From: Halorientalis litorea
Lineage (GTDB): Archaea > Halobacteriota > Halobacteria > Halobacteriales > Haloarculaceae
Direction of reading: 5' to 3'
Assembly: GCF_023028225.1 (NCBI RefSeq)
Contig: NZ_CP095482.1
Location: forward strand, 744,001 to 808,000
Length of the DNA: 64,000 nucleotides
In this document: positions 1-64,000 of the stretch, piece by piece
How the letters are laid out: each line of letters opens with the position of its first letter
Position numbering within the stretch: position 1 is the stretch's first letter
The notes under the pieces: generated by a model
Told to the model about the DNA's origin: nothing
The model's input: the letters and a program-made list of their open reading frames with translations, nothing else
Database searches by the model: none
Translations under genes and position numbers: made by a program

Positions 1-564
1 GACGGGAACACGGGGGTCGTACGGGGGGTGTCGGCCACTGATGGAGAGCGGGTGTGGGAACGGGACCTCGACAGTCCCGGCCCGTCCCCCGTGGTGACGG
101 ACGCCGGGGTGGTGGTCGCCGACGGCGGGACGCTGGCCGTTCACGCCCCCAGCGACGGGACGCGACGGCGGTCGCTCGGCGATTTCGGTGATCGCATCGA
201 GACAGTGCCCGCCGTGGCCGACGGGACGGCGTACGTCACGTCGGCGGAGCGGGCACTCGTCGCGGTGTCGGTCGCGGACGGCGAAACCCTGTGGCGCGCG
301 GACGCGGGTGTCGTCGCCGACACGGGCGTCAGCGTCGGCCGTGATGCGGTGGTCGCGTCGGTGACGAACCTCCGAGAGTACAGCCTCGCCGGCGTCGCCG
401 CCTTCGAGCGGTCCGACGGCACCGTCCGATGGGAGCATCCCGTCGAGGGGTTCGACGCGTTTCCCACCACCCCACCGGTCCTCGCGGAGGGGGCGGCGTT
501 CTACGCGAGCAACGAGAGCAGCGGCGTCGTCGCACTCGGTGACCTTCCACCCACGGACGAGTGA
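1..564 (+). CDS. PQQ-like beta-propeller protein, 5' end outside the window
   Basis: The frame is open from base 1, so the start lies upstream and only the last 187 residues are seen. It has at least three repeats of the pattern DGxxxW (ERVWERDL, ETLWRADA, TVRWEHPV), which are blades of a PQQ-like/BamB-type beta-propeller. Haloarchaea have many such proteins, usually exported and of unknown ligand. An internal GTG at 28 could be mistaken for the start, but the reading frame and repeat pattern continue before it. The specific function is not known. Confidence 0.75.
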   Translation, partial: DGNTGVVRGVSATDGERVWERDLDSPGPSPVVTDAGVVVADGGTLAVHAPSDGTRRRSLGDFGDRIETVPAVADGTAYVTSAERALVAVSVADGETLWRADAGVVADTGVSVGRDAVVASVTNLREYSLAGVAAFERSDGTVRWEHPVEGFDAFPTTPPVLAEGAAFYASNESSGVVALGDLPPTDE

Positions 565-760
565 CCGCACAGAGCGGGACAGTGTCGGCGGTAAGTCACG
601 GCCGCCCTCCCGAAACCCTCGGCGTCACCGCCGCTCTCCGGAACCTGTCGCATCACGAGCAGAGAGCACGAGTGTGTGAACTCGCCACCGGAACTGGTGA
701 GTTACAGCGAATCCTTTTGCCGAGGGAAGGCCTAACCTAGCTACGAGACTGGTTTCGAGA

Positions 761-2293
761 ATGGAACGTGACGAAGACGTCGCTCCAATGGAAGACTTCG
801 GGGCGATTCTGGACAGAGTGACCGACGCGTTCGTCGGCCTAGACCGGAACTGGCAGTTCACCTATCTCAACGAACGCGGGAAGACAGCCGTCTGCGAAGC
901 GGCCGGAACGGAGTACACCGTCGAGGAACTGCGCGGGCAGTCGATTTGGGACGTGGTTCCCGAAGCCGCCGACACGGATTTTTACGATGAGTACCACCGA
1001 GCCATGGAGACGCAGTCGACGCGCACGTTCAAGGAGTATTACGGCCCGCTCTCGACGTGGTTCGAGGTGCGGGCGTATCCCTCGGACACGGGCCTCTCGG
1101 TGTTCCTGCGTGACGTGACCGAACAACACGAACAGCGGCAGGAACTCAAACACCGGGAGACGGTGTTACGTGAGGTGTACGGCGTCATCTCGGACCAGTC
1201 GCTCGACTTCGAGGCGCGTGTCGAGGGACTGTTGGCCATCGGCACGCGGGAGTTGGGGACGGAGTACGGGACGCTCTCGCGGATACGGGACGGCGAGTAC
1301 GTCTTCGAGGTGGTCAAAGCCCCAGAAGGGACGGTACAGGAGGGTGAAAGGGTCGATATCGAGGAGACGCACTGCGAGCGGGTCGTCGCCGAGGAGGAAG
1401 CGTTGGTGGCCGAGGACATCGGCGCGGACTACCCCGACCTCGCCGAGAACGCGGGGTTCACCGAGTGGGGTATCGCCTGCTACGTGGGGTCACCGGTCAT
1501 CGTCGACGGGGAGGTGTACGGTACCTTCTGTTTCTACGATACAGACTCCCGGGATGGTTCGTTCTCGGAGTGGGCGGTGACGCTCACCGAACTGATGGGG
1601 CGGTGGGTCGGCGCGGCGTTGGAGCGGAGAATCACCGAAGAGCGACTGGAGACCCAGAACGAACGGCTCGAACGGTTCGCCACGCTGGTCTCACACGACC
1701 TGCGCAACCCGCTCAGCGTGGCCGCGACGCGGCTTGAACTGCTCGAGGAAGAGCACGAGAGCGAACACACCGCGGCGATACGGGGCGCACACAAGCGGAT
1801 GGAGACGCTCATCTCCGACATCCTGACGATGGCGCGCGTGGGCGAGTCCGTCGAGGACGTGACGGAGGTGAGCCTCGCGGCCGCCGCCCACGAGGCGTGG
1901 GAGACGGTGCCCACCGGCGACGCGACGCTCGAAGCCGAATCGCGGGTGTCCATCGAGGCCGACGCCCAACGGCTCCGGCAACTGTTCGAGAACCTCTTTC
2001 GCAACGCTGTCGAACACGGTGGTCCGGACGTGACGGTCACCGTCGGCCACACCGGCGACGGCTTCTACGTCGCGGACGACGGGCCGGGCATCCCGGAGAG
2101 CGAACGCGACACCGTCTTCGAGTTCGGGTACTCGACGGCCGAAGACGGGACGGGTGTCGGCCTGAGCCTCGTCGCCGAAATCGCGGCGGCTCACGGGTGG
2201 ACGGCACGCGTCACCGAGGGTACCGACAGTGGTGCCCGCTTCGAGTTCGAGGCGGCCAGTGACACGGCCCCGCGTGGCGTGACCAATGAGTAA
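761..2293 (+). CDS. PAS-GAF sensor histidine kinase, soluble
   Basis: A 510-residue kinase with no membrane segment. Order: PAS domain (about 8-120), GAF domain (about 135-290), HisKA dimerisation helix with H-box SHDLRNPL (phospho-His about residue 312), then HATPase with N-box FENLFRNAVEHG, G1 box DDGPGIP and G2 TGVGLSL. It should sense a small ligand or redox state in the cytoplasm and pass phosphate to a separate response regulator, none of which is adjacent. A second ATG ten codons in (MEDFG) is an alternative start. The input signal is unknown. Confidence 0.9.
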   Translation: MERDEDVAPMEDFGAILDRVTDAFVGLDRNWQFTYLNERGKTAVCEAAGTEYTVEELRGQSIWDVVPEAADTDFYDEYHRAMETQSTRTFKEYYGPLSTWFEVRAYPSDTGLSVFLRDVTEQHEQRQELKHRETVLREVYGVISDQSLDFEARVEGLLAIGTRELGTEYGTLSRIRDGEYVFEVVKAPEGTVQEGERVDIEETHCERVVAEEEALVAEDIGADYPDLAENAGFTEWGIACYVGSPVIVDGEVYGTFCFYDTDSRDGSFSEWAVTLTELMGRWVGAALERRITEERLETQNERLERFATLVSHDLRNPLSVAATRLELLEEEHESEHTAAIRGAHKRMETLISDILTMARVGESVEDVTEVSLAAAAHEAWETVPTGDATLEAESRVSIEADAQRLRQLFENLFRNAVEHGGPDVTVTVGHTGDGFYVADDGPGIPESERDTVFEFGYSTAEDGTGVGLSLVAEIAAAHGWTARVTEGTDSGARFEFEAASDTAPRGVTNE

Positions 2294-2325
2294 CATTCTC
2301 GGTGGTGACCGCTGATAGTGCAGGT

Positions 2326-2493
2326 ATGGTCGACGCAGCACTCTGGTTGACAGGAACGGCACTGCTCGTAATGGTCGCGCTAACGTACGCCTCGATTCGG
2401 TTCCTCTCCGACGTTCTCGGGGAAGCGGCGGGCGAGCAGGAACACGCCACCTCCGAGGGTGACACCGGGACAGAACCGAGACAGTCGGCCTGA
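2326..2493 (+). CDS. small single-pass membrane protein
   Basis: A 55-residue protein: a hydrophobic helix (about residues 5-27) followed by a short acidic, Gly/Glu/Thr-rich tail. The ATG at 2326 was chosen over a GTG eight codons upstream because the helix then lies near the N-terminus. It starts 32 bp after the kinase and may share its transcript, so it could be an accessory subunit, but nothing proves this. No family recognised. Confidence 0.55.
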   Translation: MVDAALWLTGTALLVMVALTYASIRFLSDVLGEAAGEQEHATSEGDTGTEPRQSA

Positions 2494-2496
2494 GCG

Positions 2497-3003
2497 TTAC
2501 TCCTCGGCGACGGACGTCCCAGCCGACCCTTGTTCTGACGCGTTCCCGGCGACACGGCGGCGAATGTCGTCGAGGTGGTCGGTGACCGTGTAGACGCCGT
2601 CGCGTTCGGCACAGGGTGTCACCTGTGCGAGTTCTGGGCCGTGGTACTCGGCGAGCCCCATCTTCGGCAGGACGATGGTCGTGTACTCCTCGCCCGTGAT
2701 GGTCGAGGACTGCTCACGGGTTTCGTAGAAGGCGTCCAGCGTCGTGTTGTTCGCCAGTGCCCACTGTTTGAACTCGGCGATGCGATTCAGGACGAACTGT
2801 CCTTGGTCGGTCTCTGCGGCGTTCGTCGTCGGGTCTATCTGACGGCCCCACACCTGCACGTGGGTGTCGGCGACGTGGTCCGCGTCTTCGAGACGGTGGA
2901 GACGGCCGATAACGTCCTCCTGCCGGGTTCTGGCCCCCGGCGGCGACATCGTCCGCACGTAGAGTTCGAGTCGTATCGGGTCGGACGGCGCGGGTTCTTG
3001 CAT
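2497..3003 (-). CDS. conserved haloarchaeal protein, HTH-type annotation in relatives (uncertain)
   Basis: A 168-residue acidic soluble protein. The N-terminal stretch IRLELYVRTMSPPGARTRQ and the later VWGRQ resemble a recurrent haloarchaeal family often labelled HTH domain-containing. The middle (residues about 75-140) is a mixed alpha/beta segment and the tail is low complexity. No catalytic motif is visible. It converges on the small membrane gene, with stop codons almost touching. A regulatory role is possible but unproven. Confidence 0.6.
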   Translation of the reverse strand: MQEPAPSDPIRLELYVRTMSPPGARTRQEDVIGRLHRLEDADHVADTHVQVWGRQIDPTTNAAETDQGQFVLNRIAEFKQWALANNTTLDAFYETREQSSTITGEEYTTIVLPKMGLAEYHGPELAQVTPCAERDGVYTVTDHLDDIRRRVAGNASEQGSAGTSVAEE

Positions 3004-3124
3004 GGGATTCCTCTCCCCGTCTGGAACAACACTCAGCGATAGTCTAAAGCGTTCCTTCCATCAAGACAACATCTCACGAAGGACCTTCCATTGATATAAG
3101 TTACCACAGTAGACGACGTGACGA

Positions 3125-3226
3125 CTACCCATTCCTGACCTGAATCGCGCATACTGGACACTGACTGTTGACCAACTCGTTGTACGTTCGGTTGCACGTC
3201 TCACACTCCGCCAGCGTGTCTTGCAT
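3125..3226 (-). CDS. 33-residue double CxxC zinc-finger micro-protein
   Basis: A complete ATG-to-TAG frame of 33 residues too short for usual gene calling. It has two CxxC pairs, CETC and CPVC, spaced as in the small haloarchaeal zinc-finger micro-proteins that carry two CPxCG-like knuckles. The start is supported by an AT-rich TATA-like stretch (GGTATAACAATA on the minus strand, about 3253-3264) about 27-35 bases upstream, which fits a leaderless transcript. Known members affect swarming, biofilm or growth in other haloarchaea. Its partner here is unknown. Confidence 0.65.
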   Translation of the reverse strand: MQDTLAECETCNRTYNELVNSQCPVCAIQVRNG

Positions 3227-3252
3227 GGGAGAGGCTACACACTCCCGGGAGG

Positions 3253-3284
3253 TATTGTTATACCTTGGCTACCCAAGGTTTTTT
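3253..3284 (-). promoter_or_regulatory. promoter with perfect palindrome ahead of the micro-protein gene
   Basis: ACCTTGG (3262-3268), loop CTAC, CCAAGGT (3273-3279), directly next to the TATA-like GGTATAACAA. The palindrome covers the position of the BRE element, so it could be an operator for a dimeric repressor or activator. Read on the plus strand it is followed by six T and could serve as a terminator, but no plus-strand gene ends here. Confidence 0.45.
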
Positions 3285-3335
3285 CACTGACTTCGGGCAC
3301 GTCAGAGCGACCGGTCCGACTCAGCGGACGCGTCG

Positions 3336-3680
3336 CTACTCCCCGCCGATGGCCCGCGTGGTGTCCTCGCGCCGGCGGTCGTCGAGTTTGCGGAGCGATT
3401 CGTGGGCACCGACGACCATCGCGGGCACGACGATCATGAAGATGTGTTCCTCGATGGGGATACCGAGGAGTTCGACGCCGGTTCGGAGTGGGATGGCGAA
3501 CACGCCGACTTCGAGGGTGTACCAGTCCCAGGCGTACGCGAACGGGTAGAGGATGGCGATGGTGCGGAGGGCCGCTTTCCCCGCCCCGGAGTACGCGAGG
3601 AGGGCGACGGCGACACACCCCCACAACAGTTCCGTGACGAGGTACGTGTACTGACCGAAGACGGTGATATCCGGGAGCAC
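3336..3680 (-). CDS. lycopene cyclase domain-containing half-size membrane protein
   Basis: 114 residues, GTG start, three predicted helices. The motif GIPIEEHIFMIVVP matches the conserved PxEE segment of the heterodimeric CrtYc/CrtYd-type lycopene cyclase domain. Full archaeal CrtY proteins carry two such domains in about 230 residues, so this is one half only. It may work as a homodimer or with a partner encoded elsewhere, or have another membrane role. The carotenoid cluster lies 28 kb away. TATA-like CTTAAC about 24 bases upstream suggests leaderless transcription. Confidence 0.7.
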   Translation of the reverse strand: MLPDITVFGQYTYLVTELLWGCVAVALLAYSGAGKAALRTIAILYPFAYAWDWYTLEVGVFAIPLRTGVELLGIPIEEHIFMIVVPAMVVGAHESLRKLDDRRREDTTRAIGGE

Positions 3681-3761
3681 AACCGCAGTAGGGTTCCCGC
3701 CGGTTAAGAACCACCGCTAAGTTTGAATACCCCAGCCATCCAACCGGCAGACGAGATTACG

Positions 3762-4904
3762 ATGGATATTGCTGATATCGCGACTGGCGACTACGTCGAA
3801 GTCGATGCCGAGGAGCGACTGGGGAAGATTCGGTCGCTCTTCGAGCGCGAGAACCCGCGCGGCATCATCGTCACCGACGACGGTGAGTACGCGGGCGTCA
3901 TCGGCCAGCGGCAACTCGTCCAGTCCCACGTCGAGGACGACACGAAGGCCGAGTCGTTGCTGGTCTCGGCCCCCAAGGTAGAGCGGACCGACGACGTACG
4001 CGAGGTGGCCCGCGTCCTCGTCGAGGGCGGCACGAAAGTCGCACCGGTGTTCGAGGCCGGCCGTCTGTGGGGTATCGTCACCACGAACGCGATTCTGGAA
4101 GCCGTACTCGACCACCTCGACGCGCTCACCGTCGAGGCCATCTACACCGAGGACGTCGTCACCGTCACCGAGGACACGAACATCGGGCGCGCTATCAATC
4201 TCCTGCGCGAACACAGTATCTCCCGGGTCCCCGTCCTCGACGACGCGGGACTTCTCTCGGGCATCCTCACGACGCACGACATCGTCAACGTCGTCATCCG
4301 TGACATGGACAAAACGACCGTGGGCGAACGGGCGGGCGGCAACGACCGCATCCTCGACATCCCCGTCTACGACGAGATGGCCAGCCCCGTCGCCACGACG
4401 TCGCTCGACGAGTCGGTCGACCGCTCCGTCGAGCGGATGCTCGAAAACGACTACACCGGCCTCGTCGTCACGCCCGAGGACGACGACCGGAAAGTCGAGG
4501 GCATCCTCACCAAAACCGACGTGTTGCGGGCACTGACCTACACCGAAGAGGAACACATGGACGTACAGATTACGAACGTCAACCTGCTCGACAACATCTC
4601 CCGGGACGCCATCAGGACGGACATCGAGAACGTCGTCGACAAGTACCAGAAGATGCAGGTCCGTCACTCCCACGTCCGGTTCCACGAACACAAGGAGAAA
4701 CTCCGTGGGACGCCGCTTATCCAGTGTCAGATTCGCCTACGCACCACCAAAGGGCAGATGGCCGGGTCCGGCGAGGGCTACGGCGCGAAACAGGCGTTCA
4801 ACGTCGCACTCGACAAACTGGAGCGGAACGTACTCGAACTCAAGGGCGTCCAGAGCGACGAGGAGTACCGCGGCCAACTCCTCCGAAAACTGGGCGAACT
4901 CTGA
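3762..4904 (+). CDS. four-CBS-domain protein with C-terminal HPF/RaiA-like domain
   Basis: 380 residues from ATG 3762; a TTG 13 codons earlier is less likely. Four CBS motifs in two Bateman pairs occupy about residues 1-275 (for example PVLDDAGLLSGILTTHDIV), which bind adenine nucleotides. The last 100 residues, with QVRHSHVRFHEHKEK and RGTPLIQCQIRLRTTKGQ, look like the ribosome-associated HPF/RaiA (S30EA) fold. This pairing suggests an energy-sensing ribosome hibernation factor. The domain reading is by eye and the hibernation role is inference. Confidence 0.75.
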   Translation: MDIADIATGDYVEVDAEERLGKIRSLFERENPRGIIVTDDGEYAGVIGQRQLVQSHVEDDTKAESLLVSAPKVERTDDVREVARVLVEGGTKVAPVFEAGRLWGIVTTNAILEAVLDHLDALTVEAIYTEDVVTVTEDTNIGRAINLLREHSISRVPVLDDAGLLSGILTTHDIVNVVIRDMDKTTVGERAGGNDRILDIPVYDEMASPVATTSLDESVDRSVERMLENDYTGLVVTPEDDDRKVEGILTKTDVLRALTYTEEEHMDVQITNVNLLDNISRDAIRTDIENVVDKYQKMQVRHSHVRFHEHKEKLRGTPLIQCQIRLRTTKGQMAGSGEGYGAKQAFNVALDKLERNVLELKGVQSDEEYRGQLLRKLGEL

Positions 4905-4910
4905 GCGGCG

Positions 4911-5312
4911 TCAGAGGATACGCAACCAGTTGCGGGCCGCCTCTATGTCGCTAGTGAACAGTCGGTCCATGTCGGGGACGGTTTTCTTCCGAGCGGCCAT
5001 ATCAACCGTCTGTCGAGCCACGGGGTCGGTGGGATAGACGACGGCCACGCGTTCGACGCCGGCATCGACGGCACGTGGCTGCCAGTCCTCGATAGTCCAC
5101 TCTCGGTCCGCTTGCGTCTGTCGTCCCTGCTCACGGCTGTCGAACAGAATGTCCGACACGTCGTGTCGCTCGACGTGTTCGAGCAACCGATCCATCCCCT
5201 CACGGTACTGCTCCCCGTCGATATCGTCACGCCACGTGACGGCGGAAGCACCGACATCCTCGTCCAGTCGGATTTCGTAGGCCCCCGCTTCCCCGTCGAG
5301 ACGGTCTGGCAT
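4911..5312 (-). CDS. SpoIIAA/STAS-like protein, tandem paralogue A
   Basis: 133 residues from the ATG at 5312. It is a clear paralogue of the next gene (5409-5810): same length, with shared EWT(I/V)EDW, (V/I)VYP and TVDMAARK in the same places. The size and alternating strands and helices fit the STAS/SpoIIAA-like fold, found in proteins that bind lipids or other proteins. The two genes are 96 bp apart in the same direction. It converges on the CBS protein gene. Function unknown. Confidence 0.6.
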   Translation of the reverse strand: MPDRLDGEAGAYEIRLDEDVGASAVTWRDDIDGEQYREGMDRLLEHVERHDVSDILFDSREQGRQTQADREWTIEDWQPRAVDAGVERVAVVYPTDPVARQTVDMAARKKTVPDMDRLFTSDIEAARNWLRIL

Positions 5313-5408
5313 ACTACCACAGATAGGCCACTCCGTCTTCAAATCACTGCGGATTTTGCGCGGTGAGGTCTCGTCTCGCCCGGTCGGACTCGGAACGGCA
5401 ATCGAGTG

Positions 5409-5810
5409 TTATTTTGTCAGAAGCCAGTCGCGTGCCTCCTCGAAGTCGTGGACGAAGACCCGTTCGAGTTCGAGGAACGGACTCTTGCGGGCGGCCATGT
5501 CGACGGTGGTCTTCGCGGACGGGTCCTCCGGGTAGACGATGGCGAGGTACGCCAGTCCGGCCTCGAAGGCTCGCACGTCCCAGTCCTCGACCGTCCACTC
5601 TTGGTCGGCTTCCGTCATCCGCCCTTGGTTCTGCCGATCGACGAGACACTTGTCCGCCTGCTTGTCGACGATGACGTTGAGTGTCCGGTCCATGTACTCC
5701 CGATATGTGTCGCCGTTCACGTCACCTACCCACTCGAGGATGACGGCTCCGACCTGTTCGTCCCAGCGGACAGAACAGATGTCACCCTCGCCGAACACCT
5801 CTTCGACCAT
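5409..5810 (-). CDS. SpoIIAA/STAS-like protein, tandem paralogue B
   Basis: 133 residues, ATG start. Partner of the preceding paralogue; they diverge at the N-terminus but keep the TVDMAARK block and the DFEEARDWL ending (DIEAARNWL in paralogue A). No catalytic residues stand out. A tandem pair of this kind often gives two subunits of a heterodimer or two stress-specific versions. Function unknown. Confidence 0.6.
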   Translation of the reverse strand: MVEEVFGEGDICSVRWDEQVGAVILEWVGDVNGDTYREYMDRTLNVIVDKQADKCLVDRQNQGRMTEADQEWTVEDWDVRAFEAGLAYLAIVYPEDPSAKTTVDMAARKSPFLELERVFVHDFEEARDWLLTK

Positions 5811-5900
5811 ATACGCAGTAGTGACTGTATTGTCTTGTATCCCACCGTAGGTACGAGCGCGGAAACGAGCGGGCGGTACCCGGAACTGGCGTCGAGTTCG

Positions 5901-8126
5901 TTACTGGAAGCCGATGCGCCCGCCGCTGCCGCCGCGACGCTGCGGGTCGCCGCCGCCGCGGAACTCGTCTTCCATCTGCTCGAAGTACTCCCGGATGTCC
6001 TCGTTGACCGTGGGGCGGACGCCCTCCATCGCCTGCCGGAAGTGGCGCATCTCCACCACGTCGGCGTCGTCGTCCTCACGGAGTGCCTCGATTGCGGCCT
6101 CACGGCAAATGTTTTCGAGGTCGCTCCCGACGTAGCCCTCCGAGATTTCGGCGAGTTCGCGCAGACTCACGTCCGCCGAGAGCGGCGTGTCCTGCGTGTG
6201 GATGTGGAGTATCTGTTCGCGCCCCTCGACACCGGGTTCGCCGATGTAGGTCAGGCGGTCGAACCGCCCCGAGCGGATGAGTGCCGGATCTATCATGTCC
6301 GGGCGGTTCGTCGCGGCGATGACCATCACGTCCTCCATCTCTTCGAGGCCGTCCAACTCGGTCAGCAGTTGGTTGACGACGCGTTCGGAGACGTTCGACC
6401 CGACTTCCCCGCCCCGACTCGGGGCCAGCGAGTCGAGTTCGTCGAAGAAGATGATGGTCGGCGACACCTGTCGAGCCTTCCGGAACGTCTGCCGGATGGC
6501 CTTCTCGCTTTCCCCGACCCACTTCGAGAGGAGTTGCGGCCCCCTGACCGAGATGAAGTTGGCGTCCGTCTCGTTGGCGACGGCCTTCGCCATCAGCGTC
6601 TTGCCCGTGCCGGGCGGCCCGTACAACAGGACGCCGGACGGCGGTTTGACGCCCATGCGCTCGAACTTCTCGGGGGAGTTCATCGGCCACTCGACGGACT
6701 CTTGGACCTGCTCTTTGGCCTCGTTGAGGCCGCCCACGTCGTCCCAGTCTATCTTCGGGAGTTCGACCAGCACCTCCCGCATCGCGCTGGGCGACACCTC
6801 GTTCAGCGCGCCCCGGAAGTCGTCGCGTTTGATTATCATCCGGTCGATGAGACTCGGCGGGATGTCCTCCTCGTCCAAGTCGATTTCGGGGAGGTACCGC
6901 CGCAAGGCCTTCATCGCGGACTCTTTCGTGAGGCTCTCGATGTCCGCGCCGACGAACCCGTGGGTCTCCTCGGCGAGTTTCGAGAGGTTCACGTCGTCGC
7001 TCAGGGGCATCCCGCGGGTGTGAATCTGGAGGATTTCCTCGCGGCCAACCTCGTCGGGGACGCCGATTTCGATTTCACGGTCGAATCGGCCCGGACGGCG
7101 AAGCGCGGGGTCCACCGAATCGACGCGGTTGGTCGCCGCGATGACGATGACCTGGCCGCGGGATTCGAGGCCGTCCATCATCGTCAGCAGTTGGGCGACG
7201 ACGCGGCGTTCGACTTCGCCGGTCACGTCCTCGCGCTTGGGCGCGATGGAGTCGAGTTCGTCGATGAAGATGATGGAGGGCGACTCCTCGGTGGCGTCCT
7301 CGAATATCTCGCGCAGTTGCTGTTCGGACTCGCCGTAGTACTTCGAGATTATCTCCGGCCCCGCGATGGAGAAGAAACTCGCGGAGGTTTCGTTGGCGAC
7401 GGCTTTGGCCAACAGCGTCTTCCCGGTGCCGGGTGGGCCGTGGAGAAGCACACCCTGTGGCGGTTCGATGCCCAGTTTCTTGAAAATCTGGGGGTGCTTC
7501 ATCGGGAGTTCGACCATCTCCCGGACCCGTTGGATTTCGCTCTGGAGACCGCCGATGTCCTCGTAAGTGATGCCGCCGCCAGTCTTCTCGAACCCGGAGA
7601 TTGGCTCCTCGCGGAGTTCCACGTCCGTGTCCTCGGTGATGAGGACGACGCCCTCCGGTTCCGTCTCGACGGCGATGAGCGGGATGGCCTGCCCGGGCGA
7701 GCGCATGAACGGGTGGTTCGTCGAGGACATCACGGGCACGATGTCACGCTCGACGACCGGCCGCTTCAGGATCTGGCGTTTGACCATCCCGGCGGCGTCG
7801 GAGCCGAACTGCACGGACGCCTCCTCGGGCGGGGCCAACACGAGCGAGTCGGCCTTCTCGGCTTCGGCCTTGCGGATGCTGACGCGCTCACCGATGCCCA
7901 CGTCGGCATTTTGCCGCGTGAACCCGTCGATGCGGACGGTGTCGGTGTTCCAGTCCTGTCGGTCGGCGCGCCACACCTTCGCGGCGGTGGTGTCGCTGCC
8001 CTCGATTTCGATGATGTCGCCGGGTGAGAGCTTGAGATGCAACAGCGTGTCGGGGTCCAGACGGGCGATGCCACGCCCCGAGTCGTTGGGGTAGGCCTTC
8101 GCCACCTCCAGTTGGACTTCGTTCAT
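5901..8126 (-). CDS. cdc48: Cdc48/VAT-type AAA+ ATPase
   Basis: 741 residues, normal family length. N-terminal double-psi barrel substrate domain (1-190), then two AAA modules. Walker A GPPGTGKT occurs twice (about 228 and 503), with Walker B FIDELDS and FFDELDS and R-finger stretches RRPGRFDRE and IRSGRFDR. It forms a hexameric unfoldase that feeds proteins to the proteasome or extracts them from complexes. A TATA sequence (GTATATCC, about 8157-8167) precedes the ATG by about 30 bases. Sequence shows no defect. Confidence 0.95.
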
Positions 8127-8207
8127 TGTGTAGGTGTGTCACAGTCAGGTACGGCGGGATATACACTTTTTGCTACCGGCGGTCCGTCTGTGAGTCCGGC
8201 GTCCCCC

Positions 8208-9407
8208 TCACTCGGACACGGCACGGCCGCCGAGGGCGACGGCGACGAGAACGGACACGCCGAGGGCCGCGGCGAGAGCCGCCGCCCCGAACACGCCACG
8301 GACGCCGAAAGTCGGGACGAGCGGGCCGAACACCACCGGCGAGAGGAACTGGCCGACGTAGCCCGCGGAGGCGAGGTAGGAACTGAACTGTCCCTGCCGG
8401 TCGGCCGGCGCGAGCGATTCGACCCACGCGAACGCGGAGGGAAAGACCAACCCGAGGCCGAAGCCGAAACAGACGACCGGTGGGACCGCGGCCAGCGCGG
8501 AGTCGGCCGTGGCCGCGAGCGCGAAGGCGGCGACCCACAGTCCGACCGCGCCCGCGACCAGCGCGTACCGGGAGACGCGCCGCGTGAGGCGGTCGTAGAG
8601 CGCGCCCGAGACGCCTCCCGCCGCGCCGTTGGCCGCGAGGTACAGGCTGATGGAGAGCGACGACTCGATACCCAACCCGTCGAGCAGTTGCGGGTAGAAC
8701 ACGACGATGCTGTACAGGAGCGTGTTCGCGCCGAAGTAGAGGCCGTACACCGAGAGGAGCGCGGGCCGTCGCCGGAAGACCGACAGCACGCCCTCGGCCG
8801 CCCCGCGGTCCGTGGGTGGCGTCCCGGCCCCGTCCGCCGTCGCGGCGTGGTCGGGTTCGGGGACGGTCACGAGCGCGACGAGGCCCAGCGGGAGCGCGAC
8901 GAGATAGACGCCGAAGGGCAACTGCCAGGAGACGGTGCCGAGCGCGCCGCCGACGAGCGGCCAGACGGCCGCACCGACGCTGTTGGCACCGCTCCGGTAG
9001 CCGAGCGCGCGGTCCATCCGCTGGCCCGCGTAGAGGTCGTAGATGAGAACCGTGATTCCGGTGTAGACGAAGGCGACACCGACCCCGAGGACCGCCCGCG
9101 AGGCCAACAGCGGCAGGAACTCGTCGACGACGAGCCCCGCACCGCCGCCCGCGGCGTACAGGAGGAGGCCGGCCACGAACGGGCGGCGCGGGCCGACCCG
9201 GTCGATGAGCGACCCGGCAATCGGGCTGGTGACGACGATGAGCGCGCCGTGTGTCGTGATGATGAGGCCCGCCAGCGACCCGGAGACGCCGAGTCCGTCC
9301 TGAATCGACGGGACGACCGGCCCGAGAACCGCTCCCGCCATCACCGTCAGCGTGGCGGCGGCCACGATGACCCACAGCGTCGCGCGCGTCTCCGCGGTCT
9401 CCGACAT
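8208..9407 (-). CDS. MFS transporter, probable drug or metabolite exporter
   Basis: About 399 residues from the ATG of MSETAETR; an in-frame ATG seven codons upstream is possible. Twelve predicted helices with the loop 2-3 signature GSLIDRVGPRRPFVAG, typical of the major facilitator superfamily. Family members export drugs or sugars by proton or sodium antiport. No regulator is adjacent, so the substrate cannot be inferred. It is divergent from larC. Confidence 0.85.
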   Translation of the reverse strand: MSETAETRATLWVIVAAATLTVMAGAVLGPVVPSIQDGLGVSGSLAGLIITTHGALIVVTSPIAGSLIDRVGPRRPFVAGLLLYAAGGGAGLVVDEFLPLLASRAVLGVGVAFVYTGITVLIYDLYAGQRMDRALGYRSGANSVGAAVWPLVGGALGTVSWQLPFGVYLVALPLGLVALVTVPEPDHAATADGAGTPPTDRGAAEGVLSVFRRRPALLSVYGLYFGANTLLYSIVVFYPQLLDGLGIESSLSISLYLAANGAAGGVSGALYDRLTRRVSRYALVAGAVGLWVAAFALAATADSALAAVPPVVCFGFGLGLVFPSAFAWVESLAPADRQGQFSSYLASAGYVGQFLSPVVFGPLVPTFGVRGVFGAAALAAALGVSVLVAVALGGRAVSE

Positions 9408-9504
9408 CGGCCGTCCGTAGCCACGCATCCGGCAACGGGGTTACGATTCCGCGCGCTCGGTGTTGGACCGGACTATTTTACACGCACAGCGAGAGGGGAG
9501 ACGT

Positions 9505-10887
9505 ATGCGAACGCTCGCGTTCGATGGCCGGATGGGTGCCAGCGGGGACATGCTCCTCGGGGCACTGCTCGCGGCCGGAGCCGACCGGGACGCCCTCGCA
9601 CCCGTCGAGGAGTCCACGCTCCGCGTGACTTACGAGGTCCGGCCCGTCGAGAAGAACGGTATCGCGGCCACCGCCGTCGATGTCGTCCGCCCGGAGGAAG
9701 GAACACACGACCACTCCCCCGACCCCGAACACGGCCACGACGACGCAGGGGCACAGTTACACGAACACGACGACGGGGACGGGGCACACGACCACTCCCC
9801 CGACCCCGAACACGGCCACGACGACCTCGCGGACGAACCCCATCGCCACGGGCACGGCGAGGACGCAGGACACACACACGCCGAGGGACACGGCCCACAG
9901 CGGACGCTCTCGGGAGTCCTCGACATCGTGGACAAGATGGACCTCCCCGAATCGGTCGCCGCCGACGCGACGGCCATCTTCGAGACGTTGGCCGCGGCGG
10001 AGGCGGCCGTCCACGGGACCGACCCGGCGGAGACGCACTTCCACGAGGTGGGTGCCGACGACGCCATCGCGGACGTGGTGGGCGTCTGTCTGCTTCTCGC
10101 GGACCTCGGCGTCGACCGCGTGGTGACGACCCCACTCTCGACTGGCGGCGGCGACGTCGGGATGAGCCACGGGACCTACTCCGTTCCGACCCCGGCGGTC
10201 GTCGAACTCGCCGAACGGGCCGACTGGTCGCTCCGCGGTGGGCCGGTCGAGCGCGAACTCCTGACGCCGACGGGCGCGGCGATTCTCGCCCACGTCGCGG
10301 TGGGCGTCCCCGACCTTCCCGAACTCCGGGTCGCCGCGTCAGGGTACGGCGCGGGCGGTTACGACCTGCCCGACCGCCCGAACGTCCTCCGCGCCATCGT
10401 CGGCGACGGGAGCGGCGGCCTCCAGCGCGACGACATCACAGTGCTGGAGACGAACCTCGACGACGCGCCCCCGGAGGTGCTGGGCGGCCTCCAGGAGACG
10501 CTGGCAGAGGCTGGCGCGCGCGACGTGTCTATCGTCCCGCTGACGATGAAGAAGTCCCGGCCCGGCCACCTCGTGAAGGTCATCACCAAGCCCGCGGACG
10601 CACAGCGAGTCGCACGCAGACTGGCCGAGGAGACGGGAACGCTCGGCATCCGGGAACACGGCGCGGGCCACCGGTGGGTCGCGTCGCGCGAGTACCGGAC
10701 CGTGACGGTCACCGAGGGTGAGACGGACCGCGACGTGACGGTGAAAGTCGCCAGCGACGAGGCGGGAACGGTCTACGACGTGAGTGCCGAGTACGACGAC
10801 GCGCTGACCGCGGCCGACGCCCTCGGCCTCCCCGTCCGGGAGGTCACGCGCCGGGCGGAGGCGACGGCCCGGGACGCCCTCGACTGA
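9505..10887 (+). CDS. larC: LarC nickel insertion protein with His-rich insert
   Basis: 460 residues from the ATG before RTLAFDGRMGASGDM, the LarC N-terminal signature. LarC is a CTP-dependent cyclometallase that inserts nickel into the pincer nucleotide cofactor of LarA-type racemases. The second domain has MKKSRPGH. A long insert (about residues 68-132) holds some 20 His, probably a nickel store. In lactobacilli LarC needs a programmed frameshift; here it is one open frame. No larA, larB or larE lies in the window, so the target enzyme is elsewhere. An in-frame start 15 codons upstream is less likely. Confidence 0.9.
   Translation: MRTLAFDGRMGASGDMLLGALLAAGADRDALAPVEESTLRVTYEVRPVEKNGIAATAVDVVRPEEGTHDHSPDPEHGHDDAGAQLHEHDDGDGAHDHSPDPEHGHDDLADEPHRHGHGEDAGHTHAEGHGPQRTLSGVLDIVDKMDLPESVAADATAIFETLAAAEAAVHGTDPAETHFHEVGADDAIADVVGVCLLLADLGVDRVVTTPLSTGGGDVGMSHGTYSVPTPAVVELAERADWSLRGGPVERELLTPTGAAILAHVAVGVPDLPELRVAASGYGAGGYDLPDRPNVLRAIVGDGSGGLQRDDITVLETNLDDAPPEVLGGLQETLAEAGARDVSIVPLTMKKSRPGHLVKVITKPADAQRVARRLAEETGTLGIREHGAGHRWVASREYRTVTVTEGETDRDVTVKVASDEAGTVYDVSAEYDDALTAADALGLPVREVTRRAEATARDALD
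9704..9825 (+). repeat. 41-bp exact direct repeat inside larC
   Basis: Bases 9704-9744 and 9785-9825 are identical. Both encode HDHSPDPEHGHDD, so the His-rich nickel-binding stretch was doubled by a recent in-frame duplication. Confidence 0.9.
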
Positions 10888-10890
10888 CGG

Positions 10891-11670
10891 TCATTCGTCC
10901 CCGCGGTGTTCGGCCAGTGCCTCCTCGACGGTCAACTCGCCGACTGCGACCCGGCGGGCCAGCGACTCGTCGATGGCGCGGTTCTCTGCCGACTGCTCGC
11001 GCGAGCGGTCCTGTATCGTCCGAATCTCGCCGGCCGTCGGTTCGATGTCGCGTGATTCGACTTCCTCCCCCTCGATGCGGGCGATGTTGACTGCCGCCAG
11101 CACGTCGCCCATGCCGCGCGCGCCGGTGCCGAGGTACGGCGTCGTCCCGGTTTCGTCGACCAACTCGACGGGCACGTCCGGCAAGTCGTCGATGATGCGC
11201 GCGCCGACCATCCGCGCGCCGTCGCCGATACGAACCAACGGGTTCGGCGCGTCGTCGACCTCCTCGCAGACGACTTCGGCGGCGTCGGCGGCGGGGACGT
11301 GGAACGCGGCGACCACGGCGTCCCCAGAGAGGACGGCCACGCCCGGCCGCTCGCCGGGGTCGATGCCGACGACGGTCCGCCCGTCGCCGCCACGGAGGAG
11401 GGTGAGTACGTCCTCGACGGCGCGGCGCGGGTCGGCGGGGTCGGCTTCCACCGCCGGCACGTCCGCGTCCGGGGCGGCGTCGGGGCCGGTGACGACGACG
11501 GTGGTCCGCTCGGGGAGGGGGTCGCCGGGTTCGACGGTGGTGAAGGGCACGCCGCGGTCCCGTAGCTCGTTGACCACGCCGTGATACACCTCGAAGTCCG
11601 CCGTCGCGACGACTATCACGGGTCGGCCTTGGCGGCGGACCGACTTCAGTGATTGCACGGGCGATTGCAC
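10891..11670 (-). CDS. predicted RNase H/RuvC-fold protein, haloarchaeal
   Basis: 259 residues. The central segment VVGIDPGERPGVAVL has the first strand and acidic residue of a RuvC/YqgF-type RNase H fold, and later VDETGTTPYLG resembles the DE-T element of that superfamily, as in COG2410-type predicted nucleases. The C-terminal 60 residues are helical with ARRVAVGELTVEEALAEH. It converges on larC with three bases between stops. A structure-specific nuclease is the likely role, but activity is inferred from motifs only. Confidence 0.6.
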   Translation of the reverse strand: MQSPVQSLKSVRRQGRPVIVVATADFEVYHGVVNELRDRGVPFTTVEPGDPLPERTTVVVTGPDAAPDADVPAVEADPADPRRAVEDVLTLLRGGDGRTVVGIDPGERPGVAVLSGDAVVAAFHVPAADAAEVVCEEVDDAPNPLVRIGDGARMVGARIIDDLPDVPVELVDETGTTPYLGTGARGMGDVLAAVNIARIEGEEVESRDIEPTAGEIRTIQDRSREQSAENRAIDESLARRVAVGELTVEEALAEHRGDE

Positions 11671-11703
11671 AACCGCTTTGCACGAGCGGACGATGGCTCG
11701 GAT

Positions 11704-12102
11704 ATGGACGCCGAGTGGGTCGCTGGCTGGACGGCGGAGCGGCGACGGCGAATCCTGTTTCTCACGGGGCTTCCGGCACTCGCAGTTACCCTCGTGGGGA
11801 CGCTCGGCCCGTTCGTCGTCGCGGCGACGTGGCTCCCGAACCTCGTCGTCGTGGGGGGCGCGTGGCTCGTACTCGCCTCACTGGTCACGAACCAGCGGAC
11901 CTACCGCACGACGGGGACGGGCCTCGAACGCGAGGGGCGACTCCGGACCCGGACGTACCGATGGGACGAACTGGCGGGCTACGAGGTGACCGACGGTGCC
12001 ATCGTCATCCACCGGAAGGGCGTGTGGCCCGCGATACGGTGCGCACTCGCGGACATCGAGGACGTCGACGCGGTGCGGGCGGCACTCGATAGACACCTCT
12101 GA
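11704..12102 (+). CDS. two-helix membrane protein with PH-like C-terminal domain
   Basis: 132 residues from ATG 11704. Two adjacent hydrophobic helices (about 18-60) precede a soluble segment in which TYRTTGTGLEREGRLRTRTY and WDELAGYEVTDGAIVIHRKG fit the bacterial PH (DUF304-like) fold. Such proteins sit in the membrane with unknown roles. It ends 39 bp before the chosen radB start and may be co-transcribed with it. Confidence 0.6.
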   Translation: MDAEWVAGWTAERRRRILFLTGLPALAVTLVGTLGPFVVAATWLPNLVVVGGAWLVLASLVTNQRTYRTTGTGLEREGRLRTRTYRWDELAGYEVTDGAIVIHRKGVWPAIRCALADIEDVDAVRAALDRHL

Positions 12103-12141
12103 GTGGGAGCCCTTTTGCCGGATGGCGACCTACAGCGGCGT

Positions 12142-12834
12142 GTGAGCGAGCCGATTCCGACCGGCTGTTCGGCCGTCGACGAGTTGCTCGGCGGCGGGTT
12201 CGAGCGCGGCGTCGTCACGCAGTTGTACGGCCCGCCCGCCGCGGGGAAGACGAACCTCGCGCTGAGCGGTGCCGTCGCGACGGCCGCCGCGGGCGACAAC
12301 GCGCTGTTCATCGACACCGAGGGCCTCTCGGTGGACCGACTCGAACAACTGGCCGGCGGACACACCGACGACGTGTCGGAACTGGCCTCCCACATCATCG
12401 TCTCGGACGTGCACGACTTCGACGAACAGGGCGAGGCCGTCAGGGACGCCGCCGAGTTCGCCGAACAGGTCGAGCTAATCGTCCTCGACAGCGCGACGGG
12501 CTTTTACCGCATCCGCCGCGCGGAGGACGAGGAGGCCGGTGACGCCCTCCGGACCGTCGCACAGCAGGTGACACACCTGCTCTCGTTGGCACGTAAACAC
12601 GACCTCGCGGTGGTGGTCACGAACCAAGTGTTCACCGACCCGGACAGCGACCGCGCCCGACCGCTCGGGGGCCACACCCTCACCCACTGGTCGGGCGTCG
12701 TCTGCCGCATCGAGCGGTTCCGGGGCGGCAACCGCCGGATTACCCTGGAAAAACACCAGTCCAAGCCAGCGGGCGACAGCGCGGGCTTCAGAATCGTCGG
12801 CGACGGACTGGCGAGCGTCGAAGACCCGCGCTGA
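12142..12834 (+). CDS. radB: RadB, RadA paralogue for DNA repair
   Basis: 230 residues from the GTG before SEPIPTGCSAVDELLGGG, the usual RadB N-terminus. Walker A GPPAAGKT and Walker B LIVLDSATGFYR mark the RecA/RAD51 core; the N-terminal helix-hairpin-helix domain of RadA is absent, as normal for RadB. It binds single-stranded DNA and assists RadA in recombination. An upstream in-frame GTG at 12103 directly follows the previous stop and is less likely. Confidence 0.9.
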   Translation: MSEPIPTGCSAVDELLGGGFERGVVTQLYGPPAAGKTNLALSGAVATAAAGDNALFIDTEGLSVDRLEQLAGGHTDDVSELASHIIVSDVHDFDEQGEAVRDAAEFAEQVELIVLDSATGFYRIRRAEDEEAGDALRTVAQQVTHLLSLARKHDLAVVVTNQVFTDPDSDRARPLGGHTLTHWSGVVCRIERFRGGNRRITLEKHQSKPAGDSAGFRIVGDGLASVEDPR

Positions 12835-13293
12835 CTACAGCCAGCGTGGCGTCGACTCGCAGTAGTCCGCGTGGGCGTCGCCGAACGCGGCCCGCAACGC
12901 CGGTTCCTCCTCGTAGAGCGCCAGCAGGTGGTAGGCCAGCCACAGCAGCCCCGCGTACGCGGCGGTGACCGGCGACGCGAGCAGGACGGCGACGCCGCCG
13001 GCCGCGACGACGGTACCGAGATAGAGCGGGTTCCGGGTGTGCGCGAGCGCGCCCGCGGTCACGAGGGACTCGGGCTCGGTCGCCGGTGCGGGCGGGACAC
13101 CCGCCCGCGCGAACGTGTGGACGGCCCAGCCGACTAGTCCGAGGCCGGCGAGGACGAACGGGACGCCGACGACCCGGAGCGGGCCGACGGCCGAGACCGC
13201 GAACGGGTCGAGCAACGCCAGCACCGGCCCGACAGCGACCACCACGAGCGTCGGCGCGAGCGCGAACAGGTAGGCCCGGCGGTCGGTCGGCAT
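12835..13293 (-). CDS. isoprenylcysteine/phospholipid methyltransferase-like membrane protein
   Basis: 152 residues from the ATG of MPTDRRAY. Four or five hydrophobic helices and the motif LAHTRNPLYLGTVV, the SAM-binding RHPxYLG-type signature of the ICMT/PEMT superfamily, followed by EEEPALRAAFGDAHADYCES. Members methylate membrane-bound substrates; the substrate here is unknown. It converges with radB, the stop codons being adjacent. Upstream in-frame codons to 13419 lack family similarity. Confidence 0.75.
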   Translation of the reverse strand: MPTDRRAYLFALAPTLVVVAVGPVLALLDPFAVSAVGPLRVVGVPFVLAGLGLVGWAVHTFARAGVPPAPATEPESLVTAGALAHTRNPLYLGTVVAAGGVAVLLASPVTAAYAGLLWLAYHLLALYEEEPALRAAFGDAHADYCESTPRWL

Positions 13294-13394
13294 CGCCGGT
13301 GGTTGTCGCTGGCCGGACAAAACAGTTCGGCGGGCGGCGATGCGGAGGCGGTTAGGGGTGCGGCGGACGGTGCTGAGCGGTGTGGTCCACCATC

Positions 13395-13449
13395 CGCGCG
13401 CCGGCGGCGCGCGGTTCACTGCTGGCGAGGCCGGTGGCCGAGCCAGCAG
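13395..13449. repeat. GC-rich hairpins beside element A
   Basis: A GCGCGCC/GGCGCGC palindrome is followed by CTGCTGGC (13419-13426) paired with GCCAGCAG (13442-13449). The second hairpin is closely related to the one after ilvD (CCGCTGGC/GCCAGCGG), tying the two loci together. It may also end the transcript of the phosphate operon. Confidence 0.6.
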
Positions 13450-13453
13450 GGAG

Positions 13454-13519
13454 TTTTATACTAAATTTTGCAAGGAGTGGTTCGCGCGGAGCGCGAACCC
13501 GACGCAGTGAAATTTAGTA
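13454..13519 (-). repeat. palindromic gene-end element, copy A (after phoU)
   Basis: Outer inverted repeat TACTAAATTT (13459-13468) and AAATTTAGTA (13510-13519) encloses a perfect 9-bp hairpin, GGTTCGCGC-GGA-GCGCGAACC (13479-13499). The flanks TTTTGCAAGGAGTG and CCGACGCAGTGAAATTTA recur at 29.6 kb, and a 30-bp core recurs exactly at 60491-60520. The outer repeat overlaps the TAA stop codon of the phoU gene. Confidence 0.85.
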
Positions 13520-14239
13520 GATGAGGGCGTCGTCGTTCTCGACCATGTACAGCGTGCGCGCGGCGATGTTGACCGCGTGGTCGCCGACGCGTTCGAGGTC
13601 ACGAATCGTCAGCAGGAGGCGGGACACCTCGTTCATCAGTGCCTCGATGTCGTCGACGTCGCCGGGGTCCGCCCGACTGCTCTCGGGCGTGAGGTTGCTG
13701 TCGTCGTCCGGGTCGCCGAACTCCGTCTCGATGAGGTCGCGGACGACGACGTTCGAGGCGTCCTCACACCGGGCGTCGATGTCGTCGTCGCGGTCGGCGA
13801 TGGCGAAACACGCCTCCGGGTCCTGCTCCGCGTAGGCCGCCATCGCGTCCTCGACCATGTCGAGCGTCTCCTCGCCGATGGCGCGGATGTCCACGTCGGG
13901 GTAGAGGTCACGGGTGGCGTCGAGCGTGTACTCCCCGAGGTTGGTCGCGAGGTCAGCGATGCGTTCGAGGTCGGTGATGACCTTGAACGAGGCGGCGATA
14001 AAGCGGAGGTCACCCGCGACCGGTTGCTGGAGGGCGAAGAGGTCGATACAGTCCCGTTCGAGGTCTAGGTAGAGTTCGTTTATCTCGTGGTCGCCTTCGA
14101 TGACCTCCCAAGCGAGGTCCTCGTCTTTCGCTTCGAGGGCGTCCAGTCCCATGCGGAACCGTTCGAGAACGACTTCGCTCATGTAGAGGACGTCGTCCTG
14201 CAGAGATTCGAGTTGTTGTTGGTAGTCCTCTCGTGGCAT
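13514..14239 (-). CDS. phoU: PhoU-domain phosphate regulator, distal copy
   Basis: 241 residues from the ATG of MPREDYQQ; 25 in-frame codons upstream are unlikely. Two PhoU three-helix bundles with the metal-binding ExxxD pattern (ELYLDLERDCIDLFALQQP). PhoU proteins couple the Pst transporter to phosphate signalling. It follows phoU2, 119 bp downstream, and may have its own promoter (AT-rich stretch about 14262-14270). Its last 72 bases are identical to the end of phoU2 and its stop lies inside a palindromic element. Confidence 0.85.
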   Translation of the reverse strand: MPREDYQQQLESLQDDVLYMSEVVLERFRMGLDALEAKDEDLAWEVIEGDHEINELYLDLERDCIDLFALQQPVAGDLRFIAASFKVITDLERIADLATNLGEYTLDATRDLYPDVDIRAIGEETLDMVEDAMAAYAEQDPEACFAIADRDDDIDARCEDASNVVVRDLIETEFGDPDDDSNLTPESSRADPGDVDDIEALMNEVSRLLLTIRDLERVGDHAVNIAARTLYMVENDDALIY

Positions 14240-14358
14240 GGCTGACACGACTGGTTCAGCGGTGAAACCGTTTTTGATGCGTCTATTGTCGTCTCTATAG
14301 CCGAACAAGGACACAGCGTAGGCAGTCGGAGGACGGGGCGGCCACGTGTTCCGGGTAG

Positions 14359-15027
14359 TCAGTAGATGAGGGCGTCGTCGTTCTCGACCATGTACAGCGT
14401 GCGCGCGGCGATGTTGACCGCGTGGTCGCCGATGCGTTCCGTGTCCCTGACCGTCAGGAGAACGTCGGTGACCGTTTCGAGGCGGGATTCGAGCGTCTCG
14501 GGGTCGGGACGGCTGTCCGCGAGGTCACGGACGACCCGTTGTACAGTCCGCTCACAGCGGCCGTCGAGGTCGTCGTCGCGGTCGGCGACGTCGTAGCACA
14601 TCGCCGTGTCGCCGTCGGCGTAGGCGGCCGTCGCGTCGTCCAACATCCCGACGGTGGTCGAAACGAGGTCTTGCAGGCCGATGGAGTCGAACTCCGCGAA
14701 CTCGGCGTCGACGATGTACCCGGCGAGGTTCGCCGCGAGGTCGGCGACCCGTTCGAGGTCGGTGATGATTTTAAACGAGGCGGCGATAAAGCGGAGGTCA
14801 CCTGCGACCGGTTGCTGGAGGGCGAAGAGGTCGATACAGTCCCGTTCCAAGTCTAAGTAGAGTTCGTTGATGTCGTCGTCGGAGTCGGCGATGCGAGCGG
14901 CTAGCCGTCGGTCCTCGGTTTCGAGTGCGGTCACGACCTTTCGGAGGCGTGTCGAGACGACGTTCGCCATGTGGACGACTTCGTCGCGGAGTGCGTCCAG
15001 TGCCTGGCGGAACTCCTCGCGGGGCAT
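14359..15027 (-). CDS. phoU: PhoU-domain phosphate regulator, proximal copy
   Basis: 222 residues, ATG directly after the TAG of pstB, so translation is probably coupled. It shares the MPRE start and the segment around LYLDLERDCIDLFALQQPVA with the distal copy; the middle differs and is shorter. It is expected to restrain PstSCAB transport and relay phosphate status. Two PhoU genes in one operon plus an AbrB-PhoU protein nearby give three PhoU-domain proteins in 7.4 kb. Confidence 0.88.
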   Translation of the reverse strand: MPREEFRQALDALRDEVVHMANVVSTRLRKVVTALETEDRRLAARIADSDDDINELYLDLERDCIDLFALQQPVAGDLRFIAASFKIITDLERVADLAANLAGYIVDAEFAEFDSIGLQDLVSTTVGMLDDATAAYADGDTAMCYDVADRDDDLDGRCERTVQRVVRDLADSRPDPETLESRLETVTDVLLTVRDTERIGDHAVNIAARTLYMVENDDALIY

Positions 15028-15900
15028 CTATCCGAACTTGCCGGTGATGTAGTCCTCGACGCGTTCGTGTTCTGGGTTCTCGAATATCTTGTCCGTGTCG
15101 TCGAACTCGACGAGTTCACCACCGGTGAGGAAGACGGCCGTCTTGTCGGAGATGCGGGCCGCCTGCTGCATATTGTGGGTGACGATGGCGACGGTGTACT
15201 CGTCCGCGAGTTCGTCGATGAGGTCCTCGATTTTCGAGGTGGCGATGGGGTCGAGCGCGGACGCCGGTTCGTCCATCAGGACGACTTGCGGGTCGACGGC
15301 GATGGCACGGGCGATGCAGAGTCGCTGTTGTTGTCCGCCCGAGAGGCCGGTCGCCGACTCGTCGAGGCGGTCTTTGACTTCGTCCCAGAGTGCCGCGCGC
15401 TTGAGTGCCGTCTCGACGCGCTCGTCGAGGTTCTCCGTGTCGTTCTGGATTCGCAGGCCGTAGGCTACGTTGTCGTAGATGCTCTTCGGGAAGGGGTTGG
15501 GATGCTGGAACACCATCCCGATGCGCCGCCGGAGCGCGACCGGGTCCACGTCGTCGGCGTAGACATCGTGGCCCTCGAAGTACAACTCGCCGTCGACGCG
15601 GGCGATGTCGATGAGGTCGTTCATCCGGTTGACACACCGGAGGAACGTGGATTTCCCACAGCCGGAGGGACCGATGAGAGCGGTGACCTTGTTCGCCGGA
15701 ATCTGTATCGACACGTCGTCGAGCGCCTGCGTGTCGCCGTAGTACACGTCGAGGTTGCGTGATTCGATGACGGTGTGTGCCGCCGCCTGTGTCTCTCGGG
15801 AGTCCCGTTCGGAGAGTCCGCCACCGCCCGGGTCCGTCGAGATGAGTTGGTCTGAGTCGCCCTGTGCGCCGGTCGAGGTGCTGGTCTTGTCTTGTGACAT
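15028..15900 (-). CDS. pstB: phosphate ABC transporter ATP-binding protein PstB
   Basis: 290 residues from the ATG of MSQDKTST, whose A is shared with the pstA TGA. Walker [10 protein letters not shown], signature LSGGQQQR, Walker [14 protein letters not shown] and H-loop HNMQQA are intact. A 45-residue N-terminal leader rich in Ser, Thr, Gly and Asp precedes the ATPase domain. It powers PstAC-mediated phosphate uptake. Confidence 0.95.
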
Positions 15901-17522
15901 CAGAAGTCCTCCTGTTCGAACTTGTTTCTGAGTAGGATGGCGATGGAGTTCATCGTCAAGAGGACGATGAGCAGCGTCACCACGCCCGCCGCGACGACGC
16001 CCTGCTGGAACGCCTGACTCGGGTAGCCCGACCACGCGTACACCTGCATCGGCATCGCCGACGTCCGACTGAACAGGCCTGCGGGTGCGTTGAACGCCGT
16101 GGTCGCGGTCCCGATCATGATGAGCGGGGCCGTCTCCCCGATGGCGCGACCGAGCGCGAGTATCGTCCCGGTCAGCGTTCCGGGAAGTGCCCGCGGGAGG
16201 ACGACGTTCCGAATCGTCTGCCAGCGCGTCGCTCCCATGCCGTAGGAAGCCTGTCGCAGCGAGTCCGGAACCGCGCTGATTGCCTCCCGTGCCGAGATGA
16301 TGACGATGGGGAGGATGAGCAGCGACAGCGTGAGCGCCGCCGTGAGGACGGTCCCGACGCCGGTCCCGACCAGTCTCGCGAACAGCGCGAGGCCCAACAG
16401 GCCGTAGACGACCGACGGGACGCCGGCGAGGTTCGAGATGTTGATGCGGATGAACCGGGCAATCTTCCCGCCGACGCCGCTCGACGGCGCGTACTCTTCG
16501 AGGAACAGGGCCGCACCGATGGCGACCAACAGCGTGATGATGGCCACCAGAACGATGATGAACACCGACCCGATGATGGCGGGGTACAGCCCGGCCTGTT
16601 CGGCTGTCTGTGAGTGGTCGCTGGTGACGAACTGCCAGTCGAACCACGGTGCCGGGCCGGTGACGCCCAGCACGTCCGGGACGGCCCAGAGCAGGGCGAT
16701 GCCGACGACGAACAGAACCGGGCCGACGAACCCGACTCGTCGGTCACGCTCGATGATGTTCTTCGCCGCGACGATGCCGAACGGGACGAACAGTGCCGCC
16801 ACGAAGATGAGCCAGATGGACCGCGTGAGTGCCGGGATGGTGTCGACCAGCGGGACGGCCAACACTGCAAACGCCAGCACCGCACCGGCCGCGTAGTTCC
16901 CGTTCCCGATTTCGAGGGCGTCACCGACGAAGTAGCGTGTCGCCAGTGCCGCCGGGACGAGGAGCGAGAAGAGGTAGACGAACGGGCCACCGAGCAGGGC
17001 GGCCGCCGATGTCAGCGGGCCGAGTGCGAGCGTCCCGACGACTGGACCGGCGACGACGACGGCGAGGTAGCCAAGCCCGACCCAGTTGGCCGACGTGTTG
17101 CGTCGGTTGTAGAGGTACAGTCCGCCGAGCGGGACGATGACGGTGAGGAAGTACGCGAACCATGTCTCGTCGCCGGCGATGACTTCGAGGAGCGCGACGA
17201 GCGCGAATCCGCCGAGAGTCCCGGCCAGCGCGGTCGAAGTCAGTTCGAGCGCGACGGTCCCTGCCAGCGAGTTCCGCCGCGTGTACGCGATGAACCCAGC
17301 CGTCGGGGCGACGATGAACAGCGCGAACAGCCCGTACCAAGCCGCGTCGGCCTCACCGAGGCCGAAAGCGTCCCAGAAGACGTACGCGAGCAACACCCCG
17401 AGGGCGACGATGCCGAACAGCGACGCGGCGAGCGTGAGATAGCGGAACACGCGCCCTCTGAGGCGGCTCACGCGCTCGAATTCGCCGGCCGTCGCAGTTC
17501 CGGATTCGGTGTCAGTTGCCAT
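15900..17522 (-). CDS. pstA: phosphate ABC transporter permease PstA, long haloarchaeal form
   Basis: 540 residues against about 290 in bacteria. The C-terminal half has the permease domain with the EAA loop ([27 protein letters not shown]). The N-terminal 250 residues add about eight further hydrophobic helices, as in other haloarchaeal PstA proteins. The purpose of the extension is unknown; it could stabilise the transporter in high salt. Start overlaps closely with the end of pstC. Confidence 0.93.
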
Positions 17523-17523
17523 C

Positions 17524-18468
17524 TCAGTAGTCCTCCTGGAACCGTTGTGCGATGTAGTCGCTGACGAGGTTGAGCACGAGCGTCATGACGAACAGTGTCA
17601 GGCCGATAGCGAACAGTGCCCGGTAGCCAGTCGTGCCACCGGCGAGGTCGGACTGGCCGAGTTGGACCATCGCCGACGTCATCGTCTGCGTGGACTGGAA
17701 GAAGCTATTGAGCAAGTCGGGGACGGTGTCCGGGAAGCGAGAGCGAGTCCCGGCCGCCACGACGACGATCATCGTTTCGCCGATGGCACGGGACAGCGCG
17801 AGGATGAACGACGCGGCGATGCCCGACAACGACGCCGGGACGACGACACTCGTCGACACCTCGTACTTCGTCGCGCCGAGGCCGTAGGCCCCGTTCCGGA
17901 GCGAGTCGGGCACGGCACTCATGCTGTCCTCGCTGATGGACGAGACCATCGGGATTATCATGATACCCATGACCAGCGACGCCGACAGCGCGTTGAACGT
18001 CCCGAGTTCGATACCGGGAATCGCGTCGAGAATCGGGGTCACGTACACGAGTGCGAAGTACCCGTACACGACTGTCGGAACGCCGGCCAGTACTTCGAGC
18101 AGCGGTTTCAGGACCGCTCGGCGCCGACTGCTCGCGTACTCACTCAAGTAGATAGCAGTGAGGAGACCGACTGGGAGCGAGACCAGTGCCGCGCCGAGCG
18201 TTATCAACAAGGTCCCGAACACGAGCGGCAGGACGCCGAACGCCACCGGTTCGATTCCCGGCGTGAACCGTGTCCCGAGGAGGAACTCCTGAACGGGCAC
18301 CTCGCCGAGGAAGGTTATCGCCGGAAACAGCAGCGATGCGATGATACCGACCGTCGTCAGCACGGAGACGGTCGCACACGCCAGAAAGGCGACTCCGTAA
18401 ATCGATTCACGGAGGTCTTGGAAGCCGCGGTCACCGCTGAGGTCGACGGTTTCTGGTTCGTTGCTCAT
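17524..18468 (-). CDS. pstC: phosphate ABC transporter permease PstC
   Basis: 314 residues, about six helices and the EAA-loop sequence SLRNGAYGLGATKYEVSTSV. It pairs with PstA to form the channel. It lies 56 bp after pstS and one base before pstA, inside the same operon. Confidence 0.93.
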   Translation of the reverse strand: MSNEPETVDLSGDRGFQDLRESIYGVAFLACATVSVLTTVGIIASLLFPAITFLGEVPVQEFLLGTRFTPGIEPVAFGVLPLVFGTLLITLGAALVSLPVGLLTAIYLSEYASSRRRAVLKPLLEVLAGVPTVVYGYFALVYVTPILDAIPGIELGTFNALSASLVMGIMIIPMVSSISEDSMSAVPDSLRNGAYGLGATKYEVSTSVVVPASLSGIAASFILALSRAIGETMIVVVAAGTRSRFPDTVPDLLNSFFQSTQTMTSAMVQLGQSDLAGGTTGYRALFAIGLTLFVMTLVLNLVSDYIAQRFQEDY

Positions 18469-18524
18469 TTCTTAGGAAAGTCGTGGGTGTGTGTACACGA
18501 AAACCGGGGGGGACTTTTCTCTTA

Positions 18525-19544
18525 CTAGTTCGCGTTCTCGATGGCCGCGTTGAGTTCTTCGAGTTCGGTGTCGGCCCGCTCTTGAGTGTTGGGCACGTAG
18601 CCGACCTGATTCGCGACGACCTCCTCGCTGGCGGATTGCTCGACGAAGTACCGGCAGAACTCCGCGATGTGCTCTTCCGAGAGCTGGTTCACGTTGGGAT
18701 ACGTGAACAGCGGCCGGGCGAGCGGGGTGTACTCGCCGCTGGACGCGGTTTCGAGCGACGGCTCGACCGGCCCGTCGCCGTCGTCGACGGCGACAGCAGT
18801 GACCGCGTCCGGGTTGTTGAAGTAGTACGAGAAGCCGAAGTAGCCGATAGCGTGCGGGTTGCCCTGCACACCCTGCACGATGGTGCGGTCGTTCTCGGTC
18901 GGTTCGTACGCCTGCGTGTGGGCACCCTCTTCACCGTTGATGACCTCGGTGAAGTAGTCGAAGGTCCCGGACGTCTCGGCGGCACCGAACCGCGCGATTG
19001 TCTCGTCGGGCCAGTCGGAGTTGATGTCGGACCACATCTGGTCTTCGCCGGCGTCTGGACCCCAAATCTGGGCCAGTTGGTCGACGGTCATCTCCGTCGC
19101 CCAGTCGTTCTCGTTGTTGATGACGACAGTCAGGGCGTCGGTCGCGACCTTGATTTCGTGGGGCTCGACGCCGTTGTCCTGACAGTTCGACACCTCGCTG
19201 TCCTTGATGGCGCGAGACGCGTTGTTGATGTCCGAGTCGCCCGGGCAGAAGAAGTTCTCGAACCCACCGCCCGAACCGGTCGACTGGATGTCGATGTTGA
19301 CCTCGGGGTGGTCCTCCTGGAACTGCTCGGCCACGGCCGTGGCGAGCGGGAAGACCGTACTGCTCCCGGTGATGCTGATGGCACCCGAAAGCTGGTCGGA
19401 CCCACCGTCACCGCCACCATCGCCACTTCCGTCGCCGCCACCGTTTGACTGTTCGGAACAGCCCGCCAATGCGAGTGCACCAGTCGCCCCAACACCTGCA
19501 ACAAACTTCCGCCGCGAGATACGGTCTGCTTTGCGTGGCATCAT
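18525..19544 (-). CDS. pstS: phosphate-binding lipoprotein PstS
   Basis: 339 residues. Twin-arginine signal SRRKFVAG and lipobox ALAGC (Cys29) mark Tat export and lipid anchoring, followed by a Gly/Ser/Asp linker. The binding-protein motif GSSTVFPL is near the start of the mature part and TGSGGG further on, as in PstS. It is the first gene of the pst operon. A TATA-like TTTAT (minus strand, about 19566-19573) lies about 25 bases upstream. Confidence 0.93.
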   Translation of the reverse strand: MMPRKADRISRRKFVAGVGATGALALAGCSEQSNGGGDGSGDGGGDGGSDQLSGAISITGSSTVFPLATAVAEQFQEDHPEVNIDIQSTGSGGGFENFFCPGDSDINNASRAIKDSEVSNCQDNGVEPHEIKVATDALTVVINNENDWATEMTVDQLAQIWGPDAGEDQMWSDINSDWPDETIARFGAAETSGTFDYFTEVINGEEGAHTQAYEPTENDRTIVQGVQGNPHAIGYFGFSYYFNNPDAVTAVAVDDGDGPVEPSLETASSGEYTPLARPLFTYPNVNQLSEEHIAEFCRYFVEQSASEEVVANQVGYVPNTQERADTELEELNAAIENAN

Positions 19545-19560
19545 CAGAAACCGGCCGGCA

Positions 19561-19606
19561 TACGGATAAATACCCTTCTATTACGAATACCCATTTGTAT
19601 GTATTC
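19561..19606 (-). promoter_or_regulatory. pstS promoter with inverted repeat
   Basis: Minus-strand TATA-like GGGTATTTATCC (about 19564-19575) sits 25-27 bases from the pstS start. Just upstream GAATAC (19585-19590) and GTATTC (19601-19606) form an inverted repeat, a possible site for a phosphate-responsive activator. The rest of the 326-bp gap to the AbrB-PhoU gene shows no gene. Confidence 0.5.
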
Positions 19607-19816
19607 TATATAGTTCTTGATAGGGATATCGAGCGGCCGACCCGTCGAACAGCCGATACCCGTCACTTCCACGGATTGTCGGGACTTCCGGTGCGGATAT
19701 CAGACGGAATCTATCTCCGTAGTAGCGTCGAGCATCGGACTTCCTCGCCGTCAGTCCCGGATTTCGTCATCCGATACCACACATCCAGAAACGAGTGTTA
19801 GAATTATGTACTGCGT

Positions 19817-19850
19817 TAGAGTATACATATATTTAGCAGGATTTATTGTA
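19817..19850 (+). promoter_or_regulatory. promoter of the AbrB-PhoU gene
   Basis: AT-rich GTATACATATATTTAG (about 19820-19835) and ATTTATT (about 19843-19850) precede the ATG at 19871. The second lies at the spacing for a leaderless transcript; the first could be an activator site or an alternative TATA box. Confidence 0.5.
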
Positions 19851-19870
19851 CCTCTCCGTCGAGATGTGGT

Positions 19871-20866
19871 ATGGAGACGCGCAAAGTTCAGGTCACGGGC
19901 GGGTCCACGTACACCGTGTCGCTGCCCAAAGACTGGGCGAAGGCAAACGACGTGAGTGCCGGGAGCATCGTCGAGTTCCACGCGGAGGGGGATTCGTTGT
20001 TGCTGACCCCCAAGCGCGAGGAGGAGCGGACGGAAGGGACTCTCGACGTGACCGGGTTGGCCGGCGACGAACTGACGCGCGCAGTGATGACGATGTACGT
20101 CAGCGGGTTCGACATCATCACGCTCGAAACGCCGCGCATCGAGGCCCCGCAACGGCGAACCATCCGACAGGCCACGCAGGGCCTCGTCGGGTTGGAAGTC
20201 ATCGAGGAGACGAGCGACCGGGTGGTCCTGCAGGACCTGCTCGACTCCTCGGAACTGTCGGTACACAACGCCATCACGCGGATGCGGTTGGTGTCGCTGA
20301 CGATGCTCTCGGATGCCGTGACGGCACTCATCGACGGCGACGACAACCTCGCCCACGACGTTATCGAACGCGACGACGACGTTGACCGCCTCTGGTACAT
20401 GATTTCACGCGTGTTCCGGTCGGTTCTCCGCGACCCGACGGCCGCCTCGCAAATCGGGCTCCCCCGCGAGACGTGTTTCGACTACCAGTCCAGTGCCCGG
20501 CAACTGGAGCGGGTCGCCGACCACGCGACCAAGATAGCGAACCTGACGCTCGAAATCGGGGACGTTCCCGACGAGGTGGGTGCCGAACTGGAGACGCTCC
20601 ACGACGAGGCCATCGCGGTCCCCGAGCAGGCGATGGACGCGCTCCTCGAAGACGACTCGGCGAAGGCGACGGAACTCGCCAACGCCGCCCGCGAGCAGAT
20701 AGCGGGCATCGACGACCAGACCCGGGTGGTCGACGACCTCATCCGCGAACTCGACTCACAGACGGCACAGGTACTGGGCTTGGTCGTCGACTCCCTCTCC
20801 CGGACCGCCGACTACGGCGGCAACATCGCCGAGAGCGCGCTCCAGAAGGCCGCACCCCATCCCTGA
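19871..20866 (+). CDS. AbrB/SpoVT DNA-binding and PhoU-domain regulator
   Basis: 331 residues. N-terminal swapped-hairpin AbrB domain (1-50: VQVTGGSTYTVSLPKDWAKA) joined to PhoU helical bundles (about 110-320). The fusion is a known archaeal layout for a phosphate-responsive transcription regulator. It is divergent from the pst operon, so it is the natural candidate to control both promoters in the shared gap. Confidence 0.88.
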   Translation: METRKVQVTGGSTYTVSLPKDWAKANDVSAGSIVEFHAEGDSLLLTPKREEERTEGTLDVTGLAGDELTRAVMTMYVSGFDIITLETPRIEAPQRRTIRQATQGLVGLEVIEETSDRVVLQDLLDSSELSVHNAITRMRLVSLTMLSDAVTALIDGDDNLAHDVIERDDDVDRLWYMISRVFRSVLRDPTAASQIGLPRETCFDYQSSARQLERVADHATKIANLTLEIGDVPDEVGAELETLHDEAIAVPEQAMDALLEDDSAKATELANAAREQIAGIDDQTRVVDDLIRELDSQTAQVLGLVVDSLSRTADYGGNIAESALQKAAPHP

Positions 20867-20930
20867 CGGGGGCGGAACCGCTCGGCGCGAAACTAAACCG
20901 TCAAGGGAGGGCCGCACGAACCGCCGGTAG

Positions 20931-21356
20931 ATGTACGACGATATACTCGTCCCTATCGACGGTACGGACTCGCTCGACGCGGTGTTCCCACACACCGCAG
21001 ACATCGCGCGACGCCGAGACGCGACCGTTCACGTCCTCTACGTCGTCGACGACCGGGCGTTCCTGACGCTGGCAGACGACATGCAGGACGACGTACTCGA
21101 AGAGTTCCAGTCCAAGGGCGAGGCCGCACTCGCGGAGGCCGAGCGACGGTTCACCGACGACGGCATCGACGTGACCGGCGAGATTCGGCGCGGCAACCCG
21201 TCCGAGGAAATCGTCGCCACCGCCGAAGCGGAGGGAATCGACCTCGTGACGATGGGGACACACGGCGACGACGCACAGGAGACGGTGCTGGGGAGCGTCA
21301 GCCGTGCTGTCGCGTCCACCGCGGACGTGCCGGTGCTGACCGTCTCGCTGGACTGA
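20931..21356 (+). CDS. universal stress protein UspA family
   Basis: 141 residues, single Usp domain. Starts MYDDILVPIDGTDSLD and ends with the ATP-loop style GTHGDDAQETVLGSVSRAV, followed by VPVLTVSL. It probably binds ATP. It begins 64 bp after the AbrB-PhoU gene and may share its transcript. Exact stress role unknown. Confidence 0.9.
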   Translation: MYDDILVPIDGTDSLDAVFPHTADIARRRDATVHVLYVVDDRAFLTLADDMQDDVLEEFQSKGEAALAEAERRFTDDGIDVTGEIRRGNPSEEIVATAEAEGIDLVTMGTHGDDAQETVLGSVSRAVASTADVPVLTVSLD

Positions 21357-21362
21357 GAACCG

Positions 21363-21770
21363 TTACTCCGCGGGGTCGAAGTCGAGTGCGGCCGAGTTGA
21401 TGCAGTAGCGTTTGCCGGTCGGGTCCGGCCCGTCGTCGAAGACGTGCCCGAGGTGTCCCTCACAGGTCGCACAGACGACTTCCGTTCGGCGCATTCCGTG
21501 GCTCGTGTCGACGCGTGTCTCGACGTTGTCCCCGGCGGCGTCGTAGAAACTCGGCCACCCGGTGCCGGACCCGAACTTCGTGTCCGAGTCGAACAGCTCC
21601 GTCCCGCACCCGGCACAGACGTAGGTGCCGTCGTCTTTCTTGTCGACGTACTCGCCGCTGAACTTTGGTTCCGTACCGGCTTCCCGGAGGATGCGGTACT
21701 CCTCGTCGGTGAGGACGTCACGCCACTCCGCGTCGGTGTCGGGGATGTCTCGCTGCGTGTCCTGTGACAT
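21363..21770 (-). CDS. msrB: peptide-methionine (R)-S-oxide reductase MsrB
   Basis: 135 residues. Two zinc-binding CxxC pairs (CAGC, CATC) and the active-site segment RYCINSAALDF. It repairs oxidised methionine (R form) in proteins. Monocistronic and convergent with the Usp gene. Confidence 0.93.
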   Translation of the reverse strand: MSQDTQRDIPDTDAEWRDVLTDEEYRILREAGTEPKFSGEYVDKKDDGTYVCAGCGTELFDSDTKFGSGTGWPSFYDAAGDNVETRVDTSHGMRRTEVVCATCEGHLGHVFDDGPDPTGKRYCINSAALDFDPAE

Positions 21771-21861
21771 AGTCCGGCATAGGGGCCGGGGACGCTTACG
21801 GCTTCTGCCGACACCCGCGGCTACCCGGACAGCGTCGAAAGAAAGGGGTGTGGTCGGTCGT

Positions 21862-22113
21862 TTAAATGTAGTCTTCTTCTTCGAGGCCTTCCATGATGTC
21901 GTCGACGAGGTTCTCGACTTCGTCGTAGGGGAAGTCCCCGCCGCCGCCCTTCTGGTTCAGTTCCATTGCCGTGAAGCTCACGTCGCCGGACTCGAACGTC
22001 GTGGCCGGACCGTTCGGGAGCGCGGGCACGAGGTCCATCGGACTGGACACTGGGAAGTCTGCACCTTCGAAGCCGTCGATGAGCTGCTGTCGCAGGTCTT
22101 CTTTGTCGACCAT
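21862..22113 (-). CDS. MTH865-like small protein
   Basis: 83 residues with the family pattern LPNGPATTFESGDVSFTAME and FPYDEVENLVDDIM of the MTH865-like family, an EF-hand-like helical fold first seen in a methanogen. No biochemical role is established. The promoter is strong and leaderless: CTTTTTATAC (22137-22146, minus strand) 28 bases from the ATG. Confidence 0.8.
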   Translation of the reverse strand: MVDKEDLRQQLIDGFEGADFPVSSPMDLVPALPNGPATTFESGDVSFTAMELNQKGGGGDFPYDEVENLVDDIMEGLEEEDYI

Positions 22114-22136
22114 GTTACCGATTCACGGTGACTTCC

Positions 22137-22146
22137 GTATAAAAAG
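22137..22146 (-). promoter_or_regulatory. TATA box of the MTH865-like gene
   Basis: Minus-strand CTTTTTATAC centred 28 bases before the ATG, so the transcript should begin at or next to the start codon. Confidence 0.6.
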
Positions 22147-22224
22147 TACTGGTACGGCTGTCCAGTTTACAACCGTTTCAACCCGTATTCCCCGTGGTCG
22201 GGGACGAGTCGCCCTGTCTCCCGG

Positions 22225-22938
22225 TCACTCCCCGACGGTGTTCCGGAGCGTCCCGATGCCCTCGTAGCGGATTTCGATGTCGTCGCCGGGTTCGACCAGT
22301 CCGGGGTTGGCCGGACTCCCGAACGAGATAACGTCGCCGGGGCGGAACGTGTACCGCTCGGAGAGGAACGCGACGGTTTCGCGGGGCTTGTTGAACATGT
22401 TCTCGGTGTTGTCGTGCTGGCGACGCTCGCCGTTGATGTGGGTCTCCATCTCCTTGCCGACCGGTTCGTAGTCCGTCTCTATCCACGGCCCGAGCGGCCC
22501 GGACCCGTCGAACGCCTTCCGGGCCGTCCGGCGTTCCTGGTCGAGTGCGTCCATGTCGTTGAGAATCGTGTACCCACGGAGCACGTCGTCGACCTCGTCC
22601 TCGGTGATGTCGTGACACCGCTCGTCGACGACCGCGGCGAGTTCCCCGGCGTAGGTCAACTCGGCGGTCCAGTCGGGGTACGGAATCGGCTGTTCGGGCG
22701 GGTGGAGGCTGTGGGGCGGCTTGATGAACCAGTCCGGCACGTCGGGGATGTCGTAGTCCATCTGGTCGACCTTCTCGCCGAAGTTCCGCCCCACGCAAAA
22801 GAGTGCGTCGGGGTCACACGGTGCGAGTAGGGTCGCCTCGTCGCCGAGGTCGTAGGTTCCGTCGTCCGTCTCGATGGTCCCGTCGACGTACTCCCCTTCG
22901 ACGATGCCGTCCGCCGTCTCCGCGCGTGCGAGTTTCAT
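22225..22938 (-). CDS. fumarylacetoacetate hydrolase family protein
   Basis: 237 residues from the ATG of MKLARAET. Family signatures are FCVGRNF, the metal-binding ELAAVVDERCHDI region, and YTILNDMDALDQER. Members hydrolyse or decarboxylate diketo acids or act as oxaloacetate decarboxylase. The substrate cannot be told from sequence. The upstream 49 in-frame codons are not similar to the family. Confidence 0.88.
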   Translation of the reverse strand: MKLARAETADGIVEGEYVDGTIETDDGTYDLGDEATLLAPCDPDALFCVGRNFGEKVDQMDYDIPDVPDWFIKPPHSLHPPEQPIPYPDWTAELTYAGELAAVVDERCHDITEDEVDDVLRGYTILNDMDALDQERRTARKAFDGSGPLGPWIETDYEPVGKEMETHINGERRQHDNTENMFNKPRETVAFLSERYTFRPGDVISFGSPANPGLVEPGDDIEIRYEGIGTLRNTVGE

Positions 22939-23037
22939 CGGGCAGGCGTTCCCACGCCGCCGGTTTACTTCTCCCGGTCTGTGCCGAGCGGCGTGTCGTG
23001 GGTCAACCGTTATAGTTCGTGCTACCGAATACCACGT

Positions 23038-23553
23038 ATGGACAGTCGAGCGTTTGCCTTCGAGGGAACGAGCCCGGATGTCCACGAGACTGCTCGCGTC
23101 AGCCGTGAATCGACGGTAGTCGGGGACGTAACTGTCGAAGCCGACGCCAGCGTCTGGCCGGGCGTGGTCCTGCGCGGTGACGTGGGGTCCGTCCGTGTCG
23201 GCCCCGAATCACACGTCGGTGACAACGCCGTCCTCCACGCCGCGACGGTGGGTAAGCGGGTGATGGTCGGTCACGGTGCGGTACTGAACGACACCACCGT
23301 TGCGGACGGGGCACTGGTCGGGTTCAACTCGACGGTGACGGACTCACACATCGGCGAGGGCAGCATCGTCGCTACGGGGACGGTCGTGCCGGCGGGCTAC
23401 GAGGTGCCAGCGGAGTCGTTCGTTCGCGGCATGCCCGCGACGGTCACGCCACTCGCGGAGACGAGCATCGACCCGGACGCCGTCTTCGAGGCCTACAGTT
23501 CCGGCGGGTACACCGACCTCGCCCACCGACACGAAGAACTGTTCAGTAGATAG
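23038..23553 (+). CDS. gamma-carbonic anhydrase-like left-handed beta-helix protein
   Basis: 171 residues made of hexapeptide turns (VGDVTVEADASVWPGVVLRG). Gamma-CA enzymes use three His: one in VLH and two in GHxxxxH. Here the last pair reads GHGAVLN, so the third zinc His is Asn. The protein may be a non-catalytic homologue or bind metal differently. A TATA box GTTATAG (about 23007-23015) lies 27 bases upstream. Confidence 0.8.
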   Translation: MDSRAFAFEGTSPDVHETARVSRESTVVGDVTVEADASVWPGVVLRGDVGSVRVGPESHVGDNAVLHAATVGKRVMVGHGAVLNDTTVADGALVGFNSTVTDSHIGEGSIVATGTVVPAGYEVPAESFVRGMPATVTPLAETSIDPDAVFEAYSSGGYTDLAHRHEELFSR

Positions 23554-23642
23554 TGTATTTGAGTTAATAGTATTCGACAGCCGGTCGAAAACGCCGCACA
23601 GACGACAGACGAGCGACGTTTTCTGCCACAAGTTTTTGTATC

Positions 23643-23659
23643 CCTACCGGAAAGGTAGG
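23643..23659 (+). promoter_or_regulatory. palindrome just before the PAS kinase start
   Basis: CCTACC (23643-23648) and GGTAGG (23654-23659) around GGAAA, ten bases before the ATG at 23669. It could be an operator, or a hairpin in the 5' leader that masks the start. TTTTTGTATC just upstream is the likely TATA region. Confidence 0.45.
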
Positions 23660-23668
23660 AGCAATCAG

Positions 23669-26182
23669 ATGAGTGTTGGTCGGGCGGTGCTGTACGTGGG
23701 GTCGGGGCACCCCGACGTGATGGATTCGGTCCGGGGGACCGAATGGCGGGTCGAGCAGGTCGACACCGTGGACGGCGTCCGGGAGCAACTGGACGGCGTG
23801 GACGTCGTCGTGAGTGAGCACGCACTGCCGGACGGGGACGGGACCGACGTGGTCGAGGCCGTGACGGAGTTACGACCGGAGACGGCCGTGGTTCTCGTCC
23901 CGGCCGGAGCGGGGGACCCGGAGTTGGCGCGACTGGCCGCCGAGCGTGCGGGCACGCGGTACGTGCCGACCGACACGCTCGACGGACCGGAGGATTTGGC
24001 TGCAGTCGTCGGCGAGTCCACCGAGCGGGTCGCCACCGACAGCCAGCGGTACCGCCGACTGGTCGAACAGACGACCGACGTCGTCGTCGTCGTCGACCGC
24101 GAGAGCGGCATCGAGTACGCCGACCCGACCATCGAAGCGTCGCTCGGATACGACCCCGCGAGGCTCCCGGGGAGGGACGCGTTGTCGTACATCCACCCCG
24201 ACGACCGTGACCGCGTTACGGCGGCTCTCGACCGGGCCGTCGAGTCGCCGGACGAGAGCGTCAGCGTCGAGTTCCGCGTCGAGGACGCCACGGGCGAGTA
24301 CCGCTGGGTCGCCGCGCGGGCGCGGAGTTTCGTCGACCACACGGTGATAGACGGCATCGTCGTCACCCTCCGGGACGTGTCCGACCGCAAGAAGCGCGAA
24401 CGGGAGTTACGCCGCTACGAGACCATCGTGGAGGCCGTCGACGACCTCGTGTTCGTCCTCGACGAGGACGGGAACTTCACCTTCGTCAACGAGGCTCACG
24501 AGTCGATGACGGGCTACGAGGGCGACGCCCTCCTCGGGAGCAGTGCCGCCCAGAGCGTCCCCGAGGACGGCATCGAGCGGACCCAAGAGGCCATCGCCGA
24601 CCTCCTCACCGCCGAGGAGCAGTCCCACACGACCTACGAGATGGACATCCTGACCAAAGACGACGAGCGAATCCCGTGTGAGACACACCTCACGCTGTTG
24701 ACCGACGAGAACGGCGAGTTCTGCGGCACGGCAGGCATCGTCCGGGACGTGTCCGACCGCAAGGAGAAAGAGCAACTCTACTCGACGGTCGTCACCGAGG
24801 CGAACGACGGCATCGTCATCACGCAGGACGAGGAAGTGCAGTTCGCCAACGAGGAACTGGCGCGGATGCTCGACGGGTGCCGCGAGGAGATAGAGGGGAC
24901 CTCGTACGCCGACTTCCTCGCCCCGGAGTACCGCGAGTTCGTCGTCGAGGGGCACATGAGCACGACCCCCGGCGCGAACGCGCGGTTCGAGGCGGAACTC
25001 CGCTCGCTGGACGGGGAGCGAGTGCCAGTCGAAGTGAGTACGACCCGTGTGAGGTATCAGGGCGGCACCGGCGAACTCGCCATCCTCCGTGACATCTCCG
25101 CCCGCAAGGAGCGCGAGCGCGAACTGGAACTGTACGAGACGATGCTCAACGCCGTCCCCGACCCGGTGTACGCGAGCAACGAGGACGGAGAGTTCGTCGC
25201 CATCAACGAAGCCACTGAGACGGTGACCGGCCTCGACCGGGCGGACGCCATCGGCGACCACGTCTCGGTCGTGATGGACGAAGCCGACGTGTCCCGTGGC
25301 CAAGAGGTCGTACAAGACCTGCTCGCGAACGACGACCGCGACCAAGGCATCTACGAGATGGACCTCTACACGACCGACGGCGACGTGATACCGATAGAGA
25401 ACCACGTCGGTCTGCTGACCGACGAGAACGGCGAGTTCCGCGGGTCGGTCGGCGTGCTTCGGGACATCAGCGACCGCATCCGCCGCGAGCGTCGTCTGAC
25501 CGTCCTCAACCGCGCTCTGCGACACGACCTGCGCAACAGTATGCACGTCATCCTCGCCAACGCCGACCTCATCGAACGCGACGTCGACGACGCCGACGTG
25601 ATATCGAAACTCGGGATGATACGCAACCGTGCCGAGAAGATAAACAGCCTGAGCGAGAAGGCCCGCGAGATAGAGCAGATACTCGGGGACCAGACGGGCG
25701 CGCGCAAGTCGGTCGACCTCGCTGGGTTGCTCACCGAGCAGATGGAGACGTTCCGCGAGCAACACCCCGACGTGACCATCACCGCCGACCTCCCCGATTC
25801 GGCGTGGGTCCGTGCGACCGAACTCATCGACCGCGCCGTCGAGAACCTCGTCGAGAACTCCATCCAGCACACCGACGACCCCGAAATCGACGTGGCTGTC
25901 GAGATGGACGCCGACACGGTGGCCGTGACCGTCGCCGACAACGGTCCCGGCATCCCGGAGAAAGAACGCAGAGTCGTCAGACAGGGCAGCGAGACGCCGC
26001 TCGACCACGCGAGCGGCCTCGGCCTGTGGCTGGTCGCGTGGATAACGCGGGACTCGGGCGGGGAAATCATCTTCGAGGAACCCGAGGACGGGGGGAGCGC
26101 GGTCCGCTTGGAACTGGAACGCTGTGACCCGCAGGACACGGAGTCGGCGGCGGCCGCCGAGTCGGGCGAACACGCCGAGTGA
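23669..26182 (+). CDS. receiver-like and multi-PAS sensor histidine kinase
   Basis: 837 residues, no membrane helix. An N-terminal receiver-like segment (about 1-120, ADLEH-type LPDGDGTDVVEA) is followed by four PAS units (about 130-250, 260-375, 380-490, 495-615), then an H-box LRHDLRNSM, N-box VENLVENSIQHT, G1 ADNGPGIP and G2 SGLGLWL. The receiver keeps an Asp-containing loop but its phospho-acceptor is uncertain. The repeated EMD(I/L)xTxDxxxIPxExH segments suggest two PAS units arose by duplication. It likely integrates several redox or light signals. Confidence 0.9.
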   Translation: MSVGRAVLYVGSGHPDVMDSVRGTEWRVEQVDTVDGVREQLDGVDVVVSEHALPDGDGTDVVEAVTELRPETAVVLVPAGAGDPELARLAAERAGTRYVPTDTLDGPEDLAAVVGESTERVATDSQRYRRLVEQTTDVVVVVDRESGIEYADPTIEASLGYDPARLPGRDALSYIHPDDRDRVTAALDRAVESPDESVSVEFRVEDATGEYRWVAARARSFVDHTVIDGIVVTLRDVSDRKKRERELRRYETIVEAVDDLVFVLDEDGNFTFVNEAHESMTGYEGDALLGSSAAQSVPEDGIERTQEAIADLLTAEEQSHTTYEMDILTKDDERIPCETHLTLLTDENGEFCGTAGIVRDVSDRKEKEQLYSTVVTEANDGIVITQDEEVQFANEELARMLDGCREEIEGTSYADFLAPEYREFVVEGHMSTTPGANARFEAELRSLDGERVPVEVSTTRVRYQGGTGELAILRDISARKERERELELYETMLNAVPDPVYASNEDGEFVAINEATETVTGLDRADAIGDHVSVVMDEADVSRGQEVVQDLLANDDRDQGIYEMDLYTTDGDVIPIENHVGLLTDENGEFRGSVGVLRDISDRIRRERRLTVLNRALRHDLRNSMHVILANADLIERDVDDADVISKLGMIRNRAEKINSLSEKAREIEQILGDQTGARKSVDLAGLLTEQMETFREQHPDVTITADLPDSAWVRATELIDRAVENLVENSIQHTDDPEIDVAVEMDADTVAVTVADNGPGIPEKERRVVRQGSETPLDHASGLGLWLVAWITRDSGGEIIFEEPEDGGSAVRLELERCDPQDTESAAAAESGEHAE

Positions 26183-26239
26183 GCGGTGTCCGCGCACAAC
26201 GGGCGGAGGCCTAAAACGGCACTACCCCTTTCTCGTCGT

Positions 26240-26983
26240 ATGACACGGACACGGCGACGATTCCTCGGGGCCGTCGCGGGCGCGACGACTGTGGGGGCGG
26301 CCGGTTGTCTCGGCGGCGGACAGGGGAGCGACGATAGTGCCCCCGCAACCGACGAGAGCGGCGAAAGCGACGGGGACGGGGGAAGTAACGGTAGCGGGAG
26401 CGGGAACACACTCGGCAGTCACCCGGCGACAACTGGCCTCGACGGTCAACCGCGCCTCGGCCCGCCACCCGGCGAGGCGGCGGGGACCATCGTCGCCTTC
26501 GAGGACCCGTCCTGTCACCGCTGTCGGGTCTTCGAGGAGCAGACGGCCCCGCGCATCCGCTCGGAACTGGTCGACCCCGGCGACGCGACGCTCGTGTTCC
26601 GGGGCTTCCCGAACGTGTATCCGTGGGGCGAAGTCGGCGTCAGGGCACTGGAGGCGACCTACGCCCGCGACGCCGACGCACACTGGGCACTCCTCGACCA
26701 CTACTTCGACGAGCAAGCCACGTTCGAGGGCGAGGGACGCGAGGCGGTCCTCCCGCGAACCCGGGAGTTCCTCGCCGCCGAGACGGCGGTCGACGCCGAC
26801 GCGGTGGTGGCGGCCGTCGAGGACGGTGCCGCCGACGCCGCCGTCGAGACCGACCTCGCGGCCGGGGAGGAGGCAGGCGTGAACGGCACGCCGACCGTGT
26901 TCCTGTTCCGGGACGGGGAGTACCGGACGCAGGCCACCGGGAGCGTGGGCTTCGAGTTCGTCACGACGGCACTGGGGCTGTGA
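26240..26983 (+). CDS. Tat-exported DsbA-like thioredoxin-fold lipoprotein
   Basis: 247 residues. Tat motif RTRRRFLGA and lipobox AAGC (Cys23), then a Ser/Gly/Asp linker and a DsbA/thioredoxin domain with active-site CHRC (Cys92, Cys95) and the cis-Pro loop NGTPTVFLF. It should form or isomerise disulfides outside the cell. The next gene starts within its stop codon, so the two are translated together. Confidence 0.88.
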   Translation: MTRTRRRFLGAVAGATTVGAAGCLGGGQGSDDSAPATDESGESDGDGGSNGSGSGNTLGSHPATTGLDGQPRLGPPPGEAAGTIVAFEDPSCHRCRVFEEQTAPRIRSELVDPGDATLVFRGFPNVYPWGEVGVRALEATYARDADAHWALLDHYFDEQATFEGEGREAVLPRTREFLAAETAVDADAVVAAVEDGAADAAVETDLAAGEEAGVNGTPTVFLFRDGEYRTQATGSVGFEFVTTALGL

Positions 26984-27585
26984 TGGCTCGGACGAGTCGG
27001 CTGCCGCGGCTCCCGACCCGAGGCCGGGACTGGCGGCTGATGGGGCGGACTGCCCGCCTCGTCCTCACGATTCCGGCGTACGCCGCCGTCGCCGTCGTAG
27101 CCGGCGTGCTCGGCCTGACGCTGTTCGTCGCCACGCAGAACCTCCGGCCGGTGCTCGACCTCGTGGTCGGCGGCCCCCTCTCGCTCGATGCGCGTCTGAC
27201 CGTCCTGCTGGAACTGTACCCCGTCGTCGGGAGCGTCTACGGCCCCCTGACCAGCACCGTCCTCGTGGTGCTCGTGGCCCTCATCGGCGTGGACGTGGCG
27301 ATGGTCGCCTACCACTTGCGCGAACACGGCCTGTCCGCCCGCGAGGGAAGCACGAGCGTCGTCGGCGTCGTCCTCGGGACGCTCGGTGCGGGCTGTGCGG
27401 CCTGTGGGACGGCGGTGCTAGCCGGTCTGCTCTCGCTGTTCGGCGCGGCGGGGCTGGTGACGTTGCTGCCCCTCGACGGCCTCGAACTCCCGCTGCTCGC
27501 CTCGTTCGTGGTCGTGCTGTCCATCTACTGGTTGGCCGACGGGATGCGCGGCGGGGAAATCAACGGCTGTCCGGTGGACCCGTAG
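26983..27585 (+). CDS. polytopic membrane protein with GCAACG motif, redox-pair partner
   Basis: 200 residues, five or six hydrophobic helices. ATG overlaps the upstream TGA (TGATG). The striking feature is a CxxC-like GAGCAACGTAVL in the middle of a helix-loop region, which could pass electrons from the cytoplasm to the DsbA-like lipoprotein, in the manner of CcdA or VKOR. It shows no full match to either family that I can see. Function is inference from position and cysteines. Confidence 0.6.
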   Translation: MARTSRLPRLPTRGRDWRLMGRTARLVLTIPAYAAVAVVAGVLGLTLFVATQNLRPVLDLVVGGPLSLDARLTVLLELYPVVGSVYGPLTSTVLVVLVALIGVDVAMVAYHLREHGLSAREGSTSVVGVVLGTLGAGCAACGTAVLAGLLSLFGAAGLVTLLPLDGLELPLLASFVVVLSIYWLADGMRGGEINGCPVDP

Positions 27586-27661
27586 GCCGCCGGCGGACCG
27601 CCGACCGGTCCGGTCGCGCCCGCGTTCTTAAATCGGATGCCGCCGTATCAGCGTGTGTGCC

Positions 27662-28057
27662 ATGACAGTCGGTGACGGCGAGGACGACCCGTTCGCCATC
27701 CCTGCTCGTCCAGAGCGACGCTACCCACGGGGCGGCGGCGTCGAGTACGACGGGACGACGGTGTTCGCGCTCGTCCCCGACCCGGAACGAGGGGACGACA
27801 GTCTCCGGGTACTCGTGGAGCGTGTTCTCGACGGCGACGGCTACACCTACGGCGACTGGTTCGACCTGCCGATGCCGCTGTATCTGGTCCACGACGAGCG
27901 GACGGGCGACGTGTTCCGCGTCAGCGTCAGGGACGGCCGGATTCGCCTGCACGTCCTCCCCGAGACGGACCCGGCCGGACTGGAGCGACTGTACGACCGC
28001 CTCGTCGCGGTGGCCGACACCGACTGGGCCGTCGAGCGGCGGGTCGAGGATGCGTGA
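27662..28057 (+). CDS. conserved haloarchaeal hypothetical protein
   Basis: 131 residues from ATG 27662. Acidic alpha/beta protein with the segment GDWFDLPMPLYLVHDERTGDVFRVSVR; no catalytic motif. It stands 73 bp before the cyclodeaminase-like gene and may share a transcript. Function unknown. Confidence 0.6.
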   Translation: MTVGDGEDDPFAIPARPERRYPRGGGVEYDGTTVFALVPDPERGDDSLRVLVERVLDGDGYTYGDWFDLPMPLYLVHDERTGDVFRVSVRDGRIRLHVLPETDPAGLERLYDRLVAVADTDWAVERRVEDA

Positions 28058-28130
28058 CCACCCGCAGACCGACGGTACCGGTCCCCGGAGACCCAAAACC
28101 CACTTATCACCGACCCGACTTCACCCGAGC

Positions 28131-29414
28131 ATGACTGTCTCGCGCGAAGTCGAACTCGAAGGCCACATCATCGACTCGGGGATGATGCAGACCTGTTTCG
28201 GCATCATCATGGACATGGGTGGTGCCTTCGAGGTCGAGGAGTTTCGAATCGGCCGCCGCAAGGACGAACACTCCTACGCCCGCCTGCTCGTCACCGCTGA
28301 CACCGAGGCCGACCTCCAGTCCATCGTCCACGAACTCCACCAGAACGGCGCGAACCCGGCCGACCCGAAAGACGCCACGCTCGAACCGGCTCCCGCCGAC
28401 CAAGTGGTCCCGAAGGGGTTCTACTCGACGACGAACCACCCCACCGAGATTCGCTACCGGGGCGAGTGGGTCGAAGTCGAGGACATCGAGATGGACTGTG
28501 CCGTGGTGGTGGAGGACGGCGAGGCACGGAGTGGCTCGGAACGGCCGAGCGGCGAAGGGAGTGAGCCGCGAGACGGTGAGAGTCCACGGGCGTACACCAA
28601 GGTCCTCAACGCTATCGAGGCCGACGACCTCGTGGTGACGGGCGAAGCCGGTATCCGGGTCAACCCGCCCGAACGCCCGCGCGGGTCCGAGGGGGCGTTC
28701 GGGTTCATGCAGGGCGGTGTCTCCTCGGAGCGACCCTCCGAGACGACCATCGCCAACATCGCCGAGGCGATTCAGGAGACGAAAGCCGAGGGCGGGAAGG
28801 TGCTGGCCGTCTGTGGCCCGGCACTCGTCCACTCGGGCGCGCGGGAGGACCTCGCCCGGTTGGTCCGCGAGGGCTACGTCGACATGATTTCGGCAGGCAA
28901 CGGCTTCGCCGTCCACGACATCGAGCGTGACATCTACGGCACGTCGCTCGGGATGGACACCGAGAGTCTCGACCACCCCCGGAAGGGCCACAAACACCAC
29001 ATCTACACCATCAGCGAGGTCATCCGCTCGGGGTCCATCCCCGAGGCCGTCGCGGACGGAACCATCGAGTCCGGCGTGATGTACGAGTGCGTTGACAACG
29101 ACGTGCCGTTCGTCCTCGCGGGGTCCATCCGCGACGACGGCCCCCTGCCGGACACTATCACCGATGCCGTCGAGGCCCAGAACGCCATCCGCAAGCAGGC
29201 ACACGAGGCCGACATGGTGTTGATGCTCTCGACGATGCTCCACTCCGTGGCCGTCGGCAACTGCCTGCCCTCGACGACGCGTGTCGTCTGTGTCGACATC
29301 AACCCCGCCACCGTCACCCAACTGCTGGACCGTGGCTCCGCCCAAGCCGTCGGGATGGTCACCGACATCGGGACGTTCGTGCCGATTCTCGCCGAGAAGA
29401 TTCTAGACGAGTAA
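28131..29414 (+). CDS. COG1915/TIGR00300 ornithine cyclodeaminase-like enzyme (LOR/SDH domain)
   Basis: 427 residues. N-terminal SREVELEGHIIDSGMM and the C-terminal NAD-binding region (GGKVLAVCGPALVHSG, VVCVDINPATV) match the archaeal LOR/SDH family, members of which convert ornithine to proline with NAD. A low-complexity insert (about 125-150, SGSERPSGEGSEPRDGES) is a haloarchaeal addition. Its last 45 bases are repeated exactly 97 bases downstream. Enzyme activity is inferred from family. Confidence 0.8.
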   Translation: MTVSREVELEGHIIDSGMMQTCFGIIMDMGGAFEVEEFRIGRRKDEHSYARLLVTADTEADLQSIVHELHQNGANPADPKDATLEPAPADQVVPKGFYSTTNHPTEIRYRGEWVEVEDIEMDCAVVVEDGEARSGSERPSGEGSEPRDGESPRAYTKVLNAIEADDLVVTGEAGIRVNPPERPRGSEGAFGFMQGGVSSERPSETTIANIAEAIQETKAEGGKVLAVCGPALVHSGAREDLARLVREGYVDMISAGNGFAVHDIERDIYGTSLGMDTESLDHPRKGHKHHIYTISEVIRSGSIPEAVADGTIESGVMYECVDNDVPFVLAGSIRDDGPLPDTITDAVEAQNAIRKQAHEADMVLMLSTMLHSVAVGNCLPSTTRVVCVDINPATVTQLLDRGSAQAVGMVTDIGTFVPILAEKILDE

Positions 29415-29556
29415 CAGCCCCACGAACCCGCGCAAGCGGTTTTTGCTCCAGCTTTTTGGCCGAGCGGTTCGCGAGCGGCGTGAGCGAACCCGAGGCGAAA
29501 AAGGTGGATGTGGGACGTTCGTGCCGATTCTCGCCGAGAAGATTCTAGACGAGTAA
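29370..29556 (+). repeat. 45-bp exact duplication of the gene 3' end
   Basis: 29370-29414 (end of the cyclodeaminase-like gene with its TAA) and 29512-29556 are identical. The 97-bp spacer holds two T5 runs (29440-29444, 29453-29457), good archaeal terminators, and an inverted repeat GGTTCGC (29466-29472)/GCGAACC (29484-29490). The second copy is followed at once by palindromic element B. Confidence 0.95.
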
Positions 29557-29685
29557 ATTTTACTGCGTCGGGTGTCCTCGGGTGGCTTCGCCACCCTGCG
29601 GGTACAGCGTGGCGGCTTCGCCGCCACGTCGCCCGGTCGCGGGCGGCGGCCCGCGACCGCACTCCTCGCAAAATTTAGTATAAAA
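29554..29685 (+). repeat. palindromic gene-end element, copy B with three hairpins
   Basis: Outer TAAATTT (29554-29560) and AAATTTA (29671-29677). Flanks match copy A on the other strand: TAAATTTTACTGCGTCGG at the gene side, TCGCAAAATTTAGTATAAAA at the far side. Inside are three perfect hairpins: GGGTGGC-TTC-GCCACCC (29580-29596), CGTGGCGGC-TTC-GCCGCCACG (29608-29628) and an 11-bp stem at 29634-29659. The TAA of the duplicated gene end is part of the outer repeat. Confidence 0.9.
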
Positions 29686-29735
29686 CGGCCGGACGCTCTT
29701 TCACTCGCGTCCGGTACAATGTCCTCGGGACCGTC

Positions 29736-30326
29736 TCACGCCGCCGAGTCGGCCGGGAACTCCGATTCCACGTCTTCCGCGATGCGTTCGACGCCACCCT
29801 CTTCGACGATGCTCTCCAGTCCCTCGTCGAGCGTCCCGTCGACGAGGTCCTCGGCGTAACCCGCTTCGATTGCCTTTCCGACGACGATTTCCATCGTCTC
29901 CTCGACCAGTTGGTCGGCGTGGCCGTTCTCGATGAGTTGCTCGATTATCTTGTCACCGATGCCCTGCACCACTTCGTCGGAGTGGTCGCCCATGAGTTTG
30001 CGGACGATGCGTTTTATCGGACGCTTGAGAAACGCCGACCCGCCGATGCCGGGAAGTGCGTCGAGGATGATGTCGGCCGAATCCTGTACGAGTTCGTCGG
30101 CCGTGTCACCCTCCAACTTCTCGACGATGCGGTCACCGACGCCCTGAATCACCTCGTCGGCGTCGCCTTCCGACCGTATCTTCCGTGTGAGCAAGACGCC
30201 GACGGCTTCGACCATCTCGTCGGCCTCGTCCTCGCTGAGTTCACTCCCGATGCCGTCCCGGATGCGTTCCGCGATGGCCGTCCGCTCCTCGGCTTCGAAC
30301 TGTATTTGATAGTCAGTATCAGACAT
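29736..30326 (-). CDS. helical repeat protein of unknown function
   Basis: 196 residues from the ATG of MSDTDYQI; a TATA-like AATTA (about 30347-30358) lies 27 bases before this ATG, favouring it over another ATG two codons upstream. About five helical repeats of the kind DEVVQGIGDKIIEQLIE and ADELVQDSADIIL make up most of the length. It is strongly acidic, with no Cys or His. It could be a scaffold or membrane-surface protein. No family recognised. Confidence 0.6.
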   Translation of the reverse strand: MSDTDYQIQFEAEERTAIAERIRDGIGSELSEDEADEMVEAVGVLLTRKIRSEGDADEVIQGVGDRIVEKLEGDTADELVQDSADIILDALPGIGGSAFLKRPIKRIVRKLMGDHSDEVVQGIGDKIIEQLIENGHADQLVEETMEIVVGKAIEAGYAEDLVDGTLDEGLESIVEEGGVERIAEDVESEFPADSAA

Positions 30327-30444
30327 GGCCATGATGTGTTCGGAACGATAATTAACGTTTGAGGGACAGATGCGATGCGTACTAAGCGGGGGCAGATATT
30401 TCGTCGGCCCGTGGTGCGGTCGGGTCGTCGCTCGACGGTGGGAG

Positions 30445-30714
30445 TCAGACGCCTTCGAGCGTCTCCCGGAACTGGTTGATGGCGTCGTCGGCGTCCTCGA
30501 TGGCCGCGGTTGCGTCGGTCCCAGCCTCGTCAGTCAGGTCGGCGAGACTCCGCTGGATGCGGGCGAGGCGGCCGTGGTCGGGGTCCGCGTCACCGGTGGC
30601 GAGTGCGTCGAGTTGGTCTGCGAGTTCCGCGAGACGGTCGGCGGCCTCGCCGTCCGTGGCGTCGCCGGCGGATGCGACCTGTGTCGCGGCGGTCTGGAGT
30701 TCGTCGTGCGTCAT
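30445..30714 (-). CDS. small helical haloarchaeal protein, DUF7553-like
   Basis: 89 residues from the ATG of MTHDELQT. The pattern ADRLAELADQLDALATGD, PDHGRLARIQRSLADL and a closing RETLEGV match a small haloarchaeal family (DUF7553 by recall). Three amphipathic helices. Function unknown. Confidence 0.65.
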   Translation of the reverse strand: MTHDELQTAATQVASAGDATDGEAADRLAELADQLDALATGDADPDHGRLARIQRSLADLTDEAGTDATAAIEDADDAINQFRETLEGV

Positions 30715-30868
30715 GTGTGGAACGGCTACGACGCACACAATAGTTCTTGTGAACTTCACTGTCGTGGCCGGCAGGGGTTCGGGCGGGGAGTGGGCCTTTA
30801 ACGCTGTAGACCGTACGAATGGCTACACGTTTGCATCCGACACACCCACCAACCAGTAAGGGGTGCCG

Positions 30869-30947
30869 CTTATACACGTGGCAACCGAATTGTACGAACG
30901 TGAGTGCGCAGGTTGAGCGACAGACCCGGTACGGGAGCGTGCCGTGA
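30869..30947 (+). promoter_or_regulatory. crtB promoter and possible 15-codon leader frame
   Basis: TATA-like CTTATACAC at 30869-30877. A leaderless transcript would begin near 30900, where GTG opens a 15-codon frame ending TGA at 30945-30947; crtB starts 26 bases later. An in-frame GTG at 30904 could instead give a longer CrtB. The remaining gap back to 30715 holds no gene that I can support. Confidence 0.4.
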
Positions 30948-30972
30948 GTTGCAAGACGTTCGAGACTCCCTA

Positions 30973-31929
30973 ATGGTATCCAACAACTCACTCGTCGAGA
31001 GCAAGGAGATTCACCGGCGGACCGGGAAGACGTTCTATTATGCAACCCGACTCCTCCCCGAGCGCATCCGGCAGCGAACGTACGTTCTCTACGCGTTCTT
31101 CCGCATCGCCGACGAAGTCGTCGACGACGAAGACAACGACCTCACGGCCGCCCAGCAACGCGAGGAGTTGCTTCGCATCCGGGAGGCCGTCCTCGGCCGC
31201 GAGGAGACTGACGACCCGGTGTTGCAGGCCTTCGCGGAGGTCCGCCGGGAGTCGGACATCACCGAATCCGACGTGGAACTGTTCGTGGACGCGATGCTCA
31301 CGGACATCGAGAAATCCCGGTACGAGACCTACGAGGAACTCGAAACCTACATGCGCGGGTCGGCCTCGGCCGTCGGGTACATGATGACGGGCATCATGGA
31401 CGTAGACGACCCGGACGTGGCCCGGCCCCACGCCCGGGCACTGGGCGAGGCGTTCCAGTTGTCGAACTTCCTCCGGGACGTGCGCGAGGACATCGTCGAA
31501 CGCGACCGCATCTACCTCCCGAAGGAGACGCTGGAGAAGTACGGCGTCACGGAGGCCCAAATCGAGAACTGCGAGATGAGCGACGGGTTCCGGTCGGCGA
31601 TGGTCCACGAGATGCACCGCGCCGAGAACCTGTACCGCGCGGGCGTCGAGGGCATCAAGTACCTGCCCGAGGACTGTCAGTTCGCCGTGTTGCTCGCGGC
31701 GGTGCTGTACGCCGACCACCACCGTCTCATCCGCAACCGTGACTACGACGTCCTCTCGGAGACGCCGGGACTCGCGACGACCCGAAAGCTCTGGCTCATC
31801 GCGAAGACGCGCTGGCACTGGCACTGGAACAAGGACCCCGAGGCCGTCTTCGAGCGTGTCTCGACCATCGGTGACGCGCCGTCACACGCACCGGGGCCGG
31901 AACCGCCCGAGTCCGTGCCGACGCAGTAG
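30973..31929 (+). CDS. crtB: phytoene synthase CrtB
   Basis: 318 residues. Trans-isoprenyl diphosphate synthase motifs: FYYATRLLPERIRQ, the first Asp motif DEVVDDEDND and the second LRDVREDIVERDRIYLP. It condenses two geranylgeranyl diphosphates into phytoene, the first step to bacterioruberin. It is on the opposite strand from the other carotenoid genes 32.5-35.8 kb, with an AT-rich zinc-finger gene in between. ATG 30973 fits homologues better than upstream GTGs. Confidence 0.93.
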   Translation: MVSNNSLVESKEIHRRTGKTFYYATRLLPERIRQRTYVLYAFFRIADEVVDDEDNDLTAAQQREELLRIREAVLGREETDDPVLQAFAEVRRESDITESDVELFVDAMLTDIEKSRYETYEELETYMRGSASAVGYMMTGIMDVDDPDVARPHARALGEAFQLSNFLRDVREDIVERDRIYLPKETLEKYGVTEAQIENCEMSDGFRSAMVHEMHRAENLYRAGVEGIKYLPEDCQFAVLLAAVLYADHHRLIRNRDYDVLSETPGLATTRKLWLIAKTRWHWHWNKDPEAVFERVSTIGDAPSHAPGPEPPESVPTQ

Positions 31930-31994
31930 TCAGAACGTCAGCCGGCGGCTGGTTCACACGTCAATTTATATTTCAAGAAGAATATCTCGTCAGT

Positions 31995-32504
31995 GTGGCT
32001 GGCACCTGTGCTCATTGTGGAGACCGGGGTGTTCTACGAGAGTGTAACTACTGTGATGATCGGCATCGTTCGGAACACCAACTCCCAGAGAGTCACAACT
32101 GTATCCATATCTACAAGACAGAGACGCACGGGCCGGATTTCAGGTTATTCGGTGAGGCTATTCTGACTGCAAGAGCGAACAACGAGTGTCTCGATTGTGG
32201 GCAAGCCATCAAACGAAATCGAAAGCGGTGTTTCCAGTGTAGAGCGCGGCGGCGTCAAGCGAAGGGTGAGAGAGAGATAGCGAGAGATAGAGACGACAAT
32301 TTATCAGATAATTTAACAAGAGGTGCAAACAACTGCAGAGACTGCGGACGAGCGACAGCAAGTTCGTACGACTACTGTTTTCGGTGTCGGAACACGGCAA
32401 GCGATGCCTCGGGAGAGAAAGCGGACAAGCCCAGCGAACAGTCTGGGGGTCTATTGAAGTCGCTGAAACCTGTGCTTGAACAAGTGTTCGACTACCTACG
32501 CTAG
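31995..32504 (+). CDS. AN1-type zinc-finger protein with two extra zinc ribbons
   Basis: 169 residues, GTG start. N-terminal AN1 finger (CAHC, CNYC, then EHQLPESHNC) followed by two CxxC...CxxC ribbons (CLDC/CFQC and CRDC/CFRC). Base composition is clearly lower in GC than neighbours, with AT-rich codons, so it may be a recent arrival. AN1 fingers bind ubiquitin-like or stress partners in eukaryotes; the archaeal role is unknown. It sits between crtB and cruF, converging on cruF with no gap. Confidence 0.75.
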   Translation: MAGTCAHCGDRGVLRECNYCDDRHRSEHQLPESHNCIHIYKTETHGPDFRLFGEAILTARANNECLDCGQAIKRNRKRCFQCRARRRQAKGEREIARDRDDNLSDNLTRGANNCRDCGRATASSYDYCFRCRNTASDASGEKADKPSEQSGGLLKSLKPVLEQVFDYLR

Positions 32505-33371
32505 TCACCGCTCCGAGTTTCGTACCCGCCCGACCAGCGGCGCGGTGTCGAACACCCGAAAGTCGAACCGGTCGATTCTGACGAGGCCGAGGAAGAACAG
32601 ACTCGCCACGGCCACGGGAACCCAGTTGCCGAAGTAGGCGTTGATGGCACCCCAGAGGATGACGAAACTCACCAGGTCGTCGAGCATGAACTCACAGCGG
32701 CGCACCCGGTCGGTGAGTGCGAGACGGTCGAAGGCGATATCGAACAGCACGACGGCCACCGTCGCCGAGAGGACCCACCCCTCGTAGTTCGACCACGGGA
32801 CGGCGTAGTACGCGCCGCCGCCGTCGTAAGCCCAGAAGCCGAGCGCGACCGCACCGGGGTCCAGCACGAGGTCGACGGCGAGGACGGCAGCGATGACGAC
32901 GGGTAGGCGCAACAGCGGGTTGGCCGCCCGCTCCCCGAGGAGGAGGGTACAGAGGAGGTAGCTGTTCAGGACGAGCGGGAAGAAGAAAATCGGGAGTCCC
33001 AGCGGCACGGTGTCCAGCAGCATTGGGCCGAGGTCCACGCCGTACTCGAAGAAGCCGTAGGGCCACCCGCGCGTGACGCCGACGTACTCGATGGCGTAGG
33101 AGTAGAGCGTGAGGGCGACCAGCGCGAGGAGTGCCTTGCGGTCCACGAGCGGTGCGACGCCCGCAATCAGCGGGAGGCGCATCACGAACGTCCCGAACAG
33201 CACGAGGTACGGGTTGAAGTTCAGGGGGCCGGGGAGGAGCGTCTCCGCGCTGGCGAGGAGGAGGACGGCACCGGCGAGCGGGAAGACGACGGCGATGGTG
33301 AAGCGGTTCTCCCGGACCAGTCGGTCGAGACGGGCCTCGACGCGCTCGCGGGAGACTGACTCAACCGCCAT
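32505..33371 (-). CDS. cruF: CruF, bisanhydrobacterioruberin hydratase (carotenoid)
   Basis: 288 residues, about eight helices. WGAINAYFGNWVP and EYGVDLGPMLLDTVPLGLP are CruF/DUF422-type segments. In haloarchaea this protein adds water to give the C50 pigment bacterioruberin. Its start overlaps the lyeJ stop by 11 bases, so the two are co-translated. Confidence 0.9.
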   Translation of the reverse strand: MAVESVSRERVEARLDRLVRENRFTIAVVFPLAGAVLLLASAETLLPGPLNFNPYLVLFGTFVMRLPLIAGVAPLVDRKALLALVALTLYSYAIEYVGVTRGWPYGFFEYGVDLGPMLLDTVPLGLPIFFFPLVLNSYLLCTLLLGERAANPLLRLPVVIAAVLAVDLVLDPGAVALGFWAYDGGGAYYAVPWSNYEGWVLSATVAVVLFDIAFDRLALTDRVRRCEFMLDDLVSFVILWGAINAYFGNWVPVAVASLFFLGLVRIDRFDFRVFDTAPLVGRVRNSER

Positions 33372-34269
33372 AGCCGAACACGAGGACCCAGAGACCGCCC
33401 AGTGTCAGGACCATCCCGGTGAGCGTGTTGATAGCGGGATACCACCAGTAGGCGTCGTCCACGTCCACGTCGGAGAAGGCGATGCCGAACACGAGCACCG
33501 GATAGAGGAGCAAGAGCGCGCCTAACAGGACGTGGACAGTGGCGAACGCCGCGGCGGCGGCCACCCAGCAGAGCCCACAGTAGACGTAGGTGCGGCGTTT
33601 CCCGAGGACGGTCGCAGTCGTCTGGATGCCGGCCTCGCGGTCCGGTTCGATGTCGGGGATGGCCGAGAACGTGTGCATCCCCATCGTCCAGAGCCACCCG
33701 CCGGCGATTGCGAGCGTCGGGGGCAACTCGCCGGCGACGGCGGTGAACGCGATGACGCCGGGCAGGATGTACAGGCCGTTCGAGACAGAGTCGAGCAGTG
33801 GCTTGGTCTTGAACCGGAGCGGCGGCGCGCTGTACTCGACGGCCAGCAGGTACCAGAGCGCGAGCACCTGCGCACCGACGGGCGGCACGAGGAAGATGTA
33901 CAGTCCGCCCAGCGCGCCGCTCATCACGACGGCCATGACGACCCAGATGTCGTCACGATACCGGACCTCCTTGTCGTCTTTCTTCGGGTTCGCCTCGTCC
34001 ACGTCGGCGTCGAAGGCGTCGTTGATGCCGTAGAGGAAGACGTTCGCGGGGACGGTGAAGAAGGCGAGGAGCGCGACGGTAACCGGCGTGAACAACTCAC
34101 CGACGGACCCGGCGGCGTACGTCGCGCCGACGATGACAGGGCCGCCGAGGTACAGCCAGAATCGGGGGCGGGAGAGCCAGAACAGGTAGCCGAGCCGCGT
34201 CTCTTCGGAGGGGAGGTACCGGCTCACCCGGTTGAACCGGCCGGAGATGTCGAGTGGCGTGTCGGTCAT
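33361..34269 (-). CDS. lyeJ: LyeJ, lycopene elongase/hydratase (UbiA family)
   Basis: 302 residues from the ATG of MTDTPLDI. UbiA prenyltransferase with Asp motifs NDAFDADVDEANPKKDD and DIEPDREAG. It adds C5 units to lycopene to make C50 carotenoids. It starts two bases after the crtI stop. Confidence 0.92.
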   Translation of the reverse strand: MTDTPLDISGRFNRVSRYLPSEETRLGYLFWLSRPRFWLYLGGPVIVGATYAAGSVGELFTPVTVALLAFFTVPANVFLYGINDAFDADVDEANPKKDDKEVRYRDDIWVVMAVVMSGALGGLYIFLVPPVGAQVLALWYLLAVEYSAPPLRFKTKPLLDSVSNGLYILPGVIAFTAVAGELPPTLAIAGGWLWTMGMHTFSAIPDIEPDREAGIQTTATVLGKRRTYVYCGLCWVAAAAAFATVHVLLGALLLLYPVLVFGIAFSDVDVDDAYWWYPAINTLTGMVLTLGGLWVLVFGYGG

Positions 34270-34271
34270 CC

Positions 34272-35786
34272 TTATCGGTCGGCGATGACGGCGTCCGCGG
34301 TGTGCTGGCCGCTGATGAGACACATCGGGACGCCGATACCGGGCGCCGTGAACGACCCCGTGAAATAGAGGCCGTCGACCGCCGACGAGCGGCGGTTCGG
34401 GCGCAGGAGCGCGGTCTGTTTGAGCGTGTGTGCGAGTCCGAGGGCGGTCCCCTGAATCGAGTTGTACCGGTCGGCGAACTCCGAGACGGAGAACCGTTCC
34501 TCGACAGCGATGCGGTCACGGAGGTCGACGCCCGTGTTCTCGGCGATGTCGTCGAGCACCTTGTCGCGGTAGCGTTGCCGGGTGGCCTCGTCGTCGTCCA
34601 GTCCCGGGGCGATGGGGACGAGGACGAACAGGTTGCTGTAGTCGTCGGTGTTCCCGTCGGGGACCGTCGTCGGGTCCGTCTCGGAGGGGACACAGCAGTA
34701 GTACGCAGGGTCGTCGGGCCACGCCGGCCGGTCGAAAATCTGCTCGAAGTGGGGGTCCCAGTCCTTCGGGAGGACCAGCGTGTGGTGGGCGAGCGGGTCC
34801 ACGTCGCCCTCGACGCCCATGTAGATGAGGAACGCCGAGGGGGCGTAGGTCTTGCTCTCCCAGTACTCCGCGTCGTACTGGCGTTCGTGTTCGGGCAGGA
34901 GTTCCTGCTCGGTGTGGGCGTAGTCGGCGTCGCTCACGACGTAGTCGGGGTGGTACTCCTCGCCGTCCTCGGTGGCGACGAGGAAGCCCTCCTTGCGCTT
35001 CGTAATCTCGGCGACGGGCGTGTCCGTGACGTACTCGACGCCCAACTCCTCGCCGAGGTCGACGGTGGCGTCGACGACGGCCCCGAGGCCGCTGTCCCGG
35101 CCGTCCCGCCCCACTGGGTAGTAGACGCCGAGGTTGAAGTCGACGTGGCTCATCATGTTGTAGAGCGCGGGGGTGTTGTGGGGCGCGCCGCCGAGGAACA
35201 CCAGCGTGTACTGCATTATCTGCTGGAGTTTCGGGTTGTCGAAGTAGTCCTCGACGTGGCCCTGCATGTTCCCGAGGAGTTTCAGGCCGACGGGCGCGGC
35301 CTTGATGACGTCGAGGTCGACCCAGTCGCGGAGTCGGGGGCGGTCCTCGTAGACGAAGTTCTCCATGGCGAGTTCGTAGTTCGACTCGCTCTCTTCGAGG
35401 TACGCGTCGAACGCCTCGCCGGCTCCGTCTTCGTAGGACTCGAACAACGCCCGGACTTCGTCGCGGTCCGGGGACACGTCCAACTGGTCGCCGTCCTTGA
35501 AGAAGATGCGGTAGTGGGGGTCGAGTCGTTGGAGGTCGTAGTAGTCGTCGGTGGACTTCCCGAAGTGGCCGAAAAACCGCTCGAACACGTCGGGCATCAG
35601 GTACCACGACGGCCCCATGTCGAAGCGGAAGCCGTCGACTTCGAGGCGACTGGCACGGCCGCCCAGTTGCTCGTTCTTTTCTAGGACGCGCACGTCGGCA
35701 CCGGCGTCGGCCAAGTAACAGGCCGTCGAGAGGCCACCGAAGCCGCCGCCGATGACGTCGATGGTCTCCCCGTCCAGCGAACTCAT
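34272..35786 (-). CDS. crtI: phytoene desaturase CrtI
   Basis: 504 residues. N-terminal FAD-binding VIGGGFGGLSTACYLADAG, and a C-terminal flavin segment GLYFTGSFTAPGIGVPM. It turns phytoene into lycopene. First gene of the crtI-lyeJ-cruF operon. TATA-like CTTTTTACAG (35810-35819) about 27 bases upstream gives a leaderless start; a short imperfect palindrome TACAG/CTGTA (35796-35813) overlaps it. Confidence 0.93.
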   Translation of the reverse strand: MSSLDGETIDVIGGGFGGLSTACYLADAGADVRVLEKNEQLGGRASRLEVDGFRFDMGPSWYLMPDVFERFFGHFGKSTDDYYDLQRLDPHYRIFFKDGDQLDVSPDRDEVRALFESYEDGAGEAFDAYLEESESNYELAMENFVYEDRPRLRDWVDLDVIKAAPVGLKLLGNMQGHVEDYFDNPKLQQIMQYTLVFLGGAPHNTPALYNMMSHVDFNLGVYYPVGRDGRDSGLGAVVDATVDLGEELGVEYVTDTPVAEITKRKEGFLVATEDGEEYHPDYVVSDADYAHTEQELLPEHERQYDAEYWESKTYAPSAFLIYMGVEGDVDPLAHHTLVLPKDWDPHFEQIFDRPAWPDDPAYYCCVPSETDPTTVPDGNTDDYSNLFVLVPIAPGLDDDEATRQRYRDKVLDDIAENTGVDLRDRIAVEERFSVSEFADRYNSIQGTALGLAHTLKQTALLRPNRRSSAVDGLYFTGSFTAPGIGVPMCLISGQHTADAVIADR

Positions 35787-35875
35787 TGACTATCATACAG
35801 GGTTCTGTCTGTAAAAAGGTCCCTTCTCCCGGGTCGGCGAAACCGGGATTACGCAGCTCGCCGTAGAACGTGGTG

Positions 35876-36568
35876 ATGGACGGGGTTACGGCAGTCGTCA
35901 CCGGCGCGAGCAGTGGTATCGGGAGAGCAGTCGCCACCGGATTCGCGGCGGCCGGCGCGCACGTCGTGGTCTGTGGCCGGGACGCCGAGACGCTCGCGAC
36001 TGCCGCCGAAGACATCCGCACCGAGGACGGCACGGTCACCGATATCCGGGCGGACGTGCGCGACGAGTTCGACGTGGAGCGAGTGATGGAGCGGGCGGCC
36101 CGCGAGGGCGGGGACATCGGCGTCGTCGTCGCCAACGCTGGCGTGTACCACGGCGAGGCGGGCGAGACGCCACTCCCCGAGGAGTCGTACGCCGCGTTCG
36201 ACGACCACCTTCGCACGAACGCGAGGGGCGTGTTCGCCACGGTTCGGGAAGCAGTCCCGCATCTCGCGGCCGACGCGCGCGTTCTCGTCACCTCCGGGGC
36301 CGTGGCCCGCGAGGCGAAACCGGGCTACGGCGGCTACAGCGTCTCGAAGGCCGCTGCCGAAGCCGTCGCCCGGGGGTTCGCCGCCGACATCGAGCAGTCG
36401 GTCGGTGTCGTCGACCCCGGCGTCGTGGCGACGGACCTGACCGGCGGACGCGGCCGTGACCCCGAGTCCGTCGCCCCGCTGTTCCGCTGGGCCGCCACCG
36501 ATGCCCCGGCCGAGGACGTGGACGGCGGCGTCGTGGACCTGAAGACGTGGAAGCGAGCGACCCGGTGA
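35876..36568 (+). CDS. short-chain dehydrogenase/reductase
   Basis: 230 residues from ATG 35876. Classical SDR: cofactor motif TGASSGIG, NAG, catalytic YSVSK, and an early PG turn (VDPGVVATDL). It reduces or oxidises a carbonyl with NAD(P). It is divergent from crtI but no link to carotenoids is shown. Substrate unknown. Confidence 0.88.
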   Translation: MDGVTAVVTGASSGIGRAVATGFAAAGAHVVVCGRDAETLATAAEDIRTEDGTVTDIRADVRDEFDVERVMERAAREGGDIGVVVANAGVYHGEAGETPLPEESYAAFDDHLRTNARGVFATVREAVPHLAADARVLVTSGAVAREAKPGYGGYSVSKAAAEAVARGFAADIEQSVGVVDPGVVATDLTGGRGRDPESVAPLFRWAATDAPAEDVDGGVVDLKTWKRATR

Positions 36569-36616
36569 CGGACGACCGGAGTTTTTATTAATACCGTACC
36601 GACTGTTACTAGCCAC

Positions 36617-37480
36617 ATGTCTAATAATTCGGCATCCGTATTTATTAACGGCGCGACGCGTCCCTCCGCAGCCGGTCTCGCCGGCGTCGTCGCGTTGGTC
36701 GTGCTGTCGGGCGTGGCGGTGATGGCGGGGCTGTGGAAGGTACTCGTCATCGGGTGGGTGGCGTTCGTCGCGATGGCGGGCGCGATTCCGCTCGGGTCGC
36801 GGTCGGCCACGGGCGCGAGTGCGGCCCAACTTGTCTGGGGGTACGGACTCGCGAGCGGGGCGATGATAACGAGTGCGGCCGTCTTTCTCGTCCCGCAGGC
36901 CATCGGGTTCGACCCGCGAGTCGGCGGGTTCGGCGTCGCGGCCGGTATCCTGCTGGGCTTCGGGTCCCACATCGTCGGTCACCGGATGGCACACGTCGAG
37001 AGCACGTTCGACGACACGGCCGTCCAGCTGTCGGCGCACGCGCTCTCGGCGGGCGTCATCATCGGCCTCGTCTACGGGTCGATGCCGGAGTTGGGACTGT
37101 TGCTCGGCCTCGCCATCGTCTCGCACAAAGGACCGGCAGGCTACGCCGCGGCGCGACGGCTGACCCAGAGCGGCAGGTCGGCGTCCGTCATCCTCCTGCC
37201 CGCGTCCGGTGTCGGCGTGGCCGCCATCCCGTCGGCGTTGGTGAGCCTGCCGAGCGTTCCCGTGGTGAACGCCGCTGTCTTCGGGTTCGCCGCCGGCGTG
37301 TTCCTCCACGTCGCCATGGACTTCCTGCCCGAGTGTGAGGTGGGCGGCGAGGTGGGCGAAGTAGCGAACGTCTCGGGGGACGCCCACGAACTGCTCGACC
37401 GCCTCCGCCTCCACGCCGCCCTCAGTACCTCACTGGGCGGCCTAGCGGTGTTCGTCGCGTGGCTCGCCGTCGGCCCCTGA
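36617..37480 (+). CDS. ZIP-family-like metal transporter
   Basis: 287 residues, about eight helices. ZIP landmarks are present but altered: HALSAGVIIGLVYG for helix 4, SHKGPAG where ZIP proteins have HKIPEG, and LHVAMDFLPE near the end. A His-rich loop is lacking. It probably moves a divalent metal such as zinc; the changed HKxPE core may change specificity. Downstream lies a 200-bp gap with a TATA-like AATATAAGG but no gene. Confidence 0.75.
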   Translation: MSNNSASVFINGATRPSAAGLAGVVALVVLSGVAVMAGLWKVLVIGWVAFVAMAGAIPLGSRSATGASAAQLVWGYGLASGAMITSAAVFLVPQAIGFDPRVGGFGVAAGILLGFGSHIVGHRMAHVESTFDDTAVQLSAHALSAGVIIGLVYGSMPELGLLLGLAIVSHKGPAGYAAARRLTQSGRSASVILLPASGVGVAAIPSALVSLPSVPVVNAAVFGFAAGVFLHVAMDFLPECEVGGEVGEVANVSGDAHELLDRLRLHAALSTSLGGLAVFVAWLAVGP

Positions 37481-37680
37481 GACTGCGGCACGTTCTCTCG
37501 CTCGTCCGTGTCGGTCCGGGAGCGGCACGTCTATATTGACGAACGTAGTCCACAGTTCCCCAAAACGCGACAATCACAGCCACCTTGGGCAGAATATAAG
37601 GACAATATTTCTTCTTAGCCGATATTGCTGGACATTCAGGGAAAGATATTTACCGGTGTCGCACACACGTACTGATAGCC

Positions 37681-38028
37681 ATGACAGAATGTGACGACTG
37701 TGGCTCGGACGTAGCCCACGTCTGGCGGCACCGCGAGTTCGAGAGCGAGACGAAACGCACCCTTCACTGGGTGTGTCCGGCCTGCCACCCGGACCTCCCC
37801 TCGGAACTGACCGTCGAAGTCGACGCCAGTACCGCCCCGGAGGACGGTCAGACGGGCGCGCCGGAACTGCGCTCGGACGGTGGCGTCGTCTCGACGACGA
37901 ACCCGGCATCGCCATCCCCCAGCATCGACACCGACGGCCGCTTCGACTGCCCCATCTGTTCGGGTGCGACAGTCAACGGCCAAGGGATGTACGACTGTTT
38001 GGATTGCGGGTGGACCGGTCCGCGCTGA
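37681..38028 (+). CDS. two-zinc-ribbon haloarchaeal protein
   Basis: 115 residues. First ribbon CDDC...CPAC (4-40), a Pro/Ser/Thr linker, second ribbon CPIC...CLDC (about 90-110) ending CGWTGPR. Zinc-ribbon proteins of this kind bind nucleic acid or proteins. Function unknown. Confidence 0.75.
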   Translation: MTECDDCGSDVAHVWRHREFESETKRTLHWVCPACHPDLPSELTVEVDASTAPEDGQTGAPELRSDGGVVSTTNPASPSPSIDTDGRFDCPICSGATVNGQGMYDCLDCGWTGPR

Positions 38029-38037
38029 CGCCCCTCC

Positions 38038-38571
38038 TCACAACACCGCGAGCGTCGTCGGGTCGTCCAACTCCCACAGCACCGCCGGGAGGAACGCGCC
38101 GAGGTTGTCCACGACCCGCCGCTCGGAGACGTGCAAGCCGTCACAGTGGTCGTGTGCCGACTCGCGGACGGACACGCGGATGTCGCCGCCCCGCCGACTC
38201 GTCAGCGTTCCGGGTTCGTCCACGGTCACTTCGAGCGGGAACACCGAACACCGCGCGGGCTTCCAGTCGTGGTCGGCGTGGAGGGAACAGAGGCCGTCGT
38301 CCCGGAGGAAGTAGCAGGCCTCGCCGTCCTCGTCGACGTGGTCGTCACGGTCTTTGCTCTCCTGTCGAACGAAGTCACGCCCCTGAAACTGCGTCGTCAC
38401 CTCCCCGAGGTTCGCACAGTCGGCCAGCGCGAGCAAGTCCGGTTCGTACAGCAGGACGCCGTGGTGACAGCACCACGTGCAGTCCTCGACACACTCGAAC
38501 GTGAGCGCGGGGTCGAAGTCGACGACGACCTCGTTCCCGGCGTGGACTTCGACGACGAGCGGGTCGGACAC
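38038..38571 (-). CDS. YkgJ-type cysteine-cluster protein
   Basis: 177 residues from a GTG at 38571 (SDPLVVEVHAG). The cluster CVEDCTWCCHHG, with later CYFL, CSLH and ARCSVFP, is the zinc/iron chelating pattern of the YkgJ (UPF0153) family. Its role is unknown. Other in-frame starts upstream to 38670 exist but do not match the family length. Confidence 0.75.
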   Translation of the reverse strand: MSDPLVVEVHAGNEVVVDFDPALTFECVEDCTWCCHHGVLLYEPDLLALADCANLGEVTTQFQGRDFVRQESKDRDDHVDEDGEACYFLRDDGLCSLHADHDWKPARCSVFPLEVTVDEPGTLTSRRGGDIRVSVRESAHDHCDGLHVSERRVVDNLGAFLPAVLWELDDPTTLAVL

Positions 38572-38678
38572 GCCGGGCCGTAGACACTCGACGGGACTAA
38601 ACACTTCGCTACGGCGGGCGTGCGCCGACCACACCAGCGGGAGGTACGGTTTTGCTCGTGGAACACCCACATGGAGTG

Positions 38679-39827
38679 ATGAACAGGCGGCAGTTCCTCG
38701 CGTCCGCGATCGTCGGCCTCGGGTCCCTCGCCGGCTGTAACACCACGGACCGCGGGACGCCGACGCTGACGCCCGTGCGCGTGGAGGAGACGGAGGTCAG
38801 CACCCCTATCCGGGAGCGCGTCGGGGACGTGGACCTCCCGGTGCCGCGGGGAGAACTGCGGACCGCCGTCCCGCGGGACCAGATTCCGGCCATCGTCGAC
38901 CCGGCGTTCGCCGAGGACTGGGCGGGGCTGTCGGTTCCCGAGTCGTCGGGCTACGACGGCGGCCCCCTGCTCCCGGAGTCGTCCCCGGTCGTCGGGGTGG
39001 AAGTGGACGGCGAGGCGAGGGCGTACCCGCTCCGGGTGCTCAACTGGCACGAGGTGGTCAACGACGCGTTCGGCGGGCCGTTGTTGGTGACCTACTGCGT
39101 CCTCTGTGGGAGTGCCATCGTCACCGAGCGACGCGTCAACGGCGCGGTGACGACGTTCGGCGTCTCGGGGCAACTCTGGCGGTCCGACCTCGTACTCTAC
39201 GACCGAGCGACCGACAGCCGCTGGAGTCAACTGCTCGCCACGGCCATCCGCGGCCCCCGGACCGGCGAGCAACTCACGCTCCGCCCGTCGTCGCTGACGA
39301 CGTGGGGCGAGTGGCAGGACCGCCACCCCGACACGGTGGTCTTGCTCCCGCCGCCAGAGTCGGGCCGCATCGCCGACCGAGGGCGGAACGTCGACTACTT
39401 CACCGACAAGTACAGTTACGACGGCGACCCGCTCGTCGGCTACGAGCGCACCGTCGAGCGCGTCCCCCCGCGGACGCTCGTCGTCGGCGTGACAGTCGAC
39501 GGCGAGGCCCGTGCCTACCCCCACGGAACCGTCGCCGAGGCGAACGTCGTCAACGACACGCTGGCGGGGACACCGCTCCTCGTCACGACGACGCCCGGGG
39601 GGTCGCTGGCGGCCTACGACCGGCGACTCGGCGGGCGAACGCTCACCTTCGAACCCGAGGACGAGCGACACGTCCGGGCCGGCGGGTCCAAATGGGAGCG
39701 AGCGACCGGCGCGGCCGTCGACGGCCCGTACGCGGGAGCGCGACTCACGCGGGCGAACGACATCCCGCCGCTGTTCTGGCTCGGCTGGTCGAACTTCAAC
39801 CCGGAGTCGTCCGTGTACGGCGACTGA
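38679..39827 (+). CDS. DUF3179 Tat lipoprotein
   Basis: 382 residues. Twin-arginine NRRQFLAS and lipobox LAGC (Cys20). Two similar halves contain VEVDGEARAYPLRVLNWHEV and VTVDGEARAYPHGTVAEANV, and VTYCVLCGSAIV carries a CxxC. This is the DUF3179 family, exported and of unknown function, possibly metal or redox linked. Confidence 0.85.
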   Translation: MNRRQFLASAIVGLGSLAGCNTTDRGTPTLTPVRVEETEVSTPIRERVGDVDLPVPRGELRTAVPRDQIPAIVDPAFAEDWAGLSVPESSGYDGGPLLPESSPVVGVEVDGEARAYPLRVLNWHEVVNDAFGGPLLVTYCVLCGSAIVTERRVNGAVTTFGVSGQLWRSDLVLYDRATDSRWSQLLATAIRGPRTGEQLTLRPSSLTTWGEWQDRHPDTVVLLPPPESGRIADRGRNVDYFTDKYSYDGDPLVGYERTVERVPPRTLVVGVTVDGEARAYPHGTVAEANVVNDTLAGTPLLVTTTPGGSLAAYDRRLGGRTLTFEPEDERHVRAGGSKWERATGAAVDGPYAGARLTRANDIPPLFWLGWSNFNPESSVYGD

Positions 39828-39830
39828 CCG

Positions 39831-40154
39831 CTAGTTGTACTCCCGCCAACGGTTCCCGCAGTCTTGGCACTTGAAGAATCGCGTCGGTGGTTCGTCGGCG
39901 GACCCGGTCTGTTTGATCGTGTACCACGCCTTCCCGTGACCGCACTCGTCGCAGGTCACGTCGTCGGCGGTCGGTTTCCCCTCGAAGTCGGCCCCCTCCT
40001 CGGTTTCGATGACGTCGTCGTCGGTCTGTTCGTCGGTGGTGACGAACTGGGCGGCGCGCTCCTCGTCTTTCTCGACGGTCGCACCGCAGGACGAGCAGAC
40101 CATCTCGTCGCCGTCGCCGTGCATCATCGACCCGCACTCGTCGCAGAATTGCAT
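39831..40154 (-). CDS. tfs: transcription factor S (TFS)
   Basis: 107 residues from the ATG of MQFCDECG. N-terminal RPB9-like zinc ribbon (CDEC, CSSC) and C-terminal TFIIS ribbon (CDEC...CQDC) with the catalytic hairpin GSADEPPT. It makes RNA polymerase cut backtracked RNA. Some haloarchaea have several copies; only this one is seen here. Confidence 0.93.
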   Translation of the reverse strand: MQFCDECGSMMHGDGDEMVCSSCGATVEKDEERAAQFVTTDEQTDDDVIETEEGADFEGKPTADDVTCDECGHGKAWYTIKQTGSADEPPTRFFKCQDCGNRWREYN

Positions 40155-40199
40155 GGTGAGTAGCACAACGTCGCCGCCCGGCCCAATTGGGGCTTTCGC

Positions 40200-41186
40200 T
40201 TAGAACGGTTGGAGCGAGTCGACGGCGGTCACCTCGAATCGCGCGCCGCCGGATTCGGCGTCCGTAACCGCAATCTCCCAGCCGTGGGCGGCGGCGATGC
40301 GCTCGACGATGGCGAGGCCCAGTCCGGTGCCATCCGTCGAGGAGGTGACGCCGGGTTCGAACACTTCATCGCGCTCGTCGGGCGGGATGCCCGGACCGTC
40401 GTCTTCGAGGTAGAAGCCGGTGCCGTCGCCGTCGCCGATGGTTCCCACGGTGACGGCGGGGGTGACCCCGGCGTGTTCAGTCGTGTTGCGAAAGAGGTTC
40501 TCGAAGGCCTGCCGGAGGCGCGCCGGGTCGGCCTGCAGTGTGGCGTTCTCGTCGGCAATCGAGAGGGTCGCCTCGGGTGCGTCGACGCCGTCCCACGCCC
40601 GTTCGGCCACCCCGGCGAGGTTCGTCCGCTCCGTCTCGTCGATGGCTTTTCCCTCGCGGGCCAGCGCGAGTACGTCGTCGATGAGCGTCTTCATCTGGTC
40701 GAGGGCGGCCTCGATGCGGTCCAAGTGCGAACTGTCGTCGTCCTCGCGGGCGTTCTCGATGGACCGACGGGCCACGTCGATGGGGTTTCGCAGGTCGTGT
40801 GAGATGACGCTGGCGAACGTTTCGAGGTGCTGGTTGCGCTCCTCCAAGTCCGCGATTCGCTCGGCGCGGTCGTTCACGTCGGTGTAGACGAGGTACCCGC
40901 CGTCGCCGGAGGGTACGTTCCGGAGGCGGAAGGTCCGTTCGCCGTCGGCAGTGGCACAACGTACGTCACGGTCGAGTCTATCCCCGGTGTCGATAGCGGC
41001 CGCGATGTCGTCGATGACATCGCCGGTGACGACGGTGTCACCGAGTGAGACGGTCTCCGGTGCCTCGTCGGCGTAGAACGTCTCCTCGAACGCGGGGTTG
41101 ACACGCCGGACGCCGACCCCGGCGTCGCTGGTAGCGTAGTGTACGACCGGGTCGTAGTGTGCCGACAGGAAGTCCGTCCCGTCCAT
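40200..41186 (-). CDS. PAS sensor histidine kinase
   Basis: 328 residues from the ATG of MDGTDFLS. One PAS domain (about 5-110), H-box ISHDLRNPID, N-box FENLFRNTTEH, G1 DDGPGIP, G2 GTGLGLAI. Soluble. TATA-like CTTATG (41212-41220, minus strand) 30 bases upstream. No regulator adjacent. Confidence 0.88.
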   Translation of the reverse strand: MDGTDFLSAHYDPVVHYATSDAGVGVRRVNPAFEETFYADEAPETVSLGDTVVTGDVIDDIAAAIDTGDRLDRDVRCATADGERTFRLRNVPSGDGGYLVYTDVNDRAERIADLEERNQHLETFASVISHDLRNPIDVARRSIENAREDDDSSHLDRIEAALDQMKTLIDDVLALAREGKAIDETERTNLAGVAERAWDGVDAPEATLSIADENATLQADPARLRQAFENLFRNTTEHAGVTPAVTVGTIGDGDGTGFYLEDDGPGIPPDERDEVFEPGVTSSTDGTGLGLAIVERIAAAHGWEIAVTDAESGGARFEVTAVDSLQPF

Positions 41187-41670
41187 GTCCCACTCGGGGT
41201 TACCGAGGGCGAAACATAAGTGTTGAGTACGGCACAGCGGACGACATTGTCGCCCGAGTCGGGGGAGACATCGCAGGCCCGTCGTGCCGCCCACCGCACG
41301 CGCGGAACGCTCGCATACTGGCAGTGATACGACGACACGACCCCGGTGTCAGTCGTGAGCGAGCAGTAACAGGTGTCCGAACCATCACTACAGAGGCGGC
41401 GTTTCTCCCCCGATATCCACACATCTACGCGCATTTCCGTCGCGTTTCACTACAAACCTGTATAAAATCATCGCAACCACTAATACACCAGGAGTATCAG
41501 CAAAGAACAATGATTCACAGTTGTCTCCGTCAGGACCGGAGATGGCCCGCCCGAGGAGGAACTGTTCGGAGCGCGTGGCCCGGTGGGTCCCCCATCGGTG
41601 CGGACAGTCGTGCCGTCGGCGTCGAGTGGCGAGGGAGACGTGGTGTCCGTGACGCGGGAGGTGAGGGGCG
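41187..41670 (+). promoter_or_regulatory. long intergenic leader with TATA box and strong Shine-Dalgarno
   Basis: TATA-like TGTATAAAATC at 41459-41469 would start transcripts near 41487, leaving a leader of about 185 bases before the surface-protein GTG. A perfect GGAGGTGA (41657-41664) sits six bases from the start, unusual in haloarchaea where most genes are leaderless. I see no gene in the rest of the gap. Confidence 0.55.
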
Positions 41671-44298
41671 GTGAAACTCCGTGCCGTCGTCCTCTCGTCG
41701 CTGCTGATTTTCTCCGCGCTGACCAGCGGCGGGATGCTCGCACAGAGTGTCACGGCACAGACGAGCGGGAACACCGGCACGCTCGTCGTGGACGTGAACG
41801 GTGGGGCGGACTACCGGAGTATCCAGAACGCAGTCGACAACGCCAGCGAGGGGTCGACGGTGGAAGTCCGGCCGGGAACGTACGAGGAGCCCGTAGATAT
41901 CGAGAAGAACATCTCACTCGTCGCTCCCGACGGTGCGACGGTCGCAAACACGTCCGCGGTCGCGGCGAACTACAGCAGTACCGAGGCACGCGCGGGGCTC
42001 CAGATTTTCGGCACCGCGACCCCGCAGATTAGCGGGTTCTCACTCCTCGGTTGGCAGTGGGGTGTGAGCGCGGGCGCGTCGGAGCGCGGCTGGGTCCTGC
42101 AGGATACGATAATTCAGGACGGACGCCTCGGTGTCGGTGGGGCTGGGACTGGGGCCGCGTGGACCGTCGACAACGTCTCGATTCACAACGTTGATATTGG
42201 CGTGAGCGGGTACGGCAGCAGCGGTGCGTGGACCGTTCGGAACTCGGCCATCACCAACGCCTCGACCGGCGTGCTGGCGAACGAGTCACTCGGTGACTGG
42301 ACGGTCGAGCGGACGGTCGTTCAGGACGTCGAAGACGCCGTCATGGCCGGCCAAGGGGTCGCCGGAGACTGGACGATAGCGAGGTCGCTGATTCGGAACG
42401 TCACGTCGGACGGGGTGGCGGCGAGAATCGCGGTCGGTAACTGGACGATTCAGTCCACGACCATCGTCAACGCGACGCGCGGCGTCGACGCAGTGGGGAC
42501 ATCGGGGTATTGGGCGATACACGACTCCAGGTTCCTGAACAACGCCGATGCGGCGGTGGACGCACGGGATGCGGTGGTTCAGGGGAACGCAACCGACAAT
42601 TTCTGGGGTACCGAAGACGGGCCGAGCGGTGACTTCAGCGGTTCCGGTAGCCCGGCCTTCGGGAACGTCAGCGTCTCGCCGTTCTACTCGGACGTGAACC
42701 TGACGAGTACCGCCACGTTCTCGGCCGGGTCCGACAGTCAGCCGACGCCCACAGTCAGGGTCGGGTCCGCCGAAGTCGATGTCGGAAACACGACCACAGT
42801 ACAGACCAACCTCACGGTCGCACCGAACGGCGTCTCGTCGTACATCGTGAACGTCTCTGTCGGGAACGGGTCCGTCGGGCGGATTACGGACGCCGCGATA
42901 GGCCCGGCGTTCGCGCAGACGATCGAGGGCAACGAGACGTACGCGACGCTCATCGACGACACGAACACGACGGTGACGCTAGCTGCACAGGACTTCACGG
43001 AACAGGTCGGTCCCGGGGCGACGAACGTCACGCTGGGGACGATAACGCTCGAAGGACAGAACGCCGGGAGCGCGACGCTGATACCGGACGTCGACAACCA
43101 GCGGGGAATTCGGAACGACACGACTGAGCGAGTCACGCCGACGCTGGCGAGTGGGTCGTTGACCGTCAACACCGATACGACCGACAGCGGTGGTACTGAC
43201 ACAGGCGACAGCACCACCGAGCAACAGGTCGGTACTGGCGGCGGTGGCGGCGGTGGTGGCGGTGGCGGCGGTGGCGGCGGTTCGGGCGGCAGCAGCGACG
43301 ACTCGACACAGGTGACGGTCGACACGTCGACGACGACCGAATCCGACGCCGAGACCGAAACGGAGACTGACCCGGACTCGGAAACCGAGGCCGCGTCGGA
43401 GACCCGTGACATCGAGATATCGGTGCGCGACCCAGACCCGGACCAACCGGTCAACGTCGACCTCGAACCGACCGACAGCGACAACGACGCCGACCTGACC
43501 GGCCTCTCGGTCGACGTCGCCGAGAGCGAGGACTTCTCCATCCGAGCTGCCGCGAGCCGCCGGCAACCCGCGGACGCTCCGGAATTCACCCCGCAGGAGG
43601 CGGAAGCGACGGAACCGCTCTCGTACGTCGACATCGACGCAAGCGTGCCGAACTCGGCCATCGACGAGGCGAACGTGGACTTCCGGGTGTCGAAAGACCG
43701 CCTCGCTTCGATGGAGAACACCGACGCCGACGACATCGCCGTCTACCGGCACACCGACGAGTACGAGGAAGTCCCCATCCAGCAGACGCGTGAGACGGAC
43801 GACTTCGTGTACTACCGGGCGAGTGCCGACGGCTTCTCGGAGTGGACAGTCGGTGCCAAACAGCCCCGGTTCGAGGTGCTCCGCGCGGCAGTCGACGTCG
43901 AGTCGGTCACGGTCGGTGACAGCGTCAACGTCATCGTCCGCATCACGAACACGGGCGGCGCGGACGGGGACTTCCTCGCGGAGTTGCTGCTCAACGAGGA
44001 AGTGGTCGACAGCCGCGAAGTGTTCATCGCACCGAACGGCACCTCACAAGTGACGTTCGACCGTGAGTTCGGCGAGGCCGGCACCTACCGCGTCCGGGTC
44101 AACAACGCCTCGGCCGGACAGGTGGAGGTCGAGGACACTGGCGGTTCCGGAGCCACCGACGCCGCGACGAACGGGACGCAGACGACCGAAGCGTCGACCA
44201 GTTCCGGCATCGGCGGCCCGCCCATCAACCCCGTCGTCGCACTCCTCGCCCTCGTCGTCGTCGCCGCCGCCGTCGGCTACCGACTGCGGCAGGCGTAG
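41671..44298 (+). CDS. large secreted surface glycoprotein with beta-helix and CARDB-like domains
   Basis: 875 residues, GTG start. Sec signal (1-29, ending VTAQ). Right-handed beta-helix of pectate-lyase type (about 35-330) with repeats such as NWTIQSTTI and DWTVERTVV. A cohesin-like segment (about 350-430), a Gly15 run and Asp/Glu/Ser/Thr-rich linker (about 490-590), a PGF-pre-PGF-type segment ending YYRASADGFSEWTVGA, a CARDB-like domain (about 735-830), and a C-terminal helix with RLRQA. More than 25 NxS/T sites fit N-glycosylation. Probably an adhesin or S-layer-associated protein. Confidence 0.85.
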   Translation: MKLRAVVLSSLLIFSALTSGGMLAQSVTAQTSGNTGTLVVDVNGGADYRSIQNAVDNASEGSTVEVRPGTYEEPVDIEKNISLVAPDGATVANTSAVAANYSSTEARAGLQIFGTATPQISGFSLLGWQWGVSAGASERGWVLQDTIIQDGRLGVGGAGTGAAWTVDNVSIHNVDIGVSGYGSSGAWTVRNSAITNASTGVLANESLGDWTVERTVVQDVEDAVMAGQGVAGDWTIARSLIRNVTSDGVAARIAVGNWTIQSTTIVNATRGVDAVGTSGYWAIHDSRFLNNADAAVDARDAVVQGNATDNFWGTEDGPSGDFSGSGSPAFGNVSVSPFYSDVNLTSTATFSAGSDSQPTPTVRVGSAEVDVGNTTTVQTNLTVAPNGVSSYIVNVSVGNGSVGRITDAAIGPAFAQTIEGNETYATLIDDTNTTVTLAAQDFTEQVGPGATNVTLGTITLEGQNAGSATLIPDVDNQRGIRNDTTERVTPTLASGSLTVNTDTTDSGGTDTGDSTTEQQVGTGGGGGGGGGGGGGGGSGGSSDDSTQVTVDTSTTTESDAETETETDPDSETEAASETRDIEISVRDPDPDQPVNVDLEPTDSDNDADLTGLSVDVAESEDFSIRAAASRRQPADAPEFTPQEAEATEPLSYVDIDASVPNSAIDEANVDFRVSKDRLASMENTDADDIAVYRHTDEYEEVPIQQTRETDDFVYYRASADGFSEWTVGAKQPRFEVLRAAVDVESVTVGDSVNVIVRITNTGGADGDFLAELLLNEEVVDSREVFIAPNGTSQVTFDREFGEAGTYRVRVNNASAGQVEVEDTGGSGATDAATNGTQTTEASTSSGIGGPPINPVVALLALVVVAAAVGYRLRQA

Positions 44299-44323
44299 CC
44301 GTCGGGAGCGAACGCGTCGCCGC

Positions 44324-46324
44324 TCAGTGCTCGTCGGTTGCCGACTCTGATTCCTCGCCATCGTCGCCGCCGAGAATCGCATCCATCGTCGTGGTGTAGT
44401 CGTCGGCGTCGGCGGCCGCGGTGTCACCGTCCGCATGCCCGTCGGTTTCGTCACCGGTGTCGGCACGCTCCCCCTCCGTGACAGCACCGCCCTCGTCGCC
44501 GGCGGCGTCGGCGGTGGTCCGCTCGTCGGCCGTCTCGCTGGCCTCAGCACCGGCGGCGTCGGTACCGTCGCTGGTGTCGGCACCGTCCCCGCCGAGAATC
44601 GCGTCGACCGTACTCTCTGGTTCCTCGTCGTCGGTGTCGGCCGCGTCCGCCCCGTCAGCCTCGTCCTCAGGCCGGTGGTCCGGGCGGGCGGGGGATGCAA
44701 GTCGGACGCTGACGACGGCACCCCGCGGGTCGTTGTCCGCGAACTCGATGTCGCCCTCGGACTTGTCGACGACCCAGTACGCCAACCAGAGGCCGATACC
44801 GCTCCCGTGTTCGAGTGCGGTCTCCTCGCCCTCGAAGAGGACGTCCTGTTCGTGGTCGGGGATGCCGGGGCCGTTGTCGGCGATGTGGAGTTCGACCGCG
44901 CCGTCAGTTCGGTCGAGCGTGACCTCCACGACCGGGTCCTCGGCGTCGTTGTGTTCGGCGGCGTTCTCGACGAGGTTCTCGACGGCGAAGTCGACGGACG
45001 GAATCGCCAGCGCGTCGCACGTGTCGGGCAGGTCGAGGCGGAACTCCACCGTCGGGTACTCCCCGCGATACTCCTCGACCGCCGCCCTGACGCGCGGCAC
45101 CATGTCGAGAGTCTCGACACCGTCCGCCGCGCTCTCCATGGCCGTCTCGATGTCCCGTGCTTTCTGGCCGTGGTCGATGAGGCCCTGCCCGATGTCCTGT
45201 ATCTTCTCGGCGGCCTCCTCGCGGCGGTCACGGGCGTCGAAGTCGGGGAGCATCTCGGCGTAACTGAGGATGACGCTCATGTCGTTGCGCAGGTTGTGCC
45301 GGAGCAGGCGATTGAGGACGCCGAGGCGTTGTTCGCGCTCGCGGATGGCGCGCTCGCGTTCGCGGACGCCGCGAGCGAGGTCGTTGTACCCGTCGCTTAT
45401 CTGTTGCCACTCCTCGGCGGCCGACAGGTCGAGCGTGTAGTCGTAGTTCCCCTCCTGCATGTGGCCGAACGCGGTCAGTAGCCGCTCTGTCTGGCGGAGG
45501 TTCATCGAGTACTCCCAGAACCCGAGGCCAGCGATGACGCCGACGACGAGGAGGATGCCCAGACCCTGTGCCAGTGCGAGGTCGTTGAGTCGCTGGTTCA
45601 GCGGGGCACGGTCGGCGGCGACGGTGACCTCCCAGCCGGTGAACCCGACCGTCGCCGTCTCGGCGATGGACGAGTCGAACGTCGTGTCACGCTCGAACAG
45701 CGGGACGGTCGACCCGTTGGCGGTGGCGTTTATCTGGACGGTCTGTCGGTCGGTGACCAGCGGACGGGCGGCGACGAAGAAGTCGGCGTCGGAGACACGG
45801 ATGGCTCCGGCGAAGACAGCCGTGAGGTTCCCCGTCGTCGGGTCGAACACGGGCGCGCTGACTATCACGACGCGCTGGTCGCCGGACACCTCCACGTCGC
45901 TGACGTGTGAGCTGCTCGCGTTGTTGACGATTTCGCCGACGTACGGACGGGTACTGACGTTCCGACCGAGCGCGGCCCGACGGTCGACAGCGTCGACCTG
46001 TCCGCGGTAGTGGACGATAGTCCCGTTCGTCTCGATGAGTTGGGCCGCGTAGAAGCGGGTACCGCCGACGAACTGGTCGAGGCGGTCCGGGGCCGTCGAC
46101 GGGTCCGCGGCCCGGGGGTCGGAGGCGTAGAACTTCACCGTGTTGACGCGTTCGCGGACCACCGCGTCGACCTGTTCTGCGGTCTGCCCGGCCGTCTGCT
46201 CGACGTTGTCCCGAACCTGCCCCTCGGCGCGGTCCTTGAATACTTCGAGGCCGACGAGGACGACGCCCGCGAGGACGACGCTGGCGACGAGTATCGCTAT
46301 CGCCAGTTTCGTCCGAATTCTCAT
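44324..46324 (-). CDS. membrane sensor histidine kinase with Cache-like sensor and acidic tail
   Basis: 666 residues. Helix 1 (about 8-28), an extracellular Cache-like domain (30-255), helix 2 (about 258-280), HAMP (about 285-335), H-box LLRHNLRNDM (about 343), N-box VENLVENAAEHND, G1 ADNGPGIP and G2 GSGIGLWL. After residue about 545 is a 120-residue Asp/Glu/Ala/Thr tail with DAILGGD twice (VDAILGGDGA, MDAILGGDDG). It should sense a solute outside the cell. It is divergent from the HalX regulator gene and likely pairs with it. Confidence 0.9.
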   Translation of the reverse strand: MRIRTKLAIAILVASVVLAGVVLVGLEVFKDRAEGQVRDNVEQTAGQTAEQVDAVVRERVNTVKFYASDPRAADPSTAPDRLDQFVGGTRFYAAQLIETNGTIVHYRGQVDAVDRRAALGRNVSTRPYVGEIVNNASSSHVSDVEVSGDQRVVIVSAPVFDPTTGNLTAVFAGAIRVSDADFFVAARPLVTDRQTVQINATANGSTVPLFERDTTFDSSIAETATVGFTGWEVTVAADRAPLNQRLNDLALAQGLGILLVVGVIAGLGFWEYSMNLRQTERLLTAFGHMQEGNYDYTLDLSAAEEWQQISDGYNDLARGVRERERAIREREQRLGVLNRLLRHNLRNDMSVILSYAEMLPDFDARDRREEAAEKIQDIGQGLIDHGQKARDIETAMESAADGVETLDMVPRVRAAVEEYRGEYPTVEFRLDLPDTCDALAIPSVDFAVENLVENAAEHNDAEDPVVEVTLDRTDGAVELHIADNGPGIPDHEQDVLFEGEETALEHGSGIGLWLAYWVVDKSEGDIEFADNDPRGAVVSVRLASPARPDHRPEDEADGADAADTDDEEPESTVDAILGGDGADTSDGTDAAGAEASETADERTTADAAGDEGGAVTEGERADTGDETDGHADGDTAAADADDYTTTMDAILGGDDGEESESATDEH

Positions 46325-46384
46325 GCGACGTGTTTGCGCACCGACGAATATAACGATACGGGAACGCCGTTGCCTGTCGATGCG

Positions 46385-46392
46385 CATATAAG
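46385..46392 (+). promoter_or_regulatory. TATA box of the HalX regulator gene
   Basis: CATATAAG about 33 bases before the GTG at 46421, consistent with a leaderless or nearly leaderless transcript. Confidence 0.55.
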
Positions 46393-46420
46393 CCTTGCGG
46401 CCGAGGTATCGGTACAGACA

Positions 46421-47002
46421 GTGTCATTCGACAGTCGCAGTCGACCGAGCGTCCTCGTCGTCGACGACGAGACGGACGTCGCGGACGCCTACGCCATGCA
46501 GTTACGCGAGGAGTACGACACGGACGTGGCCTACGGCGGTGAGGAGTGTTTGGAGAAGGTGTCGGACGACACCCAAGCGGTGTTGCTGGACCGACGGATG
46601 CCCGACATCCACGGCGACGACGTTCTCGACGAACTTCGGACCCGTGGCTACGACTGTACCGTCATCATGGTGACGGCCGTCGACCCCAACCTCAACATTC
46701 TCGAGATGGATTTCGACGACTATCTCTGCAAACCCGTCGATAGGGAGACGCTCTCGACCACGCTGTCGCAGTACCTCGACACCGAGACGGCCGACATGGA
46801 CCCGCGACTGGACGAGTTTTTCAGCCTGCTCTCGAAGTTGAGCGTCCTCGAAGAGGAACTCTCTCCGGGCGAGTTAGAGACCGACGAGGAGTTCGCCCGT
46901 CTCAAACAGGAGGCCGTGGAACTGAGCAGCGAACTCCGGGACTCGGTGGACGACTTCGAGGAACTCGTCGAGACACACCGGGCCGTCGCTCGCGGGTCCT
47001 AG
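46421..47002 (+). CDS. HalX-type response regulator
   Basis: 193 residues from the GTG before SFDSRSRPS. Receiver domain (about 8-125) with DDE pocket, LLDRRMPDIHG phospho-Asp loop and K in LCKPVD. The C-terminal 65 residues are the coiled HalX domain (LSKLSVLEEELSP). No DNA-binding domain is seen. Divergent from the Cache kinase, its likely partner. Confidence 0.88.
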   Translation: MSFDSRSRPSVLVVDDETDVADAYAMQLREEYDTDVAYGGEECLEKVSDDTQAVLLDRRMPDIHGDDVLDELRTRGYDCTVIMVTAVDPNLNILEMDFDDYLCKPVDRETLSTTLSQYLDTETADMDPRLDEFFSLLSKLSVLEEELSPGELETDEEFARLKQEAVELSSELRDSVDDFEELVETHRAVARGS

Positions 47003-47005
47003 CGG

Positions 47006-47578
47006 CTACTCGCCGAGGGTGCTCTCGTCCCCTTCGAGTGCTCGCTGTTCGGCGACGATGGGACAGTCGAGGAGCCGAACCGTCTCCATGTCGAGGAACT
47101 CCACGATGGCCGCACCCTCGTAGGTACAGTTGACCTCCGGCGGCCCGGTGAAGTGTTCACAGCGTTCACAGAAGCGGTGTTTCGACACCTCCGAGAACAC
47201 CTGTTCCTCGGCGTCGCCGTCGGCCCCGTCCGCGAGCGAGTCCCAGACGGCGTCCGGGTCTATCTCCTCGACGCCGGCCGACTCGAACGCCTCGAACGGG
47301 TCGTCCTCGTCCGGCACGTCCGAGAAGGAATCGAACGGGTCGTCGTCGGGTGCGTCGCCCGGGTCGGTCGACCCCGCGGCCGGGTCCGCGTCGGCACCCC
47401 TGTCGAAGGGGTCGTCCGGTAGTCGTCCCGGTCCGGCGTCGTCCGCGGTGTCGGCCCGGTCGTCGGGCAATTCGTCGGCGTCGTCGGCCGCGTCCTCGGC
47501 CGGGCCGTCCAGTTCCTCGAAGGGGTCCTCGTCGTCCGGGGCGTCGAACGCCTCGAACGGGTCGTCGTCGTCGCTCAT
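47006..47578 (-). CDS. acidic DPFE-repeat protein with C-terminal zinc finger
   Basis: 190 residues. The N-terminal 125 are nearly all Asp, Glu, Ala and Pro with repeats DDPFEAFD, EDPFEELD, DDPFDSFS, EDPFEAFE. The end has CERC, CTYEG and LLDCPIV, a likely zinc site. The start overlaps the end of the next gene upstream by 4 bases, so the two are one unit. Function unknown; could be a scaffold that binds several copies of a partner. Confidence 0.65.
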   Translation of the reverse strand: MSDDDDPFEAFDAPDDEDPFEELDGPAEDAADDADELPDDRADTADDAGPGRLPDDPFDRGADADPAAGSTDPGDAPDDDPFDSFSDVPDEDDPFEAFESAGVEEIDPDAVWDSLADGADGDAEEQVFSEVSKHRFCERCEHFTGPPEVNCTYEGAAIVEFLDMETVRLLDCPIVAEQRALEGDESTLGE

Positions 47579-48477
47579 TCGTCCGCCCCGGCCTCGATAC
47601 CGTGTGGCGTGACGAGGTGGGGTTTCCCGAGGAAGCCGTCCTTCGGTTCCACGTCGGTCACGGCCGCCCCGCAGTGCGGGCACTCGGGGTCTGTCATGAG
47701 CGCGATGTCGACGCCCTCGCCGCAGGCTTCACACGCCGCACGGTCGATGTCGTGCCGGGCGGCACTCCGCTTGATTCCTTCGACGGACGTGCCACGCTTG
47801 GACTCCGCACCGGTCCGGTCGCGGAGGTCTTTGACGACGTGGGCGACGGTCTGTAGTTTCTGCTGGGTGTCCTCGAGTGCGTCGGTCACCTCGTCCATCT
47901 CCCCGTCGTACTCGTCGACGTGTTCGGAGACGGTCTGGCGGAGGGTCGAGAGGTCGGCGTCGAGGTCCCGGACCGTCGCCGCGAGGTCGTCCATCCGGTC
48001 GTCGAGGGCGGGGTGGTCGTGGTCGGCCGGAGCCTTCGCGTCCGCCTCCCGTTTCACTTGGACGACGCGGTCGCGCACGTCGTCGAGTTTGTCGGCGAAG
48101 TCGGACTCGACGGCCGCGATGCGGTCCTCCGTCTCGGCGGCGGCCTGTTCGGTGGCCGTCTGCGATATCTCGTCGCGGTAGTCGTTGAGTGCCTCGGAGA
48201 CGACCCGTTCGATTTCGAGGCGGTCGGCGACTGCGTCGGCGATGTCGGGGAGGCGGTCGGCGACGACGTCCCGGACTTCGGTCTCGACGTCCCGTATCGC
48301 CACGTCGTCGAGGGCGGTGTCGGGGTCGACGGTTTCGGCGGCACGGTACGCCGCGAGCAACTGGACGAGAACCGTCTCACGGTCGGTTCCACGTTCCGTC
48401 GCCTCGTGGGCGACCCACTCCGCGAGGTCCGGTGGGAGAGAAACGGAGATAGGGTCGTCCGTCGACTCACTCGCCAT
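47575..48477 (-). CDS. coiled-coil protein with N-terminal ribbon-helix-helix-like and C-terminal zinc ribbon
   Basis: 300 residues. Start ISVSLPPDLAEWVAHEATER fits a ribbon-helix-helix (CopG-like) module. Long coiled coil (about 55-215). C-terminal CEAC...CPHC ribbon. It may be a structural or DNA-linked protein. Overlaps the acidic DPFE protein gene by 4 bases, which suggests joint translation and a shared complex. Confidence 0.65.
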   Translation of the reverse strand: MASESTDDPISVSLPPDLAEWVAHEATERGTDRETVLVQLLAAYRAAETVDPDTALDDVAIRDVETEVRDVVADRLPDIADAVADRLEIERVVSEALNDYRDEISQTATEQAAAETEDRIAAVESDFADKLDDVRDRVVQVKREADAKAPADHDHPALDDRMDDLAATVRDLDADLSTLRQTVSEHVDEYDGEMDEVTDALEDTQQKLQTVAHVVKDLRDRTGAESKRGTSVEGIKRSAARHDIDRAACEACGEGVDIALMTDPECPHCGAAVTDVEPKDGFLGKPHLVTPHGIEAGADE

Positions 48478-48568
48478 CTACAATTGATTGGCCGCTGTGA
48501 CAGTTAAGCGTTTGCCACGGCTTAGATGGCGTAACGAGGTTATTATCGGGCGGTACACACGTCCTACG

Positions 48569-49405
48569 TCAGCGTATTTTGCGCACGTCGCTGATGTCGA
48601 ACCCGGCGTCGCCGATTTCCGTCTCGAAGCGGATGATGTCCTCCTCCTCGATGCGCGAGAGGACGCCGCGGAACTTCTTGAACACGAGCGTCCGGGCGCG
48701 TTCCGACCCGCCCTGTTCCCACTCGAAGGCCATCGTGCCGTTGACCGCGTCTATCAACTGGCCGTGTTGCTCGGGCGTGACCGTCTCGTGGTTGACGTGG
48801 ACGAGGATGAGACCGTTCCAGGAGTACGCGGCCTTCTGGAGGCCTTTCAGGAGGTAGACGACATCGGACCAGTCCCGCCCCTCCGCGGTGGCACTGATGA
48901 GGTCCGACAGCGAGTCGATGACGACGAGGTTCCCCGGGGCGTGTTCGCTGAGGTACTCGCCGAGTGCCGGGAATATCTTCTGCCGGTCGTGCCGGCCGGC
49001 CATGTCCCGGATGTGACTGCTCGCACCGGCGTACCACTCGCGCGGGACGTTGCTGGCGTGGAAGAAGGATTCGGACATGTCCACCACGTCGACGGCCTCC
49101 ATGCCCGCCGCCACGATTTCCTCGTCCATCGCGCGGGCCATCTCGCTGTAGAGTTGGTCGCCGCTGGCGGTGAAGGAGACGTAGTGAATCTCGTCGGGGA
49201 CGGTGGCGTCGGCGGCCAGCGACCCGTAGTAGAGGTCGTGTAACTCCTCGTCACGCTGTGCCAGACCGTTCATGAGGGTGCTCGTGTAGATGAACTCACG
49301 GGACCCCGCCCCAGCCTCCCCCGACAGTAGGACGACGCTTCCGGGGGGCGCGCCCCCGTCGATGACCGTGTCCAACTGTCGAACCCCGAAGGGGATGCGG
49401 TCCAT
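48569..49405 (-). CDS. KaiC/HTR-like RecA-fold protein with degenerate P-loop
   Basis: 278 residues. Starts MDRIPFGVRQLDTVIDGGAPPG as in KaiC-family ATPases, Walker B NLVVIDSLSDLI present. The P-loop reads GEAGAGSRE: the Lys of GxxGxGK[ST] is missing, so ATP hydrolysis is doubtful. In haloarchaea these are labelled HTR-like proteins. It lies upstream of, and on the same strand as, the coiled-coil and DPFE genes, 91 bp away. It may bind but not hydrolyse nucleotide. Confidence 0.75.
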   Translation of the reverse strand: MDRIPFGVRQLDTVIDGGAPPGSVVLLSGEAGAGSREFIYTSTLMNGLAQRDEELHDLYYGSLAADATVPDEIHYVSFTASGDQLYSEMARAMDEEIVAAGMEAVDVVDMSESFFHASNVPREWYAGASSHIRDMAGRHDRQKIFPALGEYLSEHAPGNLVVIDSLSDLISATAEGRDWSDVVYLLKGLQKAAYSWNGLILVHVNHETVTPEQHGQLIDAVNGTMAFEWEQGGSERARTLVFKKFRGVLSRIEEEDIIRFETEIGDAGFDISDVRKIR

Positions 49406-49491
49406 ACGGTACGGTTCGGACGTGGCGTGTTAGCCCTTACGACGGGTTCAGCCGCGAACACTACCCTACCACGCGTCCGGCGGCCAGCGGG

Positions 49492-50460
49492 TCAGGACTC
49501 CACGGCGACACCGTGGTTCCGTGGGGTCGTGACGAGAACGCGGCCACTGACACCGACTGTGTCGAGGGCTTCGGCCGCGGCGTCGCGGGCCGCGCCGACG
49601 CCGCGCTCGTCGGTCAGTCCCCAGACTGCTGGCCCCCACGAAGACTGTCCGGCACCTGCGACGGCCGGGCAGTTCGAGAGTGCCTCGACGATGCGGCCCG
49701 CTGGCGGGCGGTAGACGCCCCCCTGTTCGTCCGCGTACCACGCGCCGTTGAGACGCCCCAGTTTCGCCACGCCCGCACCGAACGTGTCGCGGTCACCTTC
49801 GGCGGCCCCGGGGAGGACACGACGGAGGAGGACACCACCGATGTCGTCGGCGATGCCCGGGTCGGCGCGTTCGACCACCGACCGCATGCTCTCGTCCTCG
49901 CGGTCACCGCTCCGCCCGGCACCCGTCTCCGGGAGGGCGACGACGAACCGCCAGTCGGTAGGGAGTTCGTGGCGTGCCGTCACCGGCGGGACCGTCCAGA
50001 CGCCGTTCTCGGGCGGGGCGGCGGTGAACAGTTCGGTCGGGTGCCCACCGTCGACGACGAAACCGCCGGACTCGAAGGCGGCGACGCCGACGCCGCTACG
50101 GCCGCCGCGGCCCATCGCCGGGGCGTGGTCGCGCACGGCCGGGTCGCGGTCGTGGGCGGCGGCGACGGCCGAGAGCGTCGCCAGCGCGAACTGCGTTCCG
50201 CTCCCGAGGCCGACGTGCCGTGGCAGGCGGTCGGTGACGGTGACGGCCGCGCCCGGCACGTCGAGCAGGTCGACGGCGCGTTCGGCACACTCGGCGACGA
50301 GGGCGTCGTCACAGTGGACGCCCTCGGCAGTCTCGGCTTCGACGACGACGCGTGGTGCGTCGAGTGCCACGCCGACACCGCCGTACAGCCGCTCGCGGGC
50401 GAGCGAGAGGTTCTGGAAGCCGAAGTGAAGACGCGCGCCAGCCGCCACCCTCGCGGTCAT
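49492..50460 (-). CDS. beta-ribofuranosylaminobenzene 5'-phosphate synthase family (GHMP fold)
   Basis: 322 residues from the ATG of MTARVAAG. ARLHFGFQNLSL and the P-loop-like LPRHVGLGSGTQFALATLSA define the beta-RFAP synthase family, which joins 4-aminobenzoate and PRPP in tetrahydromethanopterin synthesis. Haloarchaea are not known to make methanopterin, so it may feed a related C1 pterin. Monocistronic. Confidence 0.85.
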   Translation of the reverse strand: MTARVAAGARLHFGFQNLSLARERLYGGVGVALDAPRVVVEAETAEGVHCDDALVAECAERAVDLLDVPGAAVTVTDRLPRHVGLGSGTQFALATLSAVAAAHDRDPAVRDHAPAMGRGGRSGVGVAAFESGGFVVDGGHPTELFTAAPPENGVWTVPPVTARHELPTDWRFVVALPETGAGRSGDREDESMRSVVERADPGIADDIGGVLLRRVLPGAAEGDRDTFGAGVAKLGRLNGAWYADEQGGVYRPPAGRIVEALSNCPAVAGAGQSSWGPAVWGLTDERGVGAARDAAAEALDTVGVSGRVLVTTPRNHGVAVES

Positions 50461-50516
50461 GGGGAGACGTAACCACCGGGTCGGCAAGGAGGTTGCGGCA
50501 GCGGCCGTCTGTGCGG

Positions 50517-50708
50517 TCAGTCGGCGGCGAGTCGCTCGCTATGTCGGGTGGTGAGAACCGCATCACAGACGGGGCAGACGTACGTCTCGCGGCCCGCCGA
50601 CGTGCGGACCTCCCAGTCGCCAGTGACGTGGCTCTCGTGGCCACAGTCGGGGCAGAACAGCACCGCTTTCGGGCGTTGGTCGGCCGTCGGTTCGGATGGG
50701 GGAGCCAT
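50517..50708 (-). CDS. small zinc-finger protein
   Basis: 63 residues from the ATG at 50708. One zinc ribbon CPDC...CPVC with HESHVTGDW between. Part of the wide set of small haloarchaeal zinc-finger proteins. Role unknown. Confidence 0.7.
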
Positions 50709-50904
50709 CACGAGGTACTACGTGCTGGACAGGGAAAGGGTTCTCGTATTTCGGCTTCTCACGCCGTGTGCGACCAGTACGCACGTCAACGACGGCCGCG
50801 TACTCGGTCACACGGGCACCGCTTTCACGGGCATCGCCCCGTGCAGAGTCCGGGGAGTCGCCCAATCCGGGATGTTAAAGCCGCGGGGCCGCAACCCATC
50901 GGAT

Positions 50905-52638
50905 ATGAGCCAGCAACACGACCAGCGACCGGAGTCCGGGAAACCCGACGACCTCCCGAGCAACGAGGTGACGGAGGGTCCCGACAAGGCCCCACACCGC
51001 GCGATGTTCCGCGCGATGGGCTACGACGACGAGGACCTCTCCTCGCCGATGGTCGGCGTCGCCAACCCCGCCGCGGACATCACGCCCTGTAACGTCCACC
51101 TCGACGACGTGGCAAATTCCGCCTACGAAGGCATCGACGAGGGCGCGGGGATGCCAATCGAGTTCGGGACCATCACTATCTCCGACGCCATCTCGATGGG
51201 TCACGAGGGCATGAAGGCCTCGCTGATCTCGCGGGAAGTCATCGCCGATTCAGTGGAACTCGTCGCCTTCGGCGAGCGCATGGACGGCCTCGTGACGATC
51301 GGCGGTTGTGACAAGAACATGCCGGGGATGATGATGGCGTCCATCCGCACGGACCTGCCCAGCGTCTTCCTCTACGGCGGGTCGATCATGCCCGGCGAAC
51401 ACGAGGGGCGGGAAATCACGATCCAGAACATGTTCGAGGGCGTCGGCGCGGTCGCCACCGGCGAGATGACCGAAGACGAACTCGACGAGATGGAGCGCAA
51501 CGCTTGTCCCGGCGCGGGGGCCTGTGGCGGGATGTTCACCGCCAACACGATGGCCTCCATCTCGGAAGCGCTGGGCTTTGCACCCCTCGGTTCGGCCTCG
51601 CCGCCCGCCGAGAACGAGAGTCGCTACGATGTCGCCCGCGAGGCTGGCGAACTCGCCGTCGAGGTCGTCCGCGAGCGCCGCAAGCCCTCCGATTTCCTCA
51701 CCCGGGAGTCCTTCGAGAACGCCATCGCCCTGCAGGTCGCGGTCGGTGGCTCGACCAACGCCGTCCTCCACCTGCTGGCGATGGCCGCCGAGGCGGGCAT
51801 CGACCTCGATATCGAGGACTTCAACCGAATCAGCCGTCAGACGCCGAAAATCGCCAACCTCCAGCCCGGCGGCGAGCGGGTGATGAACGACCTCCACGAG
51901 GTCGGTGGCGTCCCGGTCGTCCTCAAGGAACTGCTGGACGCCGGCCACCTCCACGGCGACGCTCTCACCGTGACGGGCAACACGCTCGGCGAGGAACTCG
52001 ACGCGTACGACCCGCCGGCCATCGCCGACCTCGACGCCGACTTCCTCCACACGGTCGCCGACCCCATCCACGAGCGGGGAGCCATCCGCATCCTCACGGG
52101 CAATCTCGCCCCCGAGGGTGCGGTCATCAAGATTACCGGCGAGGACCACCTCCACCACGAGGGACCGGTCCGCGTCTTCGAGGGCGAGGAGAACGCCATG
52201 CAGTACGTCCAGGAGGGCAACGTCGAGAGCGGCGACGTACTCTGCATCCGCAACGAGGGACCGCGCGGCGGCCCGGGGATGCGCGAGATGCTCGGCGTCA
52301 CCTCCGCCGTCGCCGGGCAGGGGCACGCCGAGGACGTGGCACTGTTCACCGACGGCCGCTTCTCGGGCGCGACGCGTGGCTTCTCCATCGGGCACGTCGC
52401 CCCCGAAGCCTTCGTCGGCGGCCCCATCGCGGCACTCGAAGACGGTGACACCATCACCATCGACATCGACGACTTGGAGATGTCTGTCGACCTCAGCGAG
52501 GCGGAGCTCGAAGAGCGCCTCGACGCCCGCGACCAACCCGAACCGAACTACACGAACGGCGTGCTGGCGAAGTACGGCCAGACGTTCGACTCCGCGGCCA
52601 ACGGCGCGGTGACCAATCCCGGCGCGAAACAGGACTAA
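50905..52638 (+). CDS. ilvD: dihydroxyacid dehydratase IlvD
   Basis: 577 residues from ATG 50905. Cluster-binding motifs [18 protein letters not shown] and [15 protein letters not shown] are present. It makes 2-oxo acids for valine, leucine and isoleucine with an iron-sulfur cluster. Its last 84 bases reappear 163 bp downstream with two changes. No other branched-chain gene is adjacent. Confidence 0.95.
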
Positions 52639-52646
52639 CTGGGGGA

Positions 52647-52680
52647 CCGCTGGCGAACGGCGTGAGCCAGCGGCCGTTTT
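52647..52680 (+). terminator. hairpin and T run after ilvD
   Basis: CCGCTGGC (52647-52654), 11-base loop, GCCAGCGG (52666-52673), then CCGTTTT. The same kind of hairpin stands beside element A (13419-13449). Confidence 0.6.
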
Positions 52681-52683
52681 GAT

Positions 52684-52800
52684 CCACCTTTTGCAAGGTT
52701 CACGAGACGCTTTACGTCTCGTTAGCAAACCAGAAATCGGAGATTTCTGGTGTGAGTGGGTCGTGACCAGCGGGAACGTCCCCGACGAAGTAAAAGGTGG
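52684..52800 (+). repeat. palindromic gene-end element, copy C
   Basis: Outer inverted repeat CCACCTTTT (52684-52692) and AAAAGGTGG (52792-52800). The left flank continues TTTTGCAAGG and the right flank is CCGACGAAGTAAAA, both shared with copies A and B. Inside are hairpins CGAGACG/CGTCTCG (52703-52721) and a 10-bp stem ACCAGAAATC/GATTTCTGGT (52729-52751). Here the element precedes the duplicated gene end, whereas it follows it at the other loci. Confidence 0.85.
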
Positions 52801-53046
52801 TACTGGCGTGCTGGCGAAGTACGGCCAGATGTTCGACTCTGCGGCCAACGGCGCGGTGACCAATCCCGGCGCGAAACAGGACTAACTGCCCCACTGGCAC
52901 AGTGAGCGCGGCGGTTTGCCAACGAGTTTCGGATGCGACGACAGGTCCAGTTACCCGATGGTACGAGCCAAGTAGCCAAGAGTACAAAAATAAGCTAGCC
53001 AGTTCGTGGTAAGTACAACAGCGACCGCACGTCAAGTTCCGCTGTC

Positions 53047-53103
53047 ATGAGAGAGACGGAGACCATTCGTCCCGCCGTCACAACAGGGGTGTTCCCGTCG
53101 TGA
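53047..53103 (+). CDS. 18-codon upstream frame overlapping the nuoCD start
   Basis: ATG 53047 to TGA 53101-53103, giving [18 protein letters not shown]. The stop shares bases with the nuoCD GTG (GTGA), so reinitiation or coupling is plausible. A TATA-like CAAAAATAAGC lies at 52984-52994. Whether it is translated is not known. Confidence 0.35.
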
Positions 53104-54779
53104 GTCTCGAAGACCCGGAACCGGTTCGCCCACCCGCGAGCGACACCGGGGGCGGTGCGGTCGATTACGACGCACTCGCGGCACTGCTGGGTGAGGCAGT
53201 CATCGACCGTGAGGAGCACGTCAACGCCGAGGCGTTCGTCGTCCGCCCGGACGAGGTTCGGACGGTCCTCTCGACGCTCGCGGAGGAGGCCGGGTTCGAC
53301 CACTGTTCCTGCGTCACAGCACAGGAGTACCCGGACCGCTACGAGACAATCTACCATCTGCGGAAGTACGACGACCCGACACAGGAGGTCGGCGTCGTCG
53401 TCCCGACGAGTACCGACGCCCCGGTCAGTCAGAGCGGGGAGGCGGTGTACCGCACGGCGGACTGGCACGAACGGGAGGCCTACGATTTGGTGGGCATCGA
53501 GTACGAGGGCCACCCGGACCTGCGCCGGATTCTGTTACCCGAGACGTGGCAGGGCCACCCGCTCTCGCGGGACTACAATCAGGAGCAACCGCAAATCGTC
53601 ACGCTCCGGGAACACGCGAACCCGCTCGAAGACGACCACCCCGGGGACAGGGCGGACACGATGTTCCTCAACATCGGCCCGCATCACCCGTCCACGCACG
53701 GCGTCCTCCACCTGCGGACGGTGCTGGACGGCGAGCAGGTCGCCGACGTGGACCCGGACATCGGCTACATCCACCGCTGTGAGGAGCAGATGTGCCAGCA
53801 GTGTACGTACCGCCACCAGATTATGCCCTATCCCGACCGCTGGGACTGGGTGTCGTCGGGACTGCTCAACGAGTGGGCCTACGCCCGGGCGGCCGAGGAC
53901 CTCGCGGACATCGACGTGCCCGAGTACGCGCAGGTCATCCGTACCTTGGGTGCCGAACTCTCGCGGATGGCGTCGCACATGGTCGCCGTCGGCACGTTCG
54001 CCTTGGACGTGGTGGGGGAGTTCACCGTCGTCTTCCAGTACGCGTTCCGTGACCGGGAACTCGTCCTCGACCTGTTGGAGGACCTCACCGGCCAGCGGAT
54101 GATGTTCAACTACTTCCGCCTCGGCGGGGTGGCGTGGGACGTACCCGACCCCCGGGAGGCGTTCTTCGAGAAGACACGGGACTTCCTCGACGGCCTCCCG
54201 GAGAAGTTAGAGGAGTACCACACCCTGCTCTCCGGCAACGAGATATTCCAAGCCCGCTGTCTCGACGTTGGCGTCCTCGACCCGGACGTGGCCAAGACGT
54301 ACGGCTGTACCGGGCCGGTCGCCCGCGGGTCCGGTATCGACTACGACCTGCGCCGGGACGACCCGTACGGCTACTATCCCGAACTCGACTGGGACGTGGT
54401 GACGGAACCGGACGGCGACGTGTACGCCCGCGTCCTCGTCCGCCTGCGCGAACTCGAAGAGTCGGCCCGCATCGTCCGGCAGTGCATCGACCTGCTCGAA
54501 GAGTGGCCGGAAGACGACCGAACGCTCCAGTCGAACGTCCCCCGGACGCTCAAGCCGGACCCGGACGCGGAGGTGTATCGCGCCGTCGAGGCCGCGAAGG
54601 GCGAACTCGGCATCTACATGCGCTCGGACGGCACCGACACGCCCGCGCGATTCAAGATTCGCAGTCCGTGCTTCTCGAACCTCCAAGCCCTCCCGGAGAT
54701 GGCGGCGGGTGAGTTTATTCCGGACCTCGTCGCCACGCTCGGCAGTCTCGACACCATCATGGGCGAAGTCGACCGATAG
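53100..54779 (+). CDS. NuoCD-like NADH dehydrogenase subunit, orphan copy
   Basis: 559 residues, GTG start. NuoC-like N-terminus (about 25-170) fused to NuoD (185-559) with [44 protein letters not shown] and [20 protein letters not shown], intact to the end. Complex I subunits normally lie in one nuo operon; no other nuo gene is here. It may be a second copy that replaces the standard subunit under some condition, or the only copy moved by rearrangement. Confidence 0.85.
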
Positions 54780-54783
54780 GGAC

Positions 54784-55449
54784 TCACCGTCCCGCGTGGG
54801 CACCTCGCCCCGGGGACTGTCGCACCCGCCGCGCTTGGACGACCACCCAGAGGCCGAGCAGGACCGCACCGACGAACTCCGGCACCGCGAAGTACGTCCA
54901 CGTGTCGCCGTCGCCGGTGAACACGAGTGCCTCGGCGACCATCCACACCACCCACGCGAGGACGTGGACGTTCGCCATCCAGATGGAGGGGAGGCCGTGT
55001 TCGCCCCCGGTCCGTCGGACGAGAGCCGTCCCGTACACCCACAGCGTGACGGTCAACCCGAAGAACACCCCCAGCGCGGCGACGAAGTGGACTCCGGTAA
55101 ACGGGCCGTCGAGGTAAGCGACGGCGACGCCGACGTTCGAGAGCATCGTCACCGCGAGCAAGCCGACGCCGACGCGTTCGAGTCGCGTCACCGTCTCGAA
55201 CCACAGCACGACGGCGAATCCCACACCGAGCAGCCCCGCGACGAGGAGGCCCCCGTTGAACAGCGAGAAGGCTAGCTGGTCGGCCGTCGTCGCCGTGATG
55301 GGCGTCCCCGTCGCCTCGCCGATGCTCGACAGCGAGCGCGACTGCCACGAGAACAGCGGGTCCAGAACCGTCGAGAGGACGAGGAGGGCCAGCGACACCG
55401 GCGGGCCGACGTACCCGAGTGCCGCGAGCCGTCGCAGTCTATCGTTCAT
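54784..55449 (-). CDS. DUF998 membrane protein
   Basis: 221 residues, about six helices. PPVSLALLVLSTVLDPLFSW and LFNGGLLVAGLLGVGFAV fit the DUF998 family. Converges on nuoCD with four bases between. Function unknown. Confidence 0.75.
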   Translation of the reverse strand: MNDRLRRLAALGYVGPPVSLALLVLSTVLDPLFSWQSRSLSSIGEATGTPITATTADQLAFSLFNGGLLVAGLLGVGFAVVLWFETVTRLERVGVGLLAVTMLSNVGVAVAYLDGPFTGVHFVAALGVFFGLTVTLWVYGTALVRRTGGEHGLPSIWMANVHVLAWVVWMVAEALVFTGDGDTWTYFAVPEFVGAVLLGLWVVVQARRVRQSPGRGAHAGR

Positions 55450-55503
55450 CGGCGACGGTTGTGCCGGACACCTGAAATAGTTGCCTGCCGCGTGCCCGTC
55501 GGG

Positions 55504-56100
55504 TCACTCTCCGAGTCCCGACTCGCCGGCCGCGACTGCCGTCCGGTACGCGTCCGACCCCCGGCGTGTCGCGGCGGGCGTCGGTTCGGGCGGGTCCGTG
55601 CCGTGGCTCTGTACCGACAGCTCCCAGTGTCCGACATCGTGCCACGCGTCGTGTTTGTACCCCACCCCGTGGTGCGTCCCGACGTGTTCGAACCCCACGG
55701 ACTCGTGGAAGCCGACGCTCTCGGGGTTGGGGAGCGCGATGACCGCGTAGGCGTTGGCGTACCCGAGCAGTTCGAGGGCGGCGAGGAGCGAGGTGTACAG
55801 CCCCCGCGCGACACCGTGTCGCCGCCAGTCGGCGTGGACGTACACTGACACTTCGACCGACCACCGGTACGCCGCCCGCTCGCGGTACGGACTGGCGTAG
55901 GCGTACCCCACGACGGTCCCCTCGCGGGTACAGACCAGCCACGGGAACCGCGCCCGCTTGCGTTCGATTCGGGCCGCCATCTCCTCGCTGTCCGGTGGCT
56001 CCGTCTCGAAGGAGATGGCCGTCTCCCGGACCACCGGCGCGTAGATGTCCCGAACCGCCTCGGCGTCCGCGGCCGTTGCGGGTCTGAGCGTGAACGTCAC
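55504..56100 (-). CDS. GNAT N-acetyltransferase, phosphinothricin type
   Basis: 198 residues. FTLRPATAADAEAVRDIYAP at the start, acetyl-CoA loop RRHGVARGLYTSLL, and NPESVGFHESVGFEHVG near the end are the phosphinothricin/methionine sulfone acetyltransferase pattern. It acetylates a small amine; the true substrate is unknown. Confidence 0.85.
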   Translation of the reverse strand: MTFTLRPATAADAEAVRDIYAPVVRETAISFETEPPDSEEMAARIERKRARFPWLVCTREGTVVGYAYASPYRERAAYRWSVEVSVYVHADWRRHGVARGLYTSLLAALELLGYANAYAVIALPNPESVGFHESVGFEHVGTHHGVGYKHDAWHDVGHWELSVQSHGTDPPEPTPAATRRGSDAYRTAVAAGESGLGE

Positions 56101-56321
56101 TGTCCGGTGGATGGACGGCGGGCGGCATAAGCGTGGGTCGTCCGCTGGAGCGGCAGACGCTGCACCCTAATCTCTGTACCGATTCAGTGTCACGGCCGTT
56201 TGTAACAGTCACGCAGTCATCAGTTTAGTTGTAGGAAATTAACTGGTAACGGATGGTAGCTTTCCACAATGGTGATGGAAACAACACTTTTTCGTAACGG
56301 GACCATTGGCCCATATTGGCC

Positions 56322-56543
56322 ATGCCAGTGGACGAGGATGGGCGACCATACATCGTAACGGATGATGGGATGACAGTGTATATAGATCAGAACGTCCCGG
56401 TGAAGGAGATGAAAGAGCACGATTTGGAGAGGCTTGCCGACACAGGGAGTGCCATCGCGGAGGAGGAGCGGCGGCGACGAGAGGAGAGGCGACACCAGCG
56501 AGAACTCGGCCTCTATCTCCAAGAGCGACGGCGGGACTACTAA
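56322..56543 (+). CDS. small charged protein, unknown
   Basis: 73 residues from ATG 56322. N-terminal IVTDDGMTVYIDQNVP, then a Glu/Arg-rich helix (EEERRRREERRHQRELG). Lower GC than neighbours. It could be a DNA-bound or antitoxin-like protein, but no toxin gene is next to it. The 220 bp upstream hold its AT-rich promoter only. Confidence 0.5.
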   Translation: MPVDEDGRPYIVTDDGMTVYIDQNVPVKEMKEHDLERLADTGSAIAEEERRRREERRHQRELGLYLQERRRDY

Positions 56544-56689
56544 TTCTCGGCGGTAGGAAGTGGCCTCCTCGTTCAGGCCCGATGACGTTACATTGTCACC
56601 CCCGAGTTTGCTGTTCTTCTCTCGCTTAAACTTGACTTCTCCGTGACTCAGCACAGTCAGCCTGCTATCCCCCTGTCCAGAGGGCGCGT

Positions 56690-57280
56690 TCAGTTCCCCT
56701 GTACGGCGTCGATAACCATCGTCCCGGCGACGAGTGGCCCCACTGGAACCGAACTGGTGTCGGCAACCGTGATTTCGTACTGGTCGAACATCGCGAACTC
56801 GCCCTCGATAGACCCGATAGAGTCGCCCTCCGTGTCGGTTATCTCGTACTCGTGGGCGATCCACTGGCCGAGTGGGAGGACCTTTCGACCGAGCGTGACG
56901 AGCACGCCGCGTGAGTTGATTTCCGCGAGGAGCGAGCCGTCGTCGGCGTGGCGGACCCGCCACGTGTCTTGCAGGAGGGAAAAGTCGTTGTCGAGGACGA
57001 AAACGTCCTCTCCGGTGTGTCCGTCGGTGAGGACGTAGTCCCCGGCGATATCCCAACCGCTACTGGCCGTCACGATGAGAACCTCGGTTCCGTCGGCATC
57101 GACGAGCGGGAACCGACCCCTCTCTTCGTACATCTGGTACGTACCGCTGAGGACGGTGTCACCGGTGGCGTCCCGTGCCTCGTACTCGGGTCGGAAGTTC
57201 TCGTCCCGGCCAGTCTGCTCGACGGTGTACTGGCTACCGGAGAGATCGAGTGCCGTGAGTCCGCGTGTCTCTCCCGTCAT
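56690..57280 (-). CDS. LURP-one/tubby-like (scramblase-type) protein
   Basis: 196 residues from the ATG of MTGETRGL. Repeated beta strands with FRPEYEARDATGDTVL, VFVLDNDFSLLQDTWRVRH and HEYEITDTEGDSIGSIEGEF resemble the tubby-like barrel of LURP-one-related/DUF567 proteins. Members bind phospholipid or phosphoinositides in eukaryotes. Role here unknown. Confidence 0.7.
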   Translation of the reverse strand: MTGETRGLTALDLSGSQYTVEQTGRDENFRPEYEARDATGDTVLSGTYQMYEERGRFPLVDADGTEVLIVTASSGWDIAGDYVLTDGHTGEDVFVLDNDFSLLQDTWRVRHADDGSLLAEINSRGVLVTLGRKVLPLGQWIAHEYEITDTEGDSIGSIEGEFAMFDQYEITVADTSSVPVGPLVAGTMVIDAVQGN

Positions 57281-57356
57281 GTATCCAGCCACACCTCCAC
57301 GGCGATTAGCTCCCGAATCGGACCGGCCTGCAACAGGCCTACTGGAGGGGTCGTAG

Positions 57357-57794
57357 TTAGCACGAGTACCACGGCTCGATCGTATCGTCTCGGCGTAGCG
57401 TGAGGCCAATGTCTTTCAGTTCACAGTCGAAGTCGGCCGGCAGGTCGGGAGCGTACTGCCACGTCCGCGCGACTCCATCCGGGGTGAACGCGTGCACGCT
57501 CGACGGGGCCGTTTCGATAGCACCACGCGACCCCATCTTTTCGGGTCCGAGGGCGAAGACGCGGCTGAACAGCGTCGCACCTGCACCGTCTACGACGCGG
57601 ACTGCTATCTCCGCCGCCGAATCGGTCCCGTTTTCCACACTGACTTCGATGGGTTCGTCGGTACTATCACTCCCCGAGAGAACGCCGTTACAGCCGGCAG
57701 TCGACACGAGCGTCATGCCCCCGAGAGTCGCGAGGACTCGTCGGCGGGATGAGCGGGTCGCTCTGCGGGTGGCCGAGAGACGGTCGGAGGGCAT
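57357..57794 (-). CDS. Tat lipoprotein of unknown function
   Basis: 145 residues from the ATG of MPSDRL. SSRRRVLAT twin-arginine and STAGC lipobox (Cys35), then a short beta-rich domain with VSVENGTDSAAEIAVRVVDG, a common haloarchaeal exported fold. Function unknown. Confidence 0.7.
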   Translation of the reverse strand: MPSDRLSATRRATRSSRRRVLATLGGMTLVSTAGCNGVLSGSDSTDEPIEVSVENGTDSAAEIAVRVVDGAGATLFSRVFALGPEKMGSRGAIETAPSSVHAFTPDGVARTWQYAPDLPADFDCELKDIGLTLRRDDTIEPWYSC

Positions 57795-57879
57795 TGGTAC
57801 GTGGAGGTGTGTGCGGCGGAATAACACTACCGGATGCCGTACGTCGTGATGTGGCTACGCACGTCACTGGGCGGCCGGG

Positions 57880-57993
57880 TTATCCGTCCGTGTCGTCGGC
57901 CGGTTCGCGCTGGACCACGAGGACGGGACCGAGAAACCGGTCGGCGACTTGGTCGGCCGGCATCCCGAACACGAACGTCGACAGGGAGGGGTC
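57880..57993 (-). pseudogene. C-terminal remnant of a Usp-like gene
   Basis: Minus-strand frame ending TAA at 57880-57882 reads DPSLSTFVFGMPADQVADR and continues FLGPVLVVQ, as in the last strands of universal stress domains. The 5' part is missing because the opposite-strand PiT remnant starts at the junction. Assignment to Usp rests on about 30 residues. Confidence 0.45.
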
Positions 57994-58890
57994 GGTCTCG
58001 CGACGGGGTCGCTCAACGCGGCACTGATGTTCACCATCGTCTCCGCGTGGATCGTCGCCCCGCTCATCGGCCTCGGAATCGGTGCCGTCATCGGCCGGTA
58101 CGTCTACCCCCGGCTCGAGACGCGCCTGTCGTTCACCCGCCTCGAAGCGCAGTTGATACAGGTCGACCGCTCCGGTACCCTGCCGCGACTCCGGTTCAAC
58201 ACGAACGCGGCCCCACGCGATATCGCCGGGTCGGCACTGGTACTCGCAATCGCCTGCTACATGGGGTTCAGTGCGGGTGCCTCGAACGCGGCGAACGCGG
58301 TCGCCCCCCTCGTCGGCAACGGCGCGGTCAGCGTCGAGCAGGGCGTCCTCCTCGCCGTCGCCGCCATCAGCCTCGGCGGGTTCACCATCGCCAGACGCAC
58401 CCTCGCGACGATTGGCGACGGCATCACCGACCTCCCCATCCTGGCGGCCCTCATCGTCTCCACGGTCGGGGCGACCATCATCACCATCCTCTCGTACTTC
58501 GGCATCCCCGCGAGCCTCGCGGTGAGCACGACGTGCTGTATCATCGGTCTAGGCTGGGGCCGGGCGAGCCGTGCCGTCACGCTCGCGGAACTCGCCACAC
58601 CCCCGTCCAGCGACGAACCCGGGCCGAACCTCACCACCGACGCACTCGCCGCCCCGGCCCAAGACGACGGCCCCGCAGGCCAGACCGTGGGCGACCTCGC
58701 GGCCGGCGAGACTCCGGACACCGAGGACGAACCCGCGTCGGTCCCGCCCATCGGCGAGGAAGACGTCGAAGAGCTGACCAGCCAAGACCTGTTCGACCCG
58801 GCGGCGACGACCCGAATCGTCACCCTCTGGATTCTCACGCCCTCGCTGTCTGTCGTCGGGTCGTACCTCCTCTTTCTCCTCCTCCTCTGA
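57982..58890 (+). pseudogene. 5'-truncated PiT-family phosphate permease
   Basis: From about VGLATGSLNAAL the frame is PiT/PHO4: IVSAWIVAPLIGLGIGAVIGRYVYP and the C-terminal repeat GFSAGASNAANAVAPLVG. PiT proteins have two such repeats; the first, about 130-180 residues, is absent and no in-frame start precedes the similarity except an ATG at 58027. An acidic insert (about 220-280) and a last helix follow. A full transporter is unlikely. It may be a pseudogene or a half-transporter. Confidence 0.7.
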
Positions 58891-59318
58891 GTCAGCTCTG
58901 GAGACACGCGTTGTCAGCAGTGCTACGTTCTCCGTCGTGGGTACTCGGTTTGTGGCGTCACATCGGGGACTCGCTTGCTGGACGTTCAGGGACTACAGCG
59001 ACGGATTAGACGGCTTGTCGGTCATCGTAGCACTACGCTCTCCCTTGCGGGTACTCAGTCGTCGCCTACGTATCGGAGACTCACTTGCCGGCCGCTTGCT
59101 GTTTTAGTTGTGTGTTCTCAGGGTGTCATAGAACGGTTAGCACACCCATCTTCTGACCTCCCGAATCGCTCAATGCAGAGGATGGAGCCAGCGCGCTCAG
59201 GTCGGTTCCTCATCTGCCAGTCGTCAATAGACCGGCACACCACATCTGGATGGGTAGTGTGCCGATTATCTTGGCTTTATACTGAATCTGCCGGACTGTA
59301 ACTCACCGGCCGGCGAAC
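58891..59318. repeat. gene-free stretch with two copies of a 62-bp repeat
   Basis: 58923-58984 and 59033-59094 match at 44 of 62 bases around CGGGTACTC and TCGG(G/A)GACTC. A third, shorter match lies at 60183-60240. On the minus strand each copy can be read as a similar peptide (PSTRKGERS, PSTHDGERS), so they may be decayed pieces of one gene. No intact gene is seen here. Confidence 0.6.
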
Positions 59319-59549
59319 TCAGTCTTCCAGTCCGAGATCTGCGAACGAGTGTGTGTGGTGCCAGAAGGCCACCACTTCATCGACATCGAACGTGAGGACA
59401 CCATCGGTCAATTCGATCGTGATGACACCATCTTCAATCTCCGTATCATGGAGATGCATCTCCAGTGGTTCGTCGAATTCTGAGACTGCGAGCATCAGTT
59501 CTCCCTTTGCTTCGAGTTCCGATTGTAGCTCTGCTGTTTCTACTACCAT
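59319..59549 (-). CDS. small acidic protein, unknown, AT-rich
   Basis: 76 residues from the ATG of MVVETAEL. Acidic beta-rich protein with LHDTEIEDGVITIELTDGVL and WHHTHSFADLGLED. Lower GC than the core genome, in the accessory stretch. No recognised family. The 250-bp gap to the next gene has no supportable gene. Confidence 0.5.
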   Translation of the reverse strand: MVVETAELQSELEAKGELMLAVSEFDEPLEMHLHDTEIEDGVITIELTDGVLTFDVDEVVAFWHHTHSFADLGLED

Positions 59550-59803
59550 TGCATCTATCAATATGAGTTGTGGGAAAATAAAGATATATTATCGTTTTCA
59601 AAATCCTGTTTTCGCCGCAACGTTTTATTATCTGGAGTTCCGAGAGTGTTTGCCCAGTAGTATCTATTGTCTCGACCGGATCAGGCGATTTTGGCTTTGA
59701 TGTGCGACGTACTGCATTCGCAGGCCCACTGAGCAGTCCGTTCAACTAGTTCTACAGTGAAAACAAGCCCTTGTGAATAGTTCTATGACGCCCTCTGTGG
59801 GTT

Positions 59804-60046
59804 CTACCAACGAGAGCCATGTTTGTCGTGTAGGGAGTATAGAAAAACAGAAATAGAGATTATACCGGCTATTGTATAAATGATAGAGAGGTCCCGCAGA
59901 AGATATTGACTAATAGTTTTTATCCAGCTTATACCATAGAATTGGGAGAATAAAACACCCAATATCATCACCATAGCGGTAATCTGTATCAGGTACGCGA
60001 ATATTCCTGCTTTTCTCGGACCCATTAATCCGATATCATCAGACAT
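59804..60046 (-). CDS. small two-helix membrane protein, AT-rich
   Basis: 80 residues; two hydrophobic helices (about 13-38, 51-70) ending in LHDKHGSRW. Very AT-rich, foreign-looking composition. TACAT/TATTT sequences near 60050-60072 could be its promoter. Function unknown. Confidence 0.5.
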   Translation of the reverse strand: MSDDIGLMGPRKAGIFAYLIQITAMVMILGVLFSQFYGISWIKTISQYLLRDLSIIYTIAGIISISVFLYSLHDKHGSRW

Positions 60047-60110
60047 TATACATTTTTGCTACGTCATATTTAAACAAATACCTTTGGGACCCTCAGAAAA
60101 AGGCCATTAG

Positions 60111-60365
60111 TCAAGTCTGTTGGCACTCGCTCAAACCATTCCGCTCCAATTGGTCGCGCCGTCGGCCCACTCGCTTGGTGGCCCTGATTGCTCCCTTTCG
60201 GGTACTCGGTCGTCGGTTCACGCCGGGGACTCGTTCACCGAAGCAGGCCCACACGTCGGCTATCGGCGGGTCGTTCTCGCGGGACACGACTGGACCCACG
60301 GGTTCCTCGACCTCGGCGCAGTCTTCGACGGCTTCGAGGTCAGCGGCTCTGTGGAGTTCTTCAGG
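60111..60365 (-). pseudogene. remnant of a protein-coding gene, no start
   Basis: An 84-codon open stretch, TAA-bounded upstream, with normal GC3-rich haloarchaeal codons: AADLEAVEDCAEVEEPVGPV, then ENDPPIADVWACFGERVPG and RRPSTRKGAIRATKRVG. No ATG is in frame before the coding-like part. It shares a PSTRKG peptide with the nearby 62-bp repeats. Probably the 3' end of a lost mobile-element gene. Confidence 0.45.
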
Positions 60366-60394
60366 TTAAGAGCGACATTGTTGCGGTCGAGCAT

Positions 60395-60630
60395 CCGCGC
60401 TCGCCCGGCGAGCGCGGTTCACTCCGACGAACGTAGTGAGTCGGAGGTCCCGCATACCGTGCGAACGGGCACGAAGTGCCCGTGAGCAAAGAGTGGTTCG
60501 CGCGGAGCGCGAACCCGACGAAGTACAAAGTGGAGTGGGACCGCCGCGAACTCCCGCGCTCGTTCGCGTTCTCCCACGTTTCGGCTCGCAACACTCAGTC
60601 GCGAAGCTCCCTCGGTTGCGTCGCGTGAAA
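60395..60630. repeat. hairpin cluster with palindromic gene-end element, copy D
   Basis: At least four hairpins: CGCGCTCGCC/GGCGAGCGCG, CGGGCAC/GTGCCCG, and GGTTCGCGC-GGA-GCGCGAACC (60495-60515). The last lies in a 30-bp block (60491-60520) identical to copy A, followed by AAGTACAAAGTGG. Bases 60534-60553 copy the tRNA-Pro 3' part. The cluster lies directly downstream of the tRNA gene. Confidence 0.8.
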
Positions 60631-60632
60631 AG

Positions 60633-60703
60633 TGGGACCGCCGAGATTCGAACTCAGGTCCGACGCACCCCATGCGCCGAGGATACCGCTACCCCACGGT
60701 CCC
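60633..60703 (-). tRNA. tRNA-Pro, anticodon GGG
   Basis: 71 bases. Acceptor GGGACCG/CGGTCCC, D arm GGGTAGCGGTATCC, anticodon stem GGCGC/GCGTC with loop ATGGGGT (anticodon GGG), T arm CTGAG-TTCGAAT-CTCGG. Discriminator A; CCA is not encoded. A T4 run follows. The 3' side faces the accessory stretch, a usual place for integration. Confidence 0.92.
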
Positions 60704-60745
60704 GCACTCGGGGAGACGGGGGTCCCCGGATTAAGGGTGTCGCTT

Positions 60746-61663
60746 TCAAACCAGCACGCGTTCCAGTGACACGACGGTGCCGCTGTCGCCGCCGGGGTCG
60801 CCGACCAGTCGGCCGAGGCAGACGGCAGTACCGTCGGGCGTCACGCAGGCCACGAGCGGGCGGTCCGACGCGTCGGCGGCGGACAGGTCGGCGTCGAGGA
60901 CGCCGGGGGCGTACACCGGCGCGCCCTCGGCCACCTCGCGGGCGGCACTCGGGGCGATGGTCACGCGGGGTAGGTCACCGAGGGCGCGCTCTGCGGGGGC
61001 AACGGCGGCGCGGAGCGGGTCGGCGTCGCCGTCCTCTACCCACCACGCCAACGCGTCGGCGAGGTCTTCGAGCGTCACGAGGTCGCGGTCGTCGAACGGA
61101 CCGGTGGCAGTCCGGCGGAGGTGGCCCATGTGCGCACCGGTGCCGAGGGCGAGGCCGATGTCGTGACACAGTTTCCGAACGTACGTCCCGCTCTCACAGC
61201 GGACGCGGAGGAGTGCGCGGCGGTCCTCTGTCTCCATCACGTCGAGTTCGTGAATCTCGCGGACGCGCAACTGTCGGCGGACGGCACTCTTCTTGGGTGG
61301 CTTCTGGTATATCGGTCCCTCGAACTCGGCGACGATGGCGTCCAAGTCGGCTGGCGCGGGGCCGTGGAGTTCCAGCACGGCGACGTACTCCTTGACGCTG
61401 TCGTCGAACACCTGCGCCATCCGCGGGGCGTCGCCGAGTAGGAGGGGGAGACAGCCGGTCACCTTCGGGTCGAGCGTCCCGGCGTGGGCCACGCGGTCGG
61501 TGGCCGGTCGCTCGGCACCGGCGGCGTCGAGTGCGTCGGCGACCATGTCACGGACCCACGCGGCGACCTGGTGCGCCGAGGGACCCGGCGGCTTGTCGAG
61601 GTTGACGACGCCGAAACGGAGGCGGTCGGCGGGCGCGCGCTCGGCCGGCGGGTCCCTGAGCAT
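60746..61663 (-). CDS. cbf5: Cbf5/TruB-type pseudouridine synthase
   Basis: 305 residues from the ATG of MLRDPPAE. LDKPPGPSAHQVA, catalytic HAGTLDPKVTGCLPLLLG, IYQKPPKKSAVRRQLR, RVRCESGTYVRKLCHDIG and a C-terminal PUA domain ending in ACVTPDGTAVCLGRL. Guided by H/ACA RNAs, it modifies rRNA and acts on tRNA U55. Upstream in-frame codons to 61858 lack similarity. Same strand as cmk and the EMC3-like gene, a common haloarchaeal order. Confidence 0.93.
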   Translation of the reverse strand: MLRDPPAERAPADRLRFGVVNLDKPPGPSAHQVAAWVRDMVADALDAAGAERPATDRVAHAGTLDPKVTGCLPLLLGDAPRMAQVFDDSVKEYVAVLELHGPAPADLDAIVAEFEGPIYQKPPKKSAVRRQLRVREIHELDVMETEDRRALLRVRCESGTYVRKLCHDIGLALGTGAHMGHLRRTATGPFDDRDLVTLEDLADALAWWVEDGDADPLRAAVAPAERALGDLPRVTIAPSAAREVAEGAPVYAPGVLDADLSAADASDRPLVACVTPDGTAVCLGRLVGDPGGDSGTVVSLERVLV

Positions 61664-61776
61664 GTCTCCAGCCTCGGTCCACCCCGGCTTACGTTGTTCG
61701 ATTGCTGGCCGGTGACCGCGTTCCGCGAGGGGGCACGGTACGCACTTTATATCGCTGTGCCACGAAGTCGACGGCA

Positions 61777-62856
61777 ATGGTTGGCGTGGGGGTAGCGTCG
61801 GTTGCGGTGTTGCTGGGGGTCGGTAGCGTCGCGCTGGTCGTGGCGGGCCTCGTCCCACGAGTGCTCGGGCGGCCGTCGGTCGAAGTGGTCGACGTCGGCA
61901 GGTGGGAGCCGGCGGCGGGGAACCGCATCGAGGTCGTCACGACCGTTCGCGTGACGGATGTCTCGCCCGTACTCGCTGCCGTCGGCGACAAACTCCGCGC
62001 GCGGTACCACATCGACATGAACGGCATCCGCGTAGCCTCCGGGCGGAAAGACGGTATCGAACTCGACGCCGACGGCACCCTGCAACTGCGCTCGACCATC
62101 GTCCACGAGAACGTCCCTGCCCTGTGGGCCAGTTACGTCCAGAACGACGAGTCCATCACGGTAAAGACCGGCGGCGAACTGGGGTTCGGGCCGCGCGGAC
62201 TGCTCTCGGTGCCGATTCCGCCCGTGGAGCGGCAGGTACTCGACGACGAGACGCCGGTAGTCGACGCGCTCACCAGCGCGGCCGACCGCATCGCCGACGA
62301 CTACGCGCTCGATGCGGGGACGCTGGGCAACAACCTCACGGGCGGGTTGCTCGACCTCGACAGTGCCAGCCCGGCCATCGGCTACGAAATCGAGCGCGGG
62401 TGGGCCACGTGGAGCGAAGTCACGGACGAGGAGACGACCGTCGTGCTCCACTTCGACATCCGCAACGGCGGCCACGTGCCCGTCCCGAGCGTGCCGGAAG
62501 CACTGGACGTCATGCTGGAGATGAACGGCGTCGCGTTGTTCACCGCCCCCGACAGGGGTGCCTCGCTCGCCGACGCCACGTCGGAACCGCCGCTCGCGCC
62601 CGGCGAACGCCGCCGAGTCGAGTACCCCATCACGGTGGACAACGAGAAAGTCGACGCGTGGTTCCGCCGGCACGTCAGGAACGGTGAGCGCACCCACCTC
62701 ACGGCGAGCGTGCAACTCGTGTTCCAGTCGCCCGTCGTCGGCGCGTCGGTGACGCTCCCGCCGGACCGAGTGCCGACGGTCACCTGCGAGGTGCAGACGG
62801 GACTGCTCGTCGACCAGGAGAGCGTGACGACGTGTGACGGTCCCGTCGGCGGGTGA
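61777..62856 (+). CDS. membrane-anchored LEA14/WHy-like protein
   Basis: 359 residues from ATG 61777. N-terminal helix (1-24), then two LEA type 2 (WHy-like) beta domains: ITVKTGGELGFGPRGLL and LHFDIRNGGHVPVPSVPEA. Probably faces outside the cell. A TATA box CTTTATATCG (61744-61753) 28 bases upstream fits a leaderless transcript. Function unknown. Confidence 0.7.
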   Translation: MVGVGVASVAVLLGVGSVALVVAGLVPRVLGRPSVEVVDVGRWEPAAGNRIEVVTTVRVTDVSPVLAAVGDKLRARYHIDMNGIRVASGRKDGIELDADGTLQLRSTIVHENVPALWASYVQNDESITVKTGGELGFGPRGLLSVPIPPVERQVLDDETPVVDALTSAADRIADDYALDAGTLGNNLTGGLLDLDSASPAIGYEIERGWATWSEVTDEETTVVLHFDIRNGGHVPVPSVPEALDVMLEMNGVALFTAPDRGASLADATSEPPLAPGERRRVEYPITVDNEKVDAWFRRHVRNGERTHLTASVQLVFQSPVVGASVTLPPDRVPTVTCEVQTGLLVDQESVTTCDGPVGG

Positions 62857-62884
62857 GCCAGTCACCACTCGCGCGAGACGGGAG

Positions 62885-63463
62885 TCAGAACTCGTAGCGG
62901 ACGCCCTCGACGGCGTACTTTCCTTCGTCGCCGTCGGCGTGGTAACTGGTGACGGCTTCCCGGACGAGGCCGAGCGTCGCGTCGGCGTCCCACCGGGCCG
63001 TGTTCACCGTCAGGTCGTAGATAGAGTGGTCGGCGATGTCGATGCCGTAGTACTCCTCGTAGCGGCGGGCCTCGCTGGCGGCCCGGGTCTGTGTCTCCTC
63101 GCGGACGGCGTCGACGGGCTTGTCTTCGCGGTCTGCGATGCGGGTGGCCCGGACGTCGAGGGGTGCGTCGAGCCACACACGGAGGTCCGCGTAGTCGCCG
63201 GCCATCCACCCGGCGAGGCGTGACTCCAACACGAGGTCGTCGCGCTCGTCGGCGATGTTCCGCAGACGGCGGTCCAAGTCGCGGTCTATCTGGTCGTCAT
63301 CTTCGGCGAGTTCGTTGAACTCGACCAGCGAGTAGCCGCGCTCGTCGGCCAGCGAGCGGAAGATGTCGCCGCCGCTGACGTGCTCGTAGTCGAGCGTCTC
63401 AGCGAGAGCGGCCGCGAGCGTGCTCTTCCCACTGCCCGCGGGGCCAGAGACGGTAACCAACAT
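62885..63463 (-). CDS. cmk: cytidylate kinase
   Basis: 192 residues from the ATG of MLVTVSGP. Walker [14 protein letters not shown]-binding [18 protein letters not shown]-like RIADREDKP. It phosphorylates CMP/dCMP. In many haloarchaea it lies between the EMC3-like and cbf5 genes; here the LEA-like gene interrupts on the other strand. Confidence 0.9.
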
Positions 63464-63541
63464 ACACACCGTCCGACGTTGGTGCTCAAAGAGGTTTTGT
63501 CTCGCGGTCGGGAACGGCAGAAAACGGGCGTTCGGTGTGCG

Positions 63542-64000
63542 TCAGGTCGGCGTCGTCTGGATGTTCAGTGCCTTCCGGATTATCTGGGTGAAGCCCATCG
63601 AGCAGAGGAAGTACCAGAGAATCCACGCCTGGAGCGGTCCGAGGACCCCGGCCTGCCACGTTCGCTCGCCGATGAGCGGAAGCGTAATCGACTGTGGGGC
63701 GACCTGCTGGCCTTCGGCGAGCAGCATCCAGTACATCCAGAGGAAGACCGGAATCGTGAGCAGCATAATCCAGACCATCGGGCGGAACTGCTCTTTGAAC
63801 ATCCCCATCTGGTCACCCATGGCGTCCATCTGCTCCTCTTGGATGCGGTCGAGTGCCTCGTCGTCGCCGCGTTCTTTGGCCTCCTTGCGCTTCTCCTGGA
63901 TGGCCTTCATTTGCTCTTGGTACTCGGCCATCTTGTCCATGTCCATCAGGTTGGCCTGCAGGAGCGTCGAGTAGAGGCCGGTGAGCATCGCCAGCACCAT
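63542..64000 (-). CDS. EMC3/TMCO1 (DUF106) membrane protein, N-terminus beyond window
   Basis: The frame is open to the window edge; 152 C-terminal residues are seen. Three hydrophobic helices around a charged coiled segment (YQEQMKAIQEKRKEAKERGD) and QMGMFKEQFRPMVWIM are the DUF106/EMC3 pattern of the Oxa1/YidC superfamily, which inserts membrane proteins. Confidence 0.85.
   Translation of the reverse strand: MVLAMLTGLYSTLLQANLMDMDKMAEYQEQMKAIQEKRKEAKERGDDEALDRIQEEQMDAMGDQMGMFKEQFRPMVWIMLLTIPVFLWMYWMLLAEGQQVAPQSITLPLIGERTWQAGVLGPLQAWILWYFLCSMGFTQIIRKALNIQTTPT

Follow-up and report, generated by a model that had tools for sequence, protein, structure and literature searches.

A non-coding mobile element of haloarchaea with long variable duplications of gene ends, likely a bidirectional terminator

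Several sites in a 64,000-nucleotide stretch of the Halorientalis litorea genome (contig NZ_CP095482.1, positions 744,001 to 808,000; hereafter the window) carry the same short flanks around palindromes of differing sequence. The question raised by this locus is whether such sites are transcription terminators that never left their genes or copies of a unit that moves and, if it moves, how it is copied. A sequence-only reading of the window had listed four sites and regarded them as a mobile or actively copied unit and not as simple terminators. All four sites are real, and the flanks lie where that reading placed them: the right flank, CCGACGMAGTRAAA, matches exactly at 13499, 29558 (minus strand) and 52782 and with one mismatch at 60515, and the left flank, TTTTGCRAGG, matches at 13466, 29664 (minus strand) and 52689. 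A search with R1, a covariance model built for this analysis, revealed a fifth copy that had been missed, bringing the window total to five (Table 1). Both flanks had been ascribed to every site; copies A, B (B2 in the table) and C have them, and copy D has no left T-run, while the 30-bp core said to be common to copies A and D is indeed identical.

The flanked core described initially is only a part of the element, since two further hairpins are located on its TTTTGC side and the full unit is about 130-165 bp long. On the structured strand it reads 5'-(AGCATCCGC-hp3-GCGGTTCAC)-hp2-GTTTTT-nnn-arm-TTTTTGCRAGGAG-hp1-CCGACGMAGTAAAAA-arm', where hp1 to hp3 are hairpins and the outer arm is frequently CCACC/GGTGG or CTAAA/TTTAG. 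The core is thus preceded by a T-run, hp2 and often also hp3, the latter framed by CATCCGC..GCGGTTCAC, and the order hp3-hp2-T run-arm of copy A recurs in other copies.

Table 1. Features of the element and of the adjoining gene ends in the window (E-values of the R1 model are rough)
Feature	Positions	Strand	Basis
Copy A, upstream hairpins hp3 and hp2, parts of the full-length unit	13393-13449	+	sequence
Copy A, hp3: CCGCGCGCC..GGCGCGCGG, then TTCAC	about 13393-13414	+	sequence
Copy A, hp2: CTGCTGGC..GCCAGCAG	about 13419-13449	+	sequence
Copy A, core: arm TACTAAA/TTTAGTA, TTTTGC..GTGAAA stem, G.A-rich internal loop	13454-13524	+	R1, 75.9 bits, E 8e-14
Copy A, core hairpin GGTTCGCGCGGAGCGCGAACC	13479-13499	+	sequence
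TAA stop codon of phoU-like gene, within the constant arm of copy A	13514-13516	-	sequence
Left duplicate: final 45 bp of LOR/SDH-like gene, intact end including TAA	29370-29414	+	45/45 identical to 29512-29556
Copy B1 (fifth copy), between the two 45-bp duplicates	29442-29513	+	R1, 42.9 bits, E 2e-6
Right duplicate: remnant of the LOR/SDH-like 45-bp gene end	29512-29556	+	repeat comparison
Copy B2 (copy B of the sequence-only reading), three hairpins within conserved flanks	29546-29685	-	flank matches; R1, E 2e-6
Left duplicate: final 84 bp of ilvD, intact gene, stop TAA 52636-52638	52558-52641	+	82/84 identical to 52805-52888
Copy C, upstream hp2: ACCGCTGGC..GCCAGCGGC	52646-52676	+	sequence
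Copy C, core, three nested hairpins	52677-52807	+	flank matches; R1, E 1.6e-4
Right duplicate: ilvD 3'-end remnant	52805-52888	+	repeat comparison
Copy D, decayed or partial core, no left T-run, 30 bp identical to copy A	60486-60524	+	partial R1 match (model positions 17-55), E 4e-4

Fifty-one copies from this genome, its congeners and named haloarchaea align well, and their cores fold so that an outer arm and a T4-5/A4-5 stem are followed by a conserved internal loop, rich in tandem G.A mismatches, and lastly by a variable hairpin that is nearly perfect. On the TTTTGC strand the arm leads into a T/A stem that ends with G-U and C-G pairs, followed by a 2x3 internal loop (RA versus GMA), a G-C pair, tandem G.A/A.G, a second G-C pair, one bulged base and the variable hairpin. 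Free RNA folding of copy A yields the same structure (-30.1 kcal/mol, z -5.8; other strand -26.1); in copies A and C it is the TTTTGC strand that folds better as RNA and keeps the G-U and tandem G.A pairs. The helices of the arm and hairpin covary strongly: shuffles give 68 +/- 5 cells with changes on both sides where the alignment has 163, and 76% of cells paired where it has 90.8%, and no slid pairing comes close. Since the pattern used for searching prescribed most letters of the flanks, the conservation of the flanks is partly by construction; internal-loop positions 19 and 56, which the pattern left free, are nevertheless linked (G-A 34, A-C 15, G-C 2, A-A 0), and both types are found with all main arm types, so the linkage is more than the descent of two subfamilies. 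Judged from the alignment, this covariation would suit a folded RNA and a folded single-stranded DNA alike and cannot distinguish them. A kink-turn was ruled out by hand for the internal loop, the G.A pairs of which lack an adjoining three-base bulge, and no Rfam family was matched at six loci, where the sole match up to E = 1 was a neighbouring tRNA.

The element is not confined to the window. Both flanks with a gap of up to 31 bases occur 5 times in the genome, compared to 0 for the reversed control pattern, and the right flank alone, with at most one mismatch, occurs 17 times (0 for its control); the flanks searched singly point to about 20 places and the covariance model to about 29 copies. 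The model also finds copies in 33 of 39 relatives, with a maximum of 47 per genome. All 45 double-flank matches among about 85,000 species genomes are haloarchaeal and belong to many genera, and in a sample of the phylum the element is present in 16/24 genomes of the same order and in 0/124 others. The family is therefore widespread in, and restricted to, haloarchaea. Viral contigs contained no exact double-flank match, and no description of the element was found in a search of papers, which most subscription journals lay outside.

Two findings had been named that would speak against a mobile unit, namely flanks that do not recur in the genome and orthologous sites that are never empty. The flanks recur, and relatives provide clean empty sites at three loci. 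At the hyuA/hyuB junction of this genome the unit comes with a duplication of 38 bp, which makes both genes whole again, and the two genes are uninterrupted in five relatives (G001, G003, G004, G006 and G025). The 3' end of ilvD, where window copy C resides, shows that independent insertions differ in repeat length: it is duplicated over 84 bp here, over 38 bp with a different copy in G005 and over about 32 bp in G003; the copies of G004 and G007 are diverged and lack a duplication, and no unit is present in G001, G002, G006 or in most of the family. The third locus is a Dph6-like gene, the end of which is clean in six congeners and is duplicated beside units in this genome and in G005. Direct repeats of the adjacent gene end, which had gone unseen beside copies B and C, flank 22 of the 109 tested copies, including those at 29.4 and 52.7 kb of the window, with a score reached by 0.3% of cross-pairings. 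They are 21-96 bp long, and in some the two duplicates are 100% identical, as over 61 bp at C1:957302 and over 45 bp in the window; repeats of 40-90 bp occur in other families as well. Because the duplication is usually a gene 3' end, the gene remains intact on one side and leaves a remnant on the other. Taken with the target-like duplications, the empty and filled orthologous sites support insertion of the element at new places, as initially proposed.

Tandem arrays of gene end plus element exist in a Halobiforma and at loci L220, L240 and L292 and are explained by unequal crossing-over; tandem duplication as the sole origin of the repeats is ruled out by the empty hyuA/hyuB sites. The remaining 87 of 109 copies have no flanking repeat, so that insertion without duplication, or decay, has to be assumed for them. 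These could be old insertions, duplication-free insertions or vertically kept terminators, in shares that cannot be apportioned.

The two ends of the unit behave differently. At arm' (GGTGG or TTTAG) the end is constant, with 0-6 bases between it and the duplicate; the opposite, 5' end varies from AGCATCC before hp3 to a point inside hp2. Read by eye, the outer edge of the duplicate falls within a few bases of a stop codon about ten times, and about five times it coincides with a T-run terminator that was already there. With genes called around the copies by a simple codon-position score, about 16 of 19 independent cases have an intact gene that reads in the same direction as the structured strand, and the stop codon of the gene facing the constant end is 0-5 bases from the arm in 41/109 (copies without a repeat).

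In Haloferax, T5C stops 95% of transcripts (PMC7237163). Each strand of the element has a T-run just past a stop codon, and together these features suggest that the element likely acts as a bidirectional transcription terminator. The view that the sites are not simple terminators is thus right as to mobility but overlooks that their position at stop codons and T-runs on both strands look like a haloarchaeal bidirectional terminator. As in the intergenic T-stretch terminators of haloarchaea (PMC7237163), T-runs follow stop codons and hairpins are nearby; unlike them, the element is dispersed in copies over the genome, has empty sites and contains an internal loop that is both conserved and specific. 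A settled copy would end transcription of both flanking genes, which may make many insertions tolerable or even useful. In all eight congeners and several other genera the phoU stop codon is directly trailed by a T-run/stem/A-run palindrome; only some of them have the G.A loop at this orthologous site, others showing an ordinary GC stem with an unrelated sequence, and in many families the site is bare. The architecture is thus kept while the hairpin is renewed, which fits a terminator under selection whose hairpin is turned over by template switching or gene conversion.

The joint reading that we find, on balance, somewhat probable is that of a non-coding haloarchaeal mobile element, likely a bidirectional terminator, spread by host template switching. 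During replication or repair a growing strand would switch onto a folded copy, copy it up to its constant end and go back to its original template 20-100 nt upstream, and this return would leave a long duplication of variable length. Switching driven by hairpins could also renew the hairpins, and no dedicated enzyme would be needed. Such host-driven copying, which we favour with low confidence, would account for the variable length of the duplications, the perfection of the hairpins and the lack of an enzyme, as well as for entry at an existing homologous T-run (locus L257). In its strict form, in which a terminator needing neither transposase nor reverse transcriptase moves solely because host polymerases switch templates where single-stranded DNA has folded, and in so doing duplicates gene ends and rebuilds its own hairpins, the proposal is tentative and rather doubtful. 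The constant end and the duplicate edges at stop codons and T-runs look more specific than what free template switching gives.

A protein that recognises the folded strand would explain why the G.A loop is strictly kept. A non-autonomous, MITE-like transposon moved in trans by an unrecognised transposase or integrase with long variable target duplications would have the constant 3' end with a short joint of 3-6 nt, the empty sites and the target-site-like duplications; we consider it unlikely. The duplications of MITEs are short and of a length fixed by the transposase, and their terminal repeats match a transposon. We know of no DNA transposase that fits duplications of 21-96 bp; moreover, the unit has a variable 5' end in place of a fixed terminal repeat, and neither a parent transposon nor a larger, coding version of the element was met in passing. 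The IS200-type Y1 transposase, tried as a candidate mover, was rejected: it is present in 23 of 39 genomes and not where copies are many, being absent from G001, G009, G018, G021 and G026, which hold 17-31 copies, so its presence does not track copy number.

Alternatively, the sites may be immobile, conserved bidirectional terminators that resemble each other through convergent selection and whose gene ends were independently duplicated in tandem. The stop-codon position, the same architecture at phoU across genera and the tandem arrays of gene end and element would all follow, and we regard this as improbable nonetheless: the hyuA/hyuB junction, uninterrupted in the relatives, had no terminator to duplicate, and the internal loop, with linked positions common to distant genera, is far more specific than termination requires. 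Least probable is a retroposon, the RNA of the structured strand being reverse transcribed into a nick by target priming, as in LINEs and SINEs; the constant 3' end, 5' truncations, variable duplications and better-folding TTTTGC strand agree with it, but reverse transcriptase RVT_1 (PF00078) was detected in 0/39 genomes, including those with 20-47 copies, while control genomes were positive as expected.

In outcome the unit is most like a MITE or a SINE, and it is classed as neither; MITEs, PATE/IS605 remnants, SMRs, REPs and retroposons each fail a tested defining feature, and it is because of the long variable duplications that the element is set apart from the first four. With MITEs it has in common a short, non-autonomous nature, inverted arms and target duplications, yet its duplications of 21-96 bp differ per insertion and its arms flank the core while the 5' end of the unit varies. 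It resembles LINE/SINE retroposons in its constant 3' end, variable or truncated 5' end and variable target duplication and differs from them in that no reverse transcriptase was found in the 39 genomes. The SMRs of Haloquadratum walsbyi (PMC3119063) are likewise haloarchaeal, about 80-110 bp long, non-coding and enigmatic in their mobilisation; however, SMR-A and SMR-B make no target duplication and SMR-A targets PATE/IS605 palindromes (PMC3119063), whereas the element makes duplications of 21-96 bp and sits at gene ends. PATEs, also haloarchaeal and non-coding with palindromes close to their ends, derive from IS605 ends and make no duplication (PMC3119063), unlike the element, which the Y1 transposase does not track. 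REP/REPIN (GTAG) sequences and the CGTC-tagged REPs, the latter without a known transposase (PMC3733652), are repeated extragenic palindromes with one tagged end, and the complement strand of the element has CGTCGG before the hairpin. In contrast to REPs, which are bacterial repeats of 20-40 bp with short stems, the element has a 70-nt core and two hairpins, is found only in haloarchaea and duplicates gene ends; in contrast to the REPIN/RAYT system, it has neither a GTAG tag nor a tracking Y1 transposase. The resemblance of a unit adjoining a stop codon to integron attC sites is an analogy only.

Small palindromic elements such as SMRs and CGTC REPs have no known mover. The long, recent, 100%-identical duplications and the empty sites at the same genes make the mode of insertion of this element directly testable, perhaps in a genetically tractable haloarchaeon. 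A mobile repeat of this kind reshapes gene ends and terminators in an archaeal class and sometimes changes the last codons of proteins.

Several minor observations were made along the way. A cyclohydrolase-like gene was independently struck in two species, with a 61-bp duplication in G000 (L221) and a 27-bp one in G001 (L231), and its final protein codons are altered in one of the two. Locus L294 (G033:C1:466000-467600) contains a tandem repeat of about 200 bp with the element beside repeated tRNA-like 3' ends. Two adjacent phoU-like genes have 3' ends that are 91% identical over 100 bp (window 13517-13616 and a region about 845 bp downstream, locus L007), compared to about 72% for the genes overall. 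Tandem G.A mismatches together with GNA-like loops characterise single-stranded DNA hairpins of very high stability; hairpins with one-strand tandem G.A mismatches and such loops (GCGACCATCGGGAGC) were noticed at loci L212, L220, L240 and L258 and are many in these genomes, the pattern occurring once in the window. A separate hairpin module, CCAGAAATC..GATTTCTGGTGTG, at 52730-52755 of the window and at loci L120, L267 and L297, is nested in or adjoins the element in several congeners. Finally, copy D and the copy at C1:836262 (locus L010) have the extra hairpins CACGGGCACTTCGTGCCCG and GCACGGTATGCGGGACCT in common (window 60441-60490), so composite multi-hairpin versions spread, too.

Follow-up and report, generated by a model that had tools for sequence, protein, structure and literature searches.

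Two gene ends are present twice in the window

The window, by which we mean the whole 64-kb stretch of Halorientalis DNA that was analysed, is part of a 3.2-Mb genome (G000); two further Halorientalis genomes, G001 and G006, were used alongside it. One of its genes scores 543.5 bits against NCBIfam TIGR00300 (cut-off 410.8) and has a Pfam ArgZ-like match, and by these matches its product is predicted to be the nickel-pincer-dependent ornithine cyclodeaminase. The end of this gene is present twice, as is the end of a second, putatively ilvD-like gene. The features are as follows.

28128..29414, + strand: gene for ornithine cyclodeaminase (TIGR00300), with ArgZ-like domains at the C-terminus; start placed by homology
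29370..29414, + strand: copy 1 of the cyclodeaminase gene end including TAA; exact repeat
29415..29437, no strand: left part of the spacer, 23 nt; corresponds to the variable left arm found in other copies of E
29438..29507, + strand: palindromic element E (A-type), GGTTTTTGCTCCAGCTTTTT - variable hairpin - AAAAAGGTGG; GGTGG end towards copy 2
29508..29511, + strand: ATGT, the bases that join GGTGG to the exact copy
29512..29556, + strand: copy 2 of the cyclodeaminase gene end including TAA; exact repeat
29554..29686, + strand: palindromic element B, stem CTAAATTTT / AAAATTTAG; begins at the TAA of copy 2
52558..52641, + strand: copy 1 of the ilvD-like gene end (stop TAA plus CTG)
52676..52800, + strand: copy of E in which another hairpin is nested; between both ilvD-like end copies
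52805..52888, + strand: copy 2 of the ilvD-like end

A sequence-only reading of this DNA had reported a 45-bp copy of the cyclodeaminase gene end, and indeed the segments at 29370-29414 and 29512-29556 are identical at 45/45 bases, both with the terminal TAA, and lie 97 bp apart; the chance expectation for exact repeats of at least 45 within 500 bp is ~1e-18 (64 kb, window composition). As also described there, the second copy runs into element B, the first three bases of which are the TAA of copy 2. That reading had taken B to be the partner of the copy and its cause, which we reject: it is the palindromic element E within the spacer, which that reading had overlooked, and not B, that recurs between copies at other loci. 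By eye, B-type elements elsewhere in the genome also appear to begin at a gene's own stop (7 sites). A further B-type element lies at 13453-13516, where its outer end coincides with the apparent stop codon of a minus-strand gene.

Exact direct repeats of at least 25 within 500 bp occur at three places in the window: the cyclodeaminase end, the ilvD-like end and 9704/9785. The ilvD-like end, absent from the sequence-only reading, has the same arrangement of copy 1, E and copy 2. The third place is a 41-bp exact direct repeat (9704-9744 / 9785-9825) inside a gene, in a His/Asp-rich coding stretch. A search of the whole window against Rfam at gathering scores gave no match, and a known RNA was rejected on that ground.

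E recurs at gene ends in Halorientalis genomes

E consists of GGTTTTTGCTCCAGCTTTTT, a variable hairpin and AAAAAGGTGG, is ~70-200 bp long and has no ORF or coding capacity; being short, non-coding, inverted-repeat and present in many copies, it agrees in these respects with the description of a MITE. E and B are built alike but have exchanged stems (CCAC../..GTGG versus CTAAATTTT/AAAATTTAG), and plasmid copies from Natrialbaceae have a third stem type. DNA folding gives z scores of -6.4 for B and, for two E copies, of -2.9 (29438-29507) and -5.9. In eight Halorientalis genomes, AAAAAGGTGG occurs 14-38 times per genome and the reversed pattern 2-9 times.

Nested hairpins occupy similar positions in E at L129, L132, L136, L145, L252 and L260 (e.g. 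CCAGAAATC..GATTTCTGG, GGTTCACGAGACG..), from which hairpin modules seem to enter or replace one another. At L234 (G001), two tandem E copies at one gene end have the same flanks and different hairpins, as if E copies had exchanged them. The window itself contains, at 60390-60460, a module AGCATCC-hairpin-GGTTCAC without an E core; in many copies of E this module makes up the left arm.

We tested 88 AAAA(A)GGTGG sites from G000, G001 and G006 (the G000 set found with the 9-mer), and 69 of them match the E regular expression. With a threshold of score ≥32 that also had to exceed the highest of 30 shuffles by 6, 28 of the 88 sites have a flanking direct repeat; 27 are regex-positive and the 28th (L131) is an E by eye, while L254, one point under the threshold, is yet a real case according to the carbamoyltransferase comparison below. 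The repeat is nearly always the gene's last 20-110 bp, restarting 0-8 nt past GGTGG. By eye, 27/28 repeats have the gene left of E and the end fragment 0-8 nt after GGTGG, where the 28 rows include the window's ilvD-like E, read on the other strand, and the offset count leaves that row out; the exception is L125, where the gene is one for a tRNA and 22 bp of its end are copied. Duplication length varies across loci from 20 to >110 bp. At L144 the copied stretch covers, by eye, the stop/start overlap of two genes, and therefore gene ends are not strictly needed as sites; they may perhaps be merely the places where such insertions survive.

E is also found without a copy, its start often 0-7 nt from the stop of a convergent gene (~25 sites, by eye) and in other cases at tRNA ends. 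In six tRNA genes (L125, L135, L213, L219, L256 and L263) the 3' end is at most 2 nt away from the CCACC end of E, and one of these genes overlaps the E copy by CCA.

E and the copied gene end occur together in relatives

We collected 94 loci of the TIGR00300 gene from two sources, with some genomes in both, and found the copied end in nine distinct genomes: the window's, G001, Har. amylolytica, Har. argentinensis, Har. japonica, Har. mannanilytica, Har. vallismortis (decayed), archaeon HArc-gm2 and Halosimplex aquaticum. In a set of 69 loci from which most double entries were kept out, eight have both duplication and E, two E only, two a duplication without the E motif (the decayed Har. vallismortis case, L073, and L107) and 57 neither; E and the copy are associated (Fisher 2.3e-7). 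The ornithine carbamoyltransferase gene, with a match in 55/56 genomes, gives the same picture in the 30 loci tested: 11 with both (one with the right-end motif only), three with E only, none with the duplication only and 16 with neither (Fisher 6.7e-6). L107 aside, no element-free relative with a copied end was found among the cases examined. The proposal that an element had entered at the gene end and restored it thus held in that the end lies on both sides and E-free relatives lack the copy, and failed in the element that it named, B.

Har. sebkhae has the empty counterpart of the site that is filled in Har. argentinensis. The two are sister rows in the gene tree, E and the copy are present in argentinensis only, and their downstream DNA is identical at 295/300 and 679/700 positions; this is the one close empty/filled pair in the comparison (n=1). 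The E core is 61/64 identical between Har. argentinensis and Har. japonica, and the downstream DNA of japonica is unrelated. Over the whole gene tree, the nine positives among 56 rows require at least six changes of state. The cyclodeaminase gene of G001 (L048) does not group with Halorientalis in the tree, although its junction is that of the window; its tree position suggests that it was horizontally acquired.

All 8/8 intact TIGR00300 cases have the same junction position and codon, with one extra base relative to the gene, and despite this common junction their hairpins and copies vary by species. A carbamoyltransferase junction, GTGGCTGCCGGACC, is likewise found in four genera with different hairpins, and that gene has at least five junctions in total across genomes. 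The event had been called recent, which fits the copy sequence, with its 45-bp identity; the E/gene junction looks older than that, because it is common to distant genera.

Divergence between the copy and the gene

Mismatches between copy and gene are concentrated beside E: 55/184 positions differ within 8 nt of GGTGG, 7/184 over the 8 nt that follow and 3/175 in the stretch after that (23 loci). The first bases were extrapolated gap-free, and the mismatches are partly alignment or element sequence. The latter applies because ATGT, the junction sequence of the window, also stands directly 3' of GGTGG in the G001 homolog and in a Haloferax plasmid copy of E. Codon differences at 37 loci comprise 56 synonymous and 33 non-synonymous changes, an excess of synonymous changes over a dead copy (expected 24%, p 1e-14), over one constrained and one dead copy (expected 39%, p 5e-6) and with a generous transition bias in the null (p 1e-3); the null fractions are our own estimates, and the rows, with several genomes each for two genes, are not independent. 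The differences are mostly synonymous, and therefore most of the divergence arose when both copies were still coding, probably in different alleles.

Searches for an enzyme or carrier

A reverse transcriptase (RVT_1) was found in none of 20 genomes, eight of them Halorientalis, in which controls were detected. Y1_Tnp is present in 13 of the 20 and has no match in G006, which has six duplicated E sites, and a Y1/REP origin was rejected on its absence from this E-rich genome. At three Y1-transposase loci there was no E motif nearby; each has one GTGAACC heptamer, at unlike places. A viral carrier was also rejected, the sole match in viral_contigs being an 18-mer in a contig without visible E structure. 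Seven plasmid records have an E-like match. Of the six examined, one (Haloferax alexandrinus) shows a flanking repeat, at a place where no gene end is annotated; at the other five, from other families, no flanking repeat was seen.

Proposed origin of the duplication

The observations to be accounted for are the position of E between the copies, its association with them, the empty site, the loci with E and copy across genera, and the bias towards synonymous differences. Together they suggest that E is a small mobile element whose target duplications are very long, and it may move between species by ordinary recombination. The explanation we favour, with a probability of about 0.55, is that E is a short non-autonomous palindromic element that makes long, variable target duplications and is then spread and re-templated by homologous recombination. 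E would settle in a gene's last codons, and the stretch between its two joints (~20-110 bp, normally with the stop codon) would come to flank it on both sides, the duplication presumably forming at insertion. The host gene would remain intact, since its end is on both sides of E, and the resulting order would be gene, copy 1, E (GGTGG outward), copy 2 and the old downstream DNA.

The copied coding end would then act as a right-hand homology arm, through which E plus the gene end could enter E-less alleles of the same gene by homologous recombination, regardless of the downstream DNA, and so spread. We propose that both copies are templated on the recipient's single gene end, and that this is why they are identical save for a few donor bases beside E. 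The shared E core with unrelated downstream DNA in Har. argentinensis and Har. japonica, as well as the junction in G001, fit transfer of this kind. In-place gene conversion between both copies would equally account for their identity. The copy could also have been added after E rather than together with it: L134 in the window's genome and L261 in G006 are, by eye, apparently the same gene end, with E alone in the former and E with a copy in the latter. The single orientation of E relative to the gene in 27/28 repeats counts against plain insertion, from which it is not expected.

More tentatively, E may be a selfish sequence that spreads between species without an enzyme of its own, by means of the borrowed host-gene end; any E-less allele in another haloarchaeon would be a landing site, and each landing would re-copy the recipient's gene end. 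If true, E would home by means of coding sequence that it has borrowed, and no endonuclease would be needed. On the favoured explanation itself, the small archaeal palindromic mobile elements would gain one with duplications long enough to rebuild a coding end. It would account for partial gene-end repeats downstream of housekeeping genes and supply natural markers of gene exchange among haloarchaeal species. The movement of transposase-free haloarchaeal repeats would become directly testable, because a single gene can have filled and empty alleles in close species.

Recurrent local duplication offers another account, with E as an old terminator-like hairpin at whose GGTGG base slippage or template switching re-copies the gene end, the distal E then being lost. 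It draws on units of gene end and E that occur twice in tandem at L140/141, L146/147, L228 and L234, on many copy-less E that, by eye, seem to occupy equivalent positions in several Halorientalis genomes and on an E remnant behind copy 2 at L065. We nevertheless think it rather unlikely, as the last tandem unit is a gene end without E at L140/141, L146/147 and L234, some distal ends have a different C-terminus, and the sebkhae/argentinensis pair resembles a joint gain or loss of E plus copy. Integration by a site-specific recombinase of the tRNA-targeting type, the element bearing an att copy of the gene end, is the pattern that the sequence-only reading had recognized here. The six E copies that abut or overlap tRNA 3' ends, the 22-bp tRNA-end copy on the far side of E at L125 and the identical TIGR00300 junction position across genera speak for it. 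We rejected it as improbable, however, since no att core or other common motif was found in 24 junctions, copy starts differ between genes and even within one (the carbamoyltransferase junctions), the host genes are unrelated, and E carries no integrase.

The duplicated end might instead be a maintained 3'-end module, in which E would terminate transcription both ways and the copied end would have a putative function of its own, such as an antisense stretch ended by CCACCTTTTT. The T tracts on both strands, copies that remain near the gene's sequence and the presence of E at similar gene ends in several genomes agree with this, but patchy presence, even in sister species, and the variable length and start of the copy leave it with little probability. 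Retroposition by target-primed reverse transcription is a source of variable target duplications and truncated left ends and would suit a fixed GGTGG end with a variable left end and duplication length; the negative RVT_1 result nearly excludes it. An assembly artefact is hardly conceivable, given that the structure is also present in the complete Halosimplex aquaticum chromosome (L084) and in many independent assemblies.

Comparison with known systems

No description of such an element was found in the literature, judged by titles or the starts of abstracts. REP elements mobilized by RAYT (Y1) transposases are small extragenic palindromes with conserved end motifs, as is E; unlike them, E comes with long duplications of gene ends and is retained in G006, where Y1_Tnp has no match. 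Some retroelements have long or variable target duplications and one fixed end, and here too E is alike, whereas the reverse transcriptase was not found in the genomes searched.

Integrative elements at gene 3' ends resemble E in restoring the gene end and leaving a partial far-side copy, and the prophages in tRNA genes of Haloquadratum have repeats of 22 and 43 nt (PMC3119063). Those elements are tens of kb long, with an integrase beside one target; E, in contrast, is found at many unrelated genes and has no common att core. Haloarchaeal MITEs are short, non-coding and palindromic like E, and some have target duplications (PMC3119063). Their ends match a known transposon; E motifs are absent from the three Y1-transposase loci examined, and a short duplication of fixed length is not what E has. 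The nearest published account found (PMC3119063) is that of SMR-A of Haloquadratum walsbyi, an inverted-repeat element of ~100 bp without a transposase, for which the mobiliser is given as unknown. As described there, SMR-A has no target duplication and prefers PATEs and IS605-type elements (PMC3119063). Both are thus small haloarchaeal inverted repeats without a transposase, and by that description E is set apart by its place at the ends of housekeeping and tRNA genes and by its 20-110 bp duplications.
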